Assembly (NCBI GenBank): GCA_017629515.1
Contig: JAGBXB010000020.1
Coordinates: forward strand, 1-64,000
Length of the DNA stretch: 64,000 nt
DNA from: Lentisphaeria bacterium
Lineage (GTDB): Bacteria > Verrucomicrobiota > Lentisphaeria > Victivallales > UBA1829
Direction: 5' to 3'
Shown: positions 1-64,000 of the stretch, in pieces
Numbering within the stretch: position 1 is the stretch's first letter
Layout of the letters: each line of letters begins with the position of its first letter
Made by a program: the position numbers and the translations under genes
The notes under the pieces: model-generated
Databases searched by the model: none
What the model saw: only the letters and a program-made list of their open reading frames with translations
Told to the model about the DNA's origin: nothing

Positions 1-2
1 AG

Positions 3-3000
3 CCCTCTGCTCCTGCCGCCATCCATGATGCCTACCTTGAGGCTGGTGCGGATATTATTGAGACCAATACCTTTAATGCCAACAGTATCGCTCTTGCGGA
101 GTTCGGATTAAGCCGGTTTGCCTATGATATAAACAAGGCGGGGGCACAAGTTGCCCGTGCCTGTGCCAATAAATATGCGGCAAAGGATAAGAGACCGCGT
201 TTTGTTGCCGGAAGTATGGGACCCACCGGAAGAACAGCCTCTCTCTCCCCTGATCCGGATGATCCTGCGGCAAGAAATATCACCTTTGACGAATTGAGAG
301 AAGCCTACTATTTTGCCGCATTGGGATTGATCGACGGCGGAGTGGATATGCTTCTTATTGAAACGGTTTTTGATACACTCAATGCCAAAGCGGCAGTTAT
401 GGGGGCAAGTCAGGCTGCAAAAGTGCGTTCTCTGCGTGTGCCTGTCATGCTTTCCGGGACGGTTTCCGATGCCTCCGGCAGAATGTTGGCAGGGCAGAGT
501 GCCAATGCGTTCCTTCAGTCTTTGTCCCACACACCCGAGCTCTTTTCCATAGGGTTCAACTGTGCATTGGGTGCGGAAGAGATGAAGCCCCATATCCGGG
601 AGCTTTCGGAACGTACGGAAGTATTGGTAAGTGCCTATCCCAATGCGGGTTTGCCGGATGCGGAGGGGAATTATACCCAGACTCCGCAGATCATGGCGGA
701 AAAGATCCACTCCTTTGCGGAGGAAAATATTGTGGATATCGTCGGCGGATGCTGCGGAACGAGTCCCGCCCATATCAAAGCCATTGCGGAAGCGGTAAAG
801 GGGATGCCCTCCAGAAAATACCATGAAGTGAAAAAATATTTCCGCCTCTCCGGACTGGATGCGCTGGAACTTACGGAAAAAGATACCTTTACCGACATCG
901 GGGAGCGTACCAATGTGGCAGGAAGTAAAAAATTCCTCAACATCATTAAGGAAGGTAAATATGAGGAAGGTTTGCAGATCATCCGCAGTCAGATCGCCAA
1001 AGGGGCAAAAATCATTGATGTAAATATGGATGACTCTCTTCTGGATGCGGAAAAAGAGATGACAAAATTCCTCCGTCTTGCCATGAGTGAGCCGGATATC
1101 GCCAAAGTGCCCTTTATGATCGATTCCTCCCGCTGGGAGGTTATTGAGGCAGGCTTGAAATGCGTACAGGGGAAATGTGTGGTAAACTCTCTTTCTTTGA
1201 AAGAAGGGGAGGAGGAGTTTCTGAAAAAAGCCGCTCTTGTGCGTGCCTATGGAGCAGCCCTTCTGGTACTTGCCTGTGATGAAAAAGGACAGGCGGATAC
1301 GGTGGAAAGACGGGTGGAAGTCTGTAAAAGAGCGTATAAATTATTGACGGAAGAAGTGGATTTTCCTGCGGAAGATATTATTTTCGACCCCAATGTGTTT
1401 GCCGTGGGGACAGGATTGGAAGAACACGCCAATTATGCAAAAGATTTTATTGAAGCCGTCCGTCAGATCCGGGAGGCTATGCCGTTATGCAGTATCAGCG
1501 GAGGAATAAGCAATGTTTCCTTTGCTTTCCGTGGCAATAATGCAGTTCGGGAAGCCATCCACAGTGTATTTCTGCATCACGCCATCAAAAACGGTCTGAA
1601 TATGGGGATCGTGAATCCCGCAGGACTTATTCCTTATGAAAAATTGCCGGAGGATTTGAGAGAAGCTGCCGAAGCAGTTGTCCTGAATCTTTCGGAAGAT
1701 GCCCCTGAAAAATTGATAAGTATCGGGGAAAAATACAGGAAAGAACCCGGCGGAAAGAAAACTTCTTCCGGTAAAAAAGAGGAAAGAAGTCTTTTGCCGC
1801 TGGAAGAAAGGATCGCAGAATTTCTGGCAAAAGGTCAGGATGAATTTGTGCAGAGCGATATGGAAGAAGCATTGACAAAGTATGCAGATCCTGTGGAGAT
1901 CATTGAAGGACCTCTCATGGAGGGGATGAAAAAGATAGGCGTACTTTTCGGCGAGGGGAAAATGTTTCTTCCCCAGGTCATCAAAAGTGCCCGTGTGATG
2001 AAAAAAGCTGTAAGCGTGCTTATGCCCGCCATTGAGGCGAAAAAGAGTTCCGGGAACACGGTTTCTTCCGGAAAAATCATTATTGCCACTGTCAATGGCG
2101 ATGTGCATGATATAGGTAAAAATATTGCAGGATTGGTTCTGCAATGCAATAATTATGAGGTCATTGACCTTGGGGTGATGTGTCCCTGTGAAAAAATCGT
2201 GGATGCCGCAGAACAGGAAAAAGCGGATATGGTGATCCTTTCCGGACTTATTTTCCCCTCTCTGGAAGAGATGTGCAATGTGGCAAAAGAGATGGAAAAG
2301 CGTTCCATGAAAATTCCTCTCCTTGTGGCGGGTGCAGCAACAAGCAAGGCGCATACGGCTCTTAAAATAGCTCCTCTCTATTCCGGGATCGTGGCACACG
2401 TTCTGGATGCTTCCCAGGATGCGGTCTTTGCCGGACTTCTTCTCAATGAGGGGGAAGCAAAGGAAAAATTTATAAAGGAATTGAAAGAAGAGTATGCTTT
2501 GATCCGTGCCGCCCACGGAGAGAAAGAGGAAAGTATGCCCCTTCTTATGAGTCTGGAAGAGGCACGGAAAGGAAAATTGCTTCCGGGATATGAGAATACT
2601 TTTGTTCCGGCATTAAGCGGGATTTTTGAGTTTACTTTGGATGCGGAGGAACTTCTGGAATTTGTGAAATGGGAAGATCTTGCCTCCATGTGGAAAGTAA
2701 GGGGCGGGGACGCGGAAAAAGATCTGATTGATGATGCAAAAGCTCTTGCCGGAAAGATCGGGAAAAAGATTTCCTGTAAAGGGGTTGCCGGGATTTTTCC
2801 TGCATACAGTAAAGAGGATGATATTTATATTCTTTCTCCTTCCGGGGAAAGAGTTTTCCCCATGTTGAGAAATCAGAAGAATTCCTATTCTCTTGCTGAT
2901 TATATTGCTCCGGATGGAATGGGAAAGAAAAACGGGCGGGATCATATAGGGGTTTTCGCACTTTCCTGCGGTTTCGGTGTGCCGGAAATCGTGAAAGAAT

Positions 3001-3407
3001 TTGAAGAAAATGGGGATTCCTATTCGGCATTGCTTACGGCATGTTTTGCGGATATTCTTGCGGAAGCATTTGCAGAATATCTGCATAAAAAAGTACGGGA
3101 ACAGTTATGGGGTTGGGGTTCTTCTTATGAGGGGATCCGGCCTGCGCCCGGGTATCCCGCCTGTCCGGATCATACCTTGAAAAAGGATATTTTCCAGCTT
3201 CTTGAAGTAGAAAAGCGTTTGGGGATCACTCTGACTTCTTCTTACATGATGACACCGGAAGCCTCGGTCTGCGGATTTTACTTTGCCCATCCGGATGCAA
3301 AATGTATGGCTGTGGGGGTATTGGGAGAAGATCAGATAAAGGATTATTCTTCCCGCCGCGGCATGAAAGAAGAGGATTTATTGCCCTTTATCGCCTTTGC
3401 CCGGTAA
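3..3407 (+). CDS. metH: Cobalamin-dependent methionine synthase, 5' truncated by the window edge
   Basis: The enzyme transfers a methyl group from methyltetrahydrofolate to homocysteine via cobalamin. The frame is open to base 3, so roughly the first 60 residues lie outside the window; 1134 residues are visible. Order of domains: homocysteine-binding barrel with zinc ligands Cys187 (GFNCALG) and Cys250/Cys251 (GGCCGTS); pterin-binding barrel beginning near residue 300 (DIGERTNVAGS); helical cap; B12-binding Rossmann domain with the DxHxxG signature, whose cobalt ligand is His702; and a C-terminal SAM-dependent reactivation domain with RPAPGYPACPDH at 1046. All modules of the E. coli-type enzyme are therefore present. 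Any cobalamin riboswitch would lie upstream of the window. Certain except for the missing N-terminus. Confidence 0.97.
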   Translation, partial: PSAPAAIHDAYLEAGADIIETNTFNANSIALAEFGLSRFAYDINKAGAQVARACANKYAAKDKRPRFVAGSMGPTGRTASLSPDPDDPAARNITFDELREAYYFAALGLIDGGVDMLLIETVFDTLNAKAAVMGASQAAKVRSLRVPVMLSGTVSDASGRMLAGQSANAFLQSLSHTPELFSIGFNCALGAEEMKPHIRELSERTEVLVSAYPNAGLPDAEGNYTQTPQIMAEKIHSFAEENIVDIVGGCCGTSPAHIKAIAEAVKGMPSRKYHEVKKYFRLSGLDALELTEKDTFTDIGERTNVAGSKKFLNIIKEGKYEEGLQIIRSQIAKGAKIIDVNMDDSLLDAEKEMTKFLRLAMSEPDIAKVPFMIDSSRWEVIEAGLKCVQGKCVVNSLSLKEGEEEFLKKAALVRAYGAALLVLACDEKGQADTVERRVEVCKRAYKLLTEEVDFPAEDIIFDPNVFAVGTGLEEHANYAKDFIEAVRQIREAMPLCSISGGISNVSFAFRGNNAVREAIHSVFLHHAIKNGLNMGIVNPAGLIPYEKLPEDLREAAEAVVLNLSEDAPEKLISIGEKYRKEPGGKKTSSGKKEERSLLPLEERIAEFLAKGQDEFVQSDMEEALTKYADPVEIIEGPLMEGMKKIGVLFGEGKMFLPQVIKSARVMKKAVSVLMPAIEAKKSSGNTVSSGKIIIATVNGDVHDIGKNIAGLVLQCNNYEVIDLGVMCPCEKIVDAAEQEKADMVILSGLIFPSLEEMCNVAKEMEKRSMKIPLLVAGAATSKAHTALKIAPLYSGIVAHVLDASQDAVFAGLLLNEGEAKEKFIKELKEEYALIRAAHGEKEESMPLLMSLEEARKGKLLPGYENTFVPALSGIFEFTLDAEELLEFVKWEDLASMWKVRGGDAEKDLIDDAKALAGKIGKKISCKGVAGIFPAYSKEDDIYILSPSGERVFPMLRNQKNSYSLADYIAPDGMGKKNGRDHIGVFALSCGFGVPEIVKEFEENGDSYSALLTACFADILAEAFAEYLHKKVREQLWGWGSSYEGIRPAPGYPACPDHTLKKDIFQLLEVEKRLGITLTSSYMMTPEASVCGFYFAHPDAKCMAVGVLGEDQIKDYSSRRGMKEEDLLPFIAFAR

Positions 3408-3413
3408 CTTGGA

Positions 3414-3460
3414 CGGGTACGGAGTACGGATAGGTACGGATGTGTAGGGATGTGTAGGGA
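3414..3460 (+). repeat. Short tandem repeats in the metH-murD spacer
   Basis: The heptamer GTACGGA occurs three times close together and is followed by two exact tandem copies of TGTGTAGGGA (3441-3450 and 3451-3460). The last AGGGA is the Shine-Dalgarno sequence of murD, so one repeat unit duplicates the ribosome binding site at a less favourable distance. Confidence 0.75.
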
Positions 3461-3466
3461 GAAAAT

Positions 3467-4843
3467 ATGAAAAAGGATGAGATTCTTGTTTGCGGACTGG
3501 GGATCAGCGGGGAGGGGGCAGCTCTTCTCGCTTTAAAACTGGGGAAAAATGTAACCATTGTGGATGAAAATGATACCCTTTCCCTGCAGAAAAAAGGAAA
3601 AAAACTTGCGGATGCCGGTGCAAAGGTTATTCTGAACTGGAATGAGAAAATCCCTCTTCCAGCCTGTGAAACGATTATTTTAAGTCCCGGTATCCGCAAG
3701 GAAAGTACCTTATACCGTGCGTTACCGGAAAATGTGGAAAAAATAAGCGAATTGACATTCGCTCTCCGCCATATCCCCTGTCCTTTTGCCGCCGTAACCG
3801 GGACAAACGGAAAAACCACCGTCACCGAATTGACAACTTTTCTTCTCAATGCCGCAGGAAAAAAGGCTCTGGCATCAGGAAATGTGGGAAATTCTTTAAG
3901 CAATTGTGTGGCAATGGCTCTGGATGGACTTTGCGATTTCCTTATGATCGAAGTAAGCAGTTTCCAACTGGAAAATATCGCGGAATTTCCTCCCTGTTCC
4001 GCTGCTCTTCTCAATATCGCAAGCGATCATATCGACCGTCACGGCTCTCTGGAAGAATACGCAAAAATCAAATTTTCCCTTCTGAAAGAAGAAAGAGAAA
4101 AAGAAAAACGCATCGTCAACAGTTCCGTACTTCCTTTTTTACAGAAATTTCTTCCCGGAAGTGAAGCGGTTGTTTTTTCCTCCGCAAATAAAAATGCAGA
4201 ATTTTTTGCCGATACGGAAAAAAATTGGATATTCTATAAGGGAAGAGAATTTTTTGATTGCACAAAGGCGAAACTCAAAGGCCGTCATAATTTTGAAAAT
4301 ATTGCTGCCGCCCTTGCCATATTGCGGGGAGCTTTGGGGGAAGAAGCAATATTCATGCCCCAGATACAGACAGCTTTGCAGGAATTTGCCCCGTCGCCTC
4401 ACCGGATGGAAATATTTCTGGAAAAAGATGGCATCCGGTATGTGAATGACTCCAAAGCGACCAATCCCCATGCGGTCAATGCTGCCATTGCAAGGTTTGC
4501 AGAGGAAAGCGGAAAAAGAAAAAATATCATTCTGCTGCTGGGCGGATTGGATAAGGGAATGGATTTTTCCGAACTGGAAAAAAGTCTCCCTTATGTGAAA
4601 AAGATCATTCTTACAGGTTCCTGTGCGGAAAGTATAGAAAAAACCCTTCATGGAAAAGTCCGGATGCAGACAAGTGAAAACTTTGCCGATGCGGTGGAAA
4701 AAGGGTGCCGCGGGGCAGTTTCCGGGGATATCGTACTGCTTTCCCCGGCAACGGCAAGTATGGATCAATTTAAAAACTATGCGGAACGGGGCAATACTTT
4801 CAAGGATTTTGTAAGAAAGTTTCTGTTTTCCCACTCTTCCTGA
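3467..4843 (+). CDS. murD: UDP-N-acetylmuramoyl-L-alanine:D-glutamate ligase
   Basis: This is the cytoplasmic peptidoglycan enzyme that adds D-glutamate to UDP-MurNAc-L-Ala using ATP. The 458-residue length is normal for MurD. It opens with a Rossmann-like domain (GLGISGEGAA). The Mur ligase P-loop GTNGKTT is at 112-118, followed by the GNVGN segment typical of MurD. The C-terminal domain contains HRME and the NDSKATNP motif, where the lysine and asparagine are conserved in MurD. The start has AGGGAG seven bases upstream. No other mur or fts gene lies nearby, so murD is outside a division/cell-wall cluster here. Confidence 0.96.
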   Translation: MKKDEILVCGLGISGEGAALLALKLGKNVTIVDENDTLSLQKKGKKLADAGAKVILNWNEKIPLPACETIILSPGIRKESTLYRALPENVEKISELTFALRHIPCPFAAVTGTNGKTTVTELTTFLLNAAGKKALASGNVGNSLSNCVAMALDGLCDFLMIEVSSFQLENIAEFPPCSAALLNIASDHIDRHGSLEEYAKIKFSLLKEEREKEKRIVNSSVLPFLQKFLPGSEAVVFSSANKNAEFFADTEKNWIFYKGREFFDCTKAKLKGRHNFENIAAALAILRGALGEEAIFMPQIQTALQEFAPSPHRMEIFLEKDGIRYVNDSKATNPHAVNAAIARFAEESGKRKNIILLLGGLDKGMDFSELEKSLPYVKKIILTGSCAESIEKTLHGKVRMQTSENFADAVEKGCRGAVSGDIVLLSPATASMDQFKNYAERGNTFKDFVRKFLFSHSS

Positions 4844-4935
4844 TTTTGGTGAAGGCATTTTTTATTCCTTCCGGTGTTAAATACCCTCTGAAAGAGAAAA
4901 AAATCTTCTTTCCTTCCGGAAACTGGCAATGTTTA

Positions 4936-4965
4936 TTGGATTTTCCTTGCGTTGTGTATTATATT
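4936..4965 (+). promoter_or_regulatory. Candidate vegetative promoter for the lipoprotein-yicC operon
   Basis: TTGGAT and TATATT are separated by 18 bases, about 40 bases upstream of the lipoprotein start codon. Confidence 0.5.
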
Positions 4966-5002
4966 AATAAAAACGATACACAAAACCAAAATGGATATTT
5001 CT

Positions 5003-5887
5003 ATGAAAAAGAAGAATGTTTTTACTGTTATTGCCGGAGTGCTTCTTGGAATATTTTTTGCCGGTTGCGCTGTGACTGATCATACAGACGACGCTGTGGA
5101 AAAGGCAAGGAAATTTGCTCTGGACAAGACCCGTACTCTTACGGAATATGAGCGCAATACCATCCGTTATACTCTTCCGGCGATTCAGGAAGAGGATATT
5201 TTTACATTCAATGCCATCAAACTTACGGAATATGATCATGTCCCCCGGGGGGAGAATGTGAAAGTTCATAAGACGGAACACCTGGATCATCAGGCAGTAA
5301 GTTTCGTGTGGAACATTCCCTCCATCGGCAGTGAGGTGGTCGTTTACGGTACGGGAGACCGTTCCATGCGTTTCTGGGAGCCTGTTCGGGTACTTTTCCG
5401 CAAAAGGGAAAAAGTGGACAGTGCCTATGAGGCGGCAATGAAAAAAGTACAGGATTTTACCATCAATAATATGCTTTACCTTACAGAAAGTGAACGCACC
5501 CGTATCCGTTTTTCCCCGGGGAAAGTATATTGCACCACTTTCGATCTTTCCTATTTGCAGGAAAAGAAAGCCCCGGCAGCGGAAAATGTCTGGCAGGAAT
5601 ATCTGAATGAGAAAAAATCGGGGAAAAAGGCAAGGTTCCAGCTTTCCCTCATCTGGCAGGCGGATGATCCGCAAAAGGTGATCGTTTTCACCGGAACGGG
5701 GGCATTTATCCCCGGAGCAAAAGAGGAAAAACTTCCGGAGGGAAAAATCACAGGGGAAAAGGAAATATCCCTTCTTGCCTCCTGGGATATCCTTTGTGTG
5801 CATGTGCTGAAAAAAGATGAGTTTGCAAAATATACAGCTGCTCTGGATGAAGTCTTGAAGATCCATCGGGATCAGGAGGAAAAATAA
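5003..5887 (+). CDS. Predicted lipoprotein of unknown function
   Basis: I do not recognise the family. The start was set at 5003 because it gives a short lipoprotein signal: KKK, a hydrophobic stretch (VFTVIAGVLLGIFFAG) and a cysteine in an FFAGC lipobox at about residue 22. A second in-frame ATG at 4991 is possible. The mature part is soluble, with two similar halves: each has a helix beginning with charged residues, then a TESER/TEYER-N/T-IR segment (TEYERNTIRYTLP and TESERTRIRFSPG), and beta-rich sequence ending in a VIVFTGTG/VVVYGTGD strand. This looks like an internal duplication. It ends one base before yicC, and its last codons carry the yicC ribosome binding site, so the two are probably translated together. 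Confidence 0.75.
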   Translation: MKKKNVFTVIAGVLLGIFFAGCAVTDHTDDAVEKARKFALDKTRTLTEYERNTIRYTLPAIQEEDIFTFNAIKLTEYDHVPRGENVKVHKTEHLDHQAVSFVWNIPSIGSEVVVYGTGDRSMRFWEPVRVLFRKREKVDSAYEAAMKKVQDFTINNMLYLTESERTRIRFSPGKVYCTTFDLSYLQEKKAPAAENVWQEYLNEKKSGKKARFQLSLIWQADDPQKVIVFTGTGAFIPGAKEEKLPEGKITGEKEISLLASWDILCVHVLKKDEFAKYTAALDEVLKIHRDQEEK

Positions 5888-5888
5888 A

Positions 5889-6764
5889 ATGAAAAGTATG
5901 ACAGGTTTCGGCAGCGGAGAGTGTGCTGTAAAGGATGGATCTCTCCTTTTCCGTGTGGAGATCTCTTCGGTCAACAGAAAACAGTTTGAATTGAAAGTAG
6001 CTCTCCCCAGAGAGATGCTTGCCATGGAAACAAATATCCGTAAATGTGTCGGGGAAAAAGTAAGCAGAGGAGCTCTTGTTCTCCGTGCAGAAGTCCTTTC
6101 CGCCGCAGGGCAGCCTGTGACGCCGGAAATAAAGATCAATAAGGAAAATCTTGCAGCATTGCGTAAGGAAATGGAATCTCTTGCCCTGCCGGAAAGTGCG
6201 TTCCAGAATATTTTAAGTGTGCCCGGAATCGTGGAACAGACCAATGAGGTCCTTGCTGTTCCGGAAAAAGAGGAGGCATTGCTTTACGCCTGCTCCCGGG
6301 CGGTGGATTCTCTTGTGAAAATGCGCACTACCGAAGGGGAACTTTTGAAAAAGGATCTTTCCGGAAGAATTTCCGAACTGGAAAATATGCTCGCACAAAT
6401 CGAACCGGAAGCGGGGCTTCTGCCCGCACAGGCGAAGGAACGGCTTTTGAAGAAACTTGCCGATGCCGGTTTGAGTGTGGATATCAATGATGAAAGAGTT
6501 TTAAGGGAAGTAGTGATTTTCGCCGATAAACTGGATGTAAATGAAGAGATCACAAGATTGAAAAGTCACTTTGTCCATTTCCGTTCTTTCCTTGCCAATG
6601 AAAAAGAAGCTCTGGGGCGGAATATGGATTTTCTCACCCAGGAGATCTTCCGTGAGATCAATACTTTGGGTAATAAAACCGGTACAACTTCCATTTCCCC
6701 TGTTATCGTCCGGATGAAAGCGGAAGCGGAAAAGATCCGTGAACAAATACAGAATGTAGAGTGA
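5889..6764 (+). CDS. YicC/YloC family protein (putative endoribonuclease)
   Basis: The 291-residue protein has the family N-terminus (MKSMTGFG, then [17 protein letters not shown]) and the diagnostic C-terminal DUF1732 block ([21 protein letters not shown]). YicC-type proteins are reported to act on RNA in other bacteria; the exact role here is inferred from family only. AGGAGG lies within the preceding lipoprotein gene. The stop overlaps a GTG codon of the next frame, but the next gene more likely starts at 6776. In many bacteria yicC is followed by gmk; here it is not. Confidence 0.93.
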
Positions 6765-6775
6765 GAGAGGAAAAA

Positions 6776-8707
6776 ATGGATTGCTCTTCTTATAAATCAA
6801 ATCCCCTTGCCGAACAGGTCTTTATCGACCAGTTGATCACTTCTTTGTATGCTACTTATGCAGATGGGGACGCTATCAATCAGACTGATGGAAACAATCT
6901 GCCCAGAGAGTCGGAAATATTGGATATTTTACGGGATCTTCTGGAACTTGTTTATCCCGGTTTTCAGGAAAAAGCCCATTATTCCGCATCCAATCTGCGG
7001 TACAGTGTGGGAGAGATCCTTTCCAGAAGTTATTCCGGATTAAAGGATATTATTTTCCGTTCTCTGCAATACAGCTGCAAGGCGGTTGAGGAAGATAAAT
7101 GCTCCTGCAACTGCGGAAAAATGGCAGATGAAGCTGCCCGTTATCTTCTTTCCCGTCTTCCGGAGATCCGCAATACGCTTAAAAAAGATGTGAAAGCGGC
7201 ATTTGACGGAGATCCGGCAGCAAAAACTCATGCGGAGATCGTTTTGAGTTATCCCGGATTGAAAGCCATCACCATCCAGAGGATCGCCCATTGCCTGTAT
7301 GAGAAAAATGTGCCTCTCATTCCCCGTATGATGGGGGAATATGCCCACCGGATCACCGGAATCGACATCCATCCCGGCGCAAAACTGGGGGAAAGCATTT
7401 TTATCGACCACGGTACGGGAGTGGTTATAGGAGAGACTGCGGAGATCGGTTCCCATGTGAAGATCTATCAGGGGGTGACTATCGGCGCACTTTCTTTCCC
7501 CAAAGATTCCAGCGGAAAGATCATCAAAGGCAATAAAAGACACCCCACTATCGAAGATGATGTAACCATTTATGCCGGTGCAACCATTCTCGGTCCTATT
7601 ACAGTGGGTGCTTCTTCCGTCATCGGAGGAAATGCCTGGGTGACTGATGACGTGGAACCCTGTTCCAAAATCACCATTTCCCCGCCCAGCCAGACCATCA
7701 AAAGAAGCCGGAAAAGTGCAAGATGCGCCGCCTGTATGGAAAGCGGACTTGAAGAAAAAATGTTCCGTGCGGCAATGTGGGTACTGAAAGAATCCCTGAA
7801 AGTACAGAAAGAGGAAGAAGTACTTCTGATTTTTGATGAAAATACTTTATGTGTGGCGGAAGCATTCCGCAAAGCCGGAAATGAGGCAGGTATAACCATA
7901 AAGGATCGTTTGATCGCCATTACTGCCTCCAACGGAGCCGATCCGGATGCGGAGACCGTACAGGAAATGAAAAATGCTTCTGTGATCATTGGCGCAACCA
8001 CCAATTCCCTTACCCATTGTCATGCCATGACTGTTGCCCGTAATCACGGGGCAAGAGCGGTGACATTGCCGGGGATCACAAAGGAACTTTTTGCCAGAAG
8101 CGTACCGGAAGATGCGGAAAAAATGCGGGAAAATGGTGAAATGTTCCTCAAAGAACTTTCCGGAAAGCATAAATGTTTTCTTTCCACGGAGACTGGGACT
8201 CTTCTCACCTTTGAAACAGGAAACACTCCTTTTCAAAGCGATGACGGTTTTTTTGCAGAAAAAGGAATGGTAGGCAATATTCCCTCCGGAGAAGTTTTCG
8301 GTATTCCGGAAAATATGACTGGAACGCTTGTTGTGGATGGTTCCATTGCCGGCTTCCCCTGGGAAAAAGGTATGGAAAATGCCAGGATCCATATTGAAAA
8401 CAATATGGCAGTCAAATTTGAAACTTCAAGAGGAAAAGAGTTGGAAAATGCTCTGGATATTGCCGGAAAAATGGGCAGAAAAGTTGCGGAATTCGGTATC
8501 GGATTGAACAGTTCTCTTTTCCTTTCCGGAAATTTGCTTGAAGATGAGAAAGTAAAGGGAACGATCCATATAGCATTCGGAAACGATGCGGGGATGGGCG
8601 GGAAAAATGATGTACCCGTACATATCGACTGCCTGGTACAGAATCCCACATTGGAAGTGGATGGAAAGATCCTTATGGAAAAAGGTGTTTGGAAGATGGA
8701 AAGATGA
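6776..8707 (+). CDS. Serine O-acetyltransferase fused to a COG2309-type aminopeptidase
   Basis: One uninterrupted 643-residue frame encodes two enzymes. Residues 1 to about 310 form an EpsC/CysE-like serine acetyltransferase: a helical N-terminal domain, a left-handed beta-helix of hexapeptide repeats, the DHGTG motif with catalytic His212, and the RHP loop of the acetyl-CoA site. This part would make O-acetylserine for cysteine synthesis. From about residue 325 to the end the sequence resembles the metal-dependent aminopeptidase family COG2309 (M29-related), with [12 protein letters not shown], the FGIGLN segment and the HIAFGND...[18 protein letters not shown] region. The ATG at 6776 is preferred over the GTG at 6761 because GAGAGAGG precedes it at good spacing. 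No stop or ribosome binding site separates the halves. The fusion is not one I know. Confidence 0.88.
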
Positions 8708-8713
8708 GGAAAA

Positions 8714-9397
8714 ATGAGTAAAATACATGATAATCTGAAAATGATCCTTGAAGAGATCTCTCTTGCTGCTGAAAAAGCAAAGCGTGAAAAGGATTCCGTA
8801 AAACTTATTGCAGTATCTAAAACTTTTCCCGCTTCCGATATTCAGGAGGCTTATGACTTCGGCCAGCGGCTTTTCGGGGAAAACCGTGTGGTGGAATTAG
8901 AGGGGAAAACCCCTGTTCTTCCGGCAGATATCCAATGGCATCTTATCGGCCACCTGCAAAGCAATAAAAGCATGAAGGGGGTGGAAAATGCCTCCTGGAT
9001 CCACTCTGTGGAGTCGGAAAAACTTGTCCGGCATATTGAAAAGGCGGTTTCTTCCCTGGATAAAAAAATCCATATTCTTCTGGAAGTAAATGTTTCCGGA
9101 GAAGAAAGTAAGTTTGGACTCCGCACTTTTGAGGATGTGCTTTCCTGCGGGCTTCTTGCTATGGAAATGCCTCATATCGAACTTATGGGATTAATGACCA
9201 TGGCACCCTTTGAAGCAGAGGAAAAAGTTCTGCATGAAACATTTGCCGGATTGAGGCAGATGCGGGATAAACTGGAAATTTCTCTGGGGAAAAAGTTGCC
9301 GGAACTTTCCATGGGAATGAGCGGCGATTACCGTATCGCCATTGAAGAAGGGGCTACCTTTGTCCGTATCGGGACAGCTGTTTTCGGCGGAAGATAA
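8714..9397 (+). CDS. YggS/PROSC family pyridoxal-phosphate homeostasis protein
   Basis: This 227-residue alanine-racemase-fold protein binds PLP and buffers vitamin B6 and amino-acid pools without a known catalytic reaction. The PLP lysine is Lys36 in LIAVSKT. Other family marks are GENRV, WHLIGHLQSNK, and the C-terminal LSMGMSGDYRIAIEEGATFVRIGTAVFG block. It starts six bases after the previous stop with a GAGGAAAA ribosome binding site and is clearly in the same operon. A position next to a cysteine-synthesis and aminopeptidase gene fits an amino-acid theme, but that link is inference. Confidence 0.95.
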   Translation: MSKIHDNLKMILEEISLAAEKAKREKDSVKLIAVSKTFPASDIQEAYDFGQRLFGENRVVELEGKTPVLPADIQWHLIGHLQSNKSMKGVENASWIHSVESEKLVRHIEKAVSSLDKKIHILLEVNVSGEESKFGLRTFEDVLSCGLLAMEMPHIELMGLMTMAPFEAEEKVLHETFAGLRQMRDKLEISLGKKLPELSMGMSGDYRIAIEEGATFVRIGTAVFGGR

Positions 9398-9409
9398 GAG
9401 GGAAATAAT

Positions 9410-10777
9410 ATGGTGCCGGAAATACCCTTTGACCCGGCTGGACTGAAAAACAACCGGGCGTTTCTTGTTGCCTCCTCTATCGTAAAAAGATTGCGTGAGG
9501 CCTCTTACTGTGCCTATCTTGTAGGTGGATGTGTCCGGGATATGGTCATGGGGAAGACTCCATTGGATTTTGATATTACAACTTCAGCGACCCCGGAAGA
9601 AATAGAGAAACTTTTTTCCCGTTGTATCGGGGTGGGGGCGTCCTTCGGAGTAATGAAAGTTGTGGAAGAAGCCATGGAATTTGAAGTGGCAACATTCCGG
9701 GAGGAGAAAGATTATGAGGATGGGAGACGCCCGGAATTTATCCGTTACAGCAAGACGGTTGCCGAAGATGTATCCCGCCGGGATTTTACAGTAAACGCTT
9801 TGCTTTTCGATCCGGAAAAAAATGTGATCCTTGATCATACAGGCGGAGTTGCCGATTTGAAAAAAGGTGTTCTGCGGACAGTGGGGGAACCTTTGACCCG
9901 CTTTTCCGAGGATTATTTAAGGATGCTGCGTGCTGTGCGGTTCGCTGTGAGACTGGATCTGGAAATGGATGAAGCAACAGCACAGGCAATAAGGGAACTT
10001 GCGCCCAAAGTAAAATATCTTTCTTCTGAACGTATCCGGGATGAACTGGAAAAGATGCTGACAGGGAAAAATCCCCATAAGGCGTTTATTCTCCTTTCCC
10101 GTCTGGGGATATTGAAAGAAGTTCTGCCGGAAGTGGAGGCTCTTCACGCAGTGGAACAGCCGCCGAAATATCATCCGGAGGGGGATGTATTCATTCATAC
10201 AATGCTTTTACTGGAACATATTGCTTATTCCAATGCGGAAGTCGGATGGAGTGCTTTGCTGCATGATGTGGGAAAGAAAGATACTTACAGTGTCATAGAC
10301 GGCCGCATCCGCTTTTTCGGACATGAGGAAAAAGGGGCAAAAATGGCGGAAGAAATTTTGCAGAGATTGAAATTGCCGGCAAAAACCATAAAAAATGTGG
10401 TGAAAGCCATTGCCGGTCACATGAGATTTTCCCATGTGCAGGTGATGCGGCAGAGTAAATGGCGGCAGTATCTTGCCGATCCGAATTTTCCTCTGGAATT
10501 GGAATTGCACAGATTGGATTGTATGGCATGTCATCAGATGGTGGATAATTATCTTGTGATGCTGGACAGGATCCATGAATTGGCACTTTCCGGAGTGTCT
10601 CCTGTTCCCAAACCTCTTATTACAGGAAAAGATCTTCTGAAAATGGGCTTGAAACCTTCTCCTGCATTGGGAAAGATCCTGAAAAAAATAGAGGAATTGC
10701 AGCTGGAAGGGCGCATCACAACAAGGCAGGAGGCATTGAAAGAAGCGGAAAAGGGGATAAAGAACAATGCTCTTTAA
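9410..10777 (+). CDS. cca: CCA tRNA nucleotidyltransferase (class II, HD domain)
   Basis: The 455-residue enzyme belongs to the class II nucleotidyltransferases that add or repair the 3' CCA of tRNA. Visible motifs are the GGCVRD loop at 39-44, catalytic Asp53 and Asp55 (DFD), the RRDFTVNAL motif, and the RF/SEDYLRMLRAVRFAVRL neck that is shared with poly(A) polymerase. The C-terminal half has an HD hydrolase domain (HTMLLLEHI, then LLHDVGK). A CCA-adding role is more likely than poly(A) polymerase because no other cca is visible, but sequence alone does not separate the two. Its stop lies 8 bases inside the next gene. Confidence 0.9.
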   Translation: MVPEIPFDPAGLKNNRAFLVASSIVKRLREASYCAYLVGGCVRDMVMGKTPLDFDITTSATPEEIEKLFSRCIGVGASFGVMKVVEEAMEFEVATFREEKDYEDGRRPEFIRYSKTVAEDVSRRDFTVNALLFDPEKNVILDHTGGVADLKKGVLRTVGEPLTRFSEDYLRMLRAVRFAVRLDLEMDEATAQAIRELAPKVKYLSSERIRDELEKMLTGKNPHKAFILLSRLGILKEVLPEVEALHAVEQPPKYHPEGDVFIHTMLLLEHIAYSNAEVGWSALLHDVGKKDTYSVIDGRIRFFGHEEKGAKMAEEILQRLKLPAKTIKNVVKAIAGHMRFSHVQVMRQSKWRQYLADPNFPLELELHRLDCMACHQMVDNYLVMLDRIHELALSGVSPVPKPLITGKDLLKMGLKPSPALGKILKKIEELQLEGRITTRQEALKEAEKGIKNNAL

Positions 10778-12227
10778 TTCTTTTTCTTTTGCCATATTTC
10801 TGCCAGTTGTCTTTTTCCTGTATTATATATTACCGGCAAGATTCCGTATATATATTCTTCTTCTTTCCAGTTATTATTTTTATATGAGCTGGAATATAAA
10901 ATATGTATTTCTTATTCTGTTTACCACCATTGTTACGTATTTTGCCGCATTGTTGATGGAAAAGGCGGAAAATACAGAGAAGAGAAGTATATGGTTCGCT
11001 TCAGCGATCACGATTTCTTTTGCTTTGCTTTTTTTCTTTAAATATTTTGATTTTTCGTCCGGATTATTGTGTGCAATAGGGAATTTTGCCGGATTGAAAT
11101 TGCATCCTGTAACTTTATCTCTGCTTCTGCCGGTGGGGATCTCTTTTTATACGTTCCAGACGGTCAGTTATCTTACGGATGTATATAAAAAGAAGATTAA
11201 TGCGGAAAGGAATTTTATATATTTTGCTGCATTTATTTCTTTTTTCCCCCAACTTGTTGCCGGCCCTATCGAAAGGACGGAAAATCTGCTTCCCCAATTA
11301 CGTACTTTGAAAGATTTTGACAGATCAAAAGCGGAATATGGATTGAAGATGATTGCATGGGGTTTATTCAAAAAAATGATCATAGCGGATTCCATTGCCC
11401 CCGGAGTGGATTTTGCTTATGGAAATTGCGGAACTGTTCACGGGGCGACTCTTTTTATTGCAACACTGCTTTTTGCTGTTCAGATTTATTGTGATTTTTC
11501 CGGGTATTCCGATATCGCCATCGGATCTGCCAAACTTTTCGGAGTGGATCTTATGCAGAATTTCCGTATGCCTTATTTAGCCTCTTCTTTCCGGGATTTC
11601 TGGGCAAGGTGGCATATAAGTCTTTCCACATGGTTCAAAGATTATCTCTATATTCCTATGGGAGGCAACAGAAAGGGAAAATTGCGTCAGTATATAAATT
11701 TGCTTCTTACCTTCAGCGTAAGCGGTTTATGGCACGGGGCCAATCTTACTTTTGTTGTGTGGGGCTTGATACACGGTATTCTTCTCACAGGGGAAAATAT
11801 GATGAAAAAAACAAGAGAAAATATGAAGAAAAAATGGGGTATCTGTTACCGGATCATAATGGTCTTTCCTGTCTTTTTCCTTACCTCTTTTGCATGGATT
11901 TTTTTCCGTTCAAATTCATTGAACGAGAGTACCTTTGTTCTTGCCCGGATTTTTTCTTCATTTTTGTCTCCGGACGTTTTTTTCCGGAAAATAATTTTTG
12001 CGTACAGGGAAATGGGTTTTCCCACATCAGAATATTTGAAGATCCTTATCGTTTTACTTATTCTTTTCCTTTATGACTTGTATTCAGAACTTTTTACAGA
12101 TGCGTTAAAAAAAATCCAGACATGGAACAGAATTTCCCGTTGGGGATTTTATATATTTATTGGTTTACTTCTTATCTTTTTCCAGCCGTTGAAAAGCGGG
12201 ACGGGGTTTATTTATTTTCAATTTTAA
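10767..12227 (+). CDS. MBOAT family membrane O-acyltransferase (AlgI-like)
   Basis: This is a polytopic 486-residue inner-membrane protein of the AlgI type, which moves acetyl groups across the membrane for O-acetylation of an exported polysaccharide. It carries FRDFWARWHISLSTWFKDYLYIPMGG, the family hallmark, and the conserved catalytic histidine His323 in SGLWHGA. It begins inside the end of cca (11-base overlap), so it is translationally linked to it despite the unrelated function. The following SGNH-like gene is its probable extracytoplasmic partner. Base composition is more AT-rich than in the upstream genes, as expected for a membrane protein. Confidence 0.93.
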   Translation: MLFNSFSFAIFLPVVFFLYYILPARFRIYILLLSSYYFYMSWNIKYVFLILFTTIVTYFAALLMEKAENTEKRSIWFASAITISFALLFFFKYFDFSSGLLCAIGNFAGLKLHPVTLSLLLPVGISFYTFQTVSYLTDVYKKKINAERNFIYFAAFISFFPQLVAGPIERTENLLPQLRTLKDFDRSKAEYGLKMIAWGLFKKMIIADSIAPGVDFAYGNCGTVHGATLFIATLLFAVQIYCDFSGYSDIAIGSAKLFGVDLMQNFRMPYLASSFRDFWARWHISLSTWFKDYLYIPMGGNRKGKLRQYINLLLTFSVSGLWHGANLTFVVWGLIHGILLTGENMMKKTRENMKKKWGICYRIIMVFPVFFLTSFAWIFFRSNSLNESTFVLARIFSSFLSPDVFFRKIIFAYREMGFPTSEYLKILIVLLILFLYDLYSELFTDALKKIQTWNRISRWGFYIFIGLLLIFFQPLKSGTGFIYFQF

Positions 12228-12243
12228 AGGTGGTATAGAATTT

Positions 12244-13188
12244 ATGAAACACTTTCTTTGTAAATTTCTGATTTATACCGGTTTATTATGCAGTATTTCC
12301 GTACTGCTTTTTCTTGTCTGGTTTTTCCTTTTTATTTATGGAAAAATGAAAAACAATTATGATTCGGCAATAGAGATCAAAATGGAGCGTTTATTGAATA
12401 CACCCTCTCCGAAGATCATTCTTGCAGGCAATTCCAATCTTCCTTTCGGGATAGATTCTTCCATGCTGGAAAGAAAATTGGGTATGCCTTGCGTAAATCT
12501 GGGACTTAACGGCGGTATGGGAAATGCTTTTTATGAAAAAATGGCATCCATGAATATCGGCAAGGGGGATCTTGTTATTATTTTATATACGCATTATGAA
12601 GAAGAAATTAATGGGCCTTTCTTCTGGGGTTTTTATTTCAGTACAAAAATGTTCCGTAATCCTCTTTTTTCCCCATCATTGCTATTAAAGCAGTTGTATG
12701 CGTTGCCTGCTTTTATGAAATATATGGTAATGGAAACTTTGCAAAAAAAGTTTTCCGGAAATAAGGCGGGAAAATTTGAGCACATTTATAAAAGCTCTTC
12801 TTTCAATATTTATGGCGATATTGCAGTTGAGCGACCTGCCGCCTTTTCTGCGGATATACCCTCTTATATTCCCATTATACAAGTTGCAACAGTAAAAAGA
12901 TTGAATAAATGGCATGAGGAAATACAGCAAAAAGGGGCGTTTCTCCTTGCCGCTTCTTATCCTGTTTATGCCGGAAAAAATGTTGCAGATAAGGAAAAAA
13001 TGCTTGTTTTTCAGAAGAAACTGCAAAAAGAACTTTCTTTTCCTGTGATCTCTGATTTCCGGGAATATTATTTCCCGCCGGAATATTTTTTTGACAGTTG
13101 TTTTCATCTGACAAAAGAAGGGGCAGAAAAAAGAACAGCTCTTCTTGTAAAAGATATTGAAAATTGGCAGAAAAAGTACGGAAAATAA
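12244..13188 (+). CDS. SGNH-like membrane-anchored protein, probable O-acetylation partner
   Basis: A 314-residue protein with one N-terminal membrane segment (residues about 8-32) and an extracytoplasmic domain. The domain starts with ILAGNSNLPFGID, in which Ser64 occupies the nucleophile position of SGNH-type esterases and transferases (compare DltD and AlgJ/AlgX). It ends with YFFDSCFHLTKEGAEKRT, where Asp284 and His288 fit the catalytic Asp/His block. Paired MBOAT and SGNH genes are the normal arrangement for polysaccharide O-acetylation. The acceptor polymer is unknown. Its stop faces the MATE gene's stop with only two bases between, so transcription is convergent. Confidence 0.8.
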   Translation: MKHFLCKFLIYTGLLCSISVLLFLVWFFLFIYGKMKNNYDSAIEIKMERLLNTPSPKIILAGNSNLPFGIDSSMLERKLGMPCVNLGLNGGMGNAFYEKMASMNIGKGDLVIILYTHYEEEINGPFFWGFYFSTKMFRNPLFSPSLLLKQLYALPAFMKYMVMETLQKKFSGNKAGKFEHIYKSSSFNIYGDIAVERPAAFSADIPSYIPIIQVATVKRLNKWHEEIQQKGAFLLAASYPVYAGKNVADKEKMLVFQKKLQKELSFPVISDFREYYFPPEYFFDSCFHLTKEGAEKRTALLVKDIENWQKKYGK

Positions 13189-13190
13189 TT

Positions 13191-14642
13191 TCACGCTTCT
13201 GACTTTTCTTTTTGATCCAGATCCACTACTTTGATCTTTTTCCAGGCACCGGTATTTTTCCGCCACCGGATAATCAGGGCATCACAAACTACATAGAAAG
13301 TGATCCCTGCCGCCCAGGCAATGTAAATGGGACAGGGAAAAATCTTTGTGAAAATAAACGTCATGGGTACCTGGATCATCCATACAGAAACAATGGCAAG
13401 AACAAGGGGAATTTTTGTGTCGCCCGCTCCCCGCAGAGAACCGGCAGTAATAAAACGTTGCCCGTCATAGAAATTCTGGAAGATCTGCAATAAAAGAAGA
13501 ACCTTTACAAGGGGGATGACTTCTTCTATTTTTATTCCGGCATCAGAGCGGGGTGAAAACAGCTTAATGAGAAATTCCGGGAAAAGAAGGTAAAGAGCCG
13601 CAATAAAAATAAAGTAAAGGGAAAGCATCCTTACAGATCTTTTACTGATCATTTCCGCTGTGGCAAGATCCCGTTCCCCGATATATTTTCCCGTAAGGAC
13701 AGAGGCGGAATCCATCAAGCCGAGAAGCGGGATAAAGGCAATCAGATTGATAGTCATGGCAAGTCCCGCCGCGGTCATGGCAAGATCTCCCAGGCAGCCG
13801 AACCAGAGAAGTACACAGGCAAATCCGGCACTTCTGATATTGGTCTGCAAGCCGCCCGGTGCGCCGAAAAAAAAGAGTTTTTTTATGGTGTCAAAGCGGA
13901 AATGAAAGTATTTTCTTGATGCCCATATATCCTGTTTCTGTATAAGAAATGCTGTAAGAGCAAAAAGAAAAGATAACGCTCCTGCTGTGGAGATCGCCAG
14001 ACCCGCCCCTTTGATCCCCATGGCGGGAAGTCCGCATTTACCGAAAATCATAATATAGTTCAGGGGAACGGAAATCAGACAGGTGCCGATTTTGGCTGCC
14101 GCCGTGATCCTGCTTCTTCCTGTTGCTGTGAAAAAGGTGAGAAACGGTGCTTCCATACAGGCAAATGCGGCACTGGGGGTGAGTGCTGTAAAATAGATGA
14201 TCTCCCGTTCTTTTACCGCATCGGAAAGACTGCCATACTGAAAGATCCATGCCCCGAAAAGCGGCAGAAAGATCAGAAGAAAAGCGGATACCATACAGGC
14301 AAAATAAAATCCGTTCCATGCCGATCTTACACATTCTTCCTTATTTTTATTTCCGAAGTGCTGGGCAACGATGGTACCTGTAAAACTACTTGTGATCACA
14401 AAAAAACAGCTGGAACAGTTGAAAAACTGACTGCTTGCCACGGAAGCCGTCACATCCTCCAATTGGAGTTTGGATAAGATGATACGGTTGCAGAGAAGCA
14501 TAATGGTATTGCAGCCGTTCATAATGATAAGCGGCCAGGCAAGTTTCCAGATATCCTTATAGCCGCCTTTGCAGGTGAATTCGGCAGAAGCAAATGTTCC
14601 TGTAATATTCCGGAAGAACTTAAGAAAAAAACTTGCGTTCAT
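13191..14642 (-). CDS. MATE family multidrug/toxin exporter
   Basis: About 483 residues with twelve predicted hydrophobic segments in two homologous halves, typical of MATE cation-coupled exporters. Characteristic parts are WPLIIMNGCNTIMLLCNRIILSKL, IVAQHFGNKNKEE in the first half, and the related LTGKYIGERDLATAE in the second half. The frame is open upstream to 14696, but the ATG at 14642 is chosen because AAGGAAG lies just before it. The start region overlaps the end of mntP, so the two genes form one transcript. Substrate cannot be told from sequence. Confidence 0.92.
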   Translation of the reverse strand: MNASFFLKFFRNITGTFASAEFTCKGGYKDIWKLAWPLIIMNGCNTIMLLCNRIILSKLQLEDVTASVASSQFFNCSSCFFVITSSFTGTIVAQHFGNKNKEECVRSAWNGFYFACMVSAFLLIFLPLFGAWIFQYGSLSDAVKEREIIYFTALTPSAAFACMEAPFLTFFTATGRSRITAAAKIGTCLISVPLNYIMIFGKCGLPAMGIKGAGLAISTAGALSFLFALTAFLIQKQDIWASRKYFHFRFDTIKKLFFFGAPGGLQTNIRSAGFACVLLWFGCLGDLAMTAAGLAMTINLIAFIPLLGLMDSASVLTGKYIGERDLATAEMISKRSVRMLSLYFIFIAALYLLFPEFLIKLFSPRSDAGIKIEEVIPLVKVLLLLQIFQNFYDGQRFITAGSLRGAGDTKIPLVLAIVSVWMIQVPMTFIFTKIFPCPIYIAWAAGITFYVVCDALIIRWRKNTGAWKKIKVVDLDQKEKSEA

Positions 14643-14667
14643 AACTTCCTTGCCTGTCACATTGCTT

Positions 14668-15231
14668 TCACTTGAAAAGCAGGATTTTAAATGCAAGCAG
14701 AATAAGGATCGTGCCTCCTGCTATATCACATTTATTATCAAATTTATTTCCGGCGACCCTGCCGAGACTGCACCCTGCCATACAAAGGATGAAAGTAATC
14801 AGTCCGATCACCGCAGAATCCCGCAATATATCTCCTCTTTCTATACAGGCATAACTTACTCCCACAAGCAGGGCGTCAATACTTGTGGCAAAGGATAAGA
14901 TAATAAGACGGAAAAAGGAAAAGCCTTTGTTTTCCTCCTTCTCCTCTTCTTTTTTCTTTTTTACGGCTTCAAAAACCATTTTCCCACCGAGAAATGCAAG
15001 AAGAAGAAATGCTGTAACTCTGCCAAGAACAATTACAAGATCCCCGCATAAGGAAGCAGCATACCACCCGGCATCGGGCATGAACATCTGGAAAAAACCA
15101 AAGGAAAACGCAGTCACAAGAATTTTGAATACCGTAAAATTTTTCCGTTCAGCCGCACCCAGAGCCACCGACGCCGCCAGCGCATCCATAGCAAGACTTA
15201 TGCCTATAAATAAAGGAAAAAATATCCACAT
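14668..15231 (-). CDS. mntP: Manganese efflux pump, MntP family
   Basis: This 187-residue, six-helix membrane protein contains the MntP signature GISLAMDALAAS near the N-terminus and the repeated, related ATSIDALLVGVS in the second half. The aspartates of these two motifs are the ones implicated in Mn2+ export. A charged KKKKEEEKEENKG loop separates the two halves. No yybP-ykoY manganese riboswitch, which controls many mntP genes, is recognisable in the 97 bases upstream. It is the first gene of a two-gene unit with the MATE exporter. Confidence 0.93.
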   Translation of the reverse strand: MWIFFPLFIGISLAMDALAASVALGAAERKNFTVFKILVTAFSFGFFQMFMPDAGWYAASLCGDLVIVLGRVTAFLLLAFLGGKMVFEAVKKKKEEEKEENKGFSFFRLIILSFATSIDALLVGVSYACIERGDILRDSAVIGLITFILCMAGCSLGRVAGNKFDNKCDIAGGTILILLAFKILLFK

Positions 15232-15245
15232 ACTCTATTGCCCTT

Positions 15246-15290
15246 AAAAAAATATTCTGCCCGGGAATAAAATGGTAACAGGCAGAATAT
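15246..15290 (-). terminator. Terminator of the amidohydrolase operon
   Basis: A perfect 10-bp inverted repeat (ATATTCTGCC at 15252-15261 with GGCAGAATAT at 15281-15290) is followed on the minus strand by a run of seven T. It lies between the amidohydrolase stop and the mntP start. Confidence 0.8.
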
Positions 15291-15328
15291 TAATATAATC
15301 TTTACAAATGGAAATTACAAGCAGAATA

Positions 15329-16468
15329 TCAAACAGCCTGTTCTCCATTTATAAATACTTTTTCCACTTTTGTAAGGGGATTGAGTATATTGCCGTCACA
15401 GATAAGGATATCGGCGTCTTTCCCCACTTCCAGACTTCCCACTCTGTCAGAAACACCCAGATGTTTGGCGGGATTGATGGTAATTGCCTGCAATGCGGCA
15501 AATTCATCCATACCCGCTTTTACCGCAAGGCCCGCCGCAAGAGCAAGGCACTCCTGGGGGATCACAGGGGAATCGGTGATGATGGAAACCTGACAGCCCG
15601 CCTTGGCAAGAATACCGGCTGTGGCATAGGATTTATTTCTCAATTCCGGCTTGGTTGCGTGCATCTGTGCGGGCCCGACAGCAAGGGGATAGCCCTCTTT
15701 TTTCAACTCATCGGCAATAAGGTGGCCTTCTGTGCAATGTTCCAGAGTAAGACGCACACCAAACTCTTTTGCAATGCGGATGGCTGTAAAAATATCATTT
15801 GCCTGATGGGCGTGTGCTTTGAGAGGCAATTCCCCTTTCAGTACGGGAATAAGGGCTTCATGCCGCATATTGTATTCCGGCATTTTACCTGCATCATTGC
15901 CTGCCGCCTCTTTTTTACGCATATAATCTCTTGCTTTGAAAAGGGCTTCCCGCAATTTCATGGCAGTAGTCATACGGGAGGAAACACATTTTGTCTGGTA
16001 GAAATTCTTGGGATTTTCCCCGAAAGCGCATTTAATGGCAACTTTCGGCTTTACGATCATATCATCCACTCTTTTTCCGTAAGTTTTTACTGCCATGAAT
16101 GCTCCGCCTATCACATTGGCACTGCCCGGACCTGTCCCTACGGTCGTCACTCCGCCTTTCCGGGCATTTTCGATACTCTGATCAAAAGGATTGAAGCCGT
16201 CATAAGCATTGAGTTCCGGGGTCGTTGCATCATTTTTTTCATTGTAATCATGTCCTTCATACTTGACGGCATACCCGGCAAGCCCCAGATGACAGTGTGC
16301 TTCCACAAGTCCGGGATAGATTTCTTTTCCGGCGGCATCAATGACAGTATCTTTGCTGTCGGCTTTTCCGAAAGAAGCGATTTTCCCGTTTTCAATAAGG
16401 ATATCCGTTTTTATTGCTTCCGGAGTTATTGCTGTATGAACAGTACCATTGGCGATCCAGTAACGCAT
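15329..16468 (-). CDS. Metal-dependent amidohydrolase (COG1228-like)
   Basis: A 379-residue amidohydrolase-superfamily enzyme. The HxH metal motif is at His58/His60 (EAHCHLG). Further candidate metal and catalytic residues are HAHQ, EHCTEGH and the aspartate of ITDSP. The C-terminal beta-sandwich carries LGVSDRVGSLEVGKDADI, a common end for imidazolonepropionase and prolidase-like members. The ATG at 16468 is favoured by GAAAGGA upstream; an earlier ATG at 16489 overlaps the preceding stop. It is the last gene of a four-gene operon. The substrate is unknown; an N-acyl or cyclic amide is a reasonable guess from the family. Confidence 0.88.
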   Translation of the reverse strand: MRYWIANGTVHTAITPEAIKTDILIENGKIASFGKADSKDTVIDAAGKEIYPGLVEAHCHLGLAGYAVKYEGHDYNEKNDATTPELNAYDGFNPFDQSIENARKGGVTTVGTGPGSANVIGGAFMAVKTYGKRVDDMIVKPKVAIKCAFGENPKNFYQTKCVSSRMTTAMKLREALFKARDYMRKKEAAGNDAGKMPEYNMRHEALIPVLKGELPLKAHAHQANDIFTAIRIAKEFGVRLTLEHCTEGHLIADELKKEGYPLAVGPAQMHATKPELRNKSYATAGILAKAGCQVSIITDSPVIPQECLALAAGLAVKAGMDEFAALQAITINPAKHLGVSDRVGSLEVGKDADILICDGNILNPLTKVEKVFINGEQAV

Positions 16469-16485
16469 AAATAAATTTTCCTTTC

Positions 16486-18366
16486 TCACTTTTTGTATGT
16501 AAGACTTACATAACCATATTTTTCCAGATACCGGAGAAATTCCATAAACTTGGAAATGGAAGCATCATCAAATTCTTTATCCATTTCAAAACTGTAAAGG
16601 AGCATACATTCATATAAACTCTTTTCCCCGTCAAAAAGCATATACAGAAGATCCGGGATCACAAAGGGGGAGCGTCTCTCCTTTGCCGGAACTTTTGCAA
16701 GGGACATGAGGGTTCCGGGGACAAGGCGTTTGACAATAACTTTTGCCGCTTCTTTTTCCATGCCGTGCAGAATTTCCCCCCCCTCCGGAAGAGGCAGACT
16801 TTTTACCGCTACTTCTCCCAGATCGGTAAAGAGTTCCGCTTCTTTTTCCGCAATGAGTTCTTTCCAGTACCGGTTGAAAGAAAGATACTGCTCTTTGGCA
16901 ATGCGGGCAAGGAACCGGATTTTTTCCGCACCGGAAACAAGTTTGATCCTGTTTGTCCGTATGGCATAAAGAGTTCCGGAGATCTTTTCTTCCAGATCTT
17001 TTATGATTAATGTTCTCACGCTTTCGGCTAATTTTCCGGCGTCCTCTTTTGTTGTAACTGCAAGAAGTGCCACAAGAGTCCCCATGATCTGTGCCACACT
17101 TTCCGCCAGAGACCAGTCTGCATCCATAAAACAGGGGCCTGCGTTATGGTGACAGCGGGGATTGAAAGTGTGTGTCCACATGGAGGGGATCTTCATATCA
17201 CCGTCGGAACAGAATGTATCATCGGAAAGATTGTTCCTTTCCGTTACGATATGATCGTTTTTCATATATTTGCGGAAAAGACTTTCCGTAAGGAAATCCA
17301 CGAAAGTAGGCGCAAGGATGGAACTCTGGCGCAGACTTATCCGGCACATGCCTTTTTCCATATAATGACACACGCTGTCAAAACTCATCACATGCAGGAT
17401 CTTTTTCACCTGTTCCGGATCTGTGAAATACTCATAGAAGCCGTACCGTTCCATGGAAAGAACGATTTTCAGAGATTTCTGCAAAGGAGGCAACTCCCCT
17501 GCGGCAACGGCTTCTTTGATCGCTTGACACAATTCCATAATGATCATGCCCCCTGTGGCATCATCCGGGATGAAAGGCTCGTACATGTGGGCAAAAAAGG
17601 TGATTTCCGCTTCCTCTTTTCCGGGGATGAGTCCTGTTACGGTATAGATTTCTCCATCATAAACTTTTGCATCCGTTTGGGCATGGCACTTTACTTCCCC
17701 TTTTGCCAGAAGCGACCGGAGGAATGCTGCTTTTTCGGGAGAAATGATAAAGATGGGGATACGGGGATCATCGGCAGTATGATACCAACCCGTAAAGGCG
17801 ATGGCATTGGACCAGCGGCAGTATTGGGGATAATCCTCCCCGCATTTGGAATCGGAGATGATAACTGCTCCGGCATTGTGCAAAACAAGGTACTTATACC
17901 TTGCCATGCTGTAACCATCCATAAGGATCACTTTTCCGGCAATGCTTTTTCCCTCCGGATCTTCCTTTGCAATAATTCTGTCATCAAGGATGACTGTATC
18001 CAGTCCCCCGGCAGGAGTGCCGCAGCCCCATACGCCGGAATTGAAAGGATCAATATTACTGTCGGCAATGTACTTTTCCTCTTCCGTAAGGGAATCATCT
18101 TCAATACGGATGAAGGCTCTTCCTTTCATATCCCAGGCATTGGGCATGATACAGTCGAAATAGGTATTTTTTCCGTCGGATTTGAGAATACGCCTTTCCA
18201 CCTGTTCAAAACCGGATTCCTTCATACACTCCATGGCATAGGAGGTGGAATCTTTGAAATTGGAATAGGAGCAGTTCCCTTCAAGAGCATGAAGTTTCAG
18301 GGAGCGTTCTTTGATGCGCTCCATACTGATCCTTGAAGCAATTTTGTCATACAATGTATTTTCCAT
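16486..18366 (-). CDS. DUF4910/M28-like zinc aminopeptidase-type protein
   Basis: A 626-residue protein organised like COG4310/DUF4910 proteins: an N-terminal region with an inserted PA-like domain (about 110-240, IAGKVILMDG...GAVIISD), then an M28-type zinc peptidase core and a C-terminal helical/winged domain. The core motif FFAHMYEPFIPDDATGG supplies His260 and an aspartate at 268/269. A later HHN (in RCHHNAGP) is a likely last ligand. No signal peptide is present, so it should act in the cytoplasm. The ATG follows directly on the stop codon of the acetyltransferase gene. The true substrate of this family is not established. Confidence 0.78.
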   Translation of the reverse strand: MENTLYDKIASRISMERIKERSLKLHALEGNCSYSNFKDSTSYAMECMKESGFEQVERRILKSDGKNTYFDCIMPNAWDMKGRAFIRIEDDSLTEEEKYIADSNIDPFNSGVWGCGTPAGGLDTVILDDRIIAKEDPEGKSIAGKVILMDGYSMARYKYLVLHNAGAVIISDSKCGEDYPQYCRWSNAIAFTGWYHTADDPRIPIFIISPEKAAFLRSLLAKGEVKCHAQTDAKVYDGEIYTVTGLIPGKEEAEITFFAHMYEPFIPDDATGGMIIMELCQAIKEAVAAGELPPLQKSLKIVLSMERYGFYEYFTDPEQVKKILHVMSFDSVCHYMEKGMCRISLRQSSILAPTFVDFLTESLFRKYMKNDHIVTERNNLSDDTFCSDGDMKIPSMWTHTFNPRCHHNAGPCFMDADWSLAESVAQIMGTLVALLAVTTKEDAGKLAESVRTLIIKDLEEKISGTLYAIRTNRIKLVSGAEKIRFLARIAKEQYLSFNRYWKELIAEKEAELFTDLGEVAVKSLPLPEGGEILHGMEKEAAKVIVKRLVPGTLMSLAKVPAKERRSPFVIPDLLYMLFDGEKSLYECMLLYSFEMDKEFDDASISKFMEFLRYLEKYGYVSLTYKK

Positions 18367-19143
18367 TTAAATCAACCCCATATTTTTCAATCTTTCTCTG
18401 CGCAATCTGCAACATTCACATTCTTCATTGCTGCAAAGCATCACATCTTTTTCCACATTGATCCTGCCGCAGATATATTTGACCATATCCTGCGCATTGA
18501 TAAGCATACTGCCTCCCAGATCCTGTGCAAATCCCATGGAAATAAATTCTGTATCGAATTTGGAAAATTCTTCACTGCATGCAGGATATTCAGGAATAAG
18601 AGCCATTTCCCCGTCTTTTGTGAGTGCATTTCTCCCCCAGGCTTCCCGGAAAGGAATGTCGTTATAGGGGACTCCGGAAGCGATCTCTGCATAATGCAGC
18701 ATACTGTTGCGGTTGTTCCTGACATTGAGAAGAAGGATATGCGCTCCTTTTTTCAAAGCGTTTTCGTAGGAGGAACCGTGACCGAGTCCGGCATTATCTG
18801 CTGAACCAGTTGTAAGAAGATCCGCATATTTTCCGGAAACTGCCACAGAATAGGTGGGATTATTGCTGCGCAGAGTGCCGGGAAAAGTCCGGAATGTTTC
18901 GGAAAGAACTCCATTGAGAACGCCGGGAGTCTCATTTTTATCCCATGCACTGTGGCGGGGATGGTTCAGATAACAATAGGAGAAAGTAGGCATCATCAAT
19001 GTCCCTTCCGGTCCAAGTTTTTTCTGTAAAGAGGTAATGACCTCTTCCGGGGTCAGCCCCTCTTCTTTGCATTTTTTGAATGATGCATGACAAATAAGAA
19101 GCATACCTTCCTGTACTGCTTCAAGAACTTTTGCAAAAGACAT
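18367..19143 (-). CDS. AAC(3)-family N-acetyltransferase with cysteine-rich tail
   Basis: The 258-residue protein has the AAC(3) fold marks: LLICHASFKK, GPEGTLMMPTFSY, the RSNNPTYSVAVSG segment and GLGHGSSYENALKKGAHILLLNV. Family members acetylate an amino group from acetyl-CoA. Besides aminoglycoside resistance, many members act in sugar or secondary metabolism, and the operon context here suggests metabolism. In the RS-x-x-P segment an Asn and a Tyr stand where aminoglycoside-acetylating members usually have histidines. Cys237, Cys242, Cys244 and Cys245 form an unusual tail that could bind metal. A good AAGGAG ribosome binding site precedes the start. Confidence 0.85.
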   Translation of the reverse strand: MSFAKVLEAVQEGMLLICHASFKKCKEEGLTPEEVITSLQKKLGPEGTLMMPTFSYCYLNHPRHSAWDKNETPGVLNGVLSETFRTFPGTLRSNNPTYSVAVSGKYADLLTTGSADNAGLGHGSSYENALKKGAHILLLNVRNNRNSMLHYAEIASGVPYNDIPFREAWGRNALTKDGEMALIPEYPACSEEFSKFDTEFISMGFAQDLGGSMLINAQDMVKYICGRINVEKDVMLCSNEECECCRLRRERLKNMGLI

Positions 19144-19182
19144 TTTTTTCTCCTTATATTGTTTACTGTTGTGATTTCTTTT

Positions 19183-20325
19183 TTATTCGTTGTCCCAGGG
19201 ATAGCGGATATCCAGAAGAATACCGCGTTGTTTTGCAGACATTTCCGCATAGATGCCGGGAATGGTCATACGCAATCCTTCTTTCAGGGAAATGGGGGGA
19301 GTTCCTCCATTGAGAACTGCATGGATGAAATCTTCCAGAAGGCGGTAATCCATGCCCCCGTGACCAATGGCAGCGGGATTGTGGAGGCATTCAAAGGGAG
19401 TGGCACTCCCATCCTGTTCCAGAAGTTCGGATGCAGGGTAATATTTTGTGGAATTGTACCGGATGGTACGGGGTACTTTCCCTCTTTCACTCATATCTTC
19501 AAAATATCCCTCCGTACCGAAAAGGCGGTAGGTGTGACTTCCGATTTTTGCCCGGCATCTTCCTGTACGCAAAAGTTTGATGACTACTCCCGAATCTGTC
19601 TGGAACTGGGCAGACTGTACGTCATCCCTGGGAAAACCTTTATATTCCTCAATGGGAGCCTGCGGCCCGGTTCCGAAACAGGAAACTTTCCGCAAGTCCT
19701 CCTTTACAAAAGAAAGGAACGGACCGAGAGAGTGGGTGCAGTACCGGATGGGGGAAAGCAGTTGCCGCCAGTTGCCGTTTTCGGTAAGGGGATTGGTTTT
19801 TCTGTAAAGATTATCCTCCCAGTGTTGACCGGTAATGTATTCCGCTTCCATATAATAGGGTTTGCCCAGATACCCGTTTTTAAACAGTTCCTGCATCATA
19901 ATAGTATAACGGGCATAATTGGGATTGGAGCCTGTGGAGAAAATGGCTTTGCTTTCTTTATGCACTTTCCACAGCATATCCGCTTCCTCAACGGAGGCTA
20001 CAACGGGAATATCGCTTAAAACATGGATGTTTGCTTTCAATGCTTCTGCGCAGAAGTAAGCATGGACATCCGCTCCGGTTTCAACAAGGATGGCATCCAG
20101 TGCCGCTTCTTTGAGCATGGTCTGAAAATCGGTATAGAACTTTGTTTCCGGCAGGATCTCACACATGGGGCGGGTCTGCTGGAATTTTGTTTCTGTCCAG
20201 TTTTCCGTAATAAGATCGCACGCGGCAACGGGGATAATCTGGTCAGGAAAAGCCTCTGCGGCAAGTTTGAACATATTGCGTCCACGATGACCAAGTCCCA
20301 CAACGCCCAAACGGATTTTTTCCAT
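19183..20325 (-). CDS. Gfo/Idh/MocA family NAD(P)-dependent oxidoreductase
   Basis: A 380-residue sugar-dehydrogenase-like protein. The N-terminal Rossmann motif is GVVGLGHRGRNMF. A VLSDIPVVASVEEADML segment corresponds to the EKPxA region of the family but lacks the lysine normally used for hydride-transfer chemistry (SDIP instead of EKP). The C-terminal substrate domain includes HGGMDYRLLEDFI. It has no Tat or Sec signal. It is the first gene of the four-gene operon and lies divergent to pepT. The substrate is unknown. The missing Lys means either altered chemistry or a non-redox role; this is inference. Confidence 0.85.
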   Translation of the reverse strand: MEKIRLGVVGLGHRGRNMFKLAAEAFPDQIIPVAACDLITENWTETKFQQTRPMCEILPETKFYTDFQTMLKEAALDAILVETGADVHAYFCAEALKANIHVLSDIPVVASVEEADMLWKVHKESKAIFSTGSNPNYARYTIMMQELFKNGYLGKPYYMEAEYITGQHWEDNLYRKTNPLTENGNWRQLLSPIRYCTHSLGPFLSFVKEDLRKVSCFGTGPQAPIEEYKGFPRDDVQSAQFQTDSGVVIKLLRTGRCRAKIGSHTYRLFGTEGYFEDMSERGKVPRTIRYNSTKYYPASELLEQDGSATPFECLHNPAAIGHGGMDYRLLEDFIHAVLNGGTPPISLKEGLRMTIPGIYAEMSAKQRGILLDIRYPWDNE

Positions 20326-20415
20326 TTTTTCCTCCCGGAGTTTTGTTCAGTATTGTTCCGGATGATCATACTCACATGCCGGAATATCCATACAAAAAAT
20401 GATTGCTTTGCGGTC

Positions 20416-20444
20416 AATATACACTGTGAAAGAAATTTTTTCCA
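20416..20444 (-). promoter_or_regulatory. Candidate promoter of the Gfo/Idh operon
   Basis: On the minus strand, TGGAAA (20444-20439) and TATATT (20421-20416) are 17 bases apart. The spacer contains TTTCTTTC, like other promoters in this window. Confidence 0.55.
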
Positions 20445-20485
20445 TTCTCCTGTGATGTTTTTTTGTATTTATCTTGATAAAAAAC

Positions 20486-20514
20486 TTTACATATTGCCTT
20501 TTTGCATGTATATT
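20486..20514 (+). promoter_or_regulatory. Candidate promoter of pepT
   Basis: TTTACA and TATATT are separated by 17 bases, about 20 bases upstream of the pepT start codon, giving a very short leader. Confidence 0.6.
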
Positions 20515-20535
20515 TTGCAGAAAAGGAGATATGCA

Positions 20536-21783
20536 ATGAATACACATACAGATAGTCGCGTACTGGAGAAATTTCTCAAATATATAAAAATCAATACCCG
20601 TTCTTCCGCAGGATCGGATACTGTACCTTCCACTCCCGGTCAACTGGAATTAGCCGGAATCCTTTGCAATGAACTCAAAGAAGCCGGGGCGGAAAATGTC
20701 CTTATGACAGAAAAAGGGTATGTTTACGGTTTTCTTCCGGCAACGGCAGGATTGGAAAATGTACCCGTTTTCGGGTTTATAGCCCACATGGATACCTCTG
20801 ATGCCGCAAGCGGGGAAAATATCAAGCCGGATATTATCCGCTATGACGGAACGCCCGTACCTCTGGGGACAAGCGGGAAAATCCTTTCTGAAACTCTGTT
20901 TCCGGATCTGGCGGAACTGCGGGGTGATACTCTTGTGGTCACAGATGGTACCACGCTTCTGGGCGCAGATGATAAAGGCGGTTGTGCTGAAATCATTACC
21001 GCTCTGGAAAAGATCGTCAAAGAAAATATCCCCCACGGCCCTCTTGCTTTTGCTTTTACTCCGGATGAAGAGATCGGTTGCGGAATGGATCACTTTGAAG
21101 TGGAGAAATTCGGAGCTGCATTTGCCTTTACCCTGGATGGGGGAAAAGTCAATTTGTATGAGTACGAAAACTTCAATGCGGCAGGAGCAACGATTCTTTT
21201 TCATGGCCTTCCCGTTCATCCGGGTTCGGCAAAGGGAAAAATGATCAATGCCCTTTCCCTTGCATGGGAATTTCATTCTCTTCTCCCGGCAGAGGAAGTT
21301 CCGGAAAAAACAGAAAATTATGAGGGGTTTTATTTTCTGCATGAACTTTCCGGCAGTTCCTCCGAGGCAAAAGCACAATATCTTTTGCGGGATCACGATC
21401 AGAAAAAGTTTGAGGCAAGAAAGGCAAAGATCCGGGAGATCACTCTTCTTTTACAGGAAAAATACGGCAGAAATTCCCTTGAAGCGATTCTTGCCGACCA
21501 ATATGAAAATATGGCGGAAGTCATGGAAAAATATCCTTTTATGAAAGAGCTTGCCTTTGATGCAATAAAAGAAGCCGGTTTTTCTCCTGCGAGTGTTCCC
21601 ATCCGCGGCGGAACAGATGGGGCAAGACTTTCTTTCATGGGGGTACCCTGTCCCAATCTGGGAACAGGCGGAGGCAATTATCATGGAGAATATGAGTATA
21701 TTTCCGTGGAAAAAATGGAAAAAAGCGTGGAAATTATCATAAATATTGTAAAAGGTACAGTAAAACGGTTTGCAAAGCAGTAA
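20536..21783 (+). CDS. pepT: Tripeptide aminopeptidase (peptidase T)
   Basis: A 415-residue M20B peptidase that removes N-terminal residues from tripeptides in the cytoplasm. Zinc site residues are visible as FIAHMDTSD (His84, Asp86), LLGADDKGG, TPDEEIGCGMDHF with the catalytic and ligand glutamates, and a final PNLGTGGGNYHGEYEY containing the last His ligand. The dimerisation domain is inserted in the middle (HGLPVHPGSAKGKM). The reading frame is open for 500 bases upstream, but the start at 20536 has AAGGAGA at ideal spacing and matches the family N-terminus. Confidence 0.96.
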   Translation: MNTHTDSRVLEKFLKYIKINTRSSAGSDTVPSTPGQLELAGILCNELKEAGAENVLMTEKGYVYGFLPATAGLENVPVFGFIAHMDTSDAASGENIKPDIIRYDGTPVPLGTSGKILSETLFPDLAELRGDTLVVTDGTTLLGADDKGGCAEIITALEKIVKENIPHGPLAFAFTPDEEIGCGMDHFEVEKFGAAFAFTLDGGKVNLYEYENFNAAGATILFHGLPVHPGSAKGKMINALSLAWEFHSLLPAEEVPEKTENYEGFYFLHELSGSSSEAKAQYLLRDHDQKKFEARKAKIREITLLLQEKYGRNSLEAILADQYENMAEVMEKYPFMKELAFDAIKEAGFSPASVPIRGGTDGARLSFMGVPCPNLGTGGGNYHGEYEYISVEKMEKSVEIIINIVKGTVKRFAKQ

Positions 21784-21827
21784 AAGAAACATTACAGTAT
21801 TCAAAACCCGAAAGGAAAGGAGTAAAA

Positions 21828-22250
21828 ATGGCTGTATGTCTCAATCACACAGATACCCCCGCTGTAACAAGTTGTGCCGCGTGCGGAAAACCCATTTGTG
21901 AAAAATGCGTAGTTGCCGGAGCCTACTGTTCCGCAGAATGTCAGGCGAAAGCCGATCTTGCCGCCGGCCGTACCCATCAGATGATGGAAGGAAAAGCAAG
22001 AACGGACAAAAAGAATAAAGCACTGAAAACGGTCATCTTCCTTATTCTCCTTGCCGCAGCCGCAGCCGGAGCATATTACTATATGCAGAATCCCAAAAAG
22101 GCAAAAAATCATTTCAACGAACTTTCCGGAACAGTCAAAAATGCCGGTAAAGCCGTTGGAAAAAGAGTGGATGAAGCCAAAGAACGCACAAATAAAAGAC
22201 TCAATCAGGATTCCCGTTACAAGAAAAATGCGGAAAAACTGGTAAAATAA
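21828..22250 (+). CDS. Small B-box-type zinc-finger membrane protein
   Basis: A 140-residue protein with three parts. Residues 1-45 hold a zinc-binding region rich in Cys and His (CLNH, CAACGKPICEKC, YCSAEC), as in bacterial B-box or DUF-type zinc ribbons. One transmembrane helix lies at about 63-85 (VIFLILLAAAAAGAYYY). The C-terminal tail is lysine-rich and probably helical. Such proteins often sit beside Yip1- or rhomboid-type partners, but none is present here. AAAGGAAAGGAG precedes the start. Function unknown. Confidence 0.8.
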   Translation: MAVCLNHTDTPAVTSCAACGKPICEKCVVAGAYCSAECQAKADLAAGRTHQMMEGKARTDKKNKALKTVIFLILLAAAAAGAYYYMQNPKKAKNHFNELSGTVKNAGKAVGKRVDEAKERTNKRLNQDSRYKKNAEKLVK

Positions 22251-22280
22251 ATTCCCGGAATTTATTTTTGAAAAACAGAA

Positions 22281-22320
22281 AAGGACTGCTGTGAACTTTC
22301 TGAACCACAGCAGTCCTTAT
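22281..22320. terminator. Bidirectional terminator between convergent operons
   Basis: A perfect 13-bp stem (AAGGACTGCTGTG at 22281-22293 with CACAGCAGTCCTT at 22306-22318) with a 12-base loop. The T-rich tract is stronger on the minus strand, where it ends the hydrogenase-like operon; it also follows the zinc-finger gene on the plus strand. Confidence 0.88.
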
Positions 22321-22347
22321 GTTTTGAGGATGATTTTTTGATTTTTT

Positions 22348-23118
22348 TTACTTGTTTTCCGGCCCCGCCCCTTTGCCCATAAGTCGCATGATCCCCTCCA
22401 GAATGGTGGAGGGATGGGGGGGACAGCCGGGGATGTAAAGATCCACTTTCAGGATGTCCTCCAATTTTTCTTCACACTGGGAACTTTTTTCGTACAATCC
22501 TCCGGAAACAGCACACGCTCCGCAGGCAATGACCCATACAGGCCGGGGGGCGGCTTCATAGGTCTTTTTCAACGCAAGAAGCATATTTTTTGTTACCGGC
22601 CCGGTTACCAGAATACAATCCGCATGCCGGGGGGAAGCCACCACCTGGATCCCGAATCTGCCCATATCCCATGCAAGAGTATTCAAAACATTGAAATCCA
22701 ACTCACATGCGGCACAGCCTCCGGCGGAAACCTGACGGATCTTCAAAGATCTTCCGCACAGTTTCGCCAGACTTTTATCCTGGGGAAGGGGGGGCGTATA
22801 ATAGGAGTTATTGACAATAAGATCCTCTCTTTTCATTGCGGCAAGGCGGTACTCTTTACCGAAACGGATCCCCTCACATTTTTCGGCACATTTTCTGCAG
22901 AAGATACATTTTCCCATGTCCAGAGAGATTTTTCCATCGGAAAAACTTATGGCTTTCACGGGGCAGACTTCCGCAAGCACTTCTTTATATTCCGCACATT
23001 TTTCCTGATCTACTTCTGCTCTTCCCGCAAATCTTTCCGGAAGGGCGGGCGGTGCTTTTACAGGGAAATTCCCTGTGCGGTATCCCTGATAAAGTCTTGC
23101 TTTCAGTGCTTTCCACAT
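22348..23118 (-). CDS. Ehr/group 4 hydrogenase-like small subunit fused to a ferredoxin domain
   Basis: A 256-residue fusion of a NuoI/HycF-like ferredoxin (residues about 30-90) and a NuoB/HycG-like small subunit (about 115-250). The second ferredoxin motif, CIFCRKCAEKC, is complete and could hold one [4Fe-4S] cluster with the CP of the first half. The first half keeps only its outer cysteines (KCAEYKEVLAEVCP), so a second cluster is unlikely. The small-subunit part keeps the proximal-cluster cysteines: GGCAACELD, ACGACAV and PGCPPHP. The start at 23118 has AGAAAGGA upstream. It is the last gene of the operon. It probably passes electrons from a soluble donor towards the large subunit. Confidence 0.9.
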   Translation of the reverse strand: MWKALKARLYQGYRTGNFPVKAPPALPERFAGRAEVDQEKCAEYKEVLAEVCPVKAISFSDGKISLDMGKCIFCRKCAEKCEGIRFGKEYRLAAMKREDLIVNNSYYTPPLPQDKSLAKLCGRSLKIRQVSAGGCAACELDFNVLNTLAWDMGRFGIQVVASPRHADCILVTGPVTKNMLLALKKTYEAAPRPVWVIACGACAVSGGLYEKSSQCEEKLEDILKVDLYIPGCPPHPSTILEGIMRLMGKGAGPENK

Positions 23119-23135
23119 ATTCTTATTCCTTTCTC

Positions 23136-24644
23136 TCAAAGATCATGTCCGCAATAGGACAAATTGAAACTCTTGTTGCAAATTGGGAAGTGGGATATTT
23201 CCTCATCCCGCAACGCCATGGCAAGCCCCTCCCAGTTGTGGAAAGAGGGATCCACGATCTTGTAAAGTTGGATCCTGCCTGCCTCATCCGTAATGGCAAC
23301 ATGACACAATTCCCCGCGCCAGCTTTCTGTAACAGAAAGGGCAAGGGTCTCTTTTTTCAAAGGCAGACTTTCCTCCCTGCAAGGCGGTGCATTTTGCAAT
23401 TCCTGCAAATAACGGAAAAGGTACTCATGACTTTTTTTCAATTCATAAAAACGCAGCAACGCACGGGAAAGGACATCCCCGTTAGGCTGGAAAGGAAATT
23501 CTTCTTCGTATACACATTGTGCAGAAACTACTTCCTTCACAGGAAAATCTTTCCTTGCATCGCATTTGATCCCGCACGCTCTTGCCGCCATACCCGTAAG
23601 ACCCAGCGCCTTTGCTGTCTCCAAAGAAACTCTGCCGGTATTTTCAAACCGGTCAAGACAGGTGGGGGCATTGAACATAAGAGCAAGAGCTTTCCACAAC
23701 TCTCTGGAAACTTTTTTCACCTTGGGCAGAAGTTTCTGCGCCATCTCTTTATCCACTCCGTATCTGATTCCGCCGGGAACAACAAAGTTCCTGCCGAAAC
23801 GGTTGCCGCAGAGTTCCGCAGTCATATTCAGATATTCCCCTCTGATCCTGCCGCAGAAACTTGCTGTGGGCAGAAATGCCACATCTCCGGCAAGTGCCCC
23901 CAGATCTCCGATATGATTGGCGATCCTTTCCAGCTCCAGAGCGAACTGTCTGGTTTTTTCTGCTTCCTCATCCGCTTTTATATCGCAGAGACTTTCCATG
24001 ATCCTGCTGTAATTGATGCTTGCAGCAATAGAGGAATCCCCTGCCGCTGTTTCCACCAGATGGCGCATTGCTCCTGCCGGACCGTTTACAAGCATATTTT
24101 CCAGGTCTCTGTGCTGATAACCGAGAGAGATTTCCAGAGAATACACCTTTTCCCCCATGCACTGGAAACGGAAATGCCCCGGTTCGATCACTCCCGCATG
24201 GACAGGGCCTACGGCAACTTCGTGAACCGCATCCCCCTGCATGGTGAAATAGTCCATTACTCCGGTTTCCTGTTCTTTGCCGGGGAAACGCAAAGGTTTT
24301 GCGTTGGGATGAGCCTCTGCTTTCAGATCCGGGTATTTTTCCATGATCTCCCGTTCAAATCTGTTGAAGGAAGCATGGGAAGAGGTCAAAGAAAGAAAGG
24401 AATCTTTTACTTTGCTCTTTGCCAGGAGAAAACCTTTCTTTGCCGCATCTGCAAGGATGATGAAAAGATCATATCTGCCTTTTTCTCCGTCCGGTAAAGC
24501 AAAAAATGCTTCTGTACGGCAGATATCCATCATAGAAAGGATCTTATCCCGGAACAGGGAAAACTCCATTTCCGGAATATTCTGCAAAGGGACACTCGTC
24601 CCGTTTTCCATAAAGAGAAAATCCTGTGAATAAGTCATCGTCAT
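23136..24644 (-). CDS. HycE/NuoCD-like large subunit lacking NiFe-binding cysteines
   Basis: A 502-residue protein with a short NuoC-like N-terminal domain (to about 130) and a [NiFe]-hydrogenase large-subunit domain. The family motif HAGVIEPGHFRF and the GYQHRDLE segment are present. Where a hydrogenase has its first CxxC (ERxCGxC), this protein reads ETAAGDSS (about 198-205). The C-terminal DPCxxC is DPSFHNW (about 465). It therefore cannot hold a NiFe centre and should not be a hydrogenase. This matches the energy-converting hydrogenase-related (Ehr) group, which has the same replacements. No maturation genes (hypA-F) or C-terminal processing tail are seen. Confidence 0.9.
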   Translation of the reverse strand: MTMTYSQDFLFMENGTSVPLQNIPEMEFSLFRDKILSMMDICRTEAFFALPDGEKGRYDLFIILADAAKKGFLLAKSKVKDSFLSLTSSHASFNRFEREIMEKYPDLKAEAHPNAKPLRFPGKEQETGVMDYFTMQGDAVHEVAVGPVHAGVIEPGHFRFQCMGEKVYSLEISLGYQHRDLENMLVNGPAGAMRHLVETAAGDSSIAASINYSRIMESLCDIKADEEAEKTRQFALELERIANHIGDLGALAGDVAFLPTASFCGRIRGEYLNMTAELCGNRFGRNFVVPGGIRYGVDKEMAQKLLPKVKKVSRELWKALALMFNAPTCLDRFENTGRVSLETAKALGLTGMAARACGIKCDARKDFPVKEVVSAQCVYEEEFPFQPNGDVLSRALLRFYELKKSHEYLFRYLQELQNAPPCREESLPLKKETLALSVTESWRGELCHVAITDEAGRIQLYKIVDPSFHNWEGLAMALRDEEISHFPICNKSFNLSYCGHDL

Positions 24645-24663
24645 ATATACTCCTTTTCTCCTG

Positions 24664-26094
24664 TCAGAACTTGAAGAAATTATCAATGGCAAGCAAATAA
24701 AGTGACGCCATGCTTGCTACAAAAGCCAATATGATACTGAAAAGGATGAAAGAGGGCACTCTTGTTACTTTTTCAGTTGTTGCACCCAGTTGCGGGAAAT
24801 CATTTTTTATCTCTCCACCCATACACATTTTCATCACAATACTGCACATGGCGCAGAAGATGATGAAAAGCAGTAAAAGAATGATCGCACCGTAAACAAA
24901 TCCCGCCCGGCTTACAAGCACCCATTCCGTAAAGAACAGGGGCGAGGGCGGTGTGCCGCAGATAAAGAGCATTCCGATCATCCAGTTGCGGGCATTTTTC
25001 GGCAGCGTGGTGAAAAGCCCCTGTACGGAGGCGATCTTCCTTGTTCCGTAATAAAGAAGCAGATTTCCTGCGGTGAGGAAGAGCAGCATTTTGATAAGGG
25101 AGTGGAAGATCATGTGGATAAGGGCAGTTCCTTCGGAGGAAAATCCGATCATAAGGGCAATAAGTCCCATGTGTTCCACGCTGGAATAGGCAAGCATTCT
25201 TTTATAATCCTTCTGACCGATAATGAAGAATGCGGCGATCACCAGGGAAACAATACCGAAGAAAATAAAGAAATTGTTGCAGAAAGGCAGCAATCCTTCC
25301 GGTGCCACATCCCGCATCCGCCACATGCCCAGAAGCGCACAGTTGAGAAGGCTTCCGGAAAGAAGTGCGGAAACAGGGGAGGGGGCTTCACTGTGGGCGT
25401 CCGGCAGCCAGGAATGGAACGGCGCAAGACCGCATTTCAGACCGTAACCGGCAAAACAGAATACAAATGCCGCCTTGAACCATTGGGGGGATTGTACCGC
25501 CATGGAATAGAAAGAAAGGGAGGCATTCTGTGCAAGGGAAGCACTTAAAAGCATAGTGCCGAAAAGGGCAAGCCCGATCCCCAGAGAACAGAGCAGAAGA
25601 TATTTCCACATGGCTTCCAGGGAACTTTTTGTTTTATGGAAATTGATGAGCGGCGCACTGGCAAGGGTGGTGGCCTCCACCGCCACCCAGAGCATCCCGA
25701 AATCTCTGGAAAGGGCTGTAAGAACCATGGTATCTACAAAGATGAGAAGAAGTACTGCAAAAGTTTTTGTACTCATCCCGTGGGGTTCATTGCGTAATGC
25801 CGCACTCTCTTTATCTGCCGGCAGCCAGGAGCGCAGATAGAATGTTACAAGGAAAAAGAGTACGGAAGTAATGCCCAGTACATAAAAGGCGGGATCGTAA
25901 ATATCAAATCCGAGCTGGGTACTGCCGATGGTATAAAGTCCCCGTTTGGTGTATGCCCCCAATATGACCGTTGCCAACAGCAGTGCTGCAAAAATGGTAA
26001 GAATATGCCGGATGAATTTCTCCCTGCAGAGAAGAATAAAAACTGCTCCTGCAAGGGGAATGGAAAGCAGAAACAGGGGAATATAGTTTGTCAT
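24664..26094 (-). CDS. HyfF/NuoN-like antiporter-type membrane subunit
   Basis: A 476-residue polytopic protein of the Mrp/NuoLMN antiporter family. It contains WVAVEATTLASAPLINFH with the helix-5 glutamate, AGYGLKCGLAPFHSWLPDAHSEAPSPVSALLSG with the helix-7 lysine, and MLAYSSVEHMGLI. Such subunits are thought to translocate H+ or Na+. It overlaps the upstream HyfE-like gene by four bases (ATGA), which indicates tight translational coupling within the operon. Confidence 0.92.
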   Translation of the reverse strand: MTNYIPLFLLSIPLAGAVFILLCREKFIRHILTIFAALLLATVILGAYTKRGLYTIGSTQLGFDIYDPAFYVLGITSVLFFLVTFYLRSWLPADKESAALRNEPHGMSTKTFAVLLLIFVDTMVLTALSRDFGMLWVAVEATTLASAPLINFHKTKSSLEAMWKYLLLCSLGIGLALFGTMLLSASLAQNASLSFYSMAVQSPQWFKAAFVFCFAGYGLKCGLAPFHSWLPDAHSEAPSPVSALLSGSLLNCALLGMWRMRDVAPEGLLPFCNNFFIFFGIVSLVIAAFFIIGQKDYKRMLAYSSVEHMGLIALMIGFSSEGTALIHMIFHSLIKMLLFLTAGNLLLYYGTRKIASVQGLFTTLPKNARNWMIGMLFICGTPPSPLFFTEWVLVSRAGFVYGAIILLLLFIIFCAMCSIVMKMCMGGEIKNDFPQLGATTEKVTRVPSFILFSIILAFVASMASLYLLAIDNFFKF

Positions 26095-26783
26095 TTGGAT
26101 GCCTCCTTTGCGGTAACATCGCCGGAAGAAGAGTTTTCCGGAAGATCGTCAAGGGTGGTAAGTTTATCTGCATCGATATGGGAAAATTCTCTCTGGATCT
26201 GGCAAATGGCGATCCCCATGATGAATACCAGGACAAAAACATCCAGAAGAATACCCAGTTCTACAAGGAAATGATGGTGTCTCATCAAGCCGATCCCGAA
26301 AAGAGTGATCCCGTTTTCAAATGTGAGAAAACCGATGACCTGGGTGAGTGCCTTTTTTCTGGCTGCTACAAGGAAAAGACCTGTAAGAAGCAGGGTAAAT
26401 GAGGTGGCAACCGTTGTCTTTGCAAAGAAAGTGGGCAAAGGCAAATTGTTGGCGATCCAGAATCCCGCACCGCAGAACAGCAGAACCGCAAGAGCGGAAA
26501 AAGAGTAGCCGATCACCGGTTCCAGTTCCCGTTTTACCGATGCTTTTTTCATGGCAACATAAAGCAGATACGGCAGAAGTGTTCCTTTTATCACAAGATT
26601 GATAAGGGAAAGGATCCCGCTTTCAAAATGGATAAAGCCTATGTCGATCACCAAAGGCAATGCTCCCAGCAGAAATCCCTGTACCGCCACCAGACGGATC
26701 AAATGCAGCATCCTGCTGGATGCCGCAAGAAAGAGACAGTTGAAAAGAAAAAGTACCAGAATGAATTGTGTCATATTATCCAT
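26091..26783 (-). CDS. HyfE-like (NuoK-related) membrane subunit
   Basis: A 230-residue protein with about seven hydrophobic segments, like HyfE of E. coli hydrogenase 4. The conserved acidic residues typical of NuoK-like helices occur in TFENGITLFGIGL and VELGILLDVFVLVFIMGIAI. The last 35 residues are hydrophilic (HIDADKLTTLDDLPENSSSGD) and probably cytoplasmic. GGGAGG precedes the start. It is sandwiched between HyfC- and HyfF-like genes in the usual order. Confidence 0.9.
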   Translation of the reverse strand: MDNMTQFILVLFLFNCLFLAASSRMLHLIRLVAVQGFLLGALPLVIDIGFIHFESGILSLINLVIKGTLLPYLLYVAMKKASVKRELEPVIGYSFSALAVLLFCGAGFWIANNLPLPTFFAKTTVATSFTLLLTGLFLVAARKKALTQVIGFLTFENGITLFGIGLMRHHHFLVELGILLDVFVLVFIMGIAICQIQREFSHIDADKLTTLDDLPENSSSGDVTAKEASK

Positions 26784-26784
26784 T

Positions 26785-27732
26785 TTATTCTATACCTCCC
26801 TGAAAGAAATATTGAAGGATGATGGCAATAACCGCCAGAACTGCTGATGAAGTCAGAAGCTGGGGCAGTTTGAGAAATCTGCTTCTTGCCATGCAGGATT
26901 CCACGATCCCTGTAAGGATGGAAACAAAAAATACTCCCGCAACGGAAAGAACCGCTCCCTGCCATGTTCCGTAAAACTCTCCCGGCATCAGGAGCATAAC
27001 GAAAAAGGAGGCAAAAAGATAAAATTTCAACGCTGCTCCATAAAAAATCGCCGCAAGATCCGGTCCTCCGTAATCCAGTACCATTGCCTCATGGATCATG
27101 GTAAGTTCCAAATGGGTCTCTGGGTCATCAAAAGGCACCCGGCAGTTTTCGCAGAGAAGGACAAGGAAAAATGCTCCCGCAACAAGAAGGATCGGGGCAA
27201 GAAACGCCAGACTCTGGATCTGCAGACAGTTTTTGCTTAATACCGCCGTAAGGGCAGGCTCTCCGCAGCGGAAAACCAGACACGCAAGAATGGCAAAAAG
27301 TGTCCCCTCTGCCAGTGCGGAAAACTGTACTTCCCGGCTTGCTCCCATCCCCTCAAAACTTGATCCCGTTTCCAATGCCGCCAGCACGGTGAGAAAACGG
27401 CTTGTGCCCAGAAGATAGAAAAAGAAGATCACATCCCCTGTAAAAGCAAGGGGGGAGACAAATGACCCCTGGGGCAGAAAAAGAAATGCTCCGAAGAGCA
27501 ATCCCAGAGAAGCAAGAGGGGCTGCCCGCAGGATCCAGGTGGAGGAACTGGAATAAATATGTTCCTTTTTGAGAAGTTTGAAAATATCAAAGTAAAGCTG
27601 GAATATGCTTACTCCTTTTCTTCCGGCAAAAAATGCCTTTGTCTTATTGATGAAGCCTATGCTCAACGGGGCAAGGAGCAAACTTGCCGCCGTAGAAAGA
27701 GCAAAAAAGATCCAATCCATATTTTTACACAT
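26785..27732 (-). CDS. HyfC/NuoH-like membrane subunit
   Basis: A 315-residue NuoH-type protein that links the soluble arm to the membrane arm. The hallmark NCRVPFDDPETHLELTMIHEAMVLDYGGPD is intact. The N-terminus (SIGFINKTKAFFAGRKGVSIFQLYFDIFKLLKKE) matches the quinone-/membrane-interface segment of HycD/HyfC. AAAGGAG stands before the start at 27732; an ATG four codons later is also possible. Confidence 0.93.
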   Translation of the reverse strand: MCKNMDWIFFALSTAASLLLAPLSIGFINKTKAFFAGRKGVSIFQLYFDIFKLLKKEHIYSSSSTWILRAAPLASLGLLFGAFLFLPQGSFVSPLAFTGDVIFFFYLLGTSRFLTVLAALETGSSFEGMGASREVQFSALAEGTLFAILACLVFRCGEPALTAVLSKNCLQIQSLAFLAPILLVAGAFFLVLLCENCRVPFDDPETHLELTMIHEAMVLDYGGPDLAAIFYGAALKFYLFASFFVMLLMPGEFYGTWQGAVLSVAGVFFVSILTGIVESCMARSRFLKLPQLLTSSAVLAVIAIILQYFFQGGIE

Positions 27733-27750
27733 ATTTTATACTCCTTTCTC

Positions 27751-29577
27751 TCATTTTTTCAGCATGGCAAAAAACAGCATGCCTGCAAGAAACAGCAGGA
27801 CGATGAATATATAGATATGCAGATTGCCGGATTGTAAAAAGTGGATTTTATCCGCAATTTTTCTGCAGACGGAGGAAAGGGCCAGCCAGAAATATTCCAT
27901 ACCCGGATCTTTTACCTTTTCTTCATAAGAAGCACTTTTTCCGAAAATGCCTGACGGGGGAACAAGGTGCTTTACTACTTTCAGTACCGGAGCGAAAAGT
28001 GTCACAAGAGGCTGGGTGAAGGCTGTGGGAGTATATTGCATCCTTGCATCCGGTCTGGCGTACCCGCAATCCCATGTGGGGGAAACTCTTTTGCCGCCTT
28101 TGCAGAAAAGATTCTGCAACAGAAGAAGTACAAAAATGAAAAGCGTGGTCAACAGACTGAAAAGAGCAAGACGCAGGGTGATACGGTAAAGATTTTCCGC
28201 AAAAGGATTGGAAAGCATACGGAAAACAAAAGGAATAAGGCCTGTCGTAACAAGAGAAAGGATAAAGAGGAAATACATACTTCCTTTCATCACATTTGTC
28301 ACTTCTTTTGCTTCCGCCGCTTCTTTTGTCCGGGGTTCTCCCAGAAAAACTCCGCCAATCGTTTTTGCCATGGCTGCGGCAGCAAGTCCTCCGGTCAATG
28401 CAAGAACGATGAGGGAGGTGGTGGAAAGAGCTTTCAAAAAGCCGCTTCCATACAATACCCCCTGGAACGCTGCATAATATATAAGGAATTCACTGATGAA
28501 ACCGTTGAAAGGGGGCAGTCCGCTCAATCCGGCGGCGTTGAGTGTAAAAAGTGTTCCCGTATGGGGTGCTTTTTTCATGAGTCCGCCCATTTTGTCCATT
28601 TCCAGAGTGCCGCAGCTTTTGAGAACCGCACCGGCACCGAGAAAAAGCCCGCCTTTGAGGAACGCATGATTGATAATGTGAAGAAACGCTCCGGAAAGTG
28701 CCATAAACCGCATCATCGGCAGATCCGCCTGTCCAGCCAGCAGGGCAAGGGCAAAGGCAATGGAACAGATCCCCATATTTTCCATACTGGAATAGGCAAG
28801 GAGTCTTTTCAGATTGTTCTGGGCAAGGGCGGCGATGATCCCCCACAATGCTCCCAGAAGACCGAGGAAAAGTAAAAGTATGGCAAAATATCCGGGAAGA
28901 TTGTTTGGCATGAAAACAAACAACCCCAGGAAACCCAGTTCGATCATTGCTCCGGACATGATCGCGGAAACCGGCGCAGGTGCGGCGGGATGGGCTTCCG
29001 GAAGCCATACGTGAAGAATGGGAAAACCGATCTTCAAACCGAAACCGATAAGAGCAAGGAGGGCAAAGTGGATACTCTGGTAGGGAAACAGAAAGAAGGC
29101 AATGAGAAATGCCGCGCCCGCATGACAGGCAACAAAATAAAGAAATGCCGCTTTCTGTGTTTTGGCAGAGTGCATATCAAACATCACAAGGGCGGCACTG
29201 GCAAGTCCCATGATCTCCCAGCTGAAAAGGAAAAGGAAAGGATTTTTCAGCAAAGTAAGGGTGAACATGGCTGTAAGAGTCAGATTGAGAAAGAAGAAAT
29301 AGTAGGAACTTCTTTTTTCCCCGTGTCCAGCCAGGTACCCGGGCGAAAAGAACGCCGCGGCAAGTCCCAGTACAGCAATGGGGATCTGAAAAACTTTTTC
29401 CATGCCGGAATTTTGATGAAGAAGAAAATCAAGGACGATCGCAGTAAGCAATACTGCCGAAGATACGGCAAGGGAAATACTTCCACTCAAACTTGCCGCT
29501 TTGCTTTTTTTTCCGCAAAGCAAAGAAAGGGTGCCTCCGCCAAGCATGACGGCAAGGCCAATAACATAAATGAACAC
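27751..29577 (-). CDS. HyfB/NuoL-like antiporter-type membrane subunit
   Basis: The 608-residue first gene of the six-gene Ehr-like operon. Antiporter motifs include SWEIMGLASAALV with the helix-5 glutamate and GFGLKIGFPILHVWLPEAHPAAPAPVSAIMSG with the helix-7 lysine. In the next helix a Glu (AMIELGFLG) stands where many relatives have Lys. A C-terminal extension adds a loop (CGYARPDARMQYTPTAFTQP, like HyfB) and a final membrane helix. The start is taken as the GTG at 29577 because a perfect AGGAGG lies six bases before it; an ATG at 29622 would overlap the promoter. Confidence 0.9.
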   Translation of the reverse strand: MFIYVIGLAVMLGGGTLSLLCGKKSKAASLSGSISLAVSSAVLLTAIVLDFLLHQNSGMEKVFQIPIAVLGLAAAFFSPGYLAGHGEKRSSYYFFFLNLTLTAMFTLTLLKNPFLFLFSWEIMGLASAALVMFDMHSAKTQKAAFLYFVACHAGAAFLIAFFLFPYQSIHFALLALIGFGLKIGFPILHVWLPEAHPAAPAPVSAIMSGAMIELGFLGLFVFMPNNLPGYFAILLLFLGLLGALWGIIAALAQNNLKRLLAYSSMENMGICSIAFALALLAGQADLPMMRFMALSGAFLHIINHAFLKGGLFLGAGAVLKSCGTLEMDKMGGLMKKAPHTGTLFTLNAAGLSGLPPFNGFISEFLIYYAAFQGVLYGSGFLKALSTTSLIVLALTGGLAAAAMAKTIGGVFLGEPRTKEAAEAKEVTNVMKGSMYFLFILSLVTTGLIPFVFRMLSNPFAENLYRITLRLALFSLLTTLFIFVLLLLQNLFCKGGKRVSPTWDCGYARPDARMQYTPTAFTQPLVTLFAPVLKVVKHLVPPSGIFGKSASYEEKVKDPGMEYFWLALSSVCRKIADKIHFLQSGNLHIYIFIVLLFLAGMLFFAMLKK

Positions 29578-29613
29578 TTTATTCCTCCTGATTAATGAAT
29601 AAAAGGTTACATT

Positions 29614-29641
29614 AATATACATTAAAAGAAGTTTTTTTCAA
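29614..29641 (-). promoter_or_regulatory. Candidate promoter of the Ehr-like operon
   Basis: On the minus strand TTGAAA (29641-29636) and TATATT (29619-29614) are 16 bases apart, with CTTCTTTT in the spacer. It lies between the pyrophosphatase stop and the GTG start at 29577. Confidence 0.65.
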
Positions 29642-29660
29642 TAGAAAGATGAAAGTATTT

Positions 29661-31352
29661 TTATGCGTGCTTCAAATCGGCAAGGATGGTGAGGATCTGG
29701 GGCAGAAGCTGTTTTTTACGGCTCAATATGCCGGGCAGATCAAATATCCCGTCCGCAAGGCAATGCCAGGGCAGACTGCGCAGAACGGCATCGTTGCCCA
29801 GAATGAGAAGACGGGAATTTTCTCTGACCGCATCTGTTACAAGCAGGGCAATAAAATGCAGCTGTTCTTTTTCCATGATCTCTTCCATTGCACAGGAAAG
29901 TTCCTCTTTCCGGGAATGGAGAAGTTCAAATTTCGTCTCCTCCACCTGGGAAAGGGAGAAGCGGAAAGAACTTTCCACATAACTTTTTCTGTCCGATTCA
30001 ATAACATCATTGGGTTCGCTTGCTGCAAGGGGGGAGGCAATACGGGAAAGTTCTTCCATAAGAGACTCCGCCTTCACTCCGGAGATCTTTTCCAGCCATT
30101 CCAGCATAAGGCGGTCCTGCTTTGCCGTGGTAGGGGATTTGAGATTGAGAGTATCAGCAACGATCCCGCCGAGAAGAACCCCTGCAAGTTCCGGCGTGAG
30201 GCTTTCCCCCGAACTTTTGAACATGCCCGCCACAAGTGTACAGGTACTGCCCACCACATCTCCTGTAAATTTGATGGGCATCTGGGTACGCAGCATACCG
30301 ATCCTGTGATGATCCACCACCTCTATGACCGGAATTTCCTCAATGCCGGGGATACTCTGTTCCGGTTCATTATGATCCACAAGGATCATCCGGTAGGGGG
30401 GCGGGTCGGAAATATTTTTTTTGCGGACGATCCCTGCAAATTTTCCGGCTGGATCCGTTACCGGGATCACATCTTCCGGGTGGGACATGATCCGGCTTTC
30501 CAATCCGTGAACTCTGTCCCGCAAATTGAGGATGAATCTGTCTGACCCGAATCCGAAGTCCTCCACAGGAACACTGAATTTCAAACGACGGATGACGGAA
30601 GCGGAATCAAAAGAGGTTTTTAAAATGGTGACTTTCTGATTTTTTGCTTCTTTCAGGATCAATGGTTCAATATTTTTTTCGCCGGTAACGATAAGAAGCC
30701 GGATCTTCTGCTGTAACGCCATAAGATGAATATCCGGACGGTCTCCGGAAATCAGGGCCATCTCTTCATGTTCGGAGGAGGGGATATGGGAGGTGAAACT
30801 TCCCATACTCATTGCCGCAACATAGACTTTGAAATCCTGTTTCTTCTCCGGTTCAAATTCTGTAAGAGCTTTGGCTTCCAGAACGTGTTTGATAAGGTCT
30901 ATGGAGGTATGGATGACCCGTCCGGCCAGGCCCGTACCGGCATCCATGCTTACATCCAGAAGTCTGGAAAGAAGGTTCATGGGACTCAACATGCCCAGGA
31001 ACAATCCCTCTTTATCCACCACCGGAAGCCGGGCGGAACCGGATTGATTGAGAAGATGTACCGCTTCCATCAAAGGAGTTCCGGCAGTAATGACAGGAGT
31101 CGCCGTTTCCATAATATCGGAAAAACGCAAATATACATCGCTTTTGGATTCCGGAGGTGTAAGACGGAATCTTTCAAAAAGAAATTTTGCCCGTTCCGGA
31201 AGAATACCGGGACAGACACTTTGGATATTGCCGACCCCCTGGCGTTTCCTCAATTCTGCAAGAGCATAGGAGGAGGCAAGAGTATCTATATCCGGGTTGC
31301 GGTGACCTGTTACAAAGATTTTTTTAATATTTTCATTCATAGTGTTATTCAT
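29661..31352 (-). CDS. CBS/DRTGG-containing DHH family inorganic pyrophosphatase
   Basis: A 563-residue putative manganese-dependent inorganic diphosphatase. The DHH domain is split: HRNPDID (His17, Asp21, Asp23) at the start, and VDHNE plus VVDHHRIG in the middle, give the metal ligands. Between them lie two CBS halves around a DRTGG-like domain (about 70-290), which in family II enzymes bind adenine nucleotides and regulate activity. The C-terminal DHHA2 domain ends with the substrate lysine region (SRKKQLLPQI). The start at 31352 has AAGGGA upstream. Confidence 0.92.
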   Translation of the reverse strand: MNNTMNENIKKIFVTGHRNPDIDTLASSYALAELRKRQGVGNIQSVCPGILPERAKFLFERFRLTPPESKSDVYLRFSDIMETATPVITAGTPLMEAVHLLNQSGSARLPVVDKEGLFLGMLSPMNLLSRLLDVSMDAGTGLAGRVIHTSIDLIKHVLEAKALTEFEPEKKQDFKVYVAAMSMGSFTSHIPSSEHEEMALISGDRPDIHLMALQQKIRLLIVTGEKNIEPLILKEAKNQKVTILKTSFDSASVIRRLKFSVPVEDFGFGSDRFILNLRDRVHGLESRIMSHPEDVIPVTDPAGKFAGIVRKKNISDPPPYRMILVDHNEPEQSIPGIEEIPVIEVVDHHRIGMLRTQMPIKFTGDVVGSTCTLVAGMFKSSGESLTPELAGVLLGGIVADTLNLKSPTTAKQDRLMLEWLEKISGVKAESLMEELSRIASPLAASEPNDVIESDRKSYVESSFRFSLSQVEETKFELLHSRKEELSCAMEEIMEKEQLHFIALLVTDAVRENSRLLILGNDAVLRSLPWHCLADGIFDLPGILSRKKQLLPQILTILADLKHA

Positions 31353-31389
31353 AAAAATCCCTTGAACTTTTGTTTTTTTATTATATATT

Positions 31390-31418
31390 AATGTATATCC
31401 GGAAAGAGGATTTTTCAA
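31390..31418 (-). promoter_or_regulatory. Candidate promoter of the CBS-pyrophosphatase gene
   Basis: On the minus strand TTGAAA (31418-31413) and TACATT (31395-31390) are 17 bases apart, with TCCTCTTTC in the spacer. Confidence 0.6.
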
Positions 31419-31552
31419 GGAAAAAATTCCGGAGAAGGGAAAATATACTTTTTCCGGAAAAGTTTTTTTTATGGAAAAATCTGAAAAAAAAGCGGAAAAA
31501 TTACAAAAAAATAAAAAATTTTAAAAAAATCCAAAAAAAAATCAAAAAAAAG

Positions 31553-31580
31553 TTGTAAAAAACAGAAACAGCGTTATATT
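31553..31580 (+). promoter_or_regulatory. Candidate promoter of the rpmJ-rplQ operon with upstream A-tracts
   Basis: TTGTAA and TATATT are 16 bases apart. The 70 bases directly upstream are almost pure A runs separated by single T or C, as expected for a strong UP element bound by the RNA polymerase alpha C-terminal domain. The operon encodes alpha itself. Confidence 0.6.
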
Positions 31581-31646
31581 AATTGACCATTGCATGTTAG
31601 ATCCATAGATTCGCGTCCGGATCCCATTCCAAGCGTGCAGATCAGG

Positions 31647-31668
31647 TGCTCCCGGTAGCGCAGGAGCA
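31647..31668 (+). promoter_or_regulatory. Hairpin in the rpmJ leader
   Basis: TGCTCC (31647-31652) pairs with GGAGCA (31663-31668) around a 10-base loop. No T-run follows. It may be part of an autoregulatory leader of the ribosomal operon, but nothing known was matched. Confidence 0.35.
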
Positions 31669-31717
31669 TAAGGCTTTTAAAACGGAACCAAAAACAACGA
31701 AAATCGAGGCGAAACTT

Positions 31718-31834
31718 ATGAAAGTAAGAGCGTCAATCAAACGCAGGTGTGAACACTGCCAGATAATCAAACGTAAAGGCTCGATCCGCGTGATCTGCGC
31801 ACGGAATCCGCGCCACAAACAGAAACAAGGTTAA
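31718..31834 (+). CDS. rpmJ: 50S ribosomal protein L36
   Basis: A complete 38-residue protein starting [11 protein letters not shown]. The zinc ligands Cys11, Cys14, Cys27 and His33 of the zinc-binding (C+) form are all present. A GAGGCG sequence lies upstream. It is the first gene of the alpha operon segment. Confidence 0.97.
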
Positions 31835-31846
31835 GGAGACCGCAAA

Positions 31847-32275
31847 ATGCCCAGAATCATTGGAGTTGACATCCCGGCGAACAAGCGCATTGAATTTGCG
31901 CTCCGGTACATCTATGGAATCGGTCCTGCTGTTGCAGCAGAAATCGTCAAGCGTGCAAATATCGACCCCACCATCAAAGCCAGCCAGCTTACGGACGAAA
32001 ATATTGCCGCAATCACAACCATGCTTCAGAACGACTTTGTCGTGGAAGGTGACCTCCGTCGTCAGCTTGCACAGGACATCCGCCGTCTGCAGTCCATCAA
32101 CAGTTACCGCGGCACCCGCCATCGCAAGGGTCTTCCCTGCCATGGTCAGCGTACCCGTACCAATGCCCGTACAAGAAAGGGTAAAAAGGTCACAGTTGGT
32201 GCTATCCGTGATAAAACGCAGCGTAAGATCGAAAAGAGCAGTGCCGCAGCTCCCGCAGCCGCAGGCAAGAAATAA
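31847..32275 (+). CDS. rpsM: 30S ribosomal protein S13
   Basis: 142 residues, starting PRIIGVDIPANKRIEFALRYIYGIG. The basic C-terminal segment RGTRHRKGLPCHGQRTRTNARTRKG contacts tRNA in the ribosome. About 20 residues beyond the usual end form an Ala/Lys-rich tail (SSAAAPAAAGKK). AAGGAG precedes the start, 12 bases after rpmJ. Confidence 0.98.
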   Translation: MPRIIGVDIPANKRIEFALRYIYGIGPAVAAEIVKRANIDPTIKASQLTDENIAAITTMLQNDFVVEGDLRRQLAQDIRRLQSINSYRGTRHRKGLPCHGQRTRTNARTRKGKKVTVGAIRDKTQRKIEKSSAAAPAAAGKK

Positions 32276-32318
32276 TCTTACAGCAGCATAATCAACAATA
32301 AAAAGGCTTTGAATAAAC

Positions 32319-32759
32319 ATGGCTGAAGAAATAAAAGAACAAGCTGTCGCAGCTCCCGCAGCGGAAACTGCTGCTCCTGCTGTTGCAGAAAAACGCAAAA
32401 AAGGCGGGCGTCACGTCCCCTCCGGAATCGCATTCATCCTTGCTACTTTCAACAATACAAAAGTGACTTTTACTGACCTTCACGGAAATGTCCTCTGCTG
32501 GTCCACCAGTGGTAAAAACGGTTTCAAAGGTTCCAGAAAAAGTACCGCTTATGCCGCACAGGTGGTTGCCGCCGATGCCGCTAAAAAAGCGGAAGCACTG
32601 GGAATGAAAGAAGTGGAAGTGCGTGTCAATGGACCCGGAGCCGGTCGCGAATCCGCAGTGAGAGGTATTGCCTCCACCGGTATTGAGATCAACGCGATCA
32701 AGGACATCACACCCGTTCCCCATAACGGTTGCCGTCCTCCCAAAAGACGCCGTGTCTGA
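32319..32759 (+). CDS. rpsK: 30S ribosomal protein S11
   Basis: 146 residues. The conserved core begins at [25 protein letters not shown] and ends [15 protein letters not shown]. About 28 extra residues at the N-terminus are Ala/Glu-rich ([15 protein letters not shown]). The start has only a weak ribosome binding site. In many bacteria rpsD follows rpsK; here rpoA does. Confidence 0.97.
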
Positions 32760-32848
32760 TCTTCCTCTGTGGTGCCGGCGGCAATTCTGTCTGCCGGCAG
32801 GATCTTACTCTTAATATTTGACAACAACTATACTGGAGGATTAAAAAC

Positions 32849-33877
32849 ATGGCTGCTGTACCTGCATTTCCCATGCCGGAATCGCTTGTGATGGAGGAAA
32901 GCTCCTCTACACTTACTTATGCGAAGTTTACTGCTGCTCCGTTCCAGAGTGGATTCGGACAGACTATCGGCAATGCGCTCCGCAGAGTGCTTCTCTCTTC
33001 TCTGGAAGGATCTGCTATTTCCGCAGTGCGTATTGACGGGATTTCCCATGAGTTCACCACCATGCCTGATGTCGTCGAGGACATTACTGAAATCGTTCTC
33101 AACCTCAAAGGTGTGAAATTTAATCTGCACAATACTGATCAGCCCAAAACATTCGAGATCAAGAAGAGTGTTGCAGGCCCTGTCACCGCCGGTGATATCA
33201 TTACCGACGGAACAGTGGAAGTCCTGAATCCCGACCATGTGATCTGTCACCTGGACAAGGACATTAACTTCCGCGCCGAAATCGAGATCTCCAAAGGTCG
33301 CGGCTGGCGTCCTGCTGAAAAGAATAAACGCCAGGATCATCCCGAAGGAACGATCCCCGTGGACAGTCTTTTCAGCCCTGTTGTTCATGTCAGTTACAGT
33401 GTCGGAGCTGCCCGTGTGGGTGAAGAGACTGAAATGGATTCTCTTGTGCTTGAAGTGGAAACTGACGGCCGTATCGCTCCCAAAGACGCTCTTGAAAAGG
33501 CTGCTGTGATCCTGAAAGACCACCTGCGTCCCTTCCTGGGCGACCAGATGGATATGAACGGACCCAAAGGCAAACTTTCCGGAACAGATCTGAAACTGTA
33601 TTCCGTACTCATTCAGGATGTGGATATTCTTGAACTCTCCGTCCGTGCGATGAACTGCCTGAACAATGCCAATATCAAGCTCCTGGGCGAACTTTGCATG
33701 AAGTCCGAATCCCGTATGCTGAAATTCCGTAACTTCGGGAAAAAATCTCTCGAAGAAATCAAAGAAAAACTTTCCGAGAACAATCTTTCGCTGGGTATGA
33801 GCTTCAGCGAAGAACTCTCCAATGCCATAACGGCAGAAGCCGATCGTGCCAAAGCCGTCAAGAAAGAGGAGGCATAA
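32849..33877 (+). CDS. rpoA: DNA-directed RNA polymerase subunit alpha
   Basis: 342 residues. The N-terminal assembly domain has GFGQTIGNALRRVLLSSLEGSAI and the dimer interface. The C-terminal DNA-binding domain is intact (LSVRAMNCLNNANIKLLGEL, KFRNFGKKSLEEIKEKL). ACTGGAGG is the ribosome binding site. A 90-base gap after rpsK marks the place where rpsD is missing. Confidence 0.98.
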   Translation: MAAVPAFPMPESLVMEESSSTLTYAKFTAAPFQSGFGQTIGNALRRVLLSSLEGSAISAVRIDGISHEFTTMPDVVEDITEIVLNLKGVKFNLHNTDQPKTFEIKKSVAGPVTAGDIITDGTVEVLNPDHVICHLDKDINFRAEIEISKGRGWRPAEKNKRQDHPEGTIPVDSLFSPVVHVSYSVGAARVGEETEMDSLVLEVETDGRIAPKDALEKAAVILKDHLRPFLGDQMDMNGPKGKLSGTDLKLYSVLIQDVDILELSVRAMNCLNNANIKLLGELCMKSESRMLKFRNFGKKSLEEIKEKLSENNLSLGMSFSEELSNAITAEADRAKAVKKEEA

Positions 33878-33880
33878 TTT

Positions 33881-34348
33881 ATGCGTCATCTGAGAAATAT
33901 CTCCAAACTGGGCCGTAACTGCGGACACAGAAAGGCCCTGCTTGTAAACCTTGCCTGCTCCATTATCGAGCATGAAGAAGTCCGTACCACCATCAACCGT
34001 GCAAAAGAGGTCCGCAAAGTTGTGGATCGTCTCATCACCTATGCTAAAAAAGGTACTCCCCACGCCCGCAGACTTGCTGTTGCCCGTGTGAAGGACAATA
34101 CTCCTTCTGACAAATTGCAGTCCAAAAAGGCTGTGGTCGCCAAACTGTTTGACGATCTGGCTGTCCGTTATGCTGAACGCAATGGCGGTTACACCCGTAT
34201 CATCCGTCTTGGTGTCCGCGTGGGTGACGCTGCTCCCGCTTGCATCATCAAGCTGGTTGAAGCCGGCAAACCCGCTTCCAAAAAAGCTGCTGCTCCTGCA
34301 GAAGCCGTAGTGGAAGCTGAAGCCAAAGTGGAAGAAGCCAAAGCCTGA
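33881..34348 (+). CDS. rplQ: 50S ribosomal protein L17
   Basis: 155 residues beginning MRHLRNISKLGRNCGHRKALL with the conserved GGYTRI block near 105. The last 30 residues are an Ala/Glu/Lys-rich extension not found in the 120-residue standard protein. Its ribosome binding site AGAGGAGG lies in the end of rpoA. Confidence 0.98.
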   Translation: MRHLRNISKLGRNCGHRKALLVNLACSIIEHEEVRTTINRAKEVRKVVDRLITYAKKGTPHARRLAVARVKDNTPSDKLQSKKAVVAKLFDDLAVRYAERNGGYTRIIRLGVRVGDAAPACIIKLVEAGKPASKKAAAPAEAVVEAEAKVEEAKA

Positions 34349-34370
34349 TAAAAGGTTTTGCGTTTTTTAC

Positions 34371-34400
34371 AAGGGCGGTCTTATGACCGTCCTTTTTTTA
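34371..34400 (+). terminator. Terminator after rplQ
   Basis: AAGGGCGGTC (34371-34380) pairs with GACCGTCCTT (34385-34394) around TTAT, followed by a T run. Confidence 0.9.
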
Positions 34401-34455
34401 TGCTCTTATCCGGGGAAATGCTTGCAATATTTATAAAGAAATAACAGCAATTCTC

Positions 34456-34484
34456 TTGAAAAAACAACAAAAGAGTGGTATTTT
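34456..34484 (+). promoter_or_regulatory. Candidate promoter of the purF-like/dapB operon
   Basis: TTGAAA and TATTTT are 17 bases apart. A leader of roughly 125 bases follows; it contains TTCAAAAA and TTTTTGAA as an inverted pair but no recognisable purine or lysine riboswitch. Confidence 0.6.
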
Positions 34485-34616
34485 ATAGCATAAGAATTTT
34501 TTAATTTTATTTACGGACGATTTTAAAAGTTATTCAAAAAAACTTTCTGTCTCGGTTTCTTTTTGAACTTTTTGAATTCGTCTCAATAAATCAATTTTAT
34601 TAGCCGGGAAAATATT

Positions 34617-36113
34617 ATGGGCGGATTTTTTGGAGTTGTGGCAGCATCAGACTGCGTTACCGAAGTCTTTTACGGAACAGATTATCATTCACACCTGGGG
34701 ACCCTCCGCGGCGGGATGGCTGTGCAATCGGAGGATGGTACATTAAAGAGACGCATCCACGATATCACCAATTCCCAGTTCAAGACAAAATTTGATTCTG
34801 TTCTTACCGAGTGGCATGGCAAATGTGCTATCGGTGTGATCAGTGATTTTGAGGATCAGCCGCTTCTGGTTTCTTCCCGTTTGGGTACATACGCTATTGT
34901 AACGGTGGGCAAGATCGAAAACATCAGGGAACTTGCAGAAGAATCCTACAAGACCGGGATCTTTTTTTCCGAGATGAGCGGCGGTGAACTCAATCCTACG
35001 GAAATGATCGCTTCCCTTATCAACCAGAAATCTGATATTATTGACGGCATCCAGTATGCCATGGATTCCATTAAAGGTTCCTGCTCACTGCTGATCATGA
35101 TTGACGGTAAAATCATTGCAGCCCGTGATAAATTCGGCAGAACGCCTGTTTCCCTTGCCAAACGCAATTTGGATGGTGCTGTGGGCGTTTCCATGGAAAC
35201 CAGCGCATTCCCCAATCTGGATTTCACATATTTGCGTGATCTCGGTCCCGGAGAGATCGTTCAGTTGAGTCTGAATGCGGTTAAACAGTTGAAAAAACCG
35301 GGGACAATCAATCAGATCTGTTCCTTTTTCTGGGTGTATTTCGGTTATCCCTCCTCCAATTTTGAGGGTATCAATACCGAAAGCAGCCGTTACCGCAACG
35401 GCGAAGGCATAGCCGAAGGCGATGATTATGAAAATATTGATTCCATCTGCGGAATTCCCGATTCCGGGGTGGCACATGCCATTGGTTATTCCAATGCCTC
35501 CGGCAAACCTTATCAGCGTGCCCTTGTGAAATATACCCCCACATGGCCCCGCTCCTTTACTCCCCAGAGTCAGACTGCAAGAAATCTCGTGGCGAAGATG
35601 AAACTTATCCCTGTGGAAGAGCAGATCCGGGACAAGAGATTATTGTTCCTGGATGATTCCATTGTCCGGGGGACACAATTCAAGGATATTGCAAGAAGAT
35701 TGTATGAAAGAGGCGCAAAGGCTGTTCATTTGCGCAGTGCCTCCCCGCCGATTATGTTCCCCTGCAAATTTTTGAACTTCTCCCGTTCCCGTTCCACTCT
35801 TGACCTTGCCGCCCCCCGTGCGGTGGAGTTGCTTGAAGGGCATCCTGTGGATGATCCGGAATTGCTGAAAAAGTATATTACTGAAGGGACAGAGCAGTAT
35901 AATGCCATGGTCGAAGTCATCCGCAAGGAACTGGGGCTGACTACATTGAAGTATCAGACACTGGATAAACTTATTGCTGCCATCGGGCTTCCCAGAGAAA
36001 AAATCTGTACGTATTGTTATGATGGATGCGACCCCACTTCCGGTGAGTGTCCCATGTGCGAAAAACTTAAAGAAAAAATGGAAAAAGAAACCGATAAAAA
36101 ACAAAGTAAATAA
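34617..36113 (+). CDS. Amidophosphoribosyltransferase homologue without the N-terminal nucleophile Cys
   Basis: A 498-residue PurF-family protein. The N-terminal Ntn glutaminase fold (HSHLGTLRGGMAVQ, GSCSLLIMIDGKIIAARDKFGRTP) and the phosphoribosyltransferase domain with the PRPP loop LLFLDDSIVRGTQ are present. A normal PurF starts MCG, and the exposed Cys is the glutamine-hydrolysing nucleophile. Here the sequence reads MGGFFGVV, so glutaminase activity should be lost. The KNRYVGRTFI segment is replaced by KYTPTWPRSFT. A Cys-rich end (CTYCYDGCDPTSGECPMC) could bind a metal or Fe-S cluster. It may use free ammonia or be regulatory. Similar MGGFFG proteins occur in other anaerobes as far as I recall. 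Confidence 0.85.
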   Translation: MGGFFGVVAASDCVTEVFYGTDYHSHLGTLRGGMAVQSEDGTLKRRIHDITNSQFKTKFDSVLTEWHGKCAIGVISDFEDQPLLVSSRLGTYAIVTVGKIENIRELAEESYKTGIFFSEMSGGELNPTEMIASLINQKSDIIDGIQYAMDSIKGSCSLLIMIDGKIIAARDKFGRTPVSLAKRNLDGAVGVSMETSAFPNLDFTYLRDLGPGEIVQLSLNAVKQLKKPGTINQICSFFWVYFGYPSSNFEGINTESSRYRNGEGIAEGDDYENIDSICGIPDSGVAHAIGYSNASGKPYQRALVKYTPTWPRSFTPQSQTARNLVAKMKLIPVEEQIRDKRLLFLDDSIVRGTQFKDIARRLYERGAKAVHLRSASPPIMFPCKFLNFSRSRSTLDLAAPRAVELLEGHPVDDPELLKKYITEGTEQYNAMVEVIRKELGLTTLKYQTLDKLIAAIGLPREKICTYCYDGCDPTSGECPMCEKLKEKMEKETDKKQSK

Positions 36114-36126
36114 GCGAGGAGTCATT

Positions 36127-36930
36127 ATGTTGAGGATCATTATCACCGGAGCGGCGGGCAGAATGGGCCGCAGATTTGTTGCCAATATTGCAGAAGCGGA
36201 AGATCTGGTTCTTGCCGGAGCTACGGAATGGAGCGGTTCGGAATTTCTGGGAATGGATGCCGGAACGGTTGCCGGATGCGGGACTCTTGGCGTAAAAATC
36301 GTACCTGAACTGGATGGGCTTCTTGCCAATGCTGATGCCATGATCGATTTCAGTACAGGCGATGTGGTTGCAAATGCAAAGAAAGCTGCGGCGGCAGGAA
36401 TTTCCATTGTTATCGGAACCACCGCTCTTACAGCAGAGGACAAAGCCGAATTGCGTAAACTTGCAGACAACGGCGCAAGGATCGTACAGACCACCAATTA
36501 CAGTGTGGGGGTAAATCTTCTTTTCCACCTTTCCGCATTGACTGCAAAGATCCTTTCCGATGACTTTGATATTGAGATCATCGAAGCACATCACAATAAA
36601 AAGAAAGATGCTCCCAGCGGAACAGCGGTATCTCTTGCAGAAGTTATTACAAAGGTGAAAAACTGGTCTTATGAGGAAGATGTGCGTCACGGCAGACAGG
36701 GCATCGTGGGCGCAAGAACGAAAAAAGAGATCGGTATGCACGCTGTCCGCGGCGGGGATATCGTTGGCGACCATACGGTTCTTTTTGCCGCAGAGGGGGA
36801 AAGAGTGGAACTCACCCACAAAGCGTCCAGCAGAGATACTTTTGTGAAAGGAGCATTGCGTGCCGCCCGTTTCCTTGCCACTGCCGGAAGCGGTTATTAC
36901 GATATGCAGGATGTTCTGGGACTTAAATAA
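36127..36930 (+). CDS. dapB: 4-hydroxy-tetrahydrodipicolinate reductase
   Basis: A 267-residue lysine/diaminopimelate pathway enzyme, reducing the cyclic dipicolinate precursor with NAD(P)H. The nucleotide-binding motif is IITGAAGRMGRR. The catalytic region is EIIEAHHNKKKDAPSGTA, with the paired histidines and the Lys. The start at 36127 is fixed by GCGAGGAG upstream, 13 bases after the purF-like stop. No dapA is adjacent. Confidence 0.97.
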   Translation: MLRIIITGAAGRMGRRFVANIAEAEDLVLAGATEWSGSEFLGMDAGTVAGCGTLGVKIVPELDGLLANADAMIDFSTGDVVANAKKAAAAGISIVIGTTALTAEDKAELRKLADNGARIVQTTNYSVGVNLLFHLSALTAKILSDDFDIEIIEAHHNKKKDAPSGTAVSLAEVITKVKNWSYEEDVRHGRQGIVGARTKKEIGMHAVRGGDIVGDHTVLFAAEGERVELTHKASSRDTFVKGALRAARFLATAGSGYYDMQDVLGLK

Positions 36931-36942
36931 ACGGAGAATAAG

Positions 36943-37902
36943 ATGAAAAATTACTTCGGAAAAGAAGAAATCATTGATTATGTATCTGCTGCGGATGGAA
37001 CGATCCAGCAGTCTCTGCTCTACCGTTCCCCGTTGAAAGGCAAACAGCCTCTGCTTGTGGCATTCCATACATGGAGCGGCGATATGTATCAGAACAGCAC
37101 TTCCTATCAGAAATTTGCTGAAAAATATGGATTCCACCTTGTGCATCCCAATTTCCGCGGTCCCAACTGGCGGAAGGAAGGCTGCGGTTCGGATAAGGCT
37201 GTGGGGGATATTGAAGGATTGGTGCAATATGTATGCAGTATTCTGGAAGTTGATGAAAAAAGGATCTATGCCATGGGCGGATCCGGCGGCGGACATTTTT
37301 CTCTTCTTGTTGCCGGAAGATTGCCGGGGATCTGGGCGGGTGTCTCTTCCTGGGTTCCTATTTCCGATGTGAAAAAGTGGCATAAAGAGTGTTATCCCCG
37401 TCCCGGTGTTTGCGGTTATTCCAGACACATTGAGCAGGCTTTGGGGGGCGACCCCAATAAAGATCCTGTTCTTGGGGAAGAGGCTCTGAAACGCTCTCCT
37501 GTACGGTATCTGGAAGCGGCAAAAAAGATCCCCCTTGACATCAATACGGGTATCCATGACGGTCACAGAGGCAGTGTTCCTGTCAGTCAGGCACTGGAAG
37601 CATATAATCTCCTTGCGGATAAAAAAGACCGTATCAGTGAAAAAGATATCAAGTACATGGTGGAAAAAGAGGCGATCCCTCCCCATTTGCAGAATGAAAA
37701 AGAGGATGATCCCTCTTACGGGAAATTGGGCGTGCTTTTCCGCAGGATTTCCGGCAATGTGCGTATTACCGTTTTTGAAGGCGGGCATGATATGGCTTAT
37801 GCCGCAGGCATCGGCTTTGTTGCCAATCAGAAAAAAGGTAAAAAAGCAGACTGGAAACTTGTAGAAGCAGACAATTCAGAAAACGGGGAAGTTTCCAAGT
37901 AA
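36943..37902 (+). CDS. Alpha/beta hydrolase (prolyl-oligopeptidase-like)
   Basis: A 319-residue serine hydrolase. The nucleophile elbow is GGSGGGH. The likely catalytic Asp is in NTGIHDGHRGSVP and the His in FEGGHDMAYA. No signal peptide, so it is cytoplasmic. It lies between dapB and a GH28-like gene with 12-13-base gaps. The pairing with a beta-helix sugar enzyme suggests an esterase for a decorated saccharide, but this is inference. Confidence 0.82.
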   Translation: MKNYFGKEEIIDYVSAADGTIQQSLLYRSPLKGKQPLLVAFHTWSGDMYQNSTSYQKFAEKYGFHLVHPNFRGPNWRKEGCGSDKAVGDIEGLVQYVCSILEVDEKRIYAMGGSGGGHFSLLVAGRLPGIWAGVSSWVPISDVKKWHKECYPRPGVCGYSRHIEQALGGDPNKDPVLGEEALKRSPVRYLEAAKKIPLDINTGIHDGHRGSVPVSQALEAYNLLADKKDRISEKDIKYMVEKEAIPPHLQNEKEDDPSYGKLGVLFRRISGNVRITVFEGGHDMAYAAGIGFVANQKKGKKADWKLVEADNSENGEVSK

Positions 37903-37915
37903 AAAAGGAGCAGAA

Positions 37916-39085
37916 ATGTTTATTGATCCCAATGATTTTCAGGGCAGTGATATTGAAAAGATCAATGCTGCCGTGGAATTTTCCAGAAGCAACGGGGGAA
38001 TCGTAAGGATCCCGCAGAGAAAGGCGGATGAAATATCCTCCCGTAATTACTGGAAAATTGATTCAGCCATCCTTCTTCCGGAAAATACGACGGTCATTCT
38101 GGCAAACTGCCGCATCAAACTTTCAGACAACTGCCGGGACAACTTTTTCAGAAGTGCCAACTGCGGTGCGGGAATAAAGGAAGTGAAAGAAATTTCCTCC
38201 ATCCACATTACGGGAGTGGGGACAGCTGTACTGGAAGGTGCAGACATTCCCAGAGCTACCGGAGACAGCGGCAAAACTCTGGGCGAGTGTACATTCGGTA
38301 CGGATGCCGGAAAAGAAGGGGAGGAACAGAAAGGCGACTGGCGGGAGATCGGTATTCTTTTTGCCAAAGTCAGCGATTTTTCCATCTCCAATATTTCCAT
38401 TGTCAATTCCCATTGCTGGGCGATCTCTCTGGAATACTGCCACCACGGGAAAGTCAGAGATGTGAATTTCCAGTCCAGAGGCAAGCGTTTCATAGATGGA
38501 AAAGATGTACCTAATTTGAATCAGGATGGTCTTGATTTGCGCAGAGGCTGTCACCATATCATTATTGAAAACATTACCGGAAGTACCGGGGACGACCTGA
38601 TCGCCCTTACCGGGCTGGCCGCTCCTGTGCGTGATGCAGGAAAATTGGGCAGTACTGCTATTTGCGGAGGTACCGGCATACCGGAACTGGAAGAGATCGC
38701 CTATATCACCATCCGCAACGTGATGGGACATTGTGCCGGAGGACACCATATCGTGCGTTTCCTGAATAATGAGGGTGTAAAGATGCACCATATCATTCTT
38801 GACGGACTTATAGATACCTCCTCTGGAAGTTGCAGGGATTATGCCGCCGTGCGTATCGGGGATTCCCGGTGGGGACTTGTTCCTTTCGGCAATACAAGTT
38901 CTTTCCAGATCAGTCATATCCAGTCCCGCGGGAAAGCCGCCATCCTTATTTCCGGTACGCTTTCTGAATCCACCATAAGTGATGTCATCAACTGGAATCC
39001 TGATACCGTTCCTGTGACGGTATCCCCCGATGGCGGTATCCGCAATGTGGTTGTGGAAAATGCCCGTACCTATACAGAGGAATGA
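37916..39085 (+). CDS. GH28-like right-handed beta-helix protein
   Basis: 389 residues in the pectate-lyase/polygalacturonase beta-helix fold. The pattern NQDGLDLRRGCHHIIIENITGSTGDDLIAL resembles the NxD and DD catalytic pairs of GH28, and AGGHHIVRF sits where GH28 has GHG. The final Arg-x-Lys motif is not clear, so activity on galacturonides is uncertain. There is no signal peptide, which is unusual for a polymer-degrading enzyme and points to an intracellular oligosaccharide. It ends at a strong terminator. Confidence 0.75.
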   Translation: MFIDPNDFQGSDIEKINAAVEFSRSNGGIVRIPQRKADEISSRNYWKIDSAILLPENTTVILANCRIKLSDNCRDNFFRSANCGAGIKEVKEISSIHITGVGTAVLEGADIPRATGDSGKTLGECTFGTDAGKEGEEQKGDWREIGILFAKVSDFSISNISIVNSHCWAISLEYCHHGKVRDVNFQSRGKRFIDGKDVPNLNQDGLDLRRGCHHIIIENITGSTGDDLIALTGLAAPVRDAGKLGSTAICGGTGIPELEEIAYITIRNVMGHCAGGHHIVRFLNNEGVKMHHIILDGLIDTSSGSCRDYAAVRIGDSRWGLVPFGNTSSFQISHIQSRGKAAILISGTLSESTISDVINWNPDTVPVTVSPDGGIRNVVVENARTYTEE

Positions 39086-39141
39086 ATAAAAAATCCTTCG
39101 GGAAAAGTTGAATTTTTTTTCTGTTATTCTTTTATAAAACA

Positions 39142-39176
39142 AAAAAGGACTGCCGGAATTTCCGGCAGTCCTTTTT
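39142..39176. terminator. Bidirectional terminator between GH28-like gene and purL
   Basis: A perfect 15-bp stem (39142-39156 with 39162-39176) flanked by A and T runs, usable on both strands. Its core AAGGACTGC is the same as in the terminator at 22281. Confidence 0.93.
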
Positions 39177-39201
39177 GCTGTTCGGATCAGTTCGGATCAG
39201 A

Positions 39202-42168
39202 TCAGATTCCTGCAAGAGTACTCTTGTAGGAGTTGACCATTTCTTCCATATCCACTTTATATTCACCCTCATTGCCTTTGATGGAGAATACTCCGGAATT
39301 ATCCGTAGAGCCTACTTTTGCAAGAGCAAATCCGGCAAGAGCCTTTTCCACAGCAGCGGAATTTTCTTTTTTGCAGCTGATGATGAAACGGCTGTTGGAT
39401 TCACTGAACAAAATCTCCACATCCTTCATGCCGTTTTCAGCAGGAACTTTGGAAAGATCCAGAGTGACACCCACTCTTCCGCCCATGGCGGCTTTCGCCA
39501 TTGCCACAGCAAGACCGCCCAGTGCGGGAGTTCCTACGGAAGAAGCAATATCTTCTTTCAGCATATTTTCAATGGCTTTATAAAGTTTCAATGCTTCTTC
39601 TGCATTTACTTTGGGGACATTGTTGCCTGTGGCATCCATCATGGCAAAATATTCACTTCCGCCAAGTTCAGGTTTGGTCAAGCCGACTACATAAACATCT
39701 TCCCCTGCGCGTTTGAAGTCGGGGGAGACGCAATGGGCAATATCATCGGCTTTACCGATCACACTGAAAAGAACAGTAGGCGGAATGGAGATCTTGCGGC
39801 CGCCTCTGGTACTGTCATTTTTCATACTGTCCTTACCGGAAATACAGGGACAGCTGAAAGCAATGGTATAGTCATACAAGGCTTCATTTGCACGGACAAG
39901 CTGTGCCATCTTGTATTCCCCGTCAGGAGTTTTGGCACTCTGGACAGGATCGGGCCAGCAGAAGTTATCCAGACCGGAAAGCATATCCGTTCTTGCACCG
40001 GCGGCAACAGCTCTTCTGATGGCAAGGTCGATAACGGAAGCCATCATGTGATAGGTATCAATATCGCTGTAACGGGGAAGGATACCTGCGGAAAGCACTA
40101 CGCCTTCACGGGAGAGGGGTTCCACCATGAATACCCCGGCATCCCCGGAAACATCACGTTCTTTACCGATATAGGGCTTGATGACGCTCAAACCTTTCAC
40201 TTCATGGTCATATTGTCTTGCTTTATATTCCCCGGAACAGATGTTGAGGGAGGAAAGCATATCTTTCACATCTTTGGCAACATCTCTTCCTTCAAGGGAG
40301 GGCTCTTCAAAAGTGGGAGGATTCCATTTGCCTTTGAGAGAGTAGCGGGGAAGACCTTCGTGCATGAAGTTGATGTCGATACAGGCAACGCATTTTTCGC
40401 CGTACATCATACGGAATTTGCCGTCATCGGTGAATTTACCCAGAACGGTTGCTTCCACATCCCGGTCAGCGGCAAGGCGGAGGAACTCTTCCAGATTTTC
40501 TTCCTGAACGGCAAAACTCATTCTTTCCTGTGCTTCGGAAATCAAAATCTCCCAGGGACGCATACCGGCATATTTGAGGGGAGCTTTGGCAAGATCCATG
40601 ACGCATCCTCCGCTTTCCCCTGCCATTTCCCCGACGCTGGAGGAAAGTCCGCCTGCTCCGTTATCGGTCACAAAGCGGTAAAGACCTTTTTCCCGTGCTT
40701 CATAAAGGAAGTCGCCCATACGTTTCTGGGTGATGGGGTCACCGATCTGAACAGCCTGTACGGGACTGTCTTTATGCAGTTCTTCACTGGAAAATGTTGC
40801 GCCGTGGATACCATCTTTCCCGATACGGCCGCCGGTCATAACGATAATATCGCCGGGTTTGATCTCTTTTTCCCAGCCGTTTTTGCCGTTGATCTTCCGG
40901 GGAAGTGTTCCCACAGTACCGCAATACACCAGGGGTTTGCCGATGTAACGGTCATCAAAGTATTCCCAGCCGACACCGTAGGGGATACCGCTCTGGTTGC
41001 CGCCGTCGATCACGCCTTTGTGGATACCGTCACGCAGTCTGCGGGGATGAAGCAGTCCTTCGGGTACATCTTCGGGTTTGGTAAAGGGGGAGCCCAGGCA
41101 GTAACCCCAGACGTTGATGAGAAGTTCTGCGCCCTGACCGGTTCCCATGGGGTCACGGTTCACACCCACGATACCGGTCATCGCTCCTCCATAGGGATCG
41201 AGAGCGGAGGGACTGTTGTGAGTTTCCACCTTGTAAACAAGGTCGAGTTTATCATTGAAACGGACAACTCCGGCGTTATCTTTGAAAATGGAAACAAGGA
41301 AGTCCACTTTCTTTTTGATCTCATTGGTACTGTTGTAGATATAGGTTTTGAAGAGGGAGCGGATCTGTTTGTGATTGCCTTTTTCATCTTCATAATCCAC
41401 GTCAGCGGAGAAGATTTTGTGTTTGCAGTGTTCACTCCATGTCTGGGCAAGGATTTCCAGTTCCACGTCGGTAGGTTCGCTGGTTAGTCCGTACTGTTCA
41501 CGGTCTTTGCAGGTGTGGAAGTAATTCTGGATGGATTTCATCTCTTCCAGAGAAAGGGCAAGAATCCCTTTTCTGCTGATTTCCATAAGTTCTTCATCGG
41601 AGCAGTTGAGGTCGAAAATGCGAACAAGCCCCTCTTCGGCAGTTCCGGTGACAACAGGTTTATTAAGGGGGATCCCTTTGCTTTCCGCTTCTGCTTGTGT
41701 CGTTACTGTAACGCTTTCAATAAGTTCATTGGCAAGGACTTTTCTTGTGATGTCGGCAACATCCTCTCTGGAAAGGGCAGGGGCTTTCATAAAATATTCA
41801 ATGGAGCTGAAAACCTGCTCATCTTTTCTCAATTTTCTGCCGATGATGTCTCCGATACCTTCATGGGCGGTACGGGCTACGTTATCGGTCACGCCGGGTT
41901 TGAAGCCCACGGCAACGATGTAGTCATAATCAAAACCCATGTCAGAAGTGGAACCCACCTCCGCTTTCTGGGTCACAGGATTGGCAAGTTCTTTACCGAT
42001 GCGTTCCGCATCCTGTTCTGTAATGTCGGCACAGACGGTAAACACATCTCTTGTACGGATCTCCTTAATGTCATCCCTGCCTGTAAAACTTTTAATGGTA
42101 CGCAATACCGATTCCGCACGGGAATCGCTCCAATTGCTCTTAACGGTAATTTCGATCCTGAAATCCAT
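39202..42168 (-). CDS. purL: Phosphoribosylformylglycinamidine synthase with tandem PurS-like N-terminus
   Basis: A 988-residue enzyme of purine synthesis converting FGAR to FGAM. The N-terminal 170 residues look like two PurS-type ferredoxin-fold repeats (FRIEITVKSNWSDSRAESVLRTI and YIVAVGFKPGVTDNVARTAHEGI). The rest is a PurL synthase with TWSEHCKHKIF, KVETHNSPSAL, GGVNRDPMG-like GIVGVNRDPMGTGQG, and a second half with ISGKDSMKND. There is no C-terminal glutaminase domain, so a separate PurQ is expected elsewhere. AGAAGGA precedes the start. Confidence 0.95.
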   Translation of the reverse strand: MDFRIEITVKSNWSDSRAESVLRTIKSFTGRDDIKEIRTRDVFTVCADITEQDAERIGKELANPVTQKAEVGSTSDMGFDYDYIVAVGFKPGVTDNVARTAHEGIGDIIGRKLRKDEQVFSSIEYFMKAPALSREDVADITRKVLANELIESVTVTTQAEAESKGIPLNKPVVTGTAEEGLVRIFDLNCSDEELMEISRKGILALSLEEMKSIQNYFHTCKDREQYGLTSEPTDVELEILAQTWSEHCKHKIFSADVDYEDEKGNHKQIRSLFKTYIYNSTNEIKKKVDFLVSIFKDNAGVVRFNDKLDLVYKVETHNSPSALDPYGGAMTGIVGVNRDPMGTGQGAELLINVWGYCLGSPFTKPEDVPEGLLHPRRLRDGIHKGVIDGGNQSGIPYGVGWEYFDDRYIGKPLVYCGTVGTLPRKINGKNGWEKEIKPGDIIVMTGGRIGKDGIHGATFSSEELHKDSPVQAVQIGDPITQKRMGDFLYEAREKGLYRFVTDNGAGGLSSSVGEMAGESGGCVMDLAKAPLKYAGMRPWEILISEAQERMSFAVQEENLEEFLRLAADRDVEATVLGKFTDDGKFRMMYGEKCVACIDINFMHEGLPRYSLKGKWNPPTFEEPSLEGRDVAKDVKDMLSSLNICSGEYKARQYDHEVKGLSVIKPYIGKERDVSGDAGVFMVEPLSREGVVLSAGILPRYSDIDTYHMMASVIDLAIRRAVAAGARTDMLSGLDNFCWPDPVQSAKTPDGEYKMAQLVRANEALYDYTIAFSCPCISGKDSMKNDSTRGGRKISIPPTVLFSVIGKADDIAHCVSPDFKRAGEDVYVVGLTKPELGGSEYFAMMDATGNNVPKVNAEEALKLYKAIENMLKEDIASSVGTPALGGLAVAMAKAAMGGRVGVTLDLSKVPAENGMKDVEILFSESNSRFIISCKKENSAAVEKALAGFALAKVGSTDNSGVFSIKGNEGEYKVDMEEMVNSYKSTLAGI

Positions 42169-42223
42169 ACTTTTTTCCTTCTGCTTATGGGGTTTCGGTT
42201 TTGTTTTATATTTATTTTATATA

Positions 42224-42252
42224 AATATACAGCAGAAAGAGGATTTTTTCAA
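42224..42252 (-). promoter_or_regulatory. Candidate promoter of purL
   Basis: On the minus strand TTGAAA (42252-42247) and TATATT (42229-42224) are 17 bases apart, with TCCTCTTTC in the spacer. This is the clearest example of the promoter type recurring in the window. Confidence 0.7.
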
Positions 42253-42278
42253 ATGCAAAAGCCGGAATTATAGAGTCT

Positions 42279-43685
42279 TTAAGCCTTTTTCCGGAAAAAC
42301 TTTCCGCAAAACTGGAATGTGCCGGAAGCAAGGATACAGAGAAAGGGCAGGGCGGGAAGCTGATAACGGGGCATTGCCACAGGGCCCGTCATAAAAAGAA
42401 AATACTCACAGAAAAGCAGAAACAGTAATATTGTAAAAAAACATTTTTTCCATAAAGCAATCACAATCCCCGCGGCGGCGGAAAGCAGGATCGTTCCGGC
42501 AAGAAGAAACAGGGGGGACGCCAGGAATGGAAGAAAAAGTTTGCCTTTGAAGTAATGGCATATTCCGGCAATGATCCCTTTTCTGTTGATCACATCGAAA
42601 GTATTTCTGCCGGAAGTTGTCAGGCGGAGATTTTCAAAAAAAGATGCCCCGTCAGGAATAAGAACCACCGGACGGAAATGGAGGGCAAAGTAGGAAAAGG
42701 GATACTTTTTCATGGTTTTTGCCAAACGTTCCTCGTGAAAGGAAAGCCGGGAAGAGTAAGAAGCATATTTTTCCGGATCTTTCCGGAATGTTTCTTCGGC
42801 TTCTTTGTCATACTGTTCCCGCAAAACAGCGGCAGGAATATTGTTCCGCCGGCTTTCAAAAGTGGAAACATTGTGTTTGGCGGTATCCGCAGAAACGATA
42901 TCGATCCTCCATCCCGCTCCGTAATGGTGGTTGCGGATGATCCAGAATGTGGGGAGAAGTGCAAAAATCAGCAGAAAAAGAAGGGAATGAAAAATCTTCT
43001 TTTTTACCGGAAACGCCGGAAGAAAGAAGAGTACAAAAATGGCGGGAAAACACCAGAAAAGCATCAAAGGTCTGGTCAGGACGGCCAGAGAGGCTGTTCC
43101 GGCACAGACAAGGAGAAGATACAAAAATCTTTTTTGAAGAAATGAGAGAAAAAAGTACATGGTAAAGGAGGTGAAAAATACAAAAAGCGTATCGGAAATA
43201 ATAAGGGGAAAAATCGCAAAAACTGTGGGGTGCAGAAGATAAAGAGATGCGGCAATGACAGCATATTTTTCCTTGAGAAACATTCTTGCGGAAAGATACA
43301 GCGGGATAAGGGTAAGGGAACTTATTACCGCAGAAAAAACTGCACAGAAAAGGAGACTACCTTTGCTTATGCCCAGAGAAAACGCAAGAAACAGGGGATA
43401 AACCGGCGTCCGGTGCAATGCGGGAATATTGCTCCCTGCATTGGTGGAATATGTGAAATCGTAAAGGATGGATTTCGCCGGATTCAGGTAGGAGGGGGAA
43501 TCCACCCGCAAATAGATGGCAGGGTCACTTATTCCGGGAATGAGATAGAGAAGTTTGAGAAAAAAGGAAATAAGGACAAGAAAAAGCAGGATCCTGCATG
43601 TACGCAGGGAAGCCCCCTCCGGCAAAAGAGCTGGAGAGGGGGAGTTCTGCGGAAGAAAAAAGTCTCTCTGGAAAAGTCCGTTCAT
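42279..43685 (-). CDS. ArnT/GT39-like membrane glycosyltransferase
   Basis: 468 residues, with about eleven hydrophobic helices. The first periplasmic loop has RVDSPSYLNPAKSI with the acidic residue expected for a GT-C transferase of the PMT/ArnT (GT39/GT83) type, followed by ALHRTPVYPLFLA. It probably transfers a sugar from a polyprenyl phosphate donor to a lipid, protein or glycan outside the membrane. It follows purU by 20 bases; the ribosome binding site is weak. No functional link to purU is evident. Confidence 0.82.
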   Translation of the reverse strand: MNGLFQRDFFLPQNSPSPALLPEGASLRTCRILLFLVLISFFLKLLYLIPGISDPAIYLRVDSPSYLNPAKSILYDFTYSTNAGSNIPALHRTPVYPLFLAFSLGISKGSLLFCAVFSAVISSLTLIPLYLSARMFLKEKYAVIAASLYLLHPTVFAIFPLIISDTLFVFFTSFTMYFFLSFLQKRFLYLLLVCAGTASLAVLTRPLMLFWCFPAIFVLFFLPAFPVKKKIFHSLLFLLIFALLPTFWIIRNHHYGAGWRIDIVSADTAKHNVSTFESRRNNIPAAVLREQYDKEAEETFRKDPEKYASYSSRLSFHEERLAKTMKKYPFSYFALHFRPVVLIPDGASFFENLRLTTSGRNTFDVINRKGIIAGICHYFKGKLFLPFLASPLFLLAGTILLSAAAGIVIALWKKCFFTILLFLLFCEYFLFMTGPVAMPRYQLPALPFLCILASGTFQFCGKFFRKKA

Positions 43686-43705
43686 AAGAAAGAGGAAACC
43701 TTTCT

Positions 43706-44563
43706 TTACCGGGAAAAGACGATGGTGCGTCTGCCGCTGGTAATGATCCTGTGTTGGAGATGGGCTCTTACAGCTCTTGTCAGAACTCTTCTTTCAATAT
43801 CTTTGCCCATGCGTTTAAGATCATTGGGGCCGTCTTCATGGGTGATGCGTTCCACATCCTGTTCAATGATGGGGCCTTCATCCAGATCCACTGTGGCATA
43901 ATGGGCTGTTGCTCCAATCATTTTCACCCCCCGTTCCCATGCTCTGCGGTAGGGATCGCCCCCCTGGAAGGCAGGGAGGAAAGCGTGATGGATATTAATG
44001 ATCCTTCCCGCATAGCGGTCGATGAAATCTTTGGAAAGGATACGCATATACCGGGCAAGGACAACAAGATCGATATGATGCTTATCCAACTGTTCGAGGA
44101 TAAGTTTTTCCTGTTCCAGTTCCCCGCCTTTTTCCACAGGGAAACAGAAGTAGGGGATACGGAATTTATCTGCAATATTTTCCAGATCCGGGTGATTGCT
44201 TATGATAAGAGGGATCTCGCATTTGAGATCCCGTTCATCCTGGGCGTGTGCCAGAAGATCATAAAGGCAATGGGAGGTTTTGGAAACAAGGATGGCGACT
44301 CTCTGGGGGGTATCGGTGAAATTCAGGGAATATTCCAGAGAAAGAGTCCGGGCAAATTCCGCAAAAGAAGCGGAAAATTCCTTCCGCGTCATCTTCATAT
44401 CGCTTATATCCACACATACCCGCATGAAATAGAGATTTTCCCTGTCATCGGTATATTGCTGACAGAGCAGGATGTTGAAGTTTTTATTGTAAAAGTATGT
44501 GGAAATGCCCGAAAGCAGTCCCTTGCGGTCCATGGAACGGATAAGAAATATTGCCTGTGTCAT
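43706..44563 (-). CDS. purU: Formyltetrahydrofolate deformylase
   Basis: 285 residues: an N-terminal ACT domain (1-80, FLIRSMDRKGLLSGISTYFY) and a C-terminal formyltransferase-fold hydrolase. Catalytic residues are visible in INIHHAFLPAFQGGDPYRRAW and GATAHYATVDLDEGPIIEQD (His and Asp of the Asn-His-Asp set). It releases formate from 10-formyl-THF and balances one-carbon pools, typically under Met/Gly control through the ACT domain. AAAGGAG precedes the start. Confidence 0.95.
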   Translation of the reverse strand: MTQAIFLIRSMDRKGLLSGISTYFYNKNFNILLCQQYTDDRENLYFMRVCVDISDMKMTRKEFSASFAEFARTLSLEYSLNFTDTPQRVAILVSKTSHCLYDLLAHAQDERDLKCEIPLIISNHPDLENIADKFRIPYFCFPVEKGGELEQEKLILEQLDKHHIDLVVLARYMRILSKDFIDRYAGRIINIHHAFLPAFQGGDPYRRAWERGVKMIGATAHYATVDLDEGPIIEQDVERITHEDGPNDLKRMGKDIERRVLTRAVRAHLQHRIITSGRRTIVFSR

Positions 44564-44594
44564 ATTTTCTCCTTTTAATATTTTCTGACTATTT

Positions 44595-44623
44595 ACTATA
44601 ACACTTTACCGGGGATTTTTCAA
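44595..44623 (-). promoter_or_regulatory. Candidate promoter of purU
   Basis: On the minus strand TTGAAA (44623-44618) and TATAGT (44600-44595) are 17 bases apart. Confidence 0.6.
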
Positions 44624-44641
44624 TAGACATGGATTTATTGC

Positions 44642-44669
44642 TTGTAATTTATCCATTTTCTGCTATATT
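44642..44669 (+). promoter_or_regulatory. Candidate promoter of the TIM-barrel gene
   Basis: TTGTAA and TATATT are 16 bases apart; the leader is only about 20 bases. It is back to back with the purU promoter. Confidence 0.55.
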
Positions 44670-44696
44670 GGAAAAATGATAACAAGGGAGAAATGT

Positions 44697-46664
44697 ATGT
44701 CCGGAAAATATGAAAAAGGTATATGGGTGGAATTGATCGGATTCGATCAGAGTAAGAAAGATTATGGCGTGAAGGATTTTCTTGACAGAATGAAGGAAAA
44801 GCCGCAAATGATCTCCTTGCTGCTTTTTTCTACACAAATGCTTCATTCCCACACAAATCTGGATAAAGATTTTTTTATAGGAGATCTGCAATGCTCCTAT
44901 TATGGCAGAAGTCACAATGAAGAACGCAAAAGACAGGATTGGACAGCATTCCAACTGCGGGCTCTGGTGGATGAACTGCATAAATATTCCATAAAGATCC
45001 TGCCCTCTTTTTTCGATATGACCGTCCCGGAAAAAACGGCAGAAAGTCTGCAGGTGAAAAGAATGGAGAAAGAGTGGGCGGATGAGCATAATGAAGTAAT
45101 GTATGTAACAAGTGATGGGGGCATCACCAGTAATATTTTCCCCTTGAAAACTCTTGCATCCGGCGAAAAATATGAGGATTTTTTTATAAGACAGCTGCTG
45201 GCTTTTCTGAAAGACTACCACTTTGACGGTTTTCACGGCTGCGACGGGTTCGGTCATCCCAGATTTGCTTTGTGCAACGGGGATTTTTCGGAAGAGATGA
45301 TAAAAGAATTTTCTTCTTATGTGCAAAAAGATTTCCCCCCTCTTCCTCTCCCGGAAATTGCAGAATATATCCTTACTTCCCTCCGGAAAGAGTGGAGTCT
45401 TTTTTATGCGGAAAAACATGCTTCTTTCTGGAAGAAAACCGTTGCCGCATTGAAAAAGGAGGGATTTTCTGTTTTTTTGAATACCTGCTGGACAAGAGAT
45501 CCCTTTGAGGCTCTTTTCCGGTACGGGATAGATTACAGACTTCTGGCAAAGTGCGGTATAGACGGATTTTTTGCAGAAGCAAGTTCCGCTGTCTTGGAAC
45601 TGGAAGGGTGGAACGATACGGAAAGCAGCTGTATGGAAAAATGTCAGGCAATGCTTATGCGCATCAAGGCTTCTGTACCGGAAACAAAGATCCATCTTTT
45701 AGGGTGTATCAAGGACGGGATGGAACAATATAATGCGTTGCGGCACGCCCCATGCCGGATGCGGTCGGAAGCCTATACCTTATACAATCTTTTCTGCAAC
45801 GGAAAACGCTGTGTCTGTGGTGTATTGGAATGTCTGGGCGACGGGATCACTTCCGGCGAGTGGCAGAGTATAGATTCCATCAGAAGTCTTGCCGCAGAAA
45901 CAGAGGCGGTTTTTCTGCCCTGCGGGCATATCTTCCGGGAGGAAAGTTCTTTTGATAAAGAATTTGCTTTCTATGCTTCTCTTCCGGGCAATGAACGGAA
46001 GGCAAGCAGTCATACTTTACTGCATGAATTGATCCATGCGGGAGCCGTTCTCCCTTCCATTGTGACTTTTGAAGCGTTGAAAAAAGGTGATTTTGTTCCG
46101 GAGGGGGGACTTCTGGTATTGCATCCCTTCTTCCTTTCCCGTGAAGCAGAACATTTCCTTGCATCTTATCCGGATATGGTTGCAATGCTGGGAGTGATGA
46201 AAAACGGGGAAAGTTCCGCGATTATCCGTAAAGGCGGGGAAACTCTTTTCCATGAAACTCTTTTATGGAAAGACTCGGAAAAAACAAAAGAAGAACCCTC
46301 CTGGCTGTGGAAGTTGCAGGAAAAAGAGATTTTGAACAAAGAAACGTTGAAACACTTTGCAGAAACATTCAATCATTTCTCTTCTTTTGTTCTGCCGGAA
46401 AAAGAGAAAGAACTTTTGCGTGTGTGGAGCGTAAGGGAAAAGAGCGGGCAATACAGGATCTTTGCAAGGAGTGAAAAAAGTACTTATCTGGATTCTGTCA
46501 TAAGAGTAAGGGGGAAAGTAAATAATTGTACCGCTCTTACAGAGGAACCCTCACGGGATGTGCGGATGGAATATATTGCAGGAAATGAGGGGAATATGGA
46601 TACATTGCTTTATGCAAGGATCCCGCCTTATGGAACGATCATCCTTTCTGTCGGGATAAATTAA
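44697..46664 (+). CDS. Putative TIM-barrel glycosidase-like protein, family not recognised
   Basis: 655 residues, no signal peptide. The first 400 residues alternate strands and helices as in a TIM barrel: KGIWVELIGFD, ISLLLFS, IKILPSFFDM, FDGFHGCDGFGHPRF, VFLNTCWTRD, IDGFFAEASSAVLE, KIHLLGCIKDG. Acidic residues at strand ends (DGFHGCDG and GFFAEAS) are catalytic candidates, as in clan GH-A/GH-D enzymes. Residues from about 440 on form a class-I-glutaminase-like or beta-sandwich region (FVPEGGLLVLHPFFLSREAEHFLASYPD). The start at 44697 is set by AAGGGAG six bases upstream. The EamA transporter follows. Function unknown; a sugar hydrolase is the best guess. Confidence 0.65.
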   Translation: MSGKYEKGIWVELIGFDQSKKDYGVKDFLDRMKEKPQMISLLLFSTQMLHSHTNLDKDFFIGDLQCSYYGRSHNEERKRQDWTAFQLRALVDELHKYSIKILPSFFDMTVPEKTAESLQVKRMEKEWADEHNEVMYVTSDGGITSNIFPLKTLASGEKYEDFFIRQLLAFLKDYHFDGFHGCDGFGHPRFALCNGDFSEEMIKEFSSYVQKDFPPLPLPEIAEYILTSLRKEWSLFYAEKHASFWKKTVAALKKEGFSVFLNTCWTRDPFEALFRYGIDYRLLAKCGIDGFFAEASSAVLELEGWNDTESSCMEKCQAMLMRIKASVPETKIHLLGCIKDGMEQYNALRHAPCRMRSEAYTLYNLFCNGKRCVCGVLECLGDGITSGEWQSIDSIRSLAAETEAVFLPCGHIFREESSFDKEFAFYASLPGNERKASSHTLLHELIHAGAVLPSIVTFEALKKGDFVPEGGLLVLHPFFLSREAEHFLASYPDMVAMLGVMKNGESSAIIRKGGETLFHETLLWKDSEKTKEEPSWLWKLQEKEILNKETLKHFAETFNHFSSFVLPEKEKELLRVWSVREKSGQYRIFARSEKSTYLDSVIRVRGKVNNCTALTEEPSRDVRMEYIAGNEGNMDTLLYARIPPYGTIILSVGIN

Positions 46665-46673
46665 GTTCCGTAC

Positions 46674-46702
46674 TTGAAAAAAAGGAGAAAAAAGGATAAA
46701 TT
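46674..46702 (+). promoter_or_regulatory. Candidate promoter of the EamA transporter gene
   Basis: TTGAAA and TAAATT are 17 bases apart directly after the upstream stop codon. Confidence 0.4.
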
Positions 46703-46750
46703 ATATACGCGAATATATTGAACAGAAATCAACTGAAAAGGCAGTAGAAA

Positions 46751-47653
46751 ATGACACTTTCCGCTTTTATCCTTATTTTTATCTCCGTTTTTTTACATGC
46801 AGGCTGGAATTTTATCAGTAAGGCAGGGCGTCCCTCCGGAGCGTTTTATCTTGTGGTCAATATCGTTTCCATCCTTATATTGCTCCCCTTTCTGCTTGTT
46901 TCAAAGGTGCAGTATTTTTCTCTGCCGCCGGTATTCTGGTGGTATGTTGCCGCAAGTGTATTTTTTGAGTTTATCTATGTGGTGGGATTGTTTCAGGCAT
47001 ATAAGAGAAACGATATATCCATGGCATATCCCATGATCCGCGCTGTGCCGGTTTTGCTCATTGCCGTTATCACCCTTATTTTCCGCCTGGGGGCAGTGCC
47101 GGGAAAGACCGCCTGTGCCGGATTTATCGTTGTTGCGCTGGGGTGTTTTATCCTGCCGCAGAAGGATATGCGTTCTCTTTTGAGTTTCAAGGGGATCTCT
47201 TTGAAAGCATTGGGGCCCATTTTCCTTGCCGCTGTGGGAACGACCGGTTATACGATCATGGACAGTTGCGCTACTGATCTTTTTACCAGAGCATCTTCTT
47301 CCGGTAAGATCGTCAATTCCGGAGCTTATCTCTGTATTGTGGAAATTTTTCTCACTCTTGCCCTTGCCGTATTGGTTTTCTGTTCCAAAAAAGAAAAAAC
47401 AGAATTTTTTCAAAACAGTATCAGAAGTTTCTCCCCCTGTATCTGCGGCGTGTTTTATACCGCCGCCTATCTGCTTGTACTGGCGGCAATGGGGATGGTA
47501 AGCAATGTGAGTTTTCTGCAAGCCTTCCGGCAGATGAGTCTGCCTCTGGGGGTTGCCGCGGGGATCTTTTTTCTGCATGAAAAAGTTTCCGGACCCAAAC
47601 TTGCCGGAACATTCCTTGTTGTCTGCGGTCTTATCCTTACGGTGATCAAATAA
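46751..47653 (+). CDS. EamA/DMT-family transporter
   Basis: 300 residues and ten hydrophobic helices arranged as two EamA repeats, the second ending with SFLQAFRQMSLPLGVAAGIFFLHEKVSGPKLAGTFLVVCGLIL. A helix start motif AYPMIRAVPVLL is typical of the drug/metabolite transporter superfamily. Substrate unknown. Its place between a sugar-enzyme-like gene and the GntR-led saccharide locus suggests a carbohydrate-related metabolite. Confidence 0.9.
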   Translation: MTLSAFILIFISVFLHAGWNFISKAGRPSGAFYLVVNIVSILILLPFLLVSKVQYFSLPPVFWWYVAASVFFEFIYVVGLFQAYKRNDISMAYPMIRAVPVLLIAVITLIFRLGAVPGKTACAGFIVVALGCFILPQKDMRSLLSFKGISLKALGPIFLAAVGTTGYTIMDSCATDLFTRASSSGKIVNSGAYLCIVEIFLTLALAVLVFCSKKEKTEFFQNSIRSFSPCICGVFYTAAYLLVLAAMGMVSNVSFLQAFRQMSLPLGVAAGIFFLHEKVSGPKLAGTFLVVCGLILTVIK

Positions 47654-47686
47654 ATTTCCGTGACTTTTAAAAGTGTCTCCTCTTTA

Positions 47687-47739
47687 AATAAAAACAAGAT
47701 AAAAAAGCGATTTTTTTTGATTTTTCTCTTGTTTTTATT
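47687..47739. promoter_or_regulatory. 13-bp inverted repeat upstream of the GntR regulator
   Basis: AATAAAAACAAGA (47687-47699) and TCTTGTTTTTATT (47727-47739) are perfect inverted copies, and the inner A and T runs extend the stem. The right arm overlaps the TTGTTT (47730-47735) of a candidate promoter (TTGTTT, 17, AATAGT). It may be a terminator of the EamA gene, a GntR operator, or both. A second weaker pair, TTACAA/TTGTA, lies at 47738-47764. Confidence 0.5.
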
Positions 47740-47795
47740 ACAAACAACTCAAATAGTAATTGTATCATTTGATTTTGTTGTAACAGAGGGAAAAT

Positions 47796-48902
47796 ATGCC
47801 GTTACCGTCAAGACAAAAAGAATTGTATGAGAAAGTAAAGCGGGATCTCCGGGAAAAATACCGTCCGGGGATGTGTCTGCCCACTGAACCTTTCTATGCA
47901 CAAGTCCTGGGATGCGGCAGAACTACTTTGCGGAAAGTCCTTTCCACGCTCCAGGAGGAAAATCTCATAAGGCGTACCCACCGGGGGACGATCGTTCTGG
48001 ATTCATCCTCCCCCTTTGCCCCGGTAATCCCCGGAACAGGGAAGAGTGCAGAGGAAGAAAGACCGCTTTTCATGCTTATTCCCTGTACCCGGTATACGGA
48101 AAAAGTGGATGAATTTTCTTTAAGGATCCACCATCAGGTCATGGCGGGAGCCATGCGGGAGGCGATCAACTGCGGCAGTCACCTTGTTACTCTGCCTGTT
48201 TCGGAAAGCAATAAAAGCAACGGCATAGAATGTATTGATTTTGCTCTTTCCCAGTTGAAAAGTTTGCGGAAAGGGGATAAGGTCATCTTTTTCGGACGCT
48301 GGTTCAGGCGTATTCTGCCGGTTCTTGCGGAAAAAAAATGTCTTGTAGCCTATATTTCCCAGATGCCTTATGCTTTTGAGGAGGATATAAAGGAACTGGA
48401 TACTGCGGCGGCATTTACAGGGTACAGTACATCTGCATTCATCACTGCCGGGTTGGAAGAATTGAAAAAGCGGGGTCGAAAGCATGTAAAATGCGTATAT
48501 TTTTCTCTGGATGAGGAAGAACATAAAGGCGTGAAAAAAGCCTTTTCCACTTTTCTTGCTTCTCACGATATGCAGGGAGAGTTTTATGCTCTGCCATTTC
48601 ATATCACTCCGGAGGAGAAACTTTTCTTTCTGCACCGGTTCTTCAGGGAAAAAGGCGGGGAAATGGATAGTTTCATCCTTTCTCCCCACTTGCGTACTCC
48701 CACCCCTTTTGAAATGAATCCTGCCATCCCGCAGCATATTCTGACCGTATGTGAGAAAAATGCTCTGACCTGTGCCGGAAGAGGCAATACTTTTGTCACA
48801 GTCAGGGATGATCTTGAAAGGAATGTAAGAGCATTGGCGAAAGCTCTTTTGAGCGGGAAATATTTTCCGGCAACTCTTTACCCCTACCAAACAGAGGAAT
48901 AA
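47796..48902 (+). CDS. GntR-family transcriptional regulator with a LacI-type sensor domain
   Basis: 368 residues. The N-terminal winged helix-turn-helix (about 1-72) has the GntR pattern: RQKELYEKVKRDLREKYRPGMCLPTEPFYAQVLGCGRTTLRKVLSTLQEENLIRRTHRGT. From about 90 on a periplasmic-binding-protein-like ligand domain follows (FMLIPCTRY, LEELKKRGRKHVKCVYFSLD), as in AraR-type regulators. It starts the locus and is followed after two bases by an FAD oxidoreductase, so it likely controls these genes in response to a sugar. Confidence 0.9.
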   Translation: MPLPSRQKELYEKVKRDLREKYRPGMCLPTEPFYAQVLGCGRTTLRKVLSTLQEENLIRRTHRGTIVLDSSSPFAPVIPGTGKSAEEERPLFMLIPCTRYTEKVDEFSLRIHHQVMAGAMREAINCGSHLVTLPVSESNKSNGIECIDFALSQLKSLRKGDKVIFFGRWFRRILPVLAEKKCLVAYISQMPYAFEEDIKELDTAAAFTGYSTSAFITAGLEELKKRGRKHVKCVYFSLDEEEHKGVKKAFSTFLASHDMQGEFYALPFHITPEEKLFFLHRFFREKGGEMDSFILSPHLRTPTPFEMNPAIPQHILTVCEKNALTCAGRGNTFVTVRDDLERNVRALAKALLSGKYFPATLYPYQTEE

Positions 48903-48904
48903 AT

Positions 48905-50233
48905 ATGATGAAACTGTTTTCTTACCCCTTTGATGCGGAAAAAATCCCGGTCTTTGCGGAAACCGATATCCTTGTTGTCGGCGGCGGCCCCGGCGGATTG
49001 GGTGCAGCTGTTACTGCCGGAAGAATGGGGGCGAAAGTCCTGCTTGCGGAAAGGGAAGGGGGTGTGGGCGGCATGTCGGTATATGGGGAGGTTTCCCCCA
49101 TGATGGGAAATCATCATGGAGGTGTGCCCATGGATAGACCCGTTTTCATGGACTGGATGAAAAAGATGTGGAAATACCGCACAAAAGAGATGCATGCAAA
49201 ATGCGGGGAAAAGGAAGAATTCAATATTGCCATAGATCCGCCGCAAAGAATCATTGCCAAAGAAATGAGTTTGCTTGCCATGGAGGAACTGTTGCAGGAA
49301 GCAAATGTGGAACTCCTTTATCATCATACTCTTGTGGGGGCGGAAGTGAAAGAAGAAAGGATCGTTTCCGCCATATTCTTCTCCAAAAGCGGTTTCTGCC
49401 GGATCAAAGCAAAACATTTTATCGACAGTACCGGAGATGGGGACCTTGCCGCCTTCGCAAACTGTGCTTTTGAAGAGGGCAACGAAAAGGGGTATTGCCA
49501 GCCTATGACGCTGTGTTTCAAACTTGGCGCAGTGGATCTTGACCGTATCCCGGCACGGGAGGAGATCAATAAACTGTATGACAGGGCAAAAGAAGAAGAC
49601 CGTATCCATTGCCCCAGGGAAAATGTACTTATTTTCAATGCTCTTCCGGAAAGGACTCTGCACTTCAATACCACAAGGATCATTCATAAAAGCGGCGTAA
49701 GCGGTAAGGATCTTTCCGATGCCGAGATCGAGGGCAGGAGACAGATGCGGGAAATTTATGAATTTCTCAAAAAGGATGTGCCGGGATTTGAAAATAGTTA
49801 CATCGCCAGTATCGGATCAAAGATCGGGGTGCGGGAGTCAAGAAGGATCCGGGGGAAAGTATATCAGACAAGCGAAGACTTTTTCCAGCAGAAGCATTAC
49901 TCTGACGGCATTGCCCGGATGCGGTATATGCTGGATATCCATAATCCCGACGGCTCGGGGACTTTGACGAATGTGATGCCGCCGGAAACATGGTACGAGA
50001 TCCGGTATGGAGCGTTGCTGCCGGAAAATTGCAGAAATCTCATTATGGGATGCAGGGCAATCAGTGTGGATCACGCTCTTTTCAGCAGTGTGAGAGTCAT
50101 GCCCCAGGTTTGTTCACTTGGTCAGGCGGCGGGTATGGCGGCTTTTCTGGCACTGGAAAAAGGCGTGGATATGGAGAATCTTTCCGGAGAGTGTGTGAGA
50201 GCAAAATTGAAAGAATTCGGAGCGTTTTTATAA
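48905..50233 (+). CDS. FAD-dependent oxidoreductase (FAD_oxidored family)
   Basis: 442 residues. A dinucleotide-binding motif DILVVGGGPGGLGAAVTAGRMGAKVLLAER lies near residue 22. The GDGDLAAFA segment is the second FAD contact. The C-terminal RGALLPENCRNLIMGCRAISVDHALFSSVRVMPQVCSLGQAAGMAA is the typical end of this family, common in Lentisphaerota and Planctomycetota next to glycosidases. The substrate is unknown; a sugar or sugar-acid is likely from context. No signal peptide. Confidence 0.9.
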   Translation: MMKLFSYPFDAEKIPVFAETDILVVGGGPGGLGAAVTAGRMGAKVLLAEREGGVGGMSVYGEVSPMMGNHHGGVPMDRPVFMDWMKKMWKYRTKEMHAKCGEKEEFNIAIDPPQRIIAKEMSLLAMEELLQEANVELLYHHTLVGAEVKEERIVSAIFFSKSGFCRIKAKHFIDSTGDGDLAAFANCAFEEGNEKGYCQPMTLCFKLGAVDLDRIPAREEINKLYDRAKEEDRIHCPRENVLIFNALPERTLHFNTTRIIHKSGVSGKDLSDAEIEGRRQMREIYEFLKKDVPGFENSYIASIGSKIGVRESRRIRGKVYQTSEDFFQQKHYSDGIARMRYMLDIHNPDGSGTLTNVMPPETWYEIRYGALLPENCRNLIMGCRAISVDHALFSSVRVMPQVCSLGQAAGMAAFLALEKGVDMENLSGECVRAKLKEFGAFL

Positions 50234-50243
50234 GGAGAAAAGT

Positions 50244-52571
50244 ATGTTGAAGATCTGTGTGGAGGAGAAAGCTCTTTTCCTTGTTCCTGCGGCGGAAGCA
50301 TTTGTGGAAATGTGGGAAAAGGTGACAGGAAAAACTCTTGAGATCATCAGAAAAGATGATGGAACAAGCAATCTTATTGTTTTCGGCAGTGATGCTGTCT
50401 CTGCTTTCACCCATGAAAAAGTTCTCAATAAAATCCTTCCTGAATTGAAAACGAGGGTGGGGACAGATGATTATGAGATCCTTTCTGCAAAAGAAAAAGG
50501 GAGAAATTTCCTCATTCTTGCAGGGGGCTGTGTCCGGGCATATTTTTATGCTGTTTACCACTTTTTTGAGGTAGCTGCCTCCTGCCGTTATTTCTGGGAT
50601 ACGGATATCATACCGGAAAAAGAAAATATCTATCTGGAAAACTGGTATATTTACGAAAAACCCCGTTTCACCTACCGGGGGCTGCGGTATTTTGCCCACC
50701 GGGGATTGCACCGGTTCCAGGCGGAACATTGGGAGTGGGAGGATTGGAAAAAGGAAATAGATTATCTTCTGAAAAAAAGATTCAATCTTTTCATGTTGCG
50801 TATCGGTTTTGATGATCTTTTCCAGAAAGCCTTTCCCCAATGGGTTTCTTATCCTGAAGATTTCAAGTTTGAGGGAGGAAAAGAGAGAAGTTACGATGAT
50901 CATACTCTTTTCATGCCTTTACAGGAGCGTGGTGCATTGCGTAAAAAGATCCTTTCCTATGCTTTTGAACGGGGCTTGATCCATCCGGAGGATATTGGAA
51001 CCATGACCCATTGGTACAGCAGGACACCTATGGATTTTATCCGTAATGCTGCTCCGGAATATCTGCCCAGAGCTTCCGGGGATTATTACAGCGACCCCAC
51101 CGGGCAGGTGTGGGATATAAGGAATGAAAAAGAACTGGATTATTATTTTGCCCTTACCGAAGCACATATAAAAGAATACGGGAAAGAAAGCGGCCCCGAA
51201 CTCTTCCATACCATCGGTCTTGCGGAACGGCATTGCTTTGATGATGAAGAAGCAAGTCACAGGATGAAGTTATATACTTACCGGTGCTTTACAAGAAAAT
51301 TGCGGGAAAAATATCCCACCATCCCCCTGATGCTTGCCGCCTGGGAGTTCCTGGACTGGACACCTCAACAGGTGAAGGAACTTCTTGCCTCCCTTGATCC
51401 GGAACATACTCTGGTACTGGATTATACCGCCGATATCCAGGATGAAAAGAACTATTTTGTTTCCTGGGATATACCGGGAAAATTTCCCTATATTTTCGGG
51501 ATCTTCCATTCCAACGAAAACAATTCCGAGATCCGTGGAAATTATCCCCTCATTGAAGAACGCCTTGCCCTTGCCGCAAAAGACCCCATGTGCAAAGGGA
51601 TGGTATTGTGGCCGGAAACAAGTCACGCCGATACCCTGATGCTGGAATATGTGGCAAACAATTCCTGGAAGCCGGAAAATATTTCCATTGATACATTCCT
51701 GGAAAAATTCTGTAAAGACCGGTACATATTTCCCGGTGGAGATCTGGAAGAAAGCATGTTGACGATATGGCGGAAATTCCTGCCCTCTGTCAAAGGGCGC
51801 ATCCGTCATGCTTTCGGTCATAAAAAAGGTCTTGCCCCGGTATATTATATAAGGATACTGGAAATTTGCGCTATTGATAAGTTCCTTCTTTATGAAAGAG
51901 GGTATAATACTCTGGAAAAATTTGCAGACTCTCTGCGTGAATTTCCTGAACTCTTCCGGAGCCTCGCCCTTCTTTCGGAAAAAGAACTTTCCAATCATGT
52001 CAGAAGAGATATGCTGGATATTGCAAAAAGTTCTTTTGCCACCCTTCTGGATTGTTTCATGGCAAAGATCTTTACTTTGCTGAAAGATTTTGAAGAGAAT
52101 AAAGAAAAGGAAAAAACGGCAGTTTACCTGCGGGAAAATCTGGAATATTTACAGCAATGCAATCTTCTTCTGGCAGAGTGCCTTGCTTCTTCAAAGGAAT
52201 TTTCTCTTTATGAGGCTCTTCTGCAAATGACCGGCAAAGAGGGGAGAAACAAAGATTTTGAATATACTTTGAAAGGTAATGCGGAAAACTCTTACAGCAG
52301 ATCTTATATTCCGGAGATCCTTGTATATTGTGCAGCTCCGGAACTTGCTCTTTTTGCCCGATATATTGAAAAAGGACTTTCTGACAATACTTCCAACTGG
52401 GAGTTTCCTGCGGAATTCCGGAATCAGCGGGAAGCGGTGAAAGACCGTTTCTATAAAACAGCGTTGAAAGATATGGCGCCGGATCAGGAAAAAGCGGAAA
52501 AAGAATTGCCCGGCAATCTGCGGAAAGCGGCGATGTTATCTGAAAAACTTTGTGAAATAATAGGAAAGTAA
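50244..52571 (+). CDS. GH89-like (alpha-N-acetylglucosaminidase-type) enzyme
   Basis: 775 residues without a signal peptide. The N-terminal 130 residues form an alpha/beta domain like the first domain of NAGLU or GH67/GH20 enzymes. The barrel begins at 142 (FTYRGLRYF) with [25 protein letters not shown], matching the W..W..EIDWMALNGINL stretch of GH89. Glu458 in [25 protein letters not shown] aligns by eye with the nucleophile of NAGLU (GTGMAPEG...MAELGW), and Glu328 (GLAERHCF) with the acid/base. A long helical C-terminal domain follows, also as in GH89. The alignment is from memory and distant; the substrate is probably an alpha-linked amino sugar such as in glycosaminoglycans or mucin. Confidence 0.7.
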
Positions 52572-52602
52572 AATAATAAAAAATAAAAAAAAGGAGACGA
52601 AA

Positions 52603-53349
52603 ATGAAAAAACATTTCACCCTCATCGAATTACTTGTTGTAATTGCCATCATCGCAATTCTTGCCGGGATGCTGTTGCCCGCACTGAACAAAGCAAGAGA
52701 AAAAGCCTACGGGATCAACTGTATCAGCAATCTCAAACAGATCGGGATCGCCATGAGCAATTACACCAATGACAGCAAGGAATTTTTCCCCACATGGAAA
52801 CACAACAATAATACGGAAATGACAGCCAATGACCGTAACCAGAAATGGGATAAACTCCTTACCTGCATGAAGCTCATCAACGGAAAAAACTTCCGGGATG
52901 CCGCGATGAAAACGGAAACTTCCTCCCAGATCCGGGAAGAAACTCTCCTGAACGGCAATAAATTACTTGTACCCAACCGCGGTGCTTACGGCTATAACTA
53001 CATGAATATCGGTTCAAGCAGAACGGTCAACTCAAGTGACAGTAAAAAATCTGCCAGACTTTCCGAACTGAAAAAGTTCAGTGTCTGCTATGTGGTGGCG
53101 GATACTTTCCATTTCGGCGCAACAGGTCAGACTGGATATTATGACCTCTGGCACAACTATGATGCTGCTGTTGAGTACCGTCCGGACGCCCGTCACAGCA
53201 AAATGGTCAATATCCTTTTTGCCGATATGCACGCCGGTTCCATCAAAGCCAATCCTGTCAACCCCTATCACCAGATGAAAGATAACAACAAGTCCAGTAA
53301 AATCTACAACTGCTGGACAGGCGGAAGATTCGGTGGCGAGATCGACTGA
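52603..53349 (+). CDS. Type II secretion/prepilin-like protein (DUF1559-like)
   Basis: 248 residues. The N-terminus [20 protein letters not shown] is a class III prepilin signal, with His instead of Gly before the cleavage site. Then [31 protein letters not shown] leads into a C-terminal domain ending [17 protein letters not shown], corresponding to the H-x9-DG domain with DMH for DGH. Lentisphaerota and Planctomycetota encode many such pseudopilins next to glycosidases. AAGGAGACG precedes the start. Confidence 0.93.
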
Positions 53350-53369
53350 CCGTAAGGAGAATATTTCCC

Positions 53370-53897
53370 ATGATAAAAAAATCCAATCTTTGTTTTCTCT
53401 TTTTCTGCCTGTTCTGTTGCCTTTTATCCGCAATGAGTGTTTTTTCTGCGGAAAAGGGAAATATGGCTTCTGCCGATCCTTCCTTTGACAGGAAAACAAA
53501 ATTCTGGTATATACCCAAACCCCAGGGGTATACTTTTTTTGAGAAGGATAGCGAAAAAGGCAATATCCTTCTTATTTCCAATACGGAAAGTTTTCCCGTA
53601 AAAAGAGGCGGGCTTTACCGGAAAAATTTCATCCCTGTTGAAGCAGGAAAAACCTATACTTTTGAAGCAGATTTCAAAGGGGAACTTTCCGAAGGTTACG
53701 CTTCCATCCTGTTAAGTATTTTCGGTGAAAAAAAAGGCAAACAAGCCTATCTCAAAAGTTTTGAAAGTTCCCGGATAAGCCATACCCGGGGCGAATGGGT
53801 GCGTATCAGCATGACTTTTACCATTCCGGAAGGGGGTAAAAAAAGTACATTACGGACTTTTTGCAAGAAATTTCTGCGGAAAAGCCATGTTCGATAA
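53370..53897 (+). pseudogene. N-terminal part of a frameshifted secreted glycosidase-like gene
   Basis: 175 residues: a Sec signal peptide (KKSNLCFLFFCLFCCLLSAMSVFSA) and a carbohydrate-binding-like beta-sandwich (GGLYRKNFIPVEAGKTYTFEADFKG...RGEWVRISMTFTIPEGGKK). After GGKK the frame runs into STLRTFCKKFLRKSHVR and stops. Reading one base later, the sequence is KKVHYGLFARNFCGKAMFDNVNMFEG, the natural end of the sandwich domain, and continues into the next frame. The break is at seven A (53838-53844); six A would restore one open frame. AAGGAG precedes the start. Either a mutation, a phase-variable site, transcriptional slippage or a sequence error. Confidence 0.8.
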
Positions 53898-56800
53898 TGT
53901 CAATATGTTTGAAGGCGATTCCTATACTCTCCCTCTTGTGAAAAAAGGGCTTGCCCTTGACGGGAAATGGGATGACTCTTTTGTGGAAAATGCCTTGAAG
54001 ATACAGGATTTCAATGCTTACCCTGTAAAAGATAATACTCCTGCACCGGAAAAAACAGTCATCTATCTGGCGAGAACCAATGATACCATATATGGTCAGG
54101 CCCTTCTCTGCCACGCTCCCGGAAAAGTCCTCCGGGCGGAAGCCGGTAAAAGGGACGGAGCATTATGGGCGGATGACAGTCTGGAATTTTTTATTACTCT
54201 CACCAATGCGGCACGGCCTTTCTACCACTTTATGTTCAATATACAGGGCGACGTATACGACGCATTGGAAAGCAACAAAAAATGGGATTCCTCTTTCCGG
54301 GCAAAGGGCGGCAGAAAAGATGAAAAAAGTCATTTCATCCAGTTTGCCCTGCCATTGAAAGAAATCGGCTTCGATGCGGAATTGGATGCCCATTTGCATA
54401 AATTATCCTGGAAGATCAATTTTACAAGAAATCATCCGGGAATGACTCCCCGTTATTCCACATTCGCCCCGGTGGTGGTTTTCCGTGATCCCGCTTCCTT
54501 TATTTCTGTAACAAGTCCCGGTACCGCCGGAAATAAAGAAGTTTGGGGCAGATACCGGAACAAAGGGGCGGCAGACTCCAAAAATATCCGTCAGCAGAAG
54601 ATGTGGAAGATCAAAAATCCCCTTTACAGGGAACTTTTTTCCAAAAAGGAAAATCCATTCAAAGGGGAAAGTGCCTTTATCTGGCCCAGACCCATTGAAG
54701 AAAAATCCAATGCCGCTTTTGCTCTCCAATACGGTATGGAATACTCTATAAAAAATATCCTCGGGGAGTATGAGAAACACCGTCTGCATCCATACAGTTC
54801 CGGTGATTTCCCCTTTTTATCTTCTTTCGGTAAAAAATCCGGCGTGGGATTTATGCAGTATGCTCCTTACTATATGCAGAATTTTTCCTATATCTATAAT
54901 CCCGCCACCCGGGAAGCCTTTATGAAAAGTATCCGGGAAACTCTGGATAAATACTCTTCCGGCATGTGGGGCGTCACCATTGGAGATGAAGCCTTTTCCC
55001 AGACTGTCCGCAGGATCGTCACCAGAGGAAACAATAAAAAGATCCTGGAATCCGATCCCGCTTTGAAAAATGCTCTGGAAGAGGTGAAAACAAAATACGG
55101 TTACGGAAAATATTGTCTGCCGGAAACTCTTTCCGCAGAGGCTCCCTTTGACTGGATAGCTTTGCGGAAATGGTTTTTTGATCAGCTCCTTCCCATTCAG
55201 AAAGAACTTTTTGCTCTGGCAAAGAAATATAAGGGCAGCAACGGCAAACCTTTAACAATTGTTTCCCATGACCATGTGGACTGGGCGATCATGCAGCAGA
55301 TAAGCAGGTTTGCCCCCTACGTGGATATTATGACCGCCCAGAGCGTTCCCATGAACGACCCCACAAGGCAGAATCTTGCTTTCCGGGCAAAATTGCTGAA
55401 AGATCTTTCTTCTAAAAGTGTCTGGCTGTGCGTTCACCTTGAACCCTATAACGGTCATTATACAGCTTCTGAAACTGCTGCACTTTTAAGTGAGGCTGCC
55501 CGGGGCGGAAATTCCGGTTTGCAGATCTGGAATTATGATTTTATCGCCGACCAGCAGGGGATGGGGTCTTCCCGGTTTGATTATTATGGACACCGCCCCA
55601 GATGGGATGCTATGATGGATGTGGTGGCGAGAATGCAGAAAGACCCGCTTCTCCAATTCCCCAAAGAAGATTTTGCCATTCTTCTTTCCGATACAAGTGC
55701 TTTCGCCCGTCCGAAAATGTATATGCCCCAATATGAAAGTATTTTCAATCTTGCCGGGCCCGGGGCGGAAACTGCTTTCAAATTCATCACCGATACCCAG
55801 TTGCTGGATAAGGTGGAAAAACTGGAAAACTGGAAATTTGTCCTTATCCCCAAAATGGATTATATTGAGGCGGAACTTATTCCCCTTTTCCGTAAATATG
55901 TGGAAAATGGCGGGATTCTCCTTTGTTATGACTCTTCCTTTATGCAATTCGATCCTTCCGGAAAAAGCCATGCAAAGGAAAGGGAGGAGTTGTTCGGGGT
56001 AAAAAATATCCCTGCAAAAAATGTTACAGGGCTCTCTTTTACAAATGCTTCCCCCTTTAAGAATTTGCACAATAAGCCGCCTGCAGCTCTTGCGGAAACT
56101 TTTCATGCCCTCCAGGTTCTGGATAAAGATACCGTTGTGTGGGCAAAATATCAGAATGGTCAGACTGCTATGAGTATGAAAAAATATGCCAATGGCGGTA
56201 TGGCGATCATGTGCAGTATGGATCTGCAGCTTTATTTGAGCGCCAATAAAAAATGGCATACCACTTTCAAAGATATCCTTACCACATTCGGGGCTGTATC
56301 CGGTCAGAAGATCTGGCGTTTCCAGTATCCTTCCATTGCAGAAAAAGAACCTGTATTCAAAGATAAATGCCTTACCGGAAATCATTTCTATTTCTGGAAC
56401 AATACCGTTACCGCTCCTGCCAATGTGCGGCTTCCCGGAGCGTATTATACAGTGAATATCGCACCCGACGGGGAGAAAGAGAATGAAAAAAAATATTCCT
56501 TTATTGATGGCAGACTTACCAACCGCCTGAAAGCCCCTGCCGCCGGAGATATGTTCAATCTGAAAAAGAATAAAGAGAAGATCCGTTCCGGCAAACTGCA
56601 TAAAGGATTGTTTGCGGATACATGGTCAAAGAAAGATCCTTTGAAGATCGTTTTCCATTTCGGTAAAGAAGTGAAAATCAATAAGGTGGTACTTTTCTAT
56701 AACGGGGAACTGCCCGGTATGAAAGGAGTCATCAATGGAAAAGAATATTCTGTCAGGGGCGGAACGACCGGAACTTTTGAGGTAAGGAAAGTTGTTCTGG

Positions 56801-56898
56801 ATGTTCCGGAAACAATAGCAGAATCTTTTACTGTTGAGATTCCTGAAAGAACACAGAAAGCTCTTACGGTAAGTGAAGTGGAAATCTGGGGAAAATAA
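53844..56898 (+). pseudogene. C-terminal part of the frameshifted secreted glycosidase-like gene
   Basis: The first ATG in this frame is at 53887 (1003 residues), but homologous sequence begins at the A7 run, and there is no separate ribosome binding site or signal peptide. Domains: end of the binding sandwich, a CBM9-like domain (about 15-200, LDGKWDDSF, WADDSLEFFIT), then a barrel resembling GH42-type enzymes. Candidate catalytic residues are the Glu of TIGDEAFSQ and of CVHLEPYNGH. After it come a Rossmann-like beta-galactosidase trimerisation-type domain (ENGGILLCYDSSFM) and a C-terminal discoidin-like sandwich (FTVEIPERTQKALTVSEVEIWGK). With the N-terminal part the protein would be about 1175 residues and secreted. 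Confidence 0.78.
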
Positions 56899-56919
56899 AT
56901 ATATTTTTCCCGTTTCTTC

Positions 56920-56948
56920 TTGTAATTTTCCTGTGGAAAAGATATAGT
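56920..56948 (+). promoter_or_regulatory. Candidate promoter of the TRIC gene, inside a hairpin
   Basis: TTGTAA (56920-56925) and TATAGT (56943-56948) are 17 bases apart. The TATAGT spans the loop of the inverted repeat at 56930-56968, so a transcript from here contains only the right arm. Confidence 0.5.
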
Positions 56949-56976
56949 ATATACATCTTTTTCACAGGATTTTTTT
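56930..56976 (+). terminator. Terminator-like hairpin covering the TRIC gene ribosome binding site
   Basis: CCTGTGGAAAAGAT (56930-56943) pairs with ATCTTTTTCACAGG (56955-56968), with one G-T pair, and is followed by seven T that run directly into the ATG at 56977. The only Shine-Dalgarno-like sequence for the TRIC gene (CAGGA) is in the right arm. Confidence 0.75.
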
Positions 56977-57609
56977 ATGGAAGAAACATTTATTTATATT
57001 GCAGATTTGGCCGGAACCATTATTTTTGCCGTTACCGGAGCCATCAAAGGTATTTCCAGAAAACTGGATCTTCTGGGAGTAGTCGTATTATCCTGTACCG
57101 TTGGCGTAGGCGGAGGGATTTTCCGGGATTGTGTGACCGGGGCTTTGCCTGCGGCGGCATTGCGTAATGAGATTTATCTTCTTTTATGTATTCTTACAGC
57201 TTTATCTGTATTTTGTTTTGCGGGAAAAGTCTCTTCTTCCCGGGCGGCACCCCTGATCATCTATCTTGATGCCGTTGGACTGGGGGTGTTTACTGCCATC
57301 GGATGCGCCAAGGCACTTGCTTTGGGACTTCCGCCGGTAACAGTGGTGCTTGCCGGGGTCATTACTGCTTGCGGAGGCGGGGTGGTGCGGGATATTTTTG
57401 TCAGTTCCATTCCGGCAGTCTTAAAAAGTGATTTTTATGCCACTGCCTCCCTTTTCGGCGGTATTCTTTATCTTATCCTTGTCCGCTTTTCTTTCAGTGT
57501 CTTTACCATATTTTTATGTGTGTCACTTTTTGTAACAGCGTTACGGCTTCTTGCCTACCGGTATAAAGTACAACTGCCGAAATCGGAAACAAAAATTCCT
57601 TCAAAATAA
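56977..57609 (+). CDS. TRIC-family (YicG/UPF0126) cation channel protein
   Basis: 210 residues and seven hydrophobic helices in two repeats. Each repeat has the glycine-rich motif GGGxxRD (GGGIFRDCVTG and GGGVVRDIFVS), as in prokaryotic TRIC channels. The transported ion is probably K+. The gene faces queE, with three bases between the stop codons. Confidence 0.93.
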   Translation: MEETFIYIADLAGTIIFAVTGAIKGISRKLDLLGVVVLSCTVGVGGGIFRDCVTGALPAAALRNEIYLLLCILTALSVFCFAGKVSSSRAAPLIIYLDAVGLGVFTAIGCAKALALGLPPVTVVLAGVITACGGGVVRDIFVSSIPAVLKSDFYATASLFGGILYLILVRFSFSVFTIFLCVSLFVTALRLLAYRYKVQLPKSETKIPSK

Positions 57610-57612
57610 ATA

Positions 57613-58278
57613 TCAGAGAACATCCTTGAAGCATTTATGCAACTGGATATTCAGGCGGCCGGGGAAGTTATCTTCCAGCATCCAGGAGATCAGTTCTGCG
57701 CCATCCATACTGCCGGAAACAGGACTTGCCAGAATGTTCTCTGTTTTCCGGAAAAGAGAAAAATCCTTTACTTTCCGGAGCATGAAATCATAATCTGTCC
57801 GGTTGGAGATCACAAATTTTACCTGATCGCATTTGCGTAAATACCGGTAATTATCCAGATTCATTTTGCTGCTTTCCCCGCTGGACGGGGTCTTCCAATC
57901 AAAGATCCGGATCACTTCCGGCGGGAGACTGGAAGCGTCGATGGAACCATTGGTTTCAATAAGAACTGTCATTCCTCCTGCGGCGATGAGTCTTTCGCAT
58001 AATACGCACACATTTTCCAACTGCATCAAAGGTTCGCCGCCGGTGATCTCCACAAGATTGCATCCGGAGGAAACAGCTCTCTGGGTCAGTTCTTCCGGCG
58101 TAAGTATTTCTGTATGGGAGTCAAAGGAAAGTGCCTTTTGCGTATCGCAGTAGGAACAGCGTAAATTACATCCGGCAAGACGGATAAAGTAGCATAATCT
58201 TCCTGCATAAGTGGATTCTCCCTGAATGCTTTTGAAACATTCAAAGACTTTCAGTTTTCTATTGTCTTGCGGTGTCAT
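57613..58278 (-). CDS. queE: 7-carboxy-7-deazaguanine synthase (radical SAM)
   Basis: 221 residues. QueE converts 6-carboxytetrahydropterin to CDG on the way to preQ0 and queuosine. The radical-SAM motif CNLRCSYC and the N-terminal FECFKSIQGESTYAGRLCYFIRLAGCN are diagnostic. TGGEPLMQ is the SAM-binding glycine motif. The start at 58278 follows AAAGAGG. The other preQ0 genes are not in the window. Confidence 0.95.
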   Translation of the reverse strand: MTPQDNRKLKVFECFKSIQGESTYAGRLCYFIRLAGCNLRCSYCDTQKALSFDSHTEILTPEELTQRAVSSGCNLVEITGGEPLMQLENVCVLCERLIAAGGMTVLIETNGSIDASSLPPEVIRIFDWKTPSSGESSKMNLDNYRYLRKCDQVKFVISNRTDYDFMLRKVKDFSLFRKTENILASPVSGSMDGAELISWMLEDNFPGRLNIQLHKCFKDVL

Positions 58279-58365
58279 AAGTGCCTCTTTCTTTTGAGGG
58301 GATTTCAAAAGTCGCCAAAAGGCTGAAACGATAGCAACTTTGATCTGCAAAAAAAAGCATTTGGA

Positions 58366-58408
58366 AGTGTTGCCACTGTGGGCGCACCACGCAAATTACC
58401 TGTTGCGT
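58366..58408 (-). promoter_or_regulatory. Cluster of three small hairpins in the queE leader
   Basis: On the minus strand, in order: GCAA/TTGC (ACGCAA with TTGCGT), then GTGG-TGCGC-CCAC, then AGTG-GCAA-CACT with a GNRA tetraloop. They lie between the queE promoter and start codon. A structured regulatory RNA is possible; it matches nothing I know. Confidence 0.35.
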
Positions 58409-58451
58409 ATCTTTGTTTCGGATGATTTTTTTAATTCCCTCTTTTTCTATA

Positions 58452-58480
58452 AATATACAGGGAAAAGAGGTTTTTTGCAA
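58452..58480 (-). promoter_or_regulatory. Candidate promoter of queE
   Basis: On the minus strand TTGCAA (58480-58475) and TATATT (58457-58452) are 17 bases apart, with CCTCTTTTC in the spacer. It implies a leader of about 165 bases. Confidence 0.6.
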
Positions 58481-58550
58481 GAAAAAACATGAAAAAATTT
58501 TTTCTCCTGTGTTTTGCCGGCAATATTTTTCTCTTTTCAGAGAGTATTTA

Positions 58551-58579
58551 TTGACTTTTTATTACTGACGGGTTATATT
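58551..58579 (+). promoter_or_regulatory. Candidate promoter of the UDP-sugar dehydrogenase/epimerase pair
   Basis: TTGACT and TATATT are 17 bases apart, close to the sigma-70 consensus. Confidence 0.65.
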
Positions 58580-58617
58580 TACAGTGGATGATTATATTTA
58601 AAACAAGGATACAGAAA

Positions 58618-59904
58618 ATGCTTGAAAAGATCAGAAACAAAACTGTAAAGGTGGCTGTCATCGGGCTGGGATATGTAGGGCTGCCCCTTGCTGTGGAATT
58701 CGGAAAAAAATATGATACCATTGGTTTCGATGTAAAAGAAGACCGGCTGGATCTTTTGAAAAAAGGTATCGACCTTACAAGGGAAACCTCCTCCGAAGAT
58801 CTGAAAAATGCTTCTCTTCTCCGCTATACTTCTTCTCCGGAACTTTTGAAAGACCGGGATATTATTATCGTTGCCGTCCCAACTCCTGTGGATCGGTACA
58901 ACCGTCCGGATCTCACCCCTCTTTACCGGGCAAGTGAAACTGTGGGGAAGATTTTGCAGAAAGGAATGATCGTCGTTTACGAAAGTACTGTATATCCCGG
59001 CTGTACGGAAGAAGATTGCGTGCCGGTACTGGAAAAATTTTCTCTTCTGAAATATAATCAGGACTTTTTCTGCGGTTACTCTCCGGAAAGAATCAATCCC
59101 GGAGATAAGAAACATACTCTCCGGCAGACGGTGAAAATCACTTCCGGTTCCACCCCTGAAACTGCCGGGATCGTGGATGCTCTTTATGACTCCATATTGC
59201 TCAATGGTACTCACAAAGCAAGCAGTATAAAGGTAGCGGAAGCCGCCAAAGTTATTGAAAACAGTCAGCGGGATCTGAATATAGCCTTTGTCAATGAACT
59301 TGCAAAAATCTTCCACCTTATGGGGATAGATACCAATGAGGTATTGGAAGCCGCCTCCACCAAGTGGAATTTTCTGCGTTTTTCACCGGGACTTGTGGGG
59401 GGGCATTGTATCGGGGTGGATCCCTATTATCTTACCCATAAAGCCCAGTCTCTGGGATATTTGCCGGAAGTTATCCTTGCCGGACGCCGGATCAATGACA
59501 GTATGGGCAAATATGCAGCGGAGGAAGTTATCAAATTGATGATCCGCAAGGGGCACAAGATCCTGAATGCGAAAATTTTACTTTTGGGGATCACTTTCAA
59601 GGAAAATTGTCCTGATATCCGTAACAGCAAGGCTGTGGATGTGGTGAAATATCTCCGGGAATTCGGCTGTGATGTATGTGTTTTCGACCCCATGGCTGAT
59701 CCGGAAGAGGTGGAAAAAGAGTATGGAATTATTTCCACAAAGGATATGGAGAAGATCGGAGAAAATTCTTATGATGCCATCGTTCTTGCCGTCTCCCACA
59801 AAGAATTTCTTTCTCTCCCTGTACGGAAATGGGGAAAGAAGGATTGCGTCGTCTTTGATATAAAAGGGATTCTTCCCAAAGAGGTGACAGATGGCAGATT
59901 GTAA
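58618..59904 (+). CDS. UDP-N-acetylhexosamine 6-dehydrogenase (WbpA/WbpO/TviB type)
   Basis: 428 residues. The NAD-binding motif is IGLGYVGLPLAVEFG. The catalytic Cys is in VGGHCIGVDPYYLTHKA, and KVIENSQRDLNIAFVNELAKIF is the middle-domain signature of HexNAc dehydrogenases. It oxidises C6 of UDP-GlcNAc or UDP-GalNAc to the uronic acid. The start at 58618 follows AAGGA; a longer start at 58588 has none. It overlaps the epimerase gene by 14 bases, the same pairing as tviB-tviC in Vi antigen synthesis. Confidence 0.92.
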   Translation: MLEKIRNKTVKVAVIGLGYVGLPLAVEFGKKYDTIGFDVKEDRLDLLKKGIDLTRETSSEDLKNASLLRYTSSPELLKDRDIIIVAVPTPVDRYNRPDLTPLYRASETVGKILQKGMIVVYESTVYPGCTEEDCVPVLEKFSLLKYNQDFFCGYSPERINPGDKKHTLRQTVKITSGSTPETAGIVDALYDSILLNGTHKASSIKVAEAAKVIENSQRDLNIAFVNELAKIFHLMGIDTNEVLEAASTKWNFLRFSPGLVGGHCIGVDPYYLTHKAQSLGYLPEVILAGRRINDSMGKYAAEEVIKLMIRKGHKILNAKILLLGITFKENCPDIRNSKAVDVVKYLREFGCDVCVFDPMADPEEVEKEYGIISTKDMEKIGENSYDAIVLAVSHKEFLSLPVRKWGKKDCVVFDIKGILPKEVTDGRL

Positions 59905-60907
59905 GTTTGCTTCTTTCAGAAATTCTTTTGCCGGAAAACACATTCTTGTTACCGGCGGGGCTGGTTTCATTGGTTCCCATCTTGCTGCCAATCTCCTTTC
60001 TCTGGATGCGTTTGTTACCGTTCTGGATAACTTTTCCACAGGAAAAAGAGAGAATATTGCCCCTTTTATGGAAAATAAAAATTTCCGGCTTATCGAGGGG
60101 GATATCCGCAATATGGAAGATTGCAAAAAGGCTCTGGCAAATGTGGATATGGTCCTGCATGAGGCGGCGCTGGGTTCTGTCCCCCGTTCCATCAAAGACC
60201 CGGTGACAAGTACCCATGTGAATATCCTTGGCTTTGTGAATATGCTTTCCAGTTGTGTGGAAGCGGGTATAAAAAGGATCGTTTATGCTGCAAGTTCCTC
60301 TACTTACGGAGACAGTAAAACTCTGCCGAAAGTGGAGGAAAATATCGGTAAACCCCTTTCACCCTACGCCATTACCAAATATGTCAATGAATTGTATGCG
60401 GAAAATTTCCATACTCTCTATGGAATAGATACTGTGGGACTGCGATATTTCAATGTATTCGGCCCCCGTCAGGATCCCTATGGGGCTTATGCCGCTGTGA
60501 TCCCGAAATTTGCAAACAGCCTTATTGATCATCAAAGCCCTGTGATCAACGGGGATGGCTCTTTCAGCAGGGATTTTACATTTGTGGATAATGTGGTGCT
60601 GGCAAATTTTCTTGCTCTTACTGCAGAAAACAAAAATGCCCTCAACACGGTTTACAATGTTGCTTGCGGTAAACAGACTTCCTTAAATGAGCTTTTCCAT
60701 TTTCTTCAAGATACTCTCGGCAGTTTTGATCCTGCCATCAAAGAGATCCGGCCTCTTTACGGACCGGAACGCAAAGGAGATGTGCCCCACTCTCTGGCAA
60801 GTATTGAAAAAGCCCGGTCTCTTTTAGGATATGAGGTGCTTTGCGATGTGAAAAACGGCTTATTGCAAAGTGGAAAATGGTACTGGGAAACAAAGAAAAA
60901 TTCCTGA
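59891..60907 (+). CDS. UDP-N-acetylglucosamine 4-epimerase-like SDR (WbpP/TviC type)
   Basis: 338 residues, extended SDR fold. VTGGAGFIGSHLAANLL is the NAD site; the Ser and YxxxK are in AASSSTYGDS and SPYAITKYVNELYA. NVFGPRQDPYGAYAAVIPKFANSLI and RDFTFVDNVVLAN match WbpP/TviC enzymes acting on N-acetylated UDP sugars. With the dehydrogenase it should supply UDP-GalNAcA (or GlcNAcA) for a surface glycan. Confidence 0.92.
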   Translation: MADCKFASFRNSFAGKHILVTGGAGFIGSHLAANLLSLDAFVTVLDNFSTGKRENIAPFMENKNFRLIEGDIRNMEDCKKALANVDMVLHEAALGSVPRSIKDPVTSTHVNILGFVNMLSSCVEAGIKRIVYAASSSTYGDSKTLPKVEENIGKPLSPYAITKYVNELYAENFHTLYGIDTVGLRYFNVFGPRQDPYGAYAAVIPKFANSLIDHQSPVINGDGSFSRDFTFVDNVVLANFLALTAENKNALNTVYNVACGKQTSLNELFHFLQDTLGSFDPAIKEIRPLYGPERKGDVPHSLASIEKARSLLGYEVLCDVKNGLLQSGKWYWETKKNS

Positions 60908-60912
60908 TAAAC

Positions 60913-60935
60913 AAGGGATAACAAACCTATCCCTT
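60913..60935. terminator. Possible terminator after the epimerase gene
   Basis: AAGGGAT (60913-60919) pairs with ATCCCTT (60929-60935). The T tract is poor and the right arm overlaps the stop codon of the convergent gene. Confidence 0.45.
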
Positions 60936-63285
60936 ATTTATGAAATTCTGCACCGGAAAGGGTAAGACGGGGAATGTTGCCGAATAATTTCAGGCAAAGA
61001 TTTTTCGCCCGGAAAGAAAGAGGGTCAAGCAGAAAAGCCTTTTTCGCACATTGGGCTGCCTGTTGTTTTTTCCCCTCCCGGAAAAATCTTTCCCCCTGGA
61101 AGGATAGACGCATACTTTCAATGCGGTTTTCCGGTTTTATTACCTTGAATACCGTATAGATGCCGGAAATTTCCCCGGGGAAAGGATATCCTTTTTTCTG
61201 CGGCGGATCTATTTTACAGAAATAGCGTAACAGATCCGGTCTGTACCGCATGAGGACAACGGGGGAATCCGCTTTGAGATTTTTTGCATTGGCAATATAT
61301 CTTTCGGAATAGATATGGGGTTTTCCCAGATAGCCGGCATTATGGATAAAATAATCGGCATTGAGTTTATTGCAGAACTTTGCCAGATCTTTTTCTTTTC
61401 CGTGGTACAGTAAATTCAAATATTCTTCAGTGGGTTTCCTGATCCTTTCCAAACCGAACTGGGGCTGCATGGCAATAGCGCATTTTGCATAGCAAAGGAG
61501 CATGGGGCCTACTGTAAAGTCGGTTATGACGCATTTTCCTGCAGTATTTTCTTTCCGGAACCATTGGATCAATGCTGCTGTCTGACGCAAATGCACATCG
61601 CTGGAATAAACTCTGTTGCCCAGTAAAGAGACAAGTGTTTCAAGTATCAGAATGAAAACAGCAAGAAAAGCAGGCAGTTTTTTCAGTATGCCATAAAAGA
61701 AAAGACGCATTTTTTTCCGATCATTTTCTTTGCGGAGTATATTATATTTTATACGCAGAAGAATGGCGGAATCGTGTAAAAGCATGGTAAGGGATACTGC
61801 AAGAAAGATGATAACAAATTCATGGTATCTTACAATATAGATGAATGCGGCAAAAAAGAGAATGGTAAAGAAGTGAAAGAAAAACATTTTGGGCATTTGC
61901 CGCCTTAAACGCCTTGCCCCTCTGCTGAAAAGAGGTAAAAACAACAGAAGAAAAAAGTAAAGACCGGCGGCAAAGGGGATGGCAAGAAGTTCGGAAAATA
62001 CTTTCATGCCACCCTGAAAAGAAGTCCCTCCGGTAAAAACAGCAAGGGCGGGGAACATGGTACGCAGGATCTTCCAGTTTGCCGAATGCATAGCGGGCGT
62101 CCAGAGCATCCTTGCATCATAAGAGAGGAGGGACGGATCGGAAGGCTTGACATTATTGAACTGTAATTTTGCTTTGGTAAGTTCTGAAAAATGGGAGTAG
62201 GCAGATAAATATTCAGGATTTTTGATGGCAATATGCCAGAAGAAATAAAGGATACTGAATACGGCAAGAATGAAACAAACTCTCTTTGCCGTGGAAAAAC
62301 GGTATTTCATTATTATACAGCCGGTAAGGATGAATGCAGGCAGAAAAACCGTAACAAGGGGGGACATGATCATTAAATAGGTCTGATTGAACGGGACAAA
62401 AAGCGCATTGAAAATGGCGGCAAAGGCAATGGAGAGCCATGATTTGAAACGTTCTTTTTTCATTTCTCCTGTTATAAGCAGACGGAGAATCTCAAAAAGC
62501 GTAAAAGAACTGAATAATCCCAATGAAAGATCCCAGAAGGCAAAAGCACAGAAACTTGTGAAAAAAAGAAGCAGATATTTCCAGCTTTTTTCTTTTTTAT
62601 AAATGGAGAAAAGCAACAGAAGTGTTCCTGTAATAAAAGGCATGGCAAAATTGCCCCTTATGATATCCTGCCCCGTACTTCTGGCAATGGCGGAAATGGC
62701 GACTGCATGAAATATTCCGCCGAAAAGTGCCTGCTTTTTACTGCATCCCAGAACAAGAAGCAATAGAAAAATAAATCCGGAAGAAAGACTCATCCACAGC
62801 CGCAACTGGATCGGAACAAAATTTGCCAGATCGGGGTTATCCTGATACAGCAACTCTTCTTCCGAAGCCGTTTTTGTTCCCAACAGGGCTTTTTTGATCC
62901 GCCAGGACCAGCCCAGAAACCATTCCAGCCCCATGATCATCTGCCGGTAGGGGGCGATATCTTCCAGACCGTGCAGTTCGGAAGCTCGGGAAGAAATGCT
63001 TTTGCCTGCGGCGATTTCCTGTGTATAATAAAACATCATGGCACATTCGATCGTATAAGGCATGAAATTTTTATGATAGGCAGGGAAAAATTTTCTTGTA
63101 AAAGAGAGGGCAGGTGATGGCGTATCTGATGATACTTTCACGAGTTTTGCCATACTTTCCGCTTCCCGGTTATAGTTATGCGTCCGCATGGCAAAAGCGG
63201 TGAATACACATAAAAGAAAAAGCAGAAATGTAAAAAGAAATGCTTTCTTTCCAGAGGTTTTCCGAATCAGATCTTCCTGTATCAT
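60934..63285 (-). CDS. Large GT-C-type membrane protein with TPR-like C-terminus
   Basis: 783 residues. One N-terminal helix, a long extracytoplasmic loop (about 40-165), around ten further membrane helices to about 580, then a soluble C-terminal domain ending in a TPR-like pair (QGERFFREGKKQQAAQCAKKAFLLDPLSFRAKNLCLKLFGN). The layout resembles STT3/GT-C glycosyltransferases, with acidic residues in the first loop, but I do not recognise the family. Its ATG overlaps the rpoN stop by four bases, so it is translated from the rpoN transcript. Possible role: surface glycan or protein glycosylation. Confidence 0.75.
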   Translation of the reverse strand: MIQEDLIRKTSGKKAFLFTFLLFLLCVFTAFAMRTHNYNREAESMAKLVKVSSDTPSPALSFTRKFFPAYHKNFMPYTIECAMMFYYTQEIAAGKSISSRASELHGLEDIAPYRQMIMGLEWFLGWSWRIKKALLGTKTASEEELLYQDNPDLANFVPIQLRLWMSLSSGFIFLLLLVLGCSKKQALFGGIFHAVAISAIARSTGQDIIRGNFAMPFITGTLLLLFSIYKKEKSWKYLLLFFTSFCAFAFWDLSLGLFSSFTLFEILRLLITGEMKKERFKSWLSIAFAAIFNALFVPFNQTYLMIMSPLVTVFLPAFILTGCIIMKYRFSTAKRVCFILAVFSILYFFWHIAIKNPEYLSAYSHFSELTKAKLQFNNVKPSDPSLLSYDARMLWTPAMHSANWKILRTMFPALAVFTGGTSFQGGMKVFSELLAIPFAAGLYFFLLLFLPLFSRGARRLRRQMPKMFFFHFFTILFFAAFIYIVRYHEFVIIFLAVSLTMLLHDSAILLRIKYNILRKENDRKKMRLFFYGILKKLPAFLAVFILILETLVSLLGNRVYSSDVHLRQTAALIQWFRKENTAGKCVITDFTVGPMLLCYAKCAIAMQPQFGLERIRKPTEEYLNLLYHGKEKDLAKFCNKLNADYFIHNAGYLGKPHIYSERYIANAKNLKADSPVVLMRYRPDLLRYFCKIDPPQKKGYPFPGEISGIYTVFKVIKPENRIESMRLSFQGERFFREGKKQQAAQCAKKAFLLDPLSFRAKNLCLKLFGNIPRLTLSGAEFHK

Positions 63286-64000
63286 TTTATATGTTTCCTT
63301 CTCCCCTGTGAAGAGGGGATCTTCATATTTTCCCTGTATTTCATTACCGTTCTTCTTGCAACAGTATATCCTTTTTCTTTCAACATTCCGGAAAGGCGTT
63401 CATCGGAAAGGGGTTTGGCGGGATCTTCATCTTCGATCATTTCCCGGATCATTTCCATGACCGCCTTATTGGAGGCTTCCTCCCCGTTCTCATTGACAAA
63501 ACCGGTATTGAAAAAGTATTTGAACTCAAACAACCCCTGGGGGGTAAGCATATATTTTTCGTTGCATGTCCTGCTTATAGTGGAATCATCCACACCAAGT
63601 TTATCGGCGGCAAGGTGCATAGTGAGAGGTTTGAGAGTGCTTCCCCCCTTTTTCATAAATTCATATTGCTCGGAAACGATCAGATTGGCAATGCGTAAAA
63701 TGGTGGAGGCACGATGCTGCAATTCAAAGATGGCAAGTTTCCCCTCGGCGGTTTTTTCCCTGAAATAATTTTTTTCCTCTGCCGTCAGACCGGGGGAAGT
63801 GATCAGGGAGTCGTAGTTATGGGAAAAATATAATTTCGGTGTATGACGGGAGTTGAGAGAAACAGAAAATTCCCCCTCTTCCGTTTCCTGTACGATCACA
63901 TCCGGAACAATGTGATTATTTTTTATCCCGCTATACCGGACGCCGGGGGCGGGATCAAGTTTTTTCAGTTTTTCCAGTTTTTCTGAAAGTTTTTCCATGC
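63282..64000 (-). CDS. rpoN: RNA polymerase sigma-54 factor, C-terminal part (cut by the window edge)
   Basis: About 239 residues are visible and the frame is open at the window end. The core-binding part is followed by the DNA-binding helix-turn-helix region (PLTMHLAADKLGVDDSTISRTCNEKYMLTPQGLFEFKYFFN). The RpoN box is ARRTVMKYRENMKIPSSQGRR, with the usual RRTVxKYRE core. Sigma-54 recognises -24/-12 promoters with bacterial enhancer-binding proteins; none of those is in the window. Confidence 0.96.
   Translation of the reverse strand, partial: MEKLSEKLEKLKKLDPAPGVRYSGIKNNHIVPDVIVQETEEGEFSVSLNSRHTPKLYFSHNYDSLITSPGLTAEEKNYFREKTAEGKLAIFELQHRASTILRIANLIVSEQYEFMKKGGSTLKPLTMHLAADKLGVDDSTISRTCNEKYMLTPQGLFEFKYFFNTGFVNENGEEASNKAVMEMIREMIEDEDPAKPLSDERLSGMLKEKGYTVARRTVMKYRENMKIPSSQGRRKHIK

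Follow-up and report, generated by a model that had tools for sequence, protein, structure and literature searches.

How does a large glycosidase gene come to be divided between two reading frames beside a run of seven adenines, and does that run control the enzyme? The gene lies in what we call the window, the whole 64,000-nucleotide stretch of Lentisphaeria DNA that was analyzed. The initial annotation suggested that the homopolymer might permit phase variation or transcriptional slippage, so that secreted enzyme would be made in only part of the population. If such switching were true, it would imply a division of labor in polysaccharide use.

A single gene broken by one base

The coordinates, the two frames, and the seven adenines first reported all hold (Table 1). 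The frames overlap by 11 nt and are offset by one base (53887 - 53370 = 517, which is 1 modulo 3). The upstream frame indeed supplies a signal-like sequence and most of a binding domain, as revealed by a Pfam match of ORF1 to CBM_4_9 (E 4.6e-8; profile positions 29-129 of 136). The claim that the downstream frame completes this domain and encodes the enzyme was likewise borne out, both by homology and by a GH42-like structural model described below. In BLAST alignments, the homology of ORF1 to relatives runs to 'PEG', and homology in the frame of ORF2 starts at 'KGVKKVHYGLFARNF'; the final ~16-20 residues of ORF1 lie outside the ancestral frame. No internal stop was found across the 1003 codons of ORF2, and the ribosome-binding context at its ATG (53887) appeared weak by eye.

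Table 1. Features of the split glycosidase gene and its neighbors, in window coordinates
Feature	Position	Strand	Description
NAGLU (alpha-N-acetylglucosaminidase-like) neighbor	50244..52571	+	Synteny with G004
DUF1559-type pseudopilin neighbor	52603..53349	+	Synteny with G004 and G001
ORF1, 175 aa	53370..53897	+	N-terminus resembling a signal peptide (by eye); most of CBM_4_9
Frame-break site	53832..53844	+	G5 (53832-53836), T, A7 (53838-53844)
Downstream open frame, 1027 aa	53815..56898	+	CBM4/9 end, CBM9-like, GH42-like barrel, trimerisation-type domain, C-terminal beta domain
ORF2, 1003 aa from first in-frame ATG	53887..56898	+	Secretion signal absent (by eye)

A scan of genome contigs with ORF2 alone returned no relatives, and the same kind of scan with alignment A1 returned nine loci. 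Altogether 13 loci were inspected, representing 12 distinct genes, and both halves were present at the threshold used in eight of these loci, or seven genes. All seven of these distinct relatives carry the two halves in a single open frame of 1161-1383 aa. The relatives that carry names come from metagenome-assembled genomes (MAGs) recorded as Lentisphaeria, Lentisphaerae, or Victivallales, several of which are of ruminant-gut origin. Because both halves share one frame in the seven relatives, ORF1 and ORF2 are a single gene interrupted by a one-base difference. The break is thus confirmed as genuine in the sequence as assembled, and it falls inside one gene.

The gene order of the window (NAGLU-like, pseudopilin, glycosidase) recurs in the relative G004, with protein identities of 52-53% for NAGLU and pilin, 50% for ORF2, and 43% for the ORF1 part. 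Within the same genus, G001 yielded only a 63-base match, its contig ending just inside the gene, and no match to the glycosidase gene was found in G002.

A putative multi-domain GH42-like glycosidase

All Pfam matches of ORF2, to the GH42 trimerisation domain and to CBM9_2, were below the cut-off; Glyco_hydro_42M scored 18.6 bits, where the cut-off is 25.8. An NCBIfam search yielded no useful name for ORF2. An AlphaFold2 model built from a 10-sequence alignment (mean pLDDT 79.2, pTM 0.70) proved to be GH42-like in fold. Among its best solved fold matches were the GH42 beta-galactosidases 5dfa and 8ibt (E 5.2e-16 and 9.0e-16), with TM scores by target length of 0.54-0.56, yet with large rmsd (18.2 and 8.3). 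Separate, partial fold matches were obtained to CBM9 (7nwn) and to a CBM32 (2v72). A profile search against PDB sequences retrieved two chains only, 5dfa and 4oif, both named beta-galactosidase. Taken together, the fold and profile matches point to ORF2 as a multi-domain enzyme with a GH42-like core. Two glutamates, E368 and E519, are unchanged in all 10 sequences, and their putative catalytic role is taken from the family. The product of the intact gene would be a secreted, multi-domain GH42-like glycosidase of ~1,170 aa from a gut Lentisphaeria bacterium, as predicted from homology and modeling. The locus outlines such an enzyme beside NAGLU and pseudopilin genes in gut Lentisphaeria.

Domain composition varies around this core. 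In one relative (L070:1-2761), a lipoprotein-type leader, recognized by eye, is fused directly to the catalytic part, and the CBM4/9 and CBM9-like domains are missing. Elsewhere in the genome that contains the window (L048:1230-4126, minus strand, corresponding to G000:C34), a stand-alone 167-aa CBM4/9-like gene overlaps a DUF4838 gene by 4 nt. Both of these genes have signal-like N-termini by eye, and another pseudopilin gene lies upstream of them.

The break site and the frequency of homopolymers

The initial annotation regarded A7 as the element that separates the frames. The seven adenines are present, but the G5 run that ends one base upstream of them explains the frames equally well, so that the missing or extra base may belong to either run. 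Codon log-odds place the flip in preferred frame between the 20-nt bins 53820-53839 and 53840-53859, and the codon-statistics frame signal remains weak up to 53880. A programmed -1 ribosomal frameshift was ruled out by frame arithmetic, the downstream frame being +1.

Comparison of the site in related genomes, one of the checks first suggested, revealed no homopolymer (A/T of at least 6 or G/C of at least 5) within 45 nt of the equivalent position in any of the seven relatives, all of which read through it in a single frame. A conserved slippery site was ruled out on the same absence. A search of a plasmid collection and an exact 33-base junction query against viral contigs each gave zero matches, in collections unlikely to contain the species.

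Runs of this length are common here. The window contains 64 A/T runs of at least 7, and the same glycosidase gene reads through other such runs in frame (A7 at 53375, T7 at 53534, A8 at 53728, and A8 at 56486). In a sample of 674,967 bases (23% of the genome), intact ORFs of at least 900 nt contain 251 coding-strand A runs of at least 7 (213 A7, 36 A8, and 2 A9), a count that takes in ORF2 of the target itself. A7 is therefore nothing special in this genome. Just 2.0% of the coding positions in that sample are as close as 10 nt to an A/T run of at least 7, and the placement of the lesion thus suggests slippage, either in the cell or in sequencing.

Sequence constraint and accuracy of the draft

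The window protein agrees with its relatives at 79 of the 92 columns that are invariant in six of them, and its 13 departures are the second most of the seven rows; leaving out each other row in turn gave 79/81, 79/81, 79/83, 79/89, 79/90, and 79/150. These departures weigh mildly against full constraint and would be compatible with a mild relaxation of it. With three outgroups, relative-rate counts against G004 were 105 versus 105, 103 versus 87, and 102 versus 86 (chi-square at most 1.4), suggesting no clear acceleration in the window gene. A degraded pseudogene, which would carry several inactivating lesions, was rejected, as the gene has a single break and ORF2 is stop-free.

The assembly is a 2.9-Mb draft of 147 contigs, 82% complete, with the window on an 85.6-kb contig. 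A codon-statistics detector of frame breaks, which detected 92 of 104 simulated breaks, flagged 113 changes of frame in 500 coding segments of the sample. Ninety-six were removed by rule, as ordinary gene overlaps or too-short segments and without homology tests, and 17 were kept; 14 of these were judged by eye to be adjacent genes, and three were proven by homology, namely the target, an RNase HIII gene (L030 about 7981, minus strand, corresponding to G000:C38 about 37981), and an MscS-type channel gene (L049 about 14699, minus strand, corresponding to G000:C102 about 14699). Compared with two congeners, the latter two, both housekeeping-type genes, have each lost one base, seen as one-base gaps in the alignment distant from long homopolymers, and their frames are otherwise open. 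For each gene, the two halves hit either portions of a single family or successive domains of a single protein type. Of 12 other genomes, 11 have the RNase HIII part within one frame (320-965 aa) and one gave no match; for the MscS part, the best match falls within one frame (397-454 aa) in seven of 12 other genomes, and five gave no match. The resulting rate of ~4-5 breaks per Mb fits a draft whose accuracy is limited, though such breaks are indistinguishable from real mutations. A frame break in a draft genome that coincides with a homopolymer is weak evidence for regulation when housekeeping-type genes of the same assembly also carry one-base breaks.

Low-coverage assemblies are known to yield spurious frameshifts, and assembly generates many spurious pseudogenes with coverage as a factor, according to an assessment that left MAGs outside its scope (PMC11017572). 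A large frame-break survey expected sequencing errors to underlie singletons that BLAST confirms (PMC3711429).

Origin of the split

The split is probably, though by no means certainly, a consensus error of this fragmentary, metagenome-type assembly. This explanation is favored because all seven relatives retain one frame, ORF2 has no stops, and no acceleration is clear, and because the draft is incomplete and contains two further proven one-base breaks in the sample. A one-base difference within or beside G5-T-A7 breaks the ~1,170-aa glycosidase frame, with consensus error as its likeliest source, and living cells would then probably carry a single intact frame; we infer that the base is an error rather than a mutation. 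Against this stand the possibility that the two control breaks are real mutations and the changes at 13 of 92 invariant columns. Errors in an A7 run should be rare in short-read sequencing, which, if it was used here, counts against a consensus error. Consensus error remains the best reading, and a recent null mutation ranks next. A genuine one-base change that produced a young pseudogene, with only a truncated binding module exported and ORF2 either unsecreted or unmade, is possible but distinctly less probable. G5-T-A7 is a natural place for replication slippage, given how few coding positions lie near such runs, and the changed conserved columns also suit a recent mutation. The absence of stops, the lack of a clear rate increase, and the finding that the intact NAGLU and pilin genes are equally diverged from G004 argue against it.

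The remaining explanations give the split a function, and we consider all of them improbable. Slipped-strand mispairing at G5-T-A7 that toggles the secreted enzyme within the population is unlikely: the homopolymer at the break, the signal-bearing product, and the intact remainder of the gene are what such a switch would present, and a real mixed population would give the same single consensus, but the relatives have no comparable run near the site, A runs of this length abound in intact ORFs, and longer A8 runs stand unbroken in the same gene. It is very unlikely that G5-T-A7 is a contingency locus at which a gut Lentisphaeria population mixes secretors and non-secretors of a GH42-like glycosidase. 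Transcriptional slippage on A7, which would let a fraction of full-length enzyme be made from a 'pseudo pseudogene', is highly improbable despite the A run at the break and known precedents with longer runs (PMC1088944). In a reporter study with E. coli RNA polymerase, slippage was undetectable below seven T or eight A, so that A7 falls under that limit, which may differ in this phylum; mRNA sequencing in the same source gave a 0.39% insertion figure at one A7 (PMC6260861). The run is also absent in relatives. Functional fission into a secreted binding protein (ORF1) and a separate intracellular or coupled enzyme (ORF2) has next to no probability. The 11-nt overlap with an ATG, the stand-alone CBM4/9 gene beside a DUF4838 gene in the same genome, and the relative whose catalytic part lacks CBMs are compatible with it. 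Yet ORF1 finishes out of frame without the end of its domain, homology in the ORF2 frame begins upstream of the ORF2 ATG, the CBM-less relative retains a lipoprotein-type signal that ORF2 does not have (by eye), and the ribosome-binding context at 53887 is weak. Phase variation and transcriptional slippage, as originally proposed, thus found little in their favor given the relatives, the commonness of A7, the E. coli threshold, and the other breaks in the draft, and the on/off switch reading is not supported.

A repeated cassette in prepilin leaders

The pseudopilin gene next to the glycosidase led to a separate observation. Its G001 counterpart (L067:476-1411, G001:C293) contains an extra in-frame segment of ~61 aa in the prepilin leader that the window copy lacks; outside this insert, the two pilin genes are 76% identical. 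The cassette, with copies at L094-L098, L099-L103, and L105, sits between two prepilin-type FTLIELL-like motifs in pseudopilin leaders, and five of the 36 family genomes carry it. The genome of the window itself gave seven protein matches and eight DNA matches, the latter at 76-94% identity, to be compared with the 76% of the pilin pair. Hairpins are predicted, a tandem pair occurs at G001 locus L098, and several copies lie at contig ends. The pattern resembles that of repetitive DNA inserting or recombining in frame inside leader peptides, and the cassette is possibly an in-frame mobile or recombining element. A literature search by title or abstract found nothing on a prepilin leader cassette. 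We regard it as a lead of more interest than the split gene.

Comparison with known systems

The locus resembles homopolymer-based phase variation in having a run at the break and a signal-like sequence on the product, and differs from it in that the tract is short and not conserved and that no variants of its length were observed. In a comparative paper on 'pseudo pseudogenes', conserved A9 runs are taken as a mark of purposeful use, and some frame-broken genes that carry them receive this name (PMC1088944); the target shares with them an A run between two frames of one gene, whereas its run is A7 and its homologues have none. Like the spurious draft frameshifts and singleton breaks described in PMC11017572 and PMC3711429, the break in the target gene, which also comes from a draft genome, is a lone one-base difference that relatives do not share, the remainder of the gene being intact. 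Unlike them, it coincides with a homopolymer stretch, a setting in which genuine slippage is plausible as well, and the former source omitted MAGs. As for the enzyme, ORF2 departs from the GH42 beta-galactosidases (Gan42B, 5dfa/4oif; BiBga42A, 8ibt) in its ~11-12% identity, its scores below the Pfam cut-off, and its extra CBM9-like and C-terminal beta domains, whereas these same enzymes are its best fold matches and their trimerisation domain is recognizable in it as a weak profile match.
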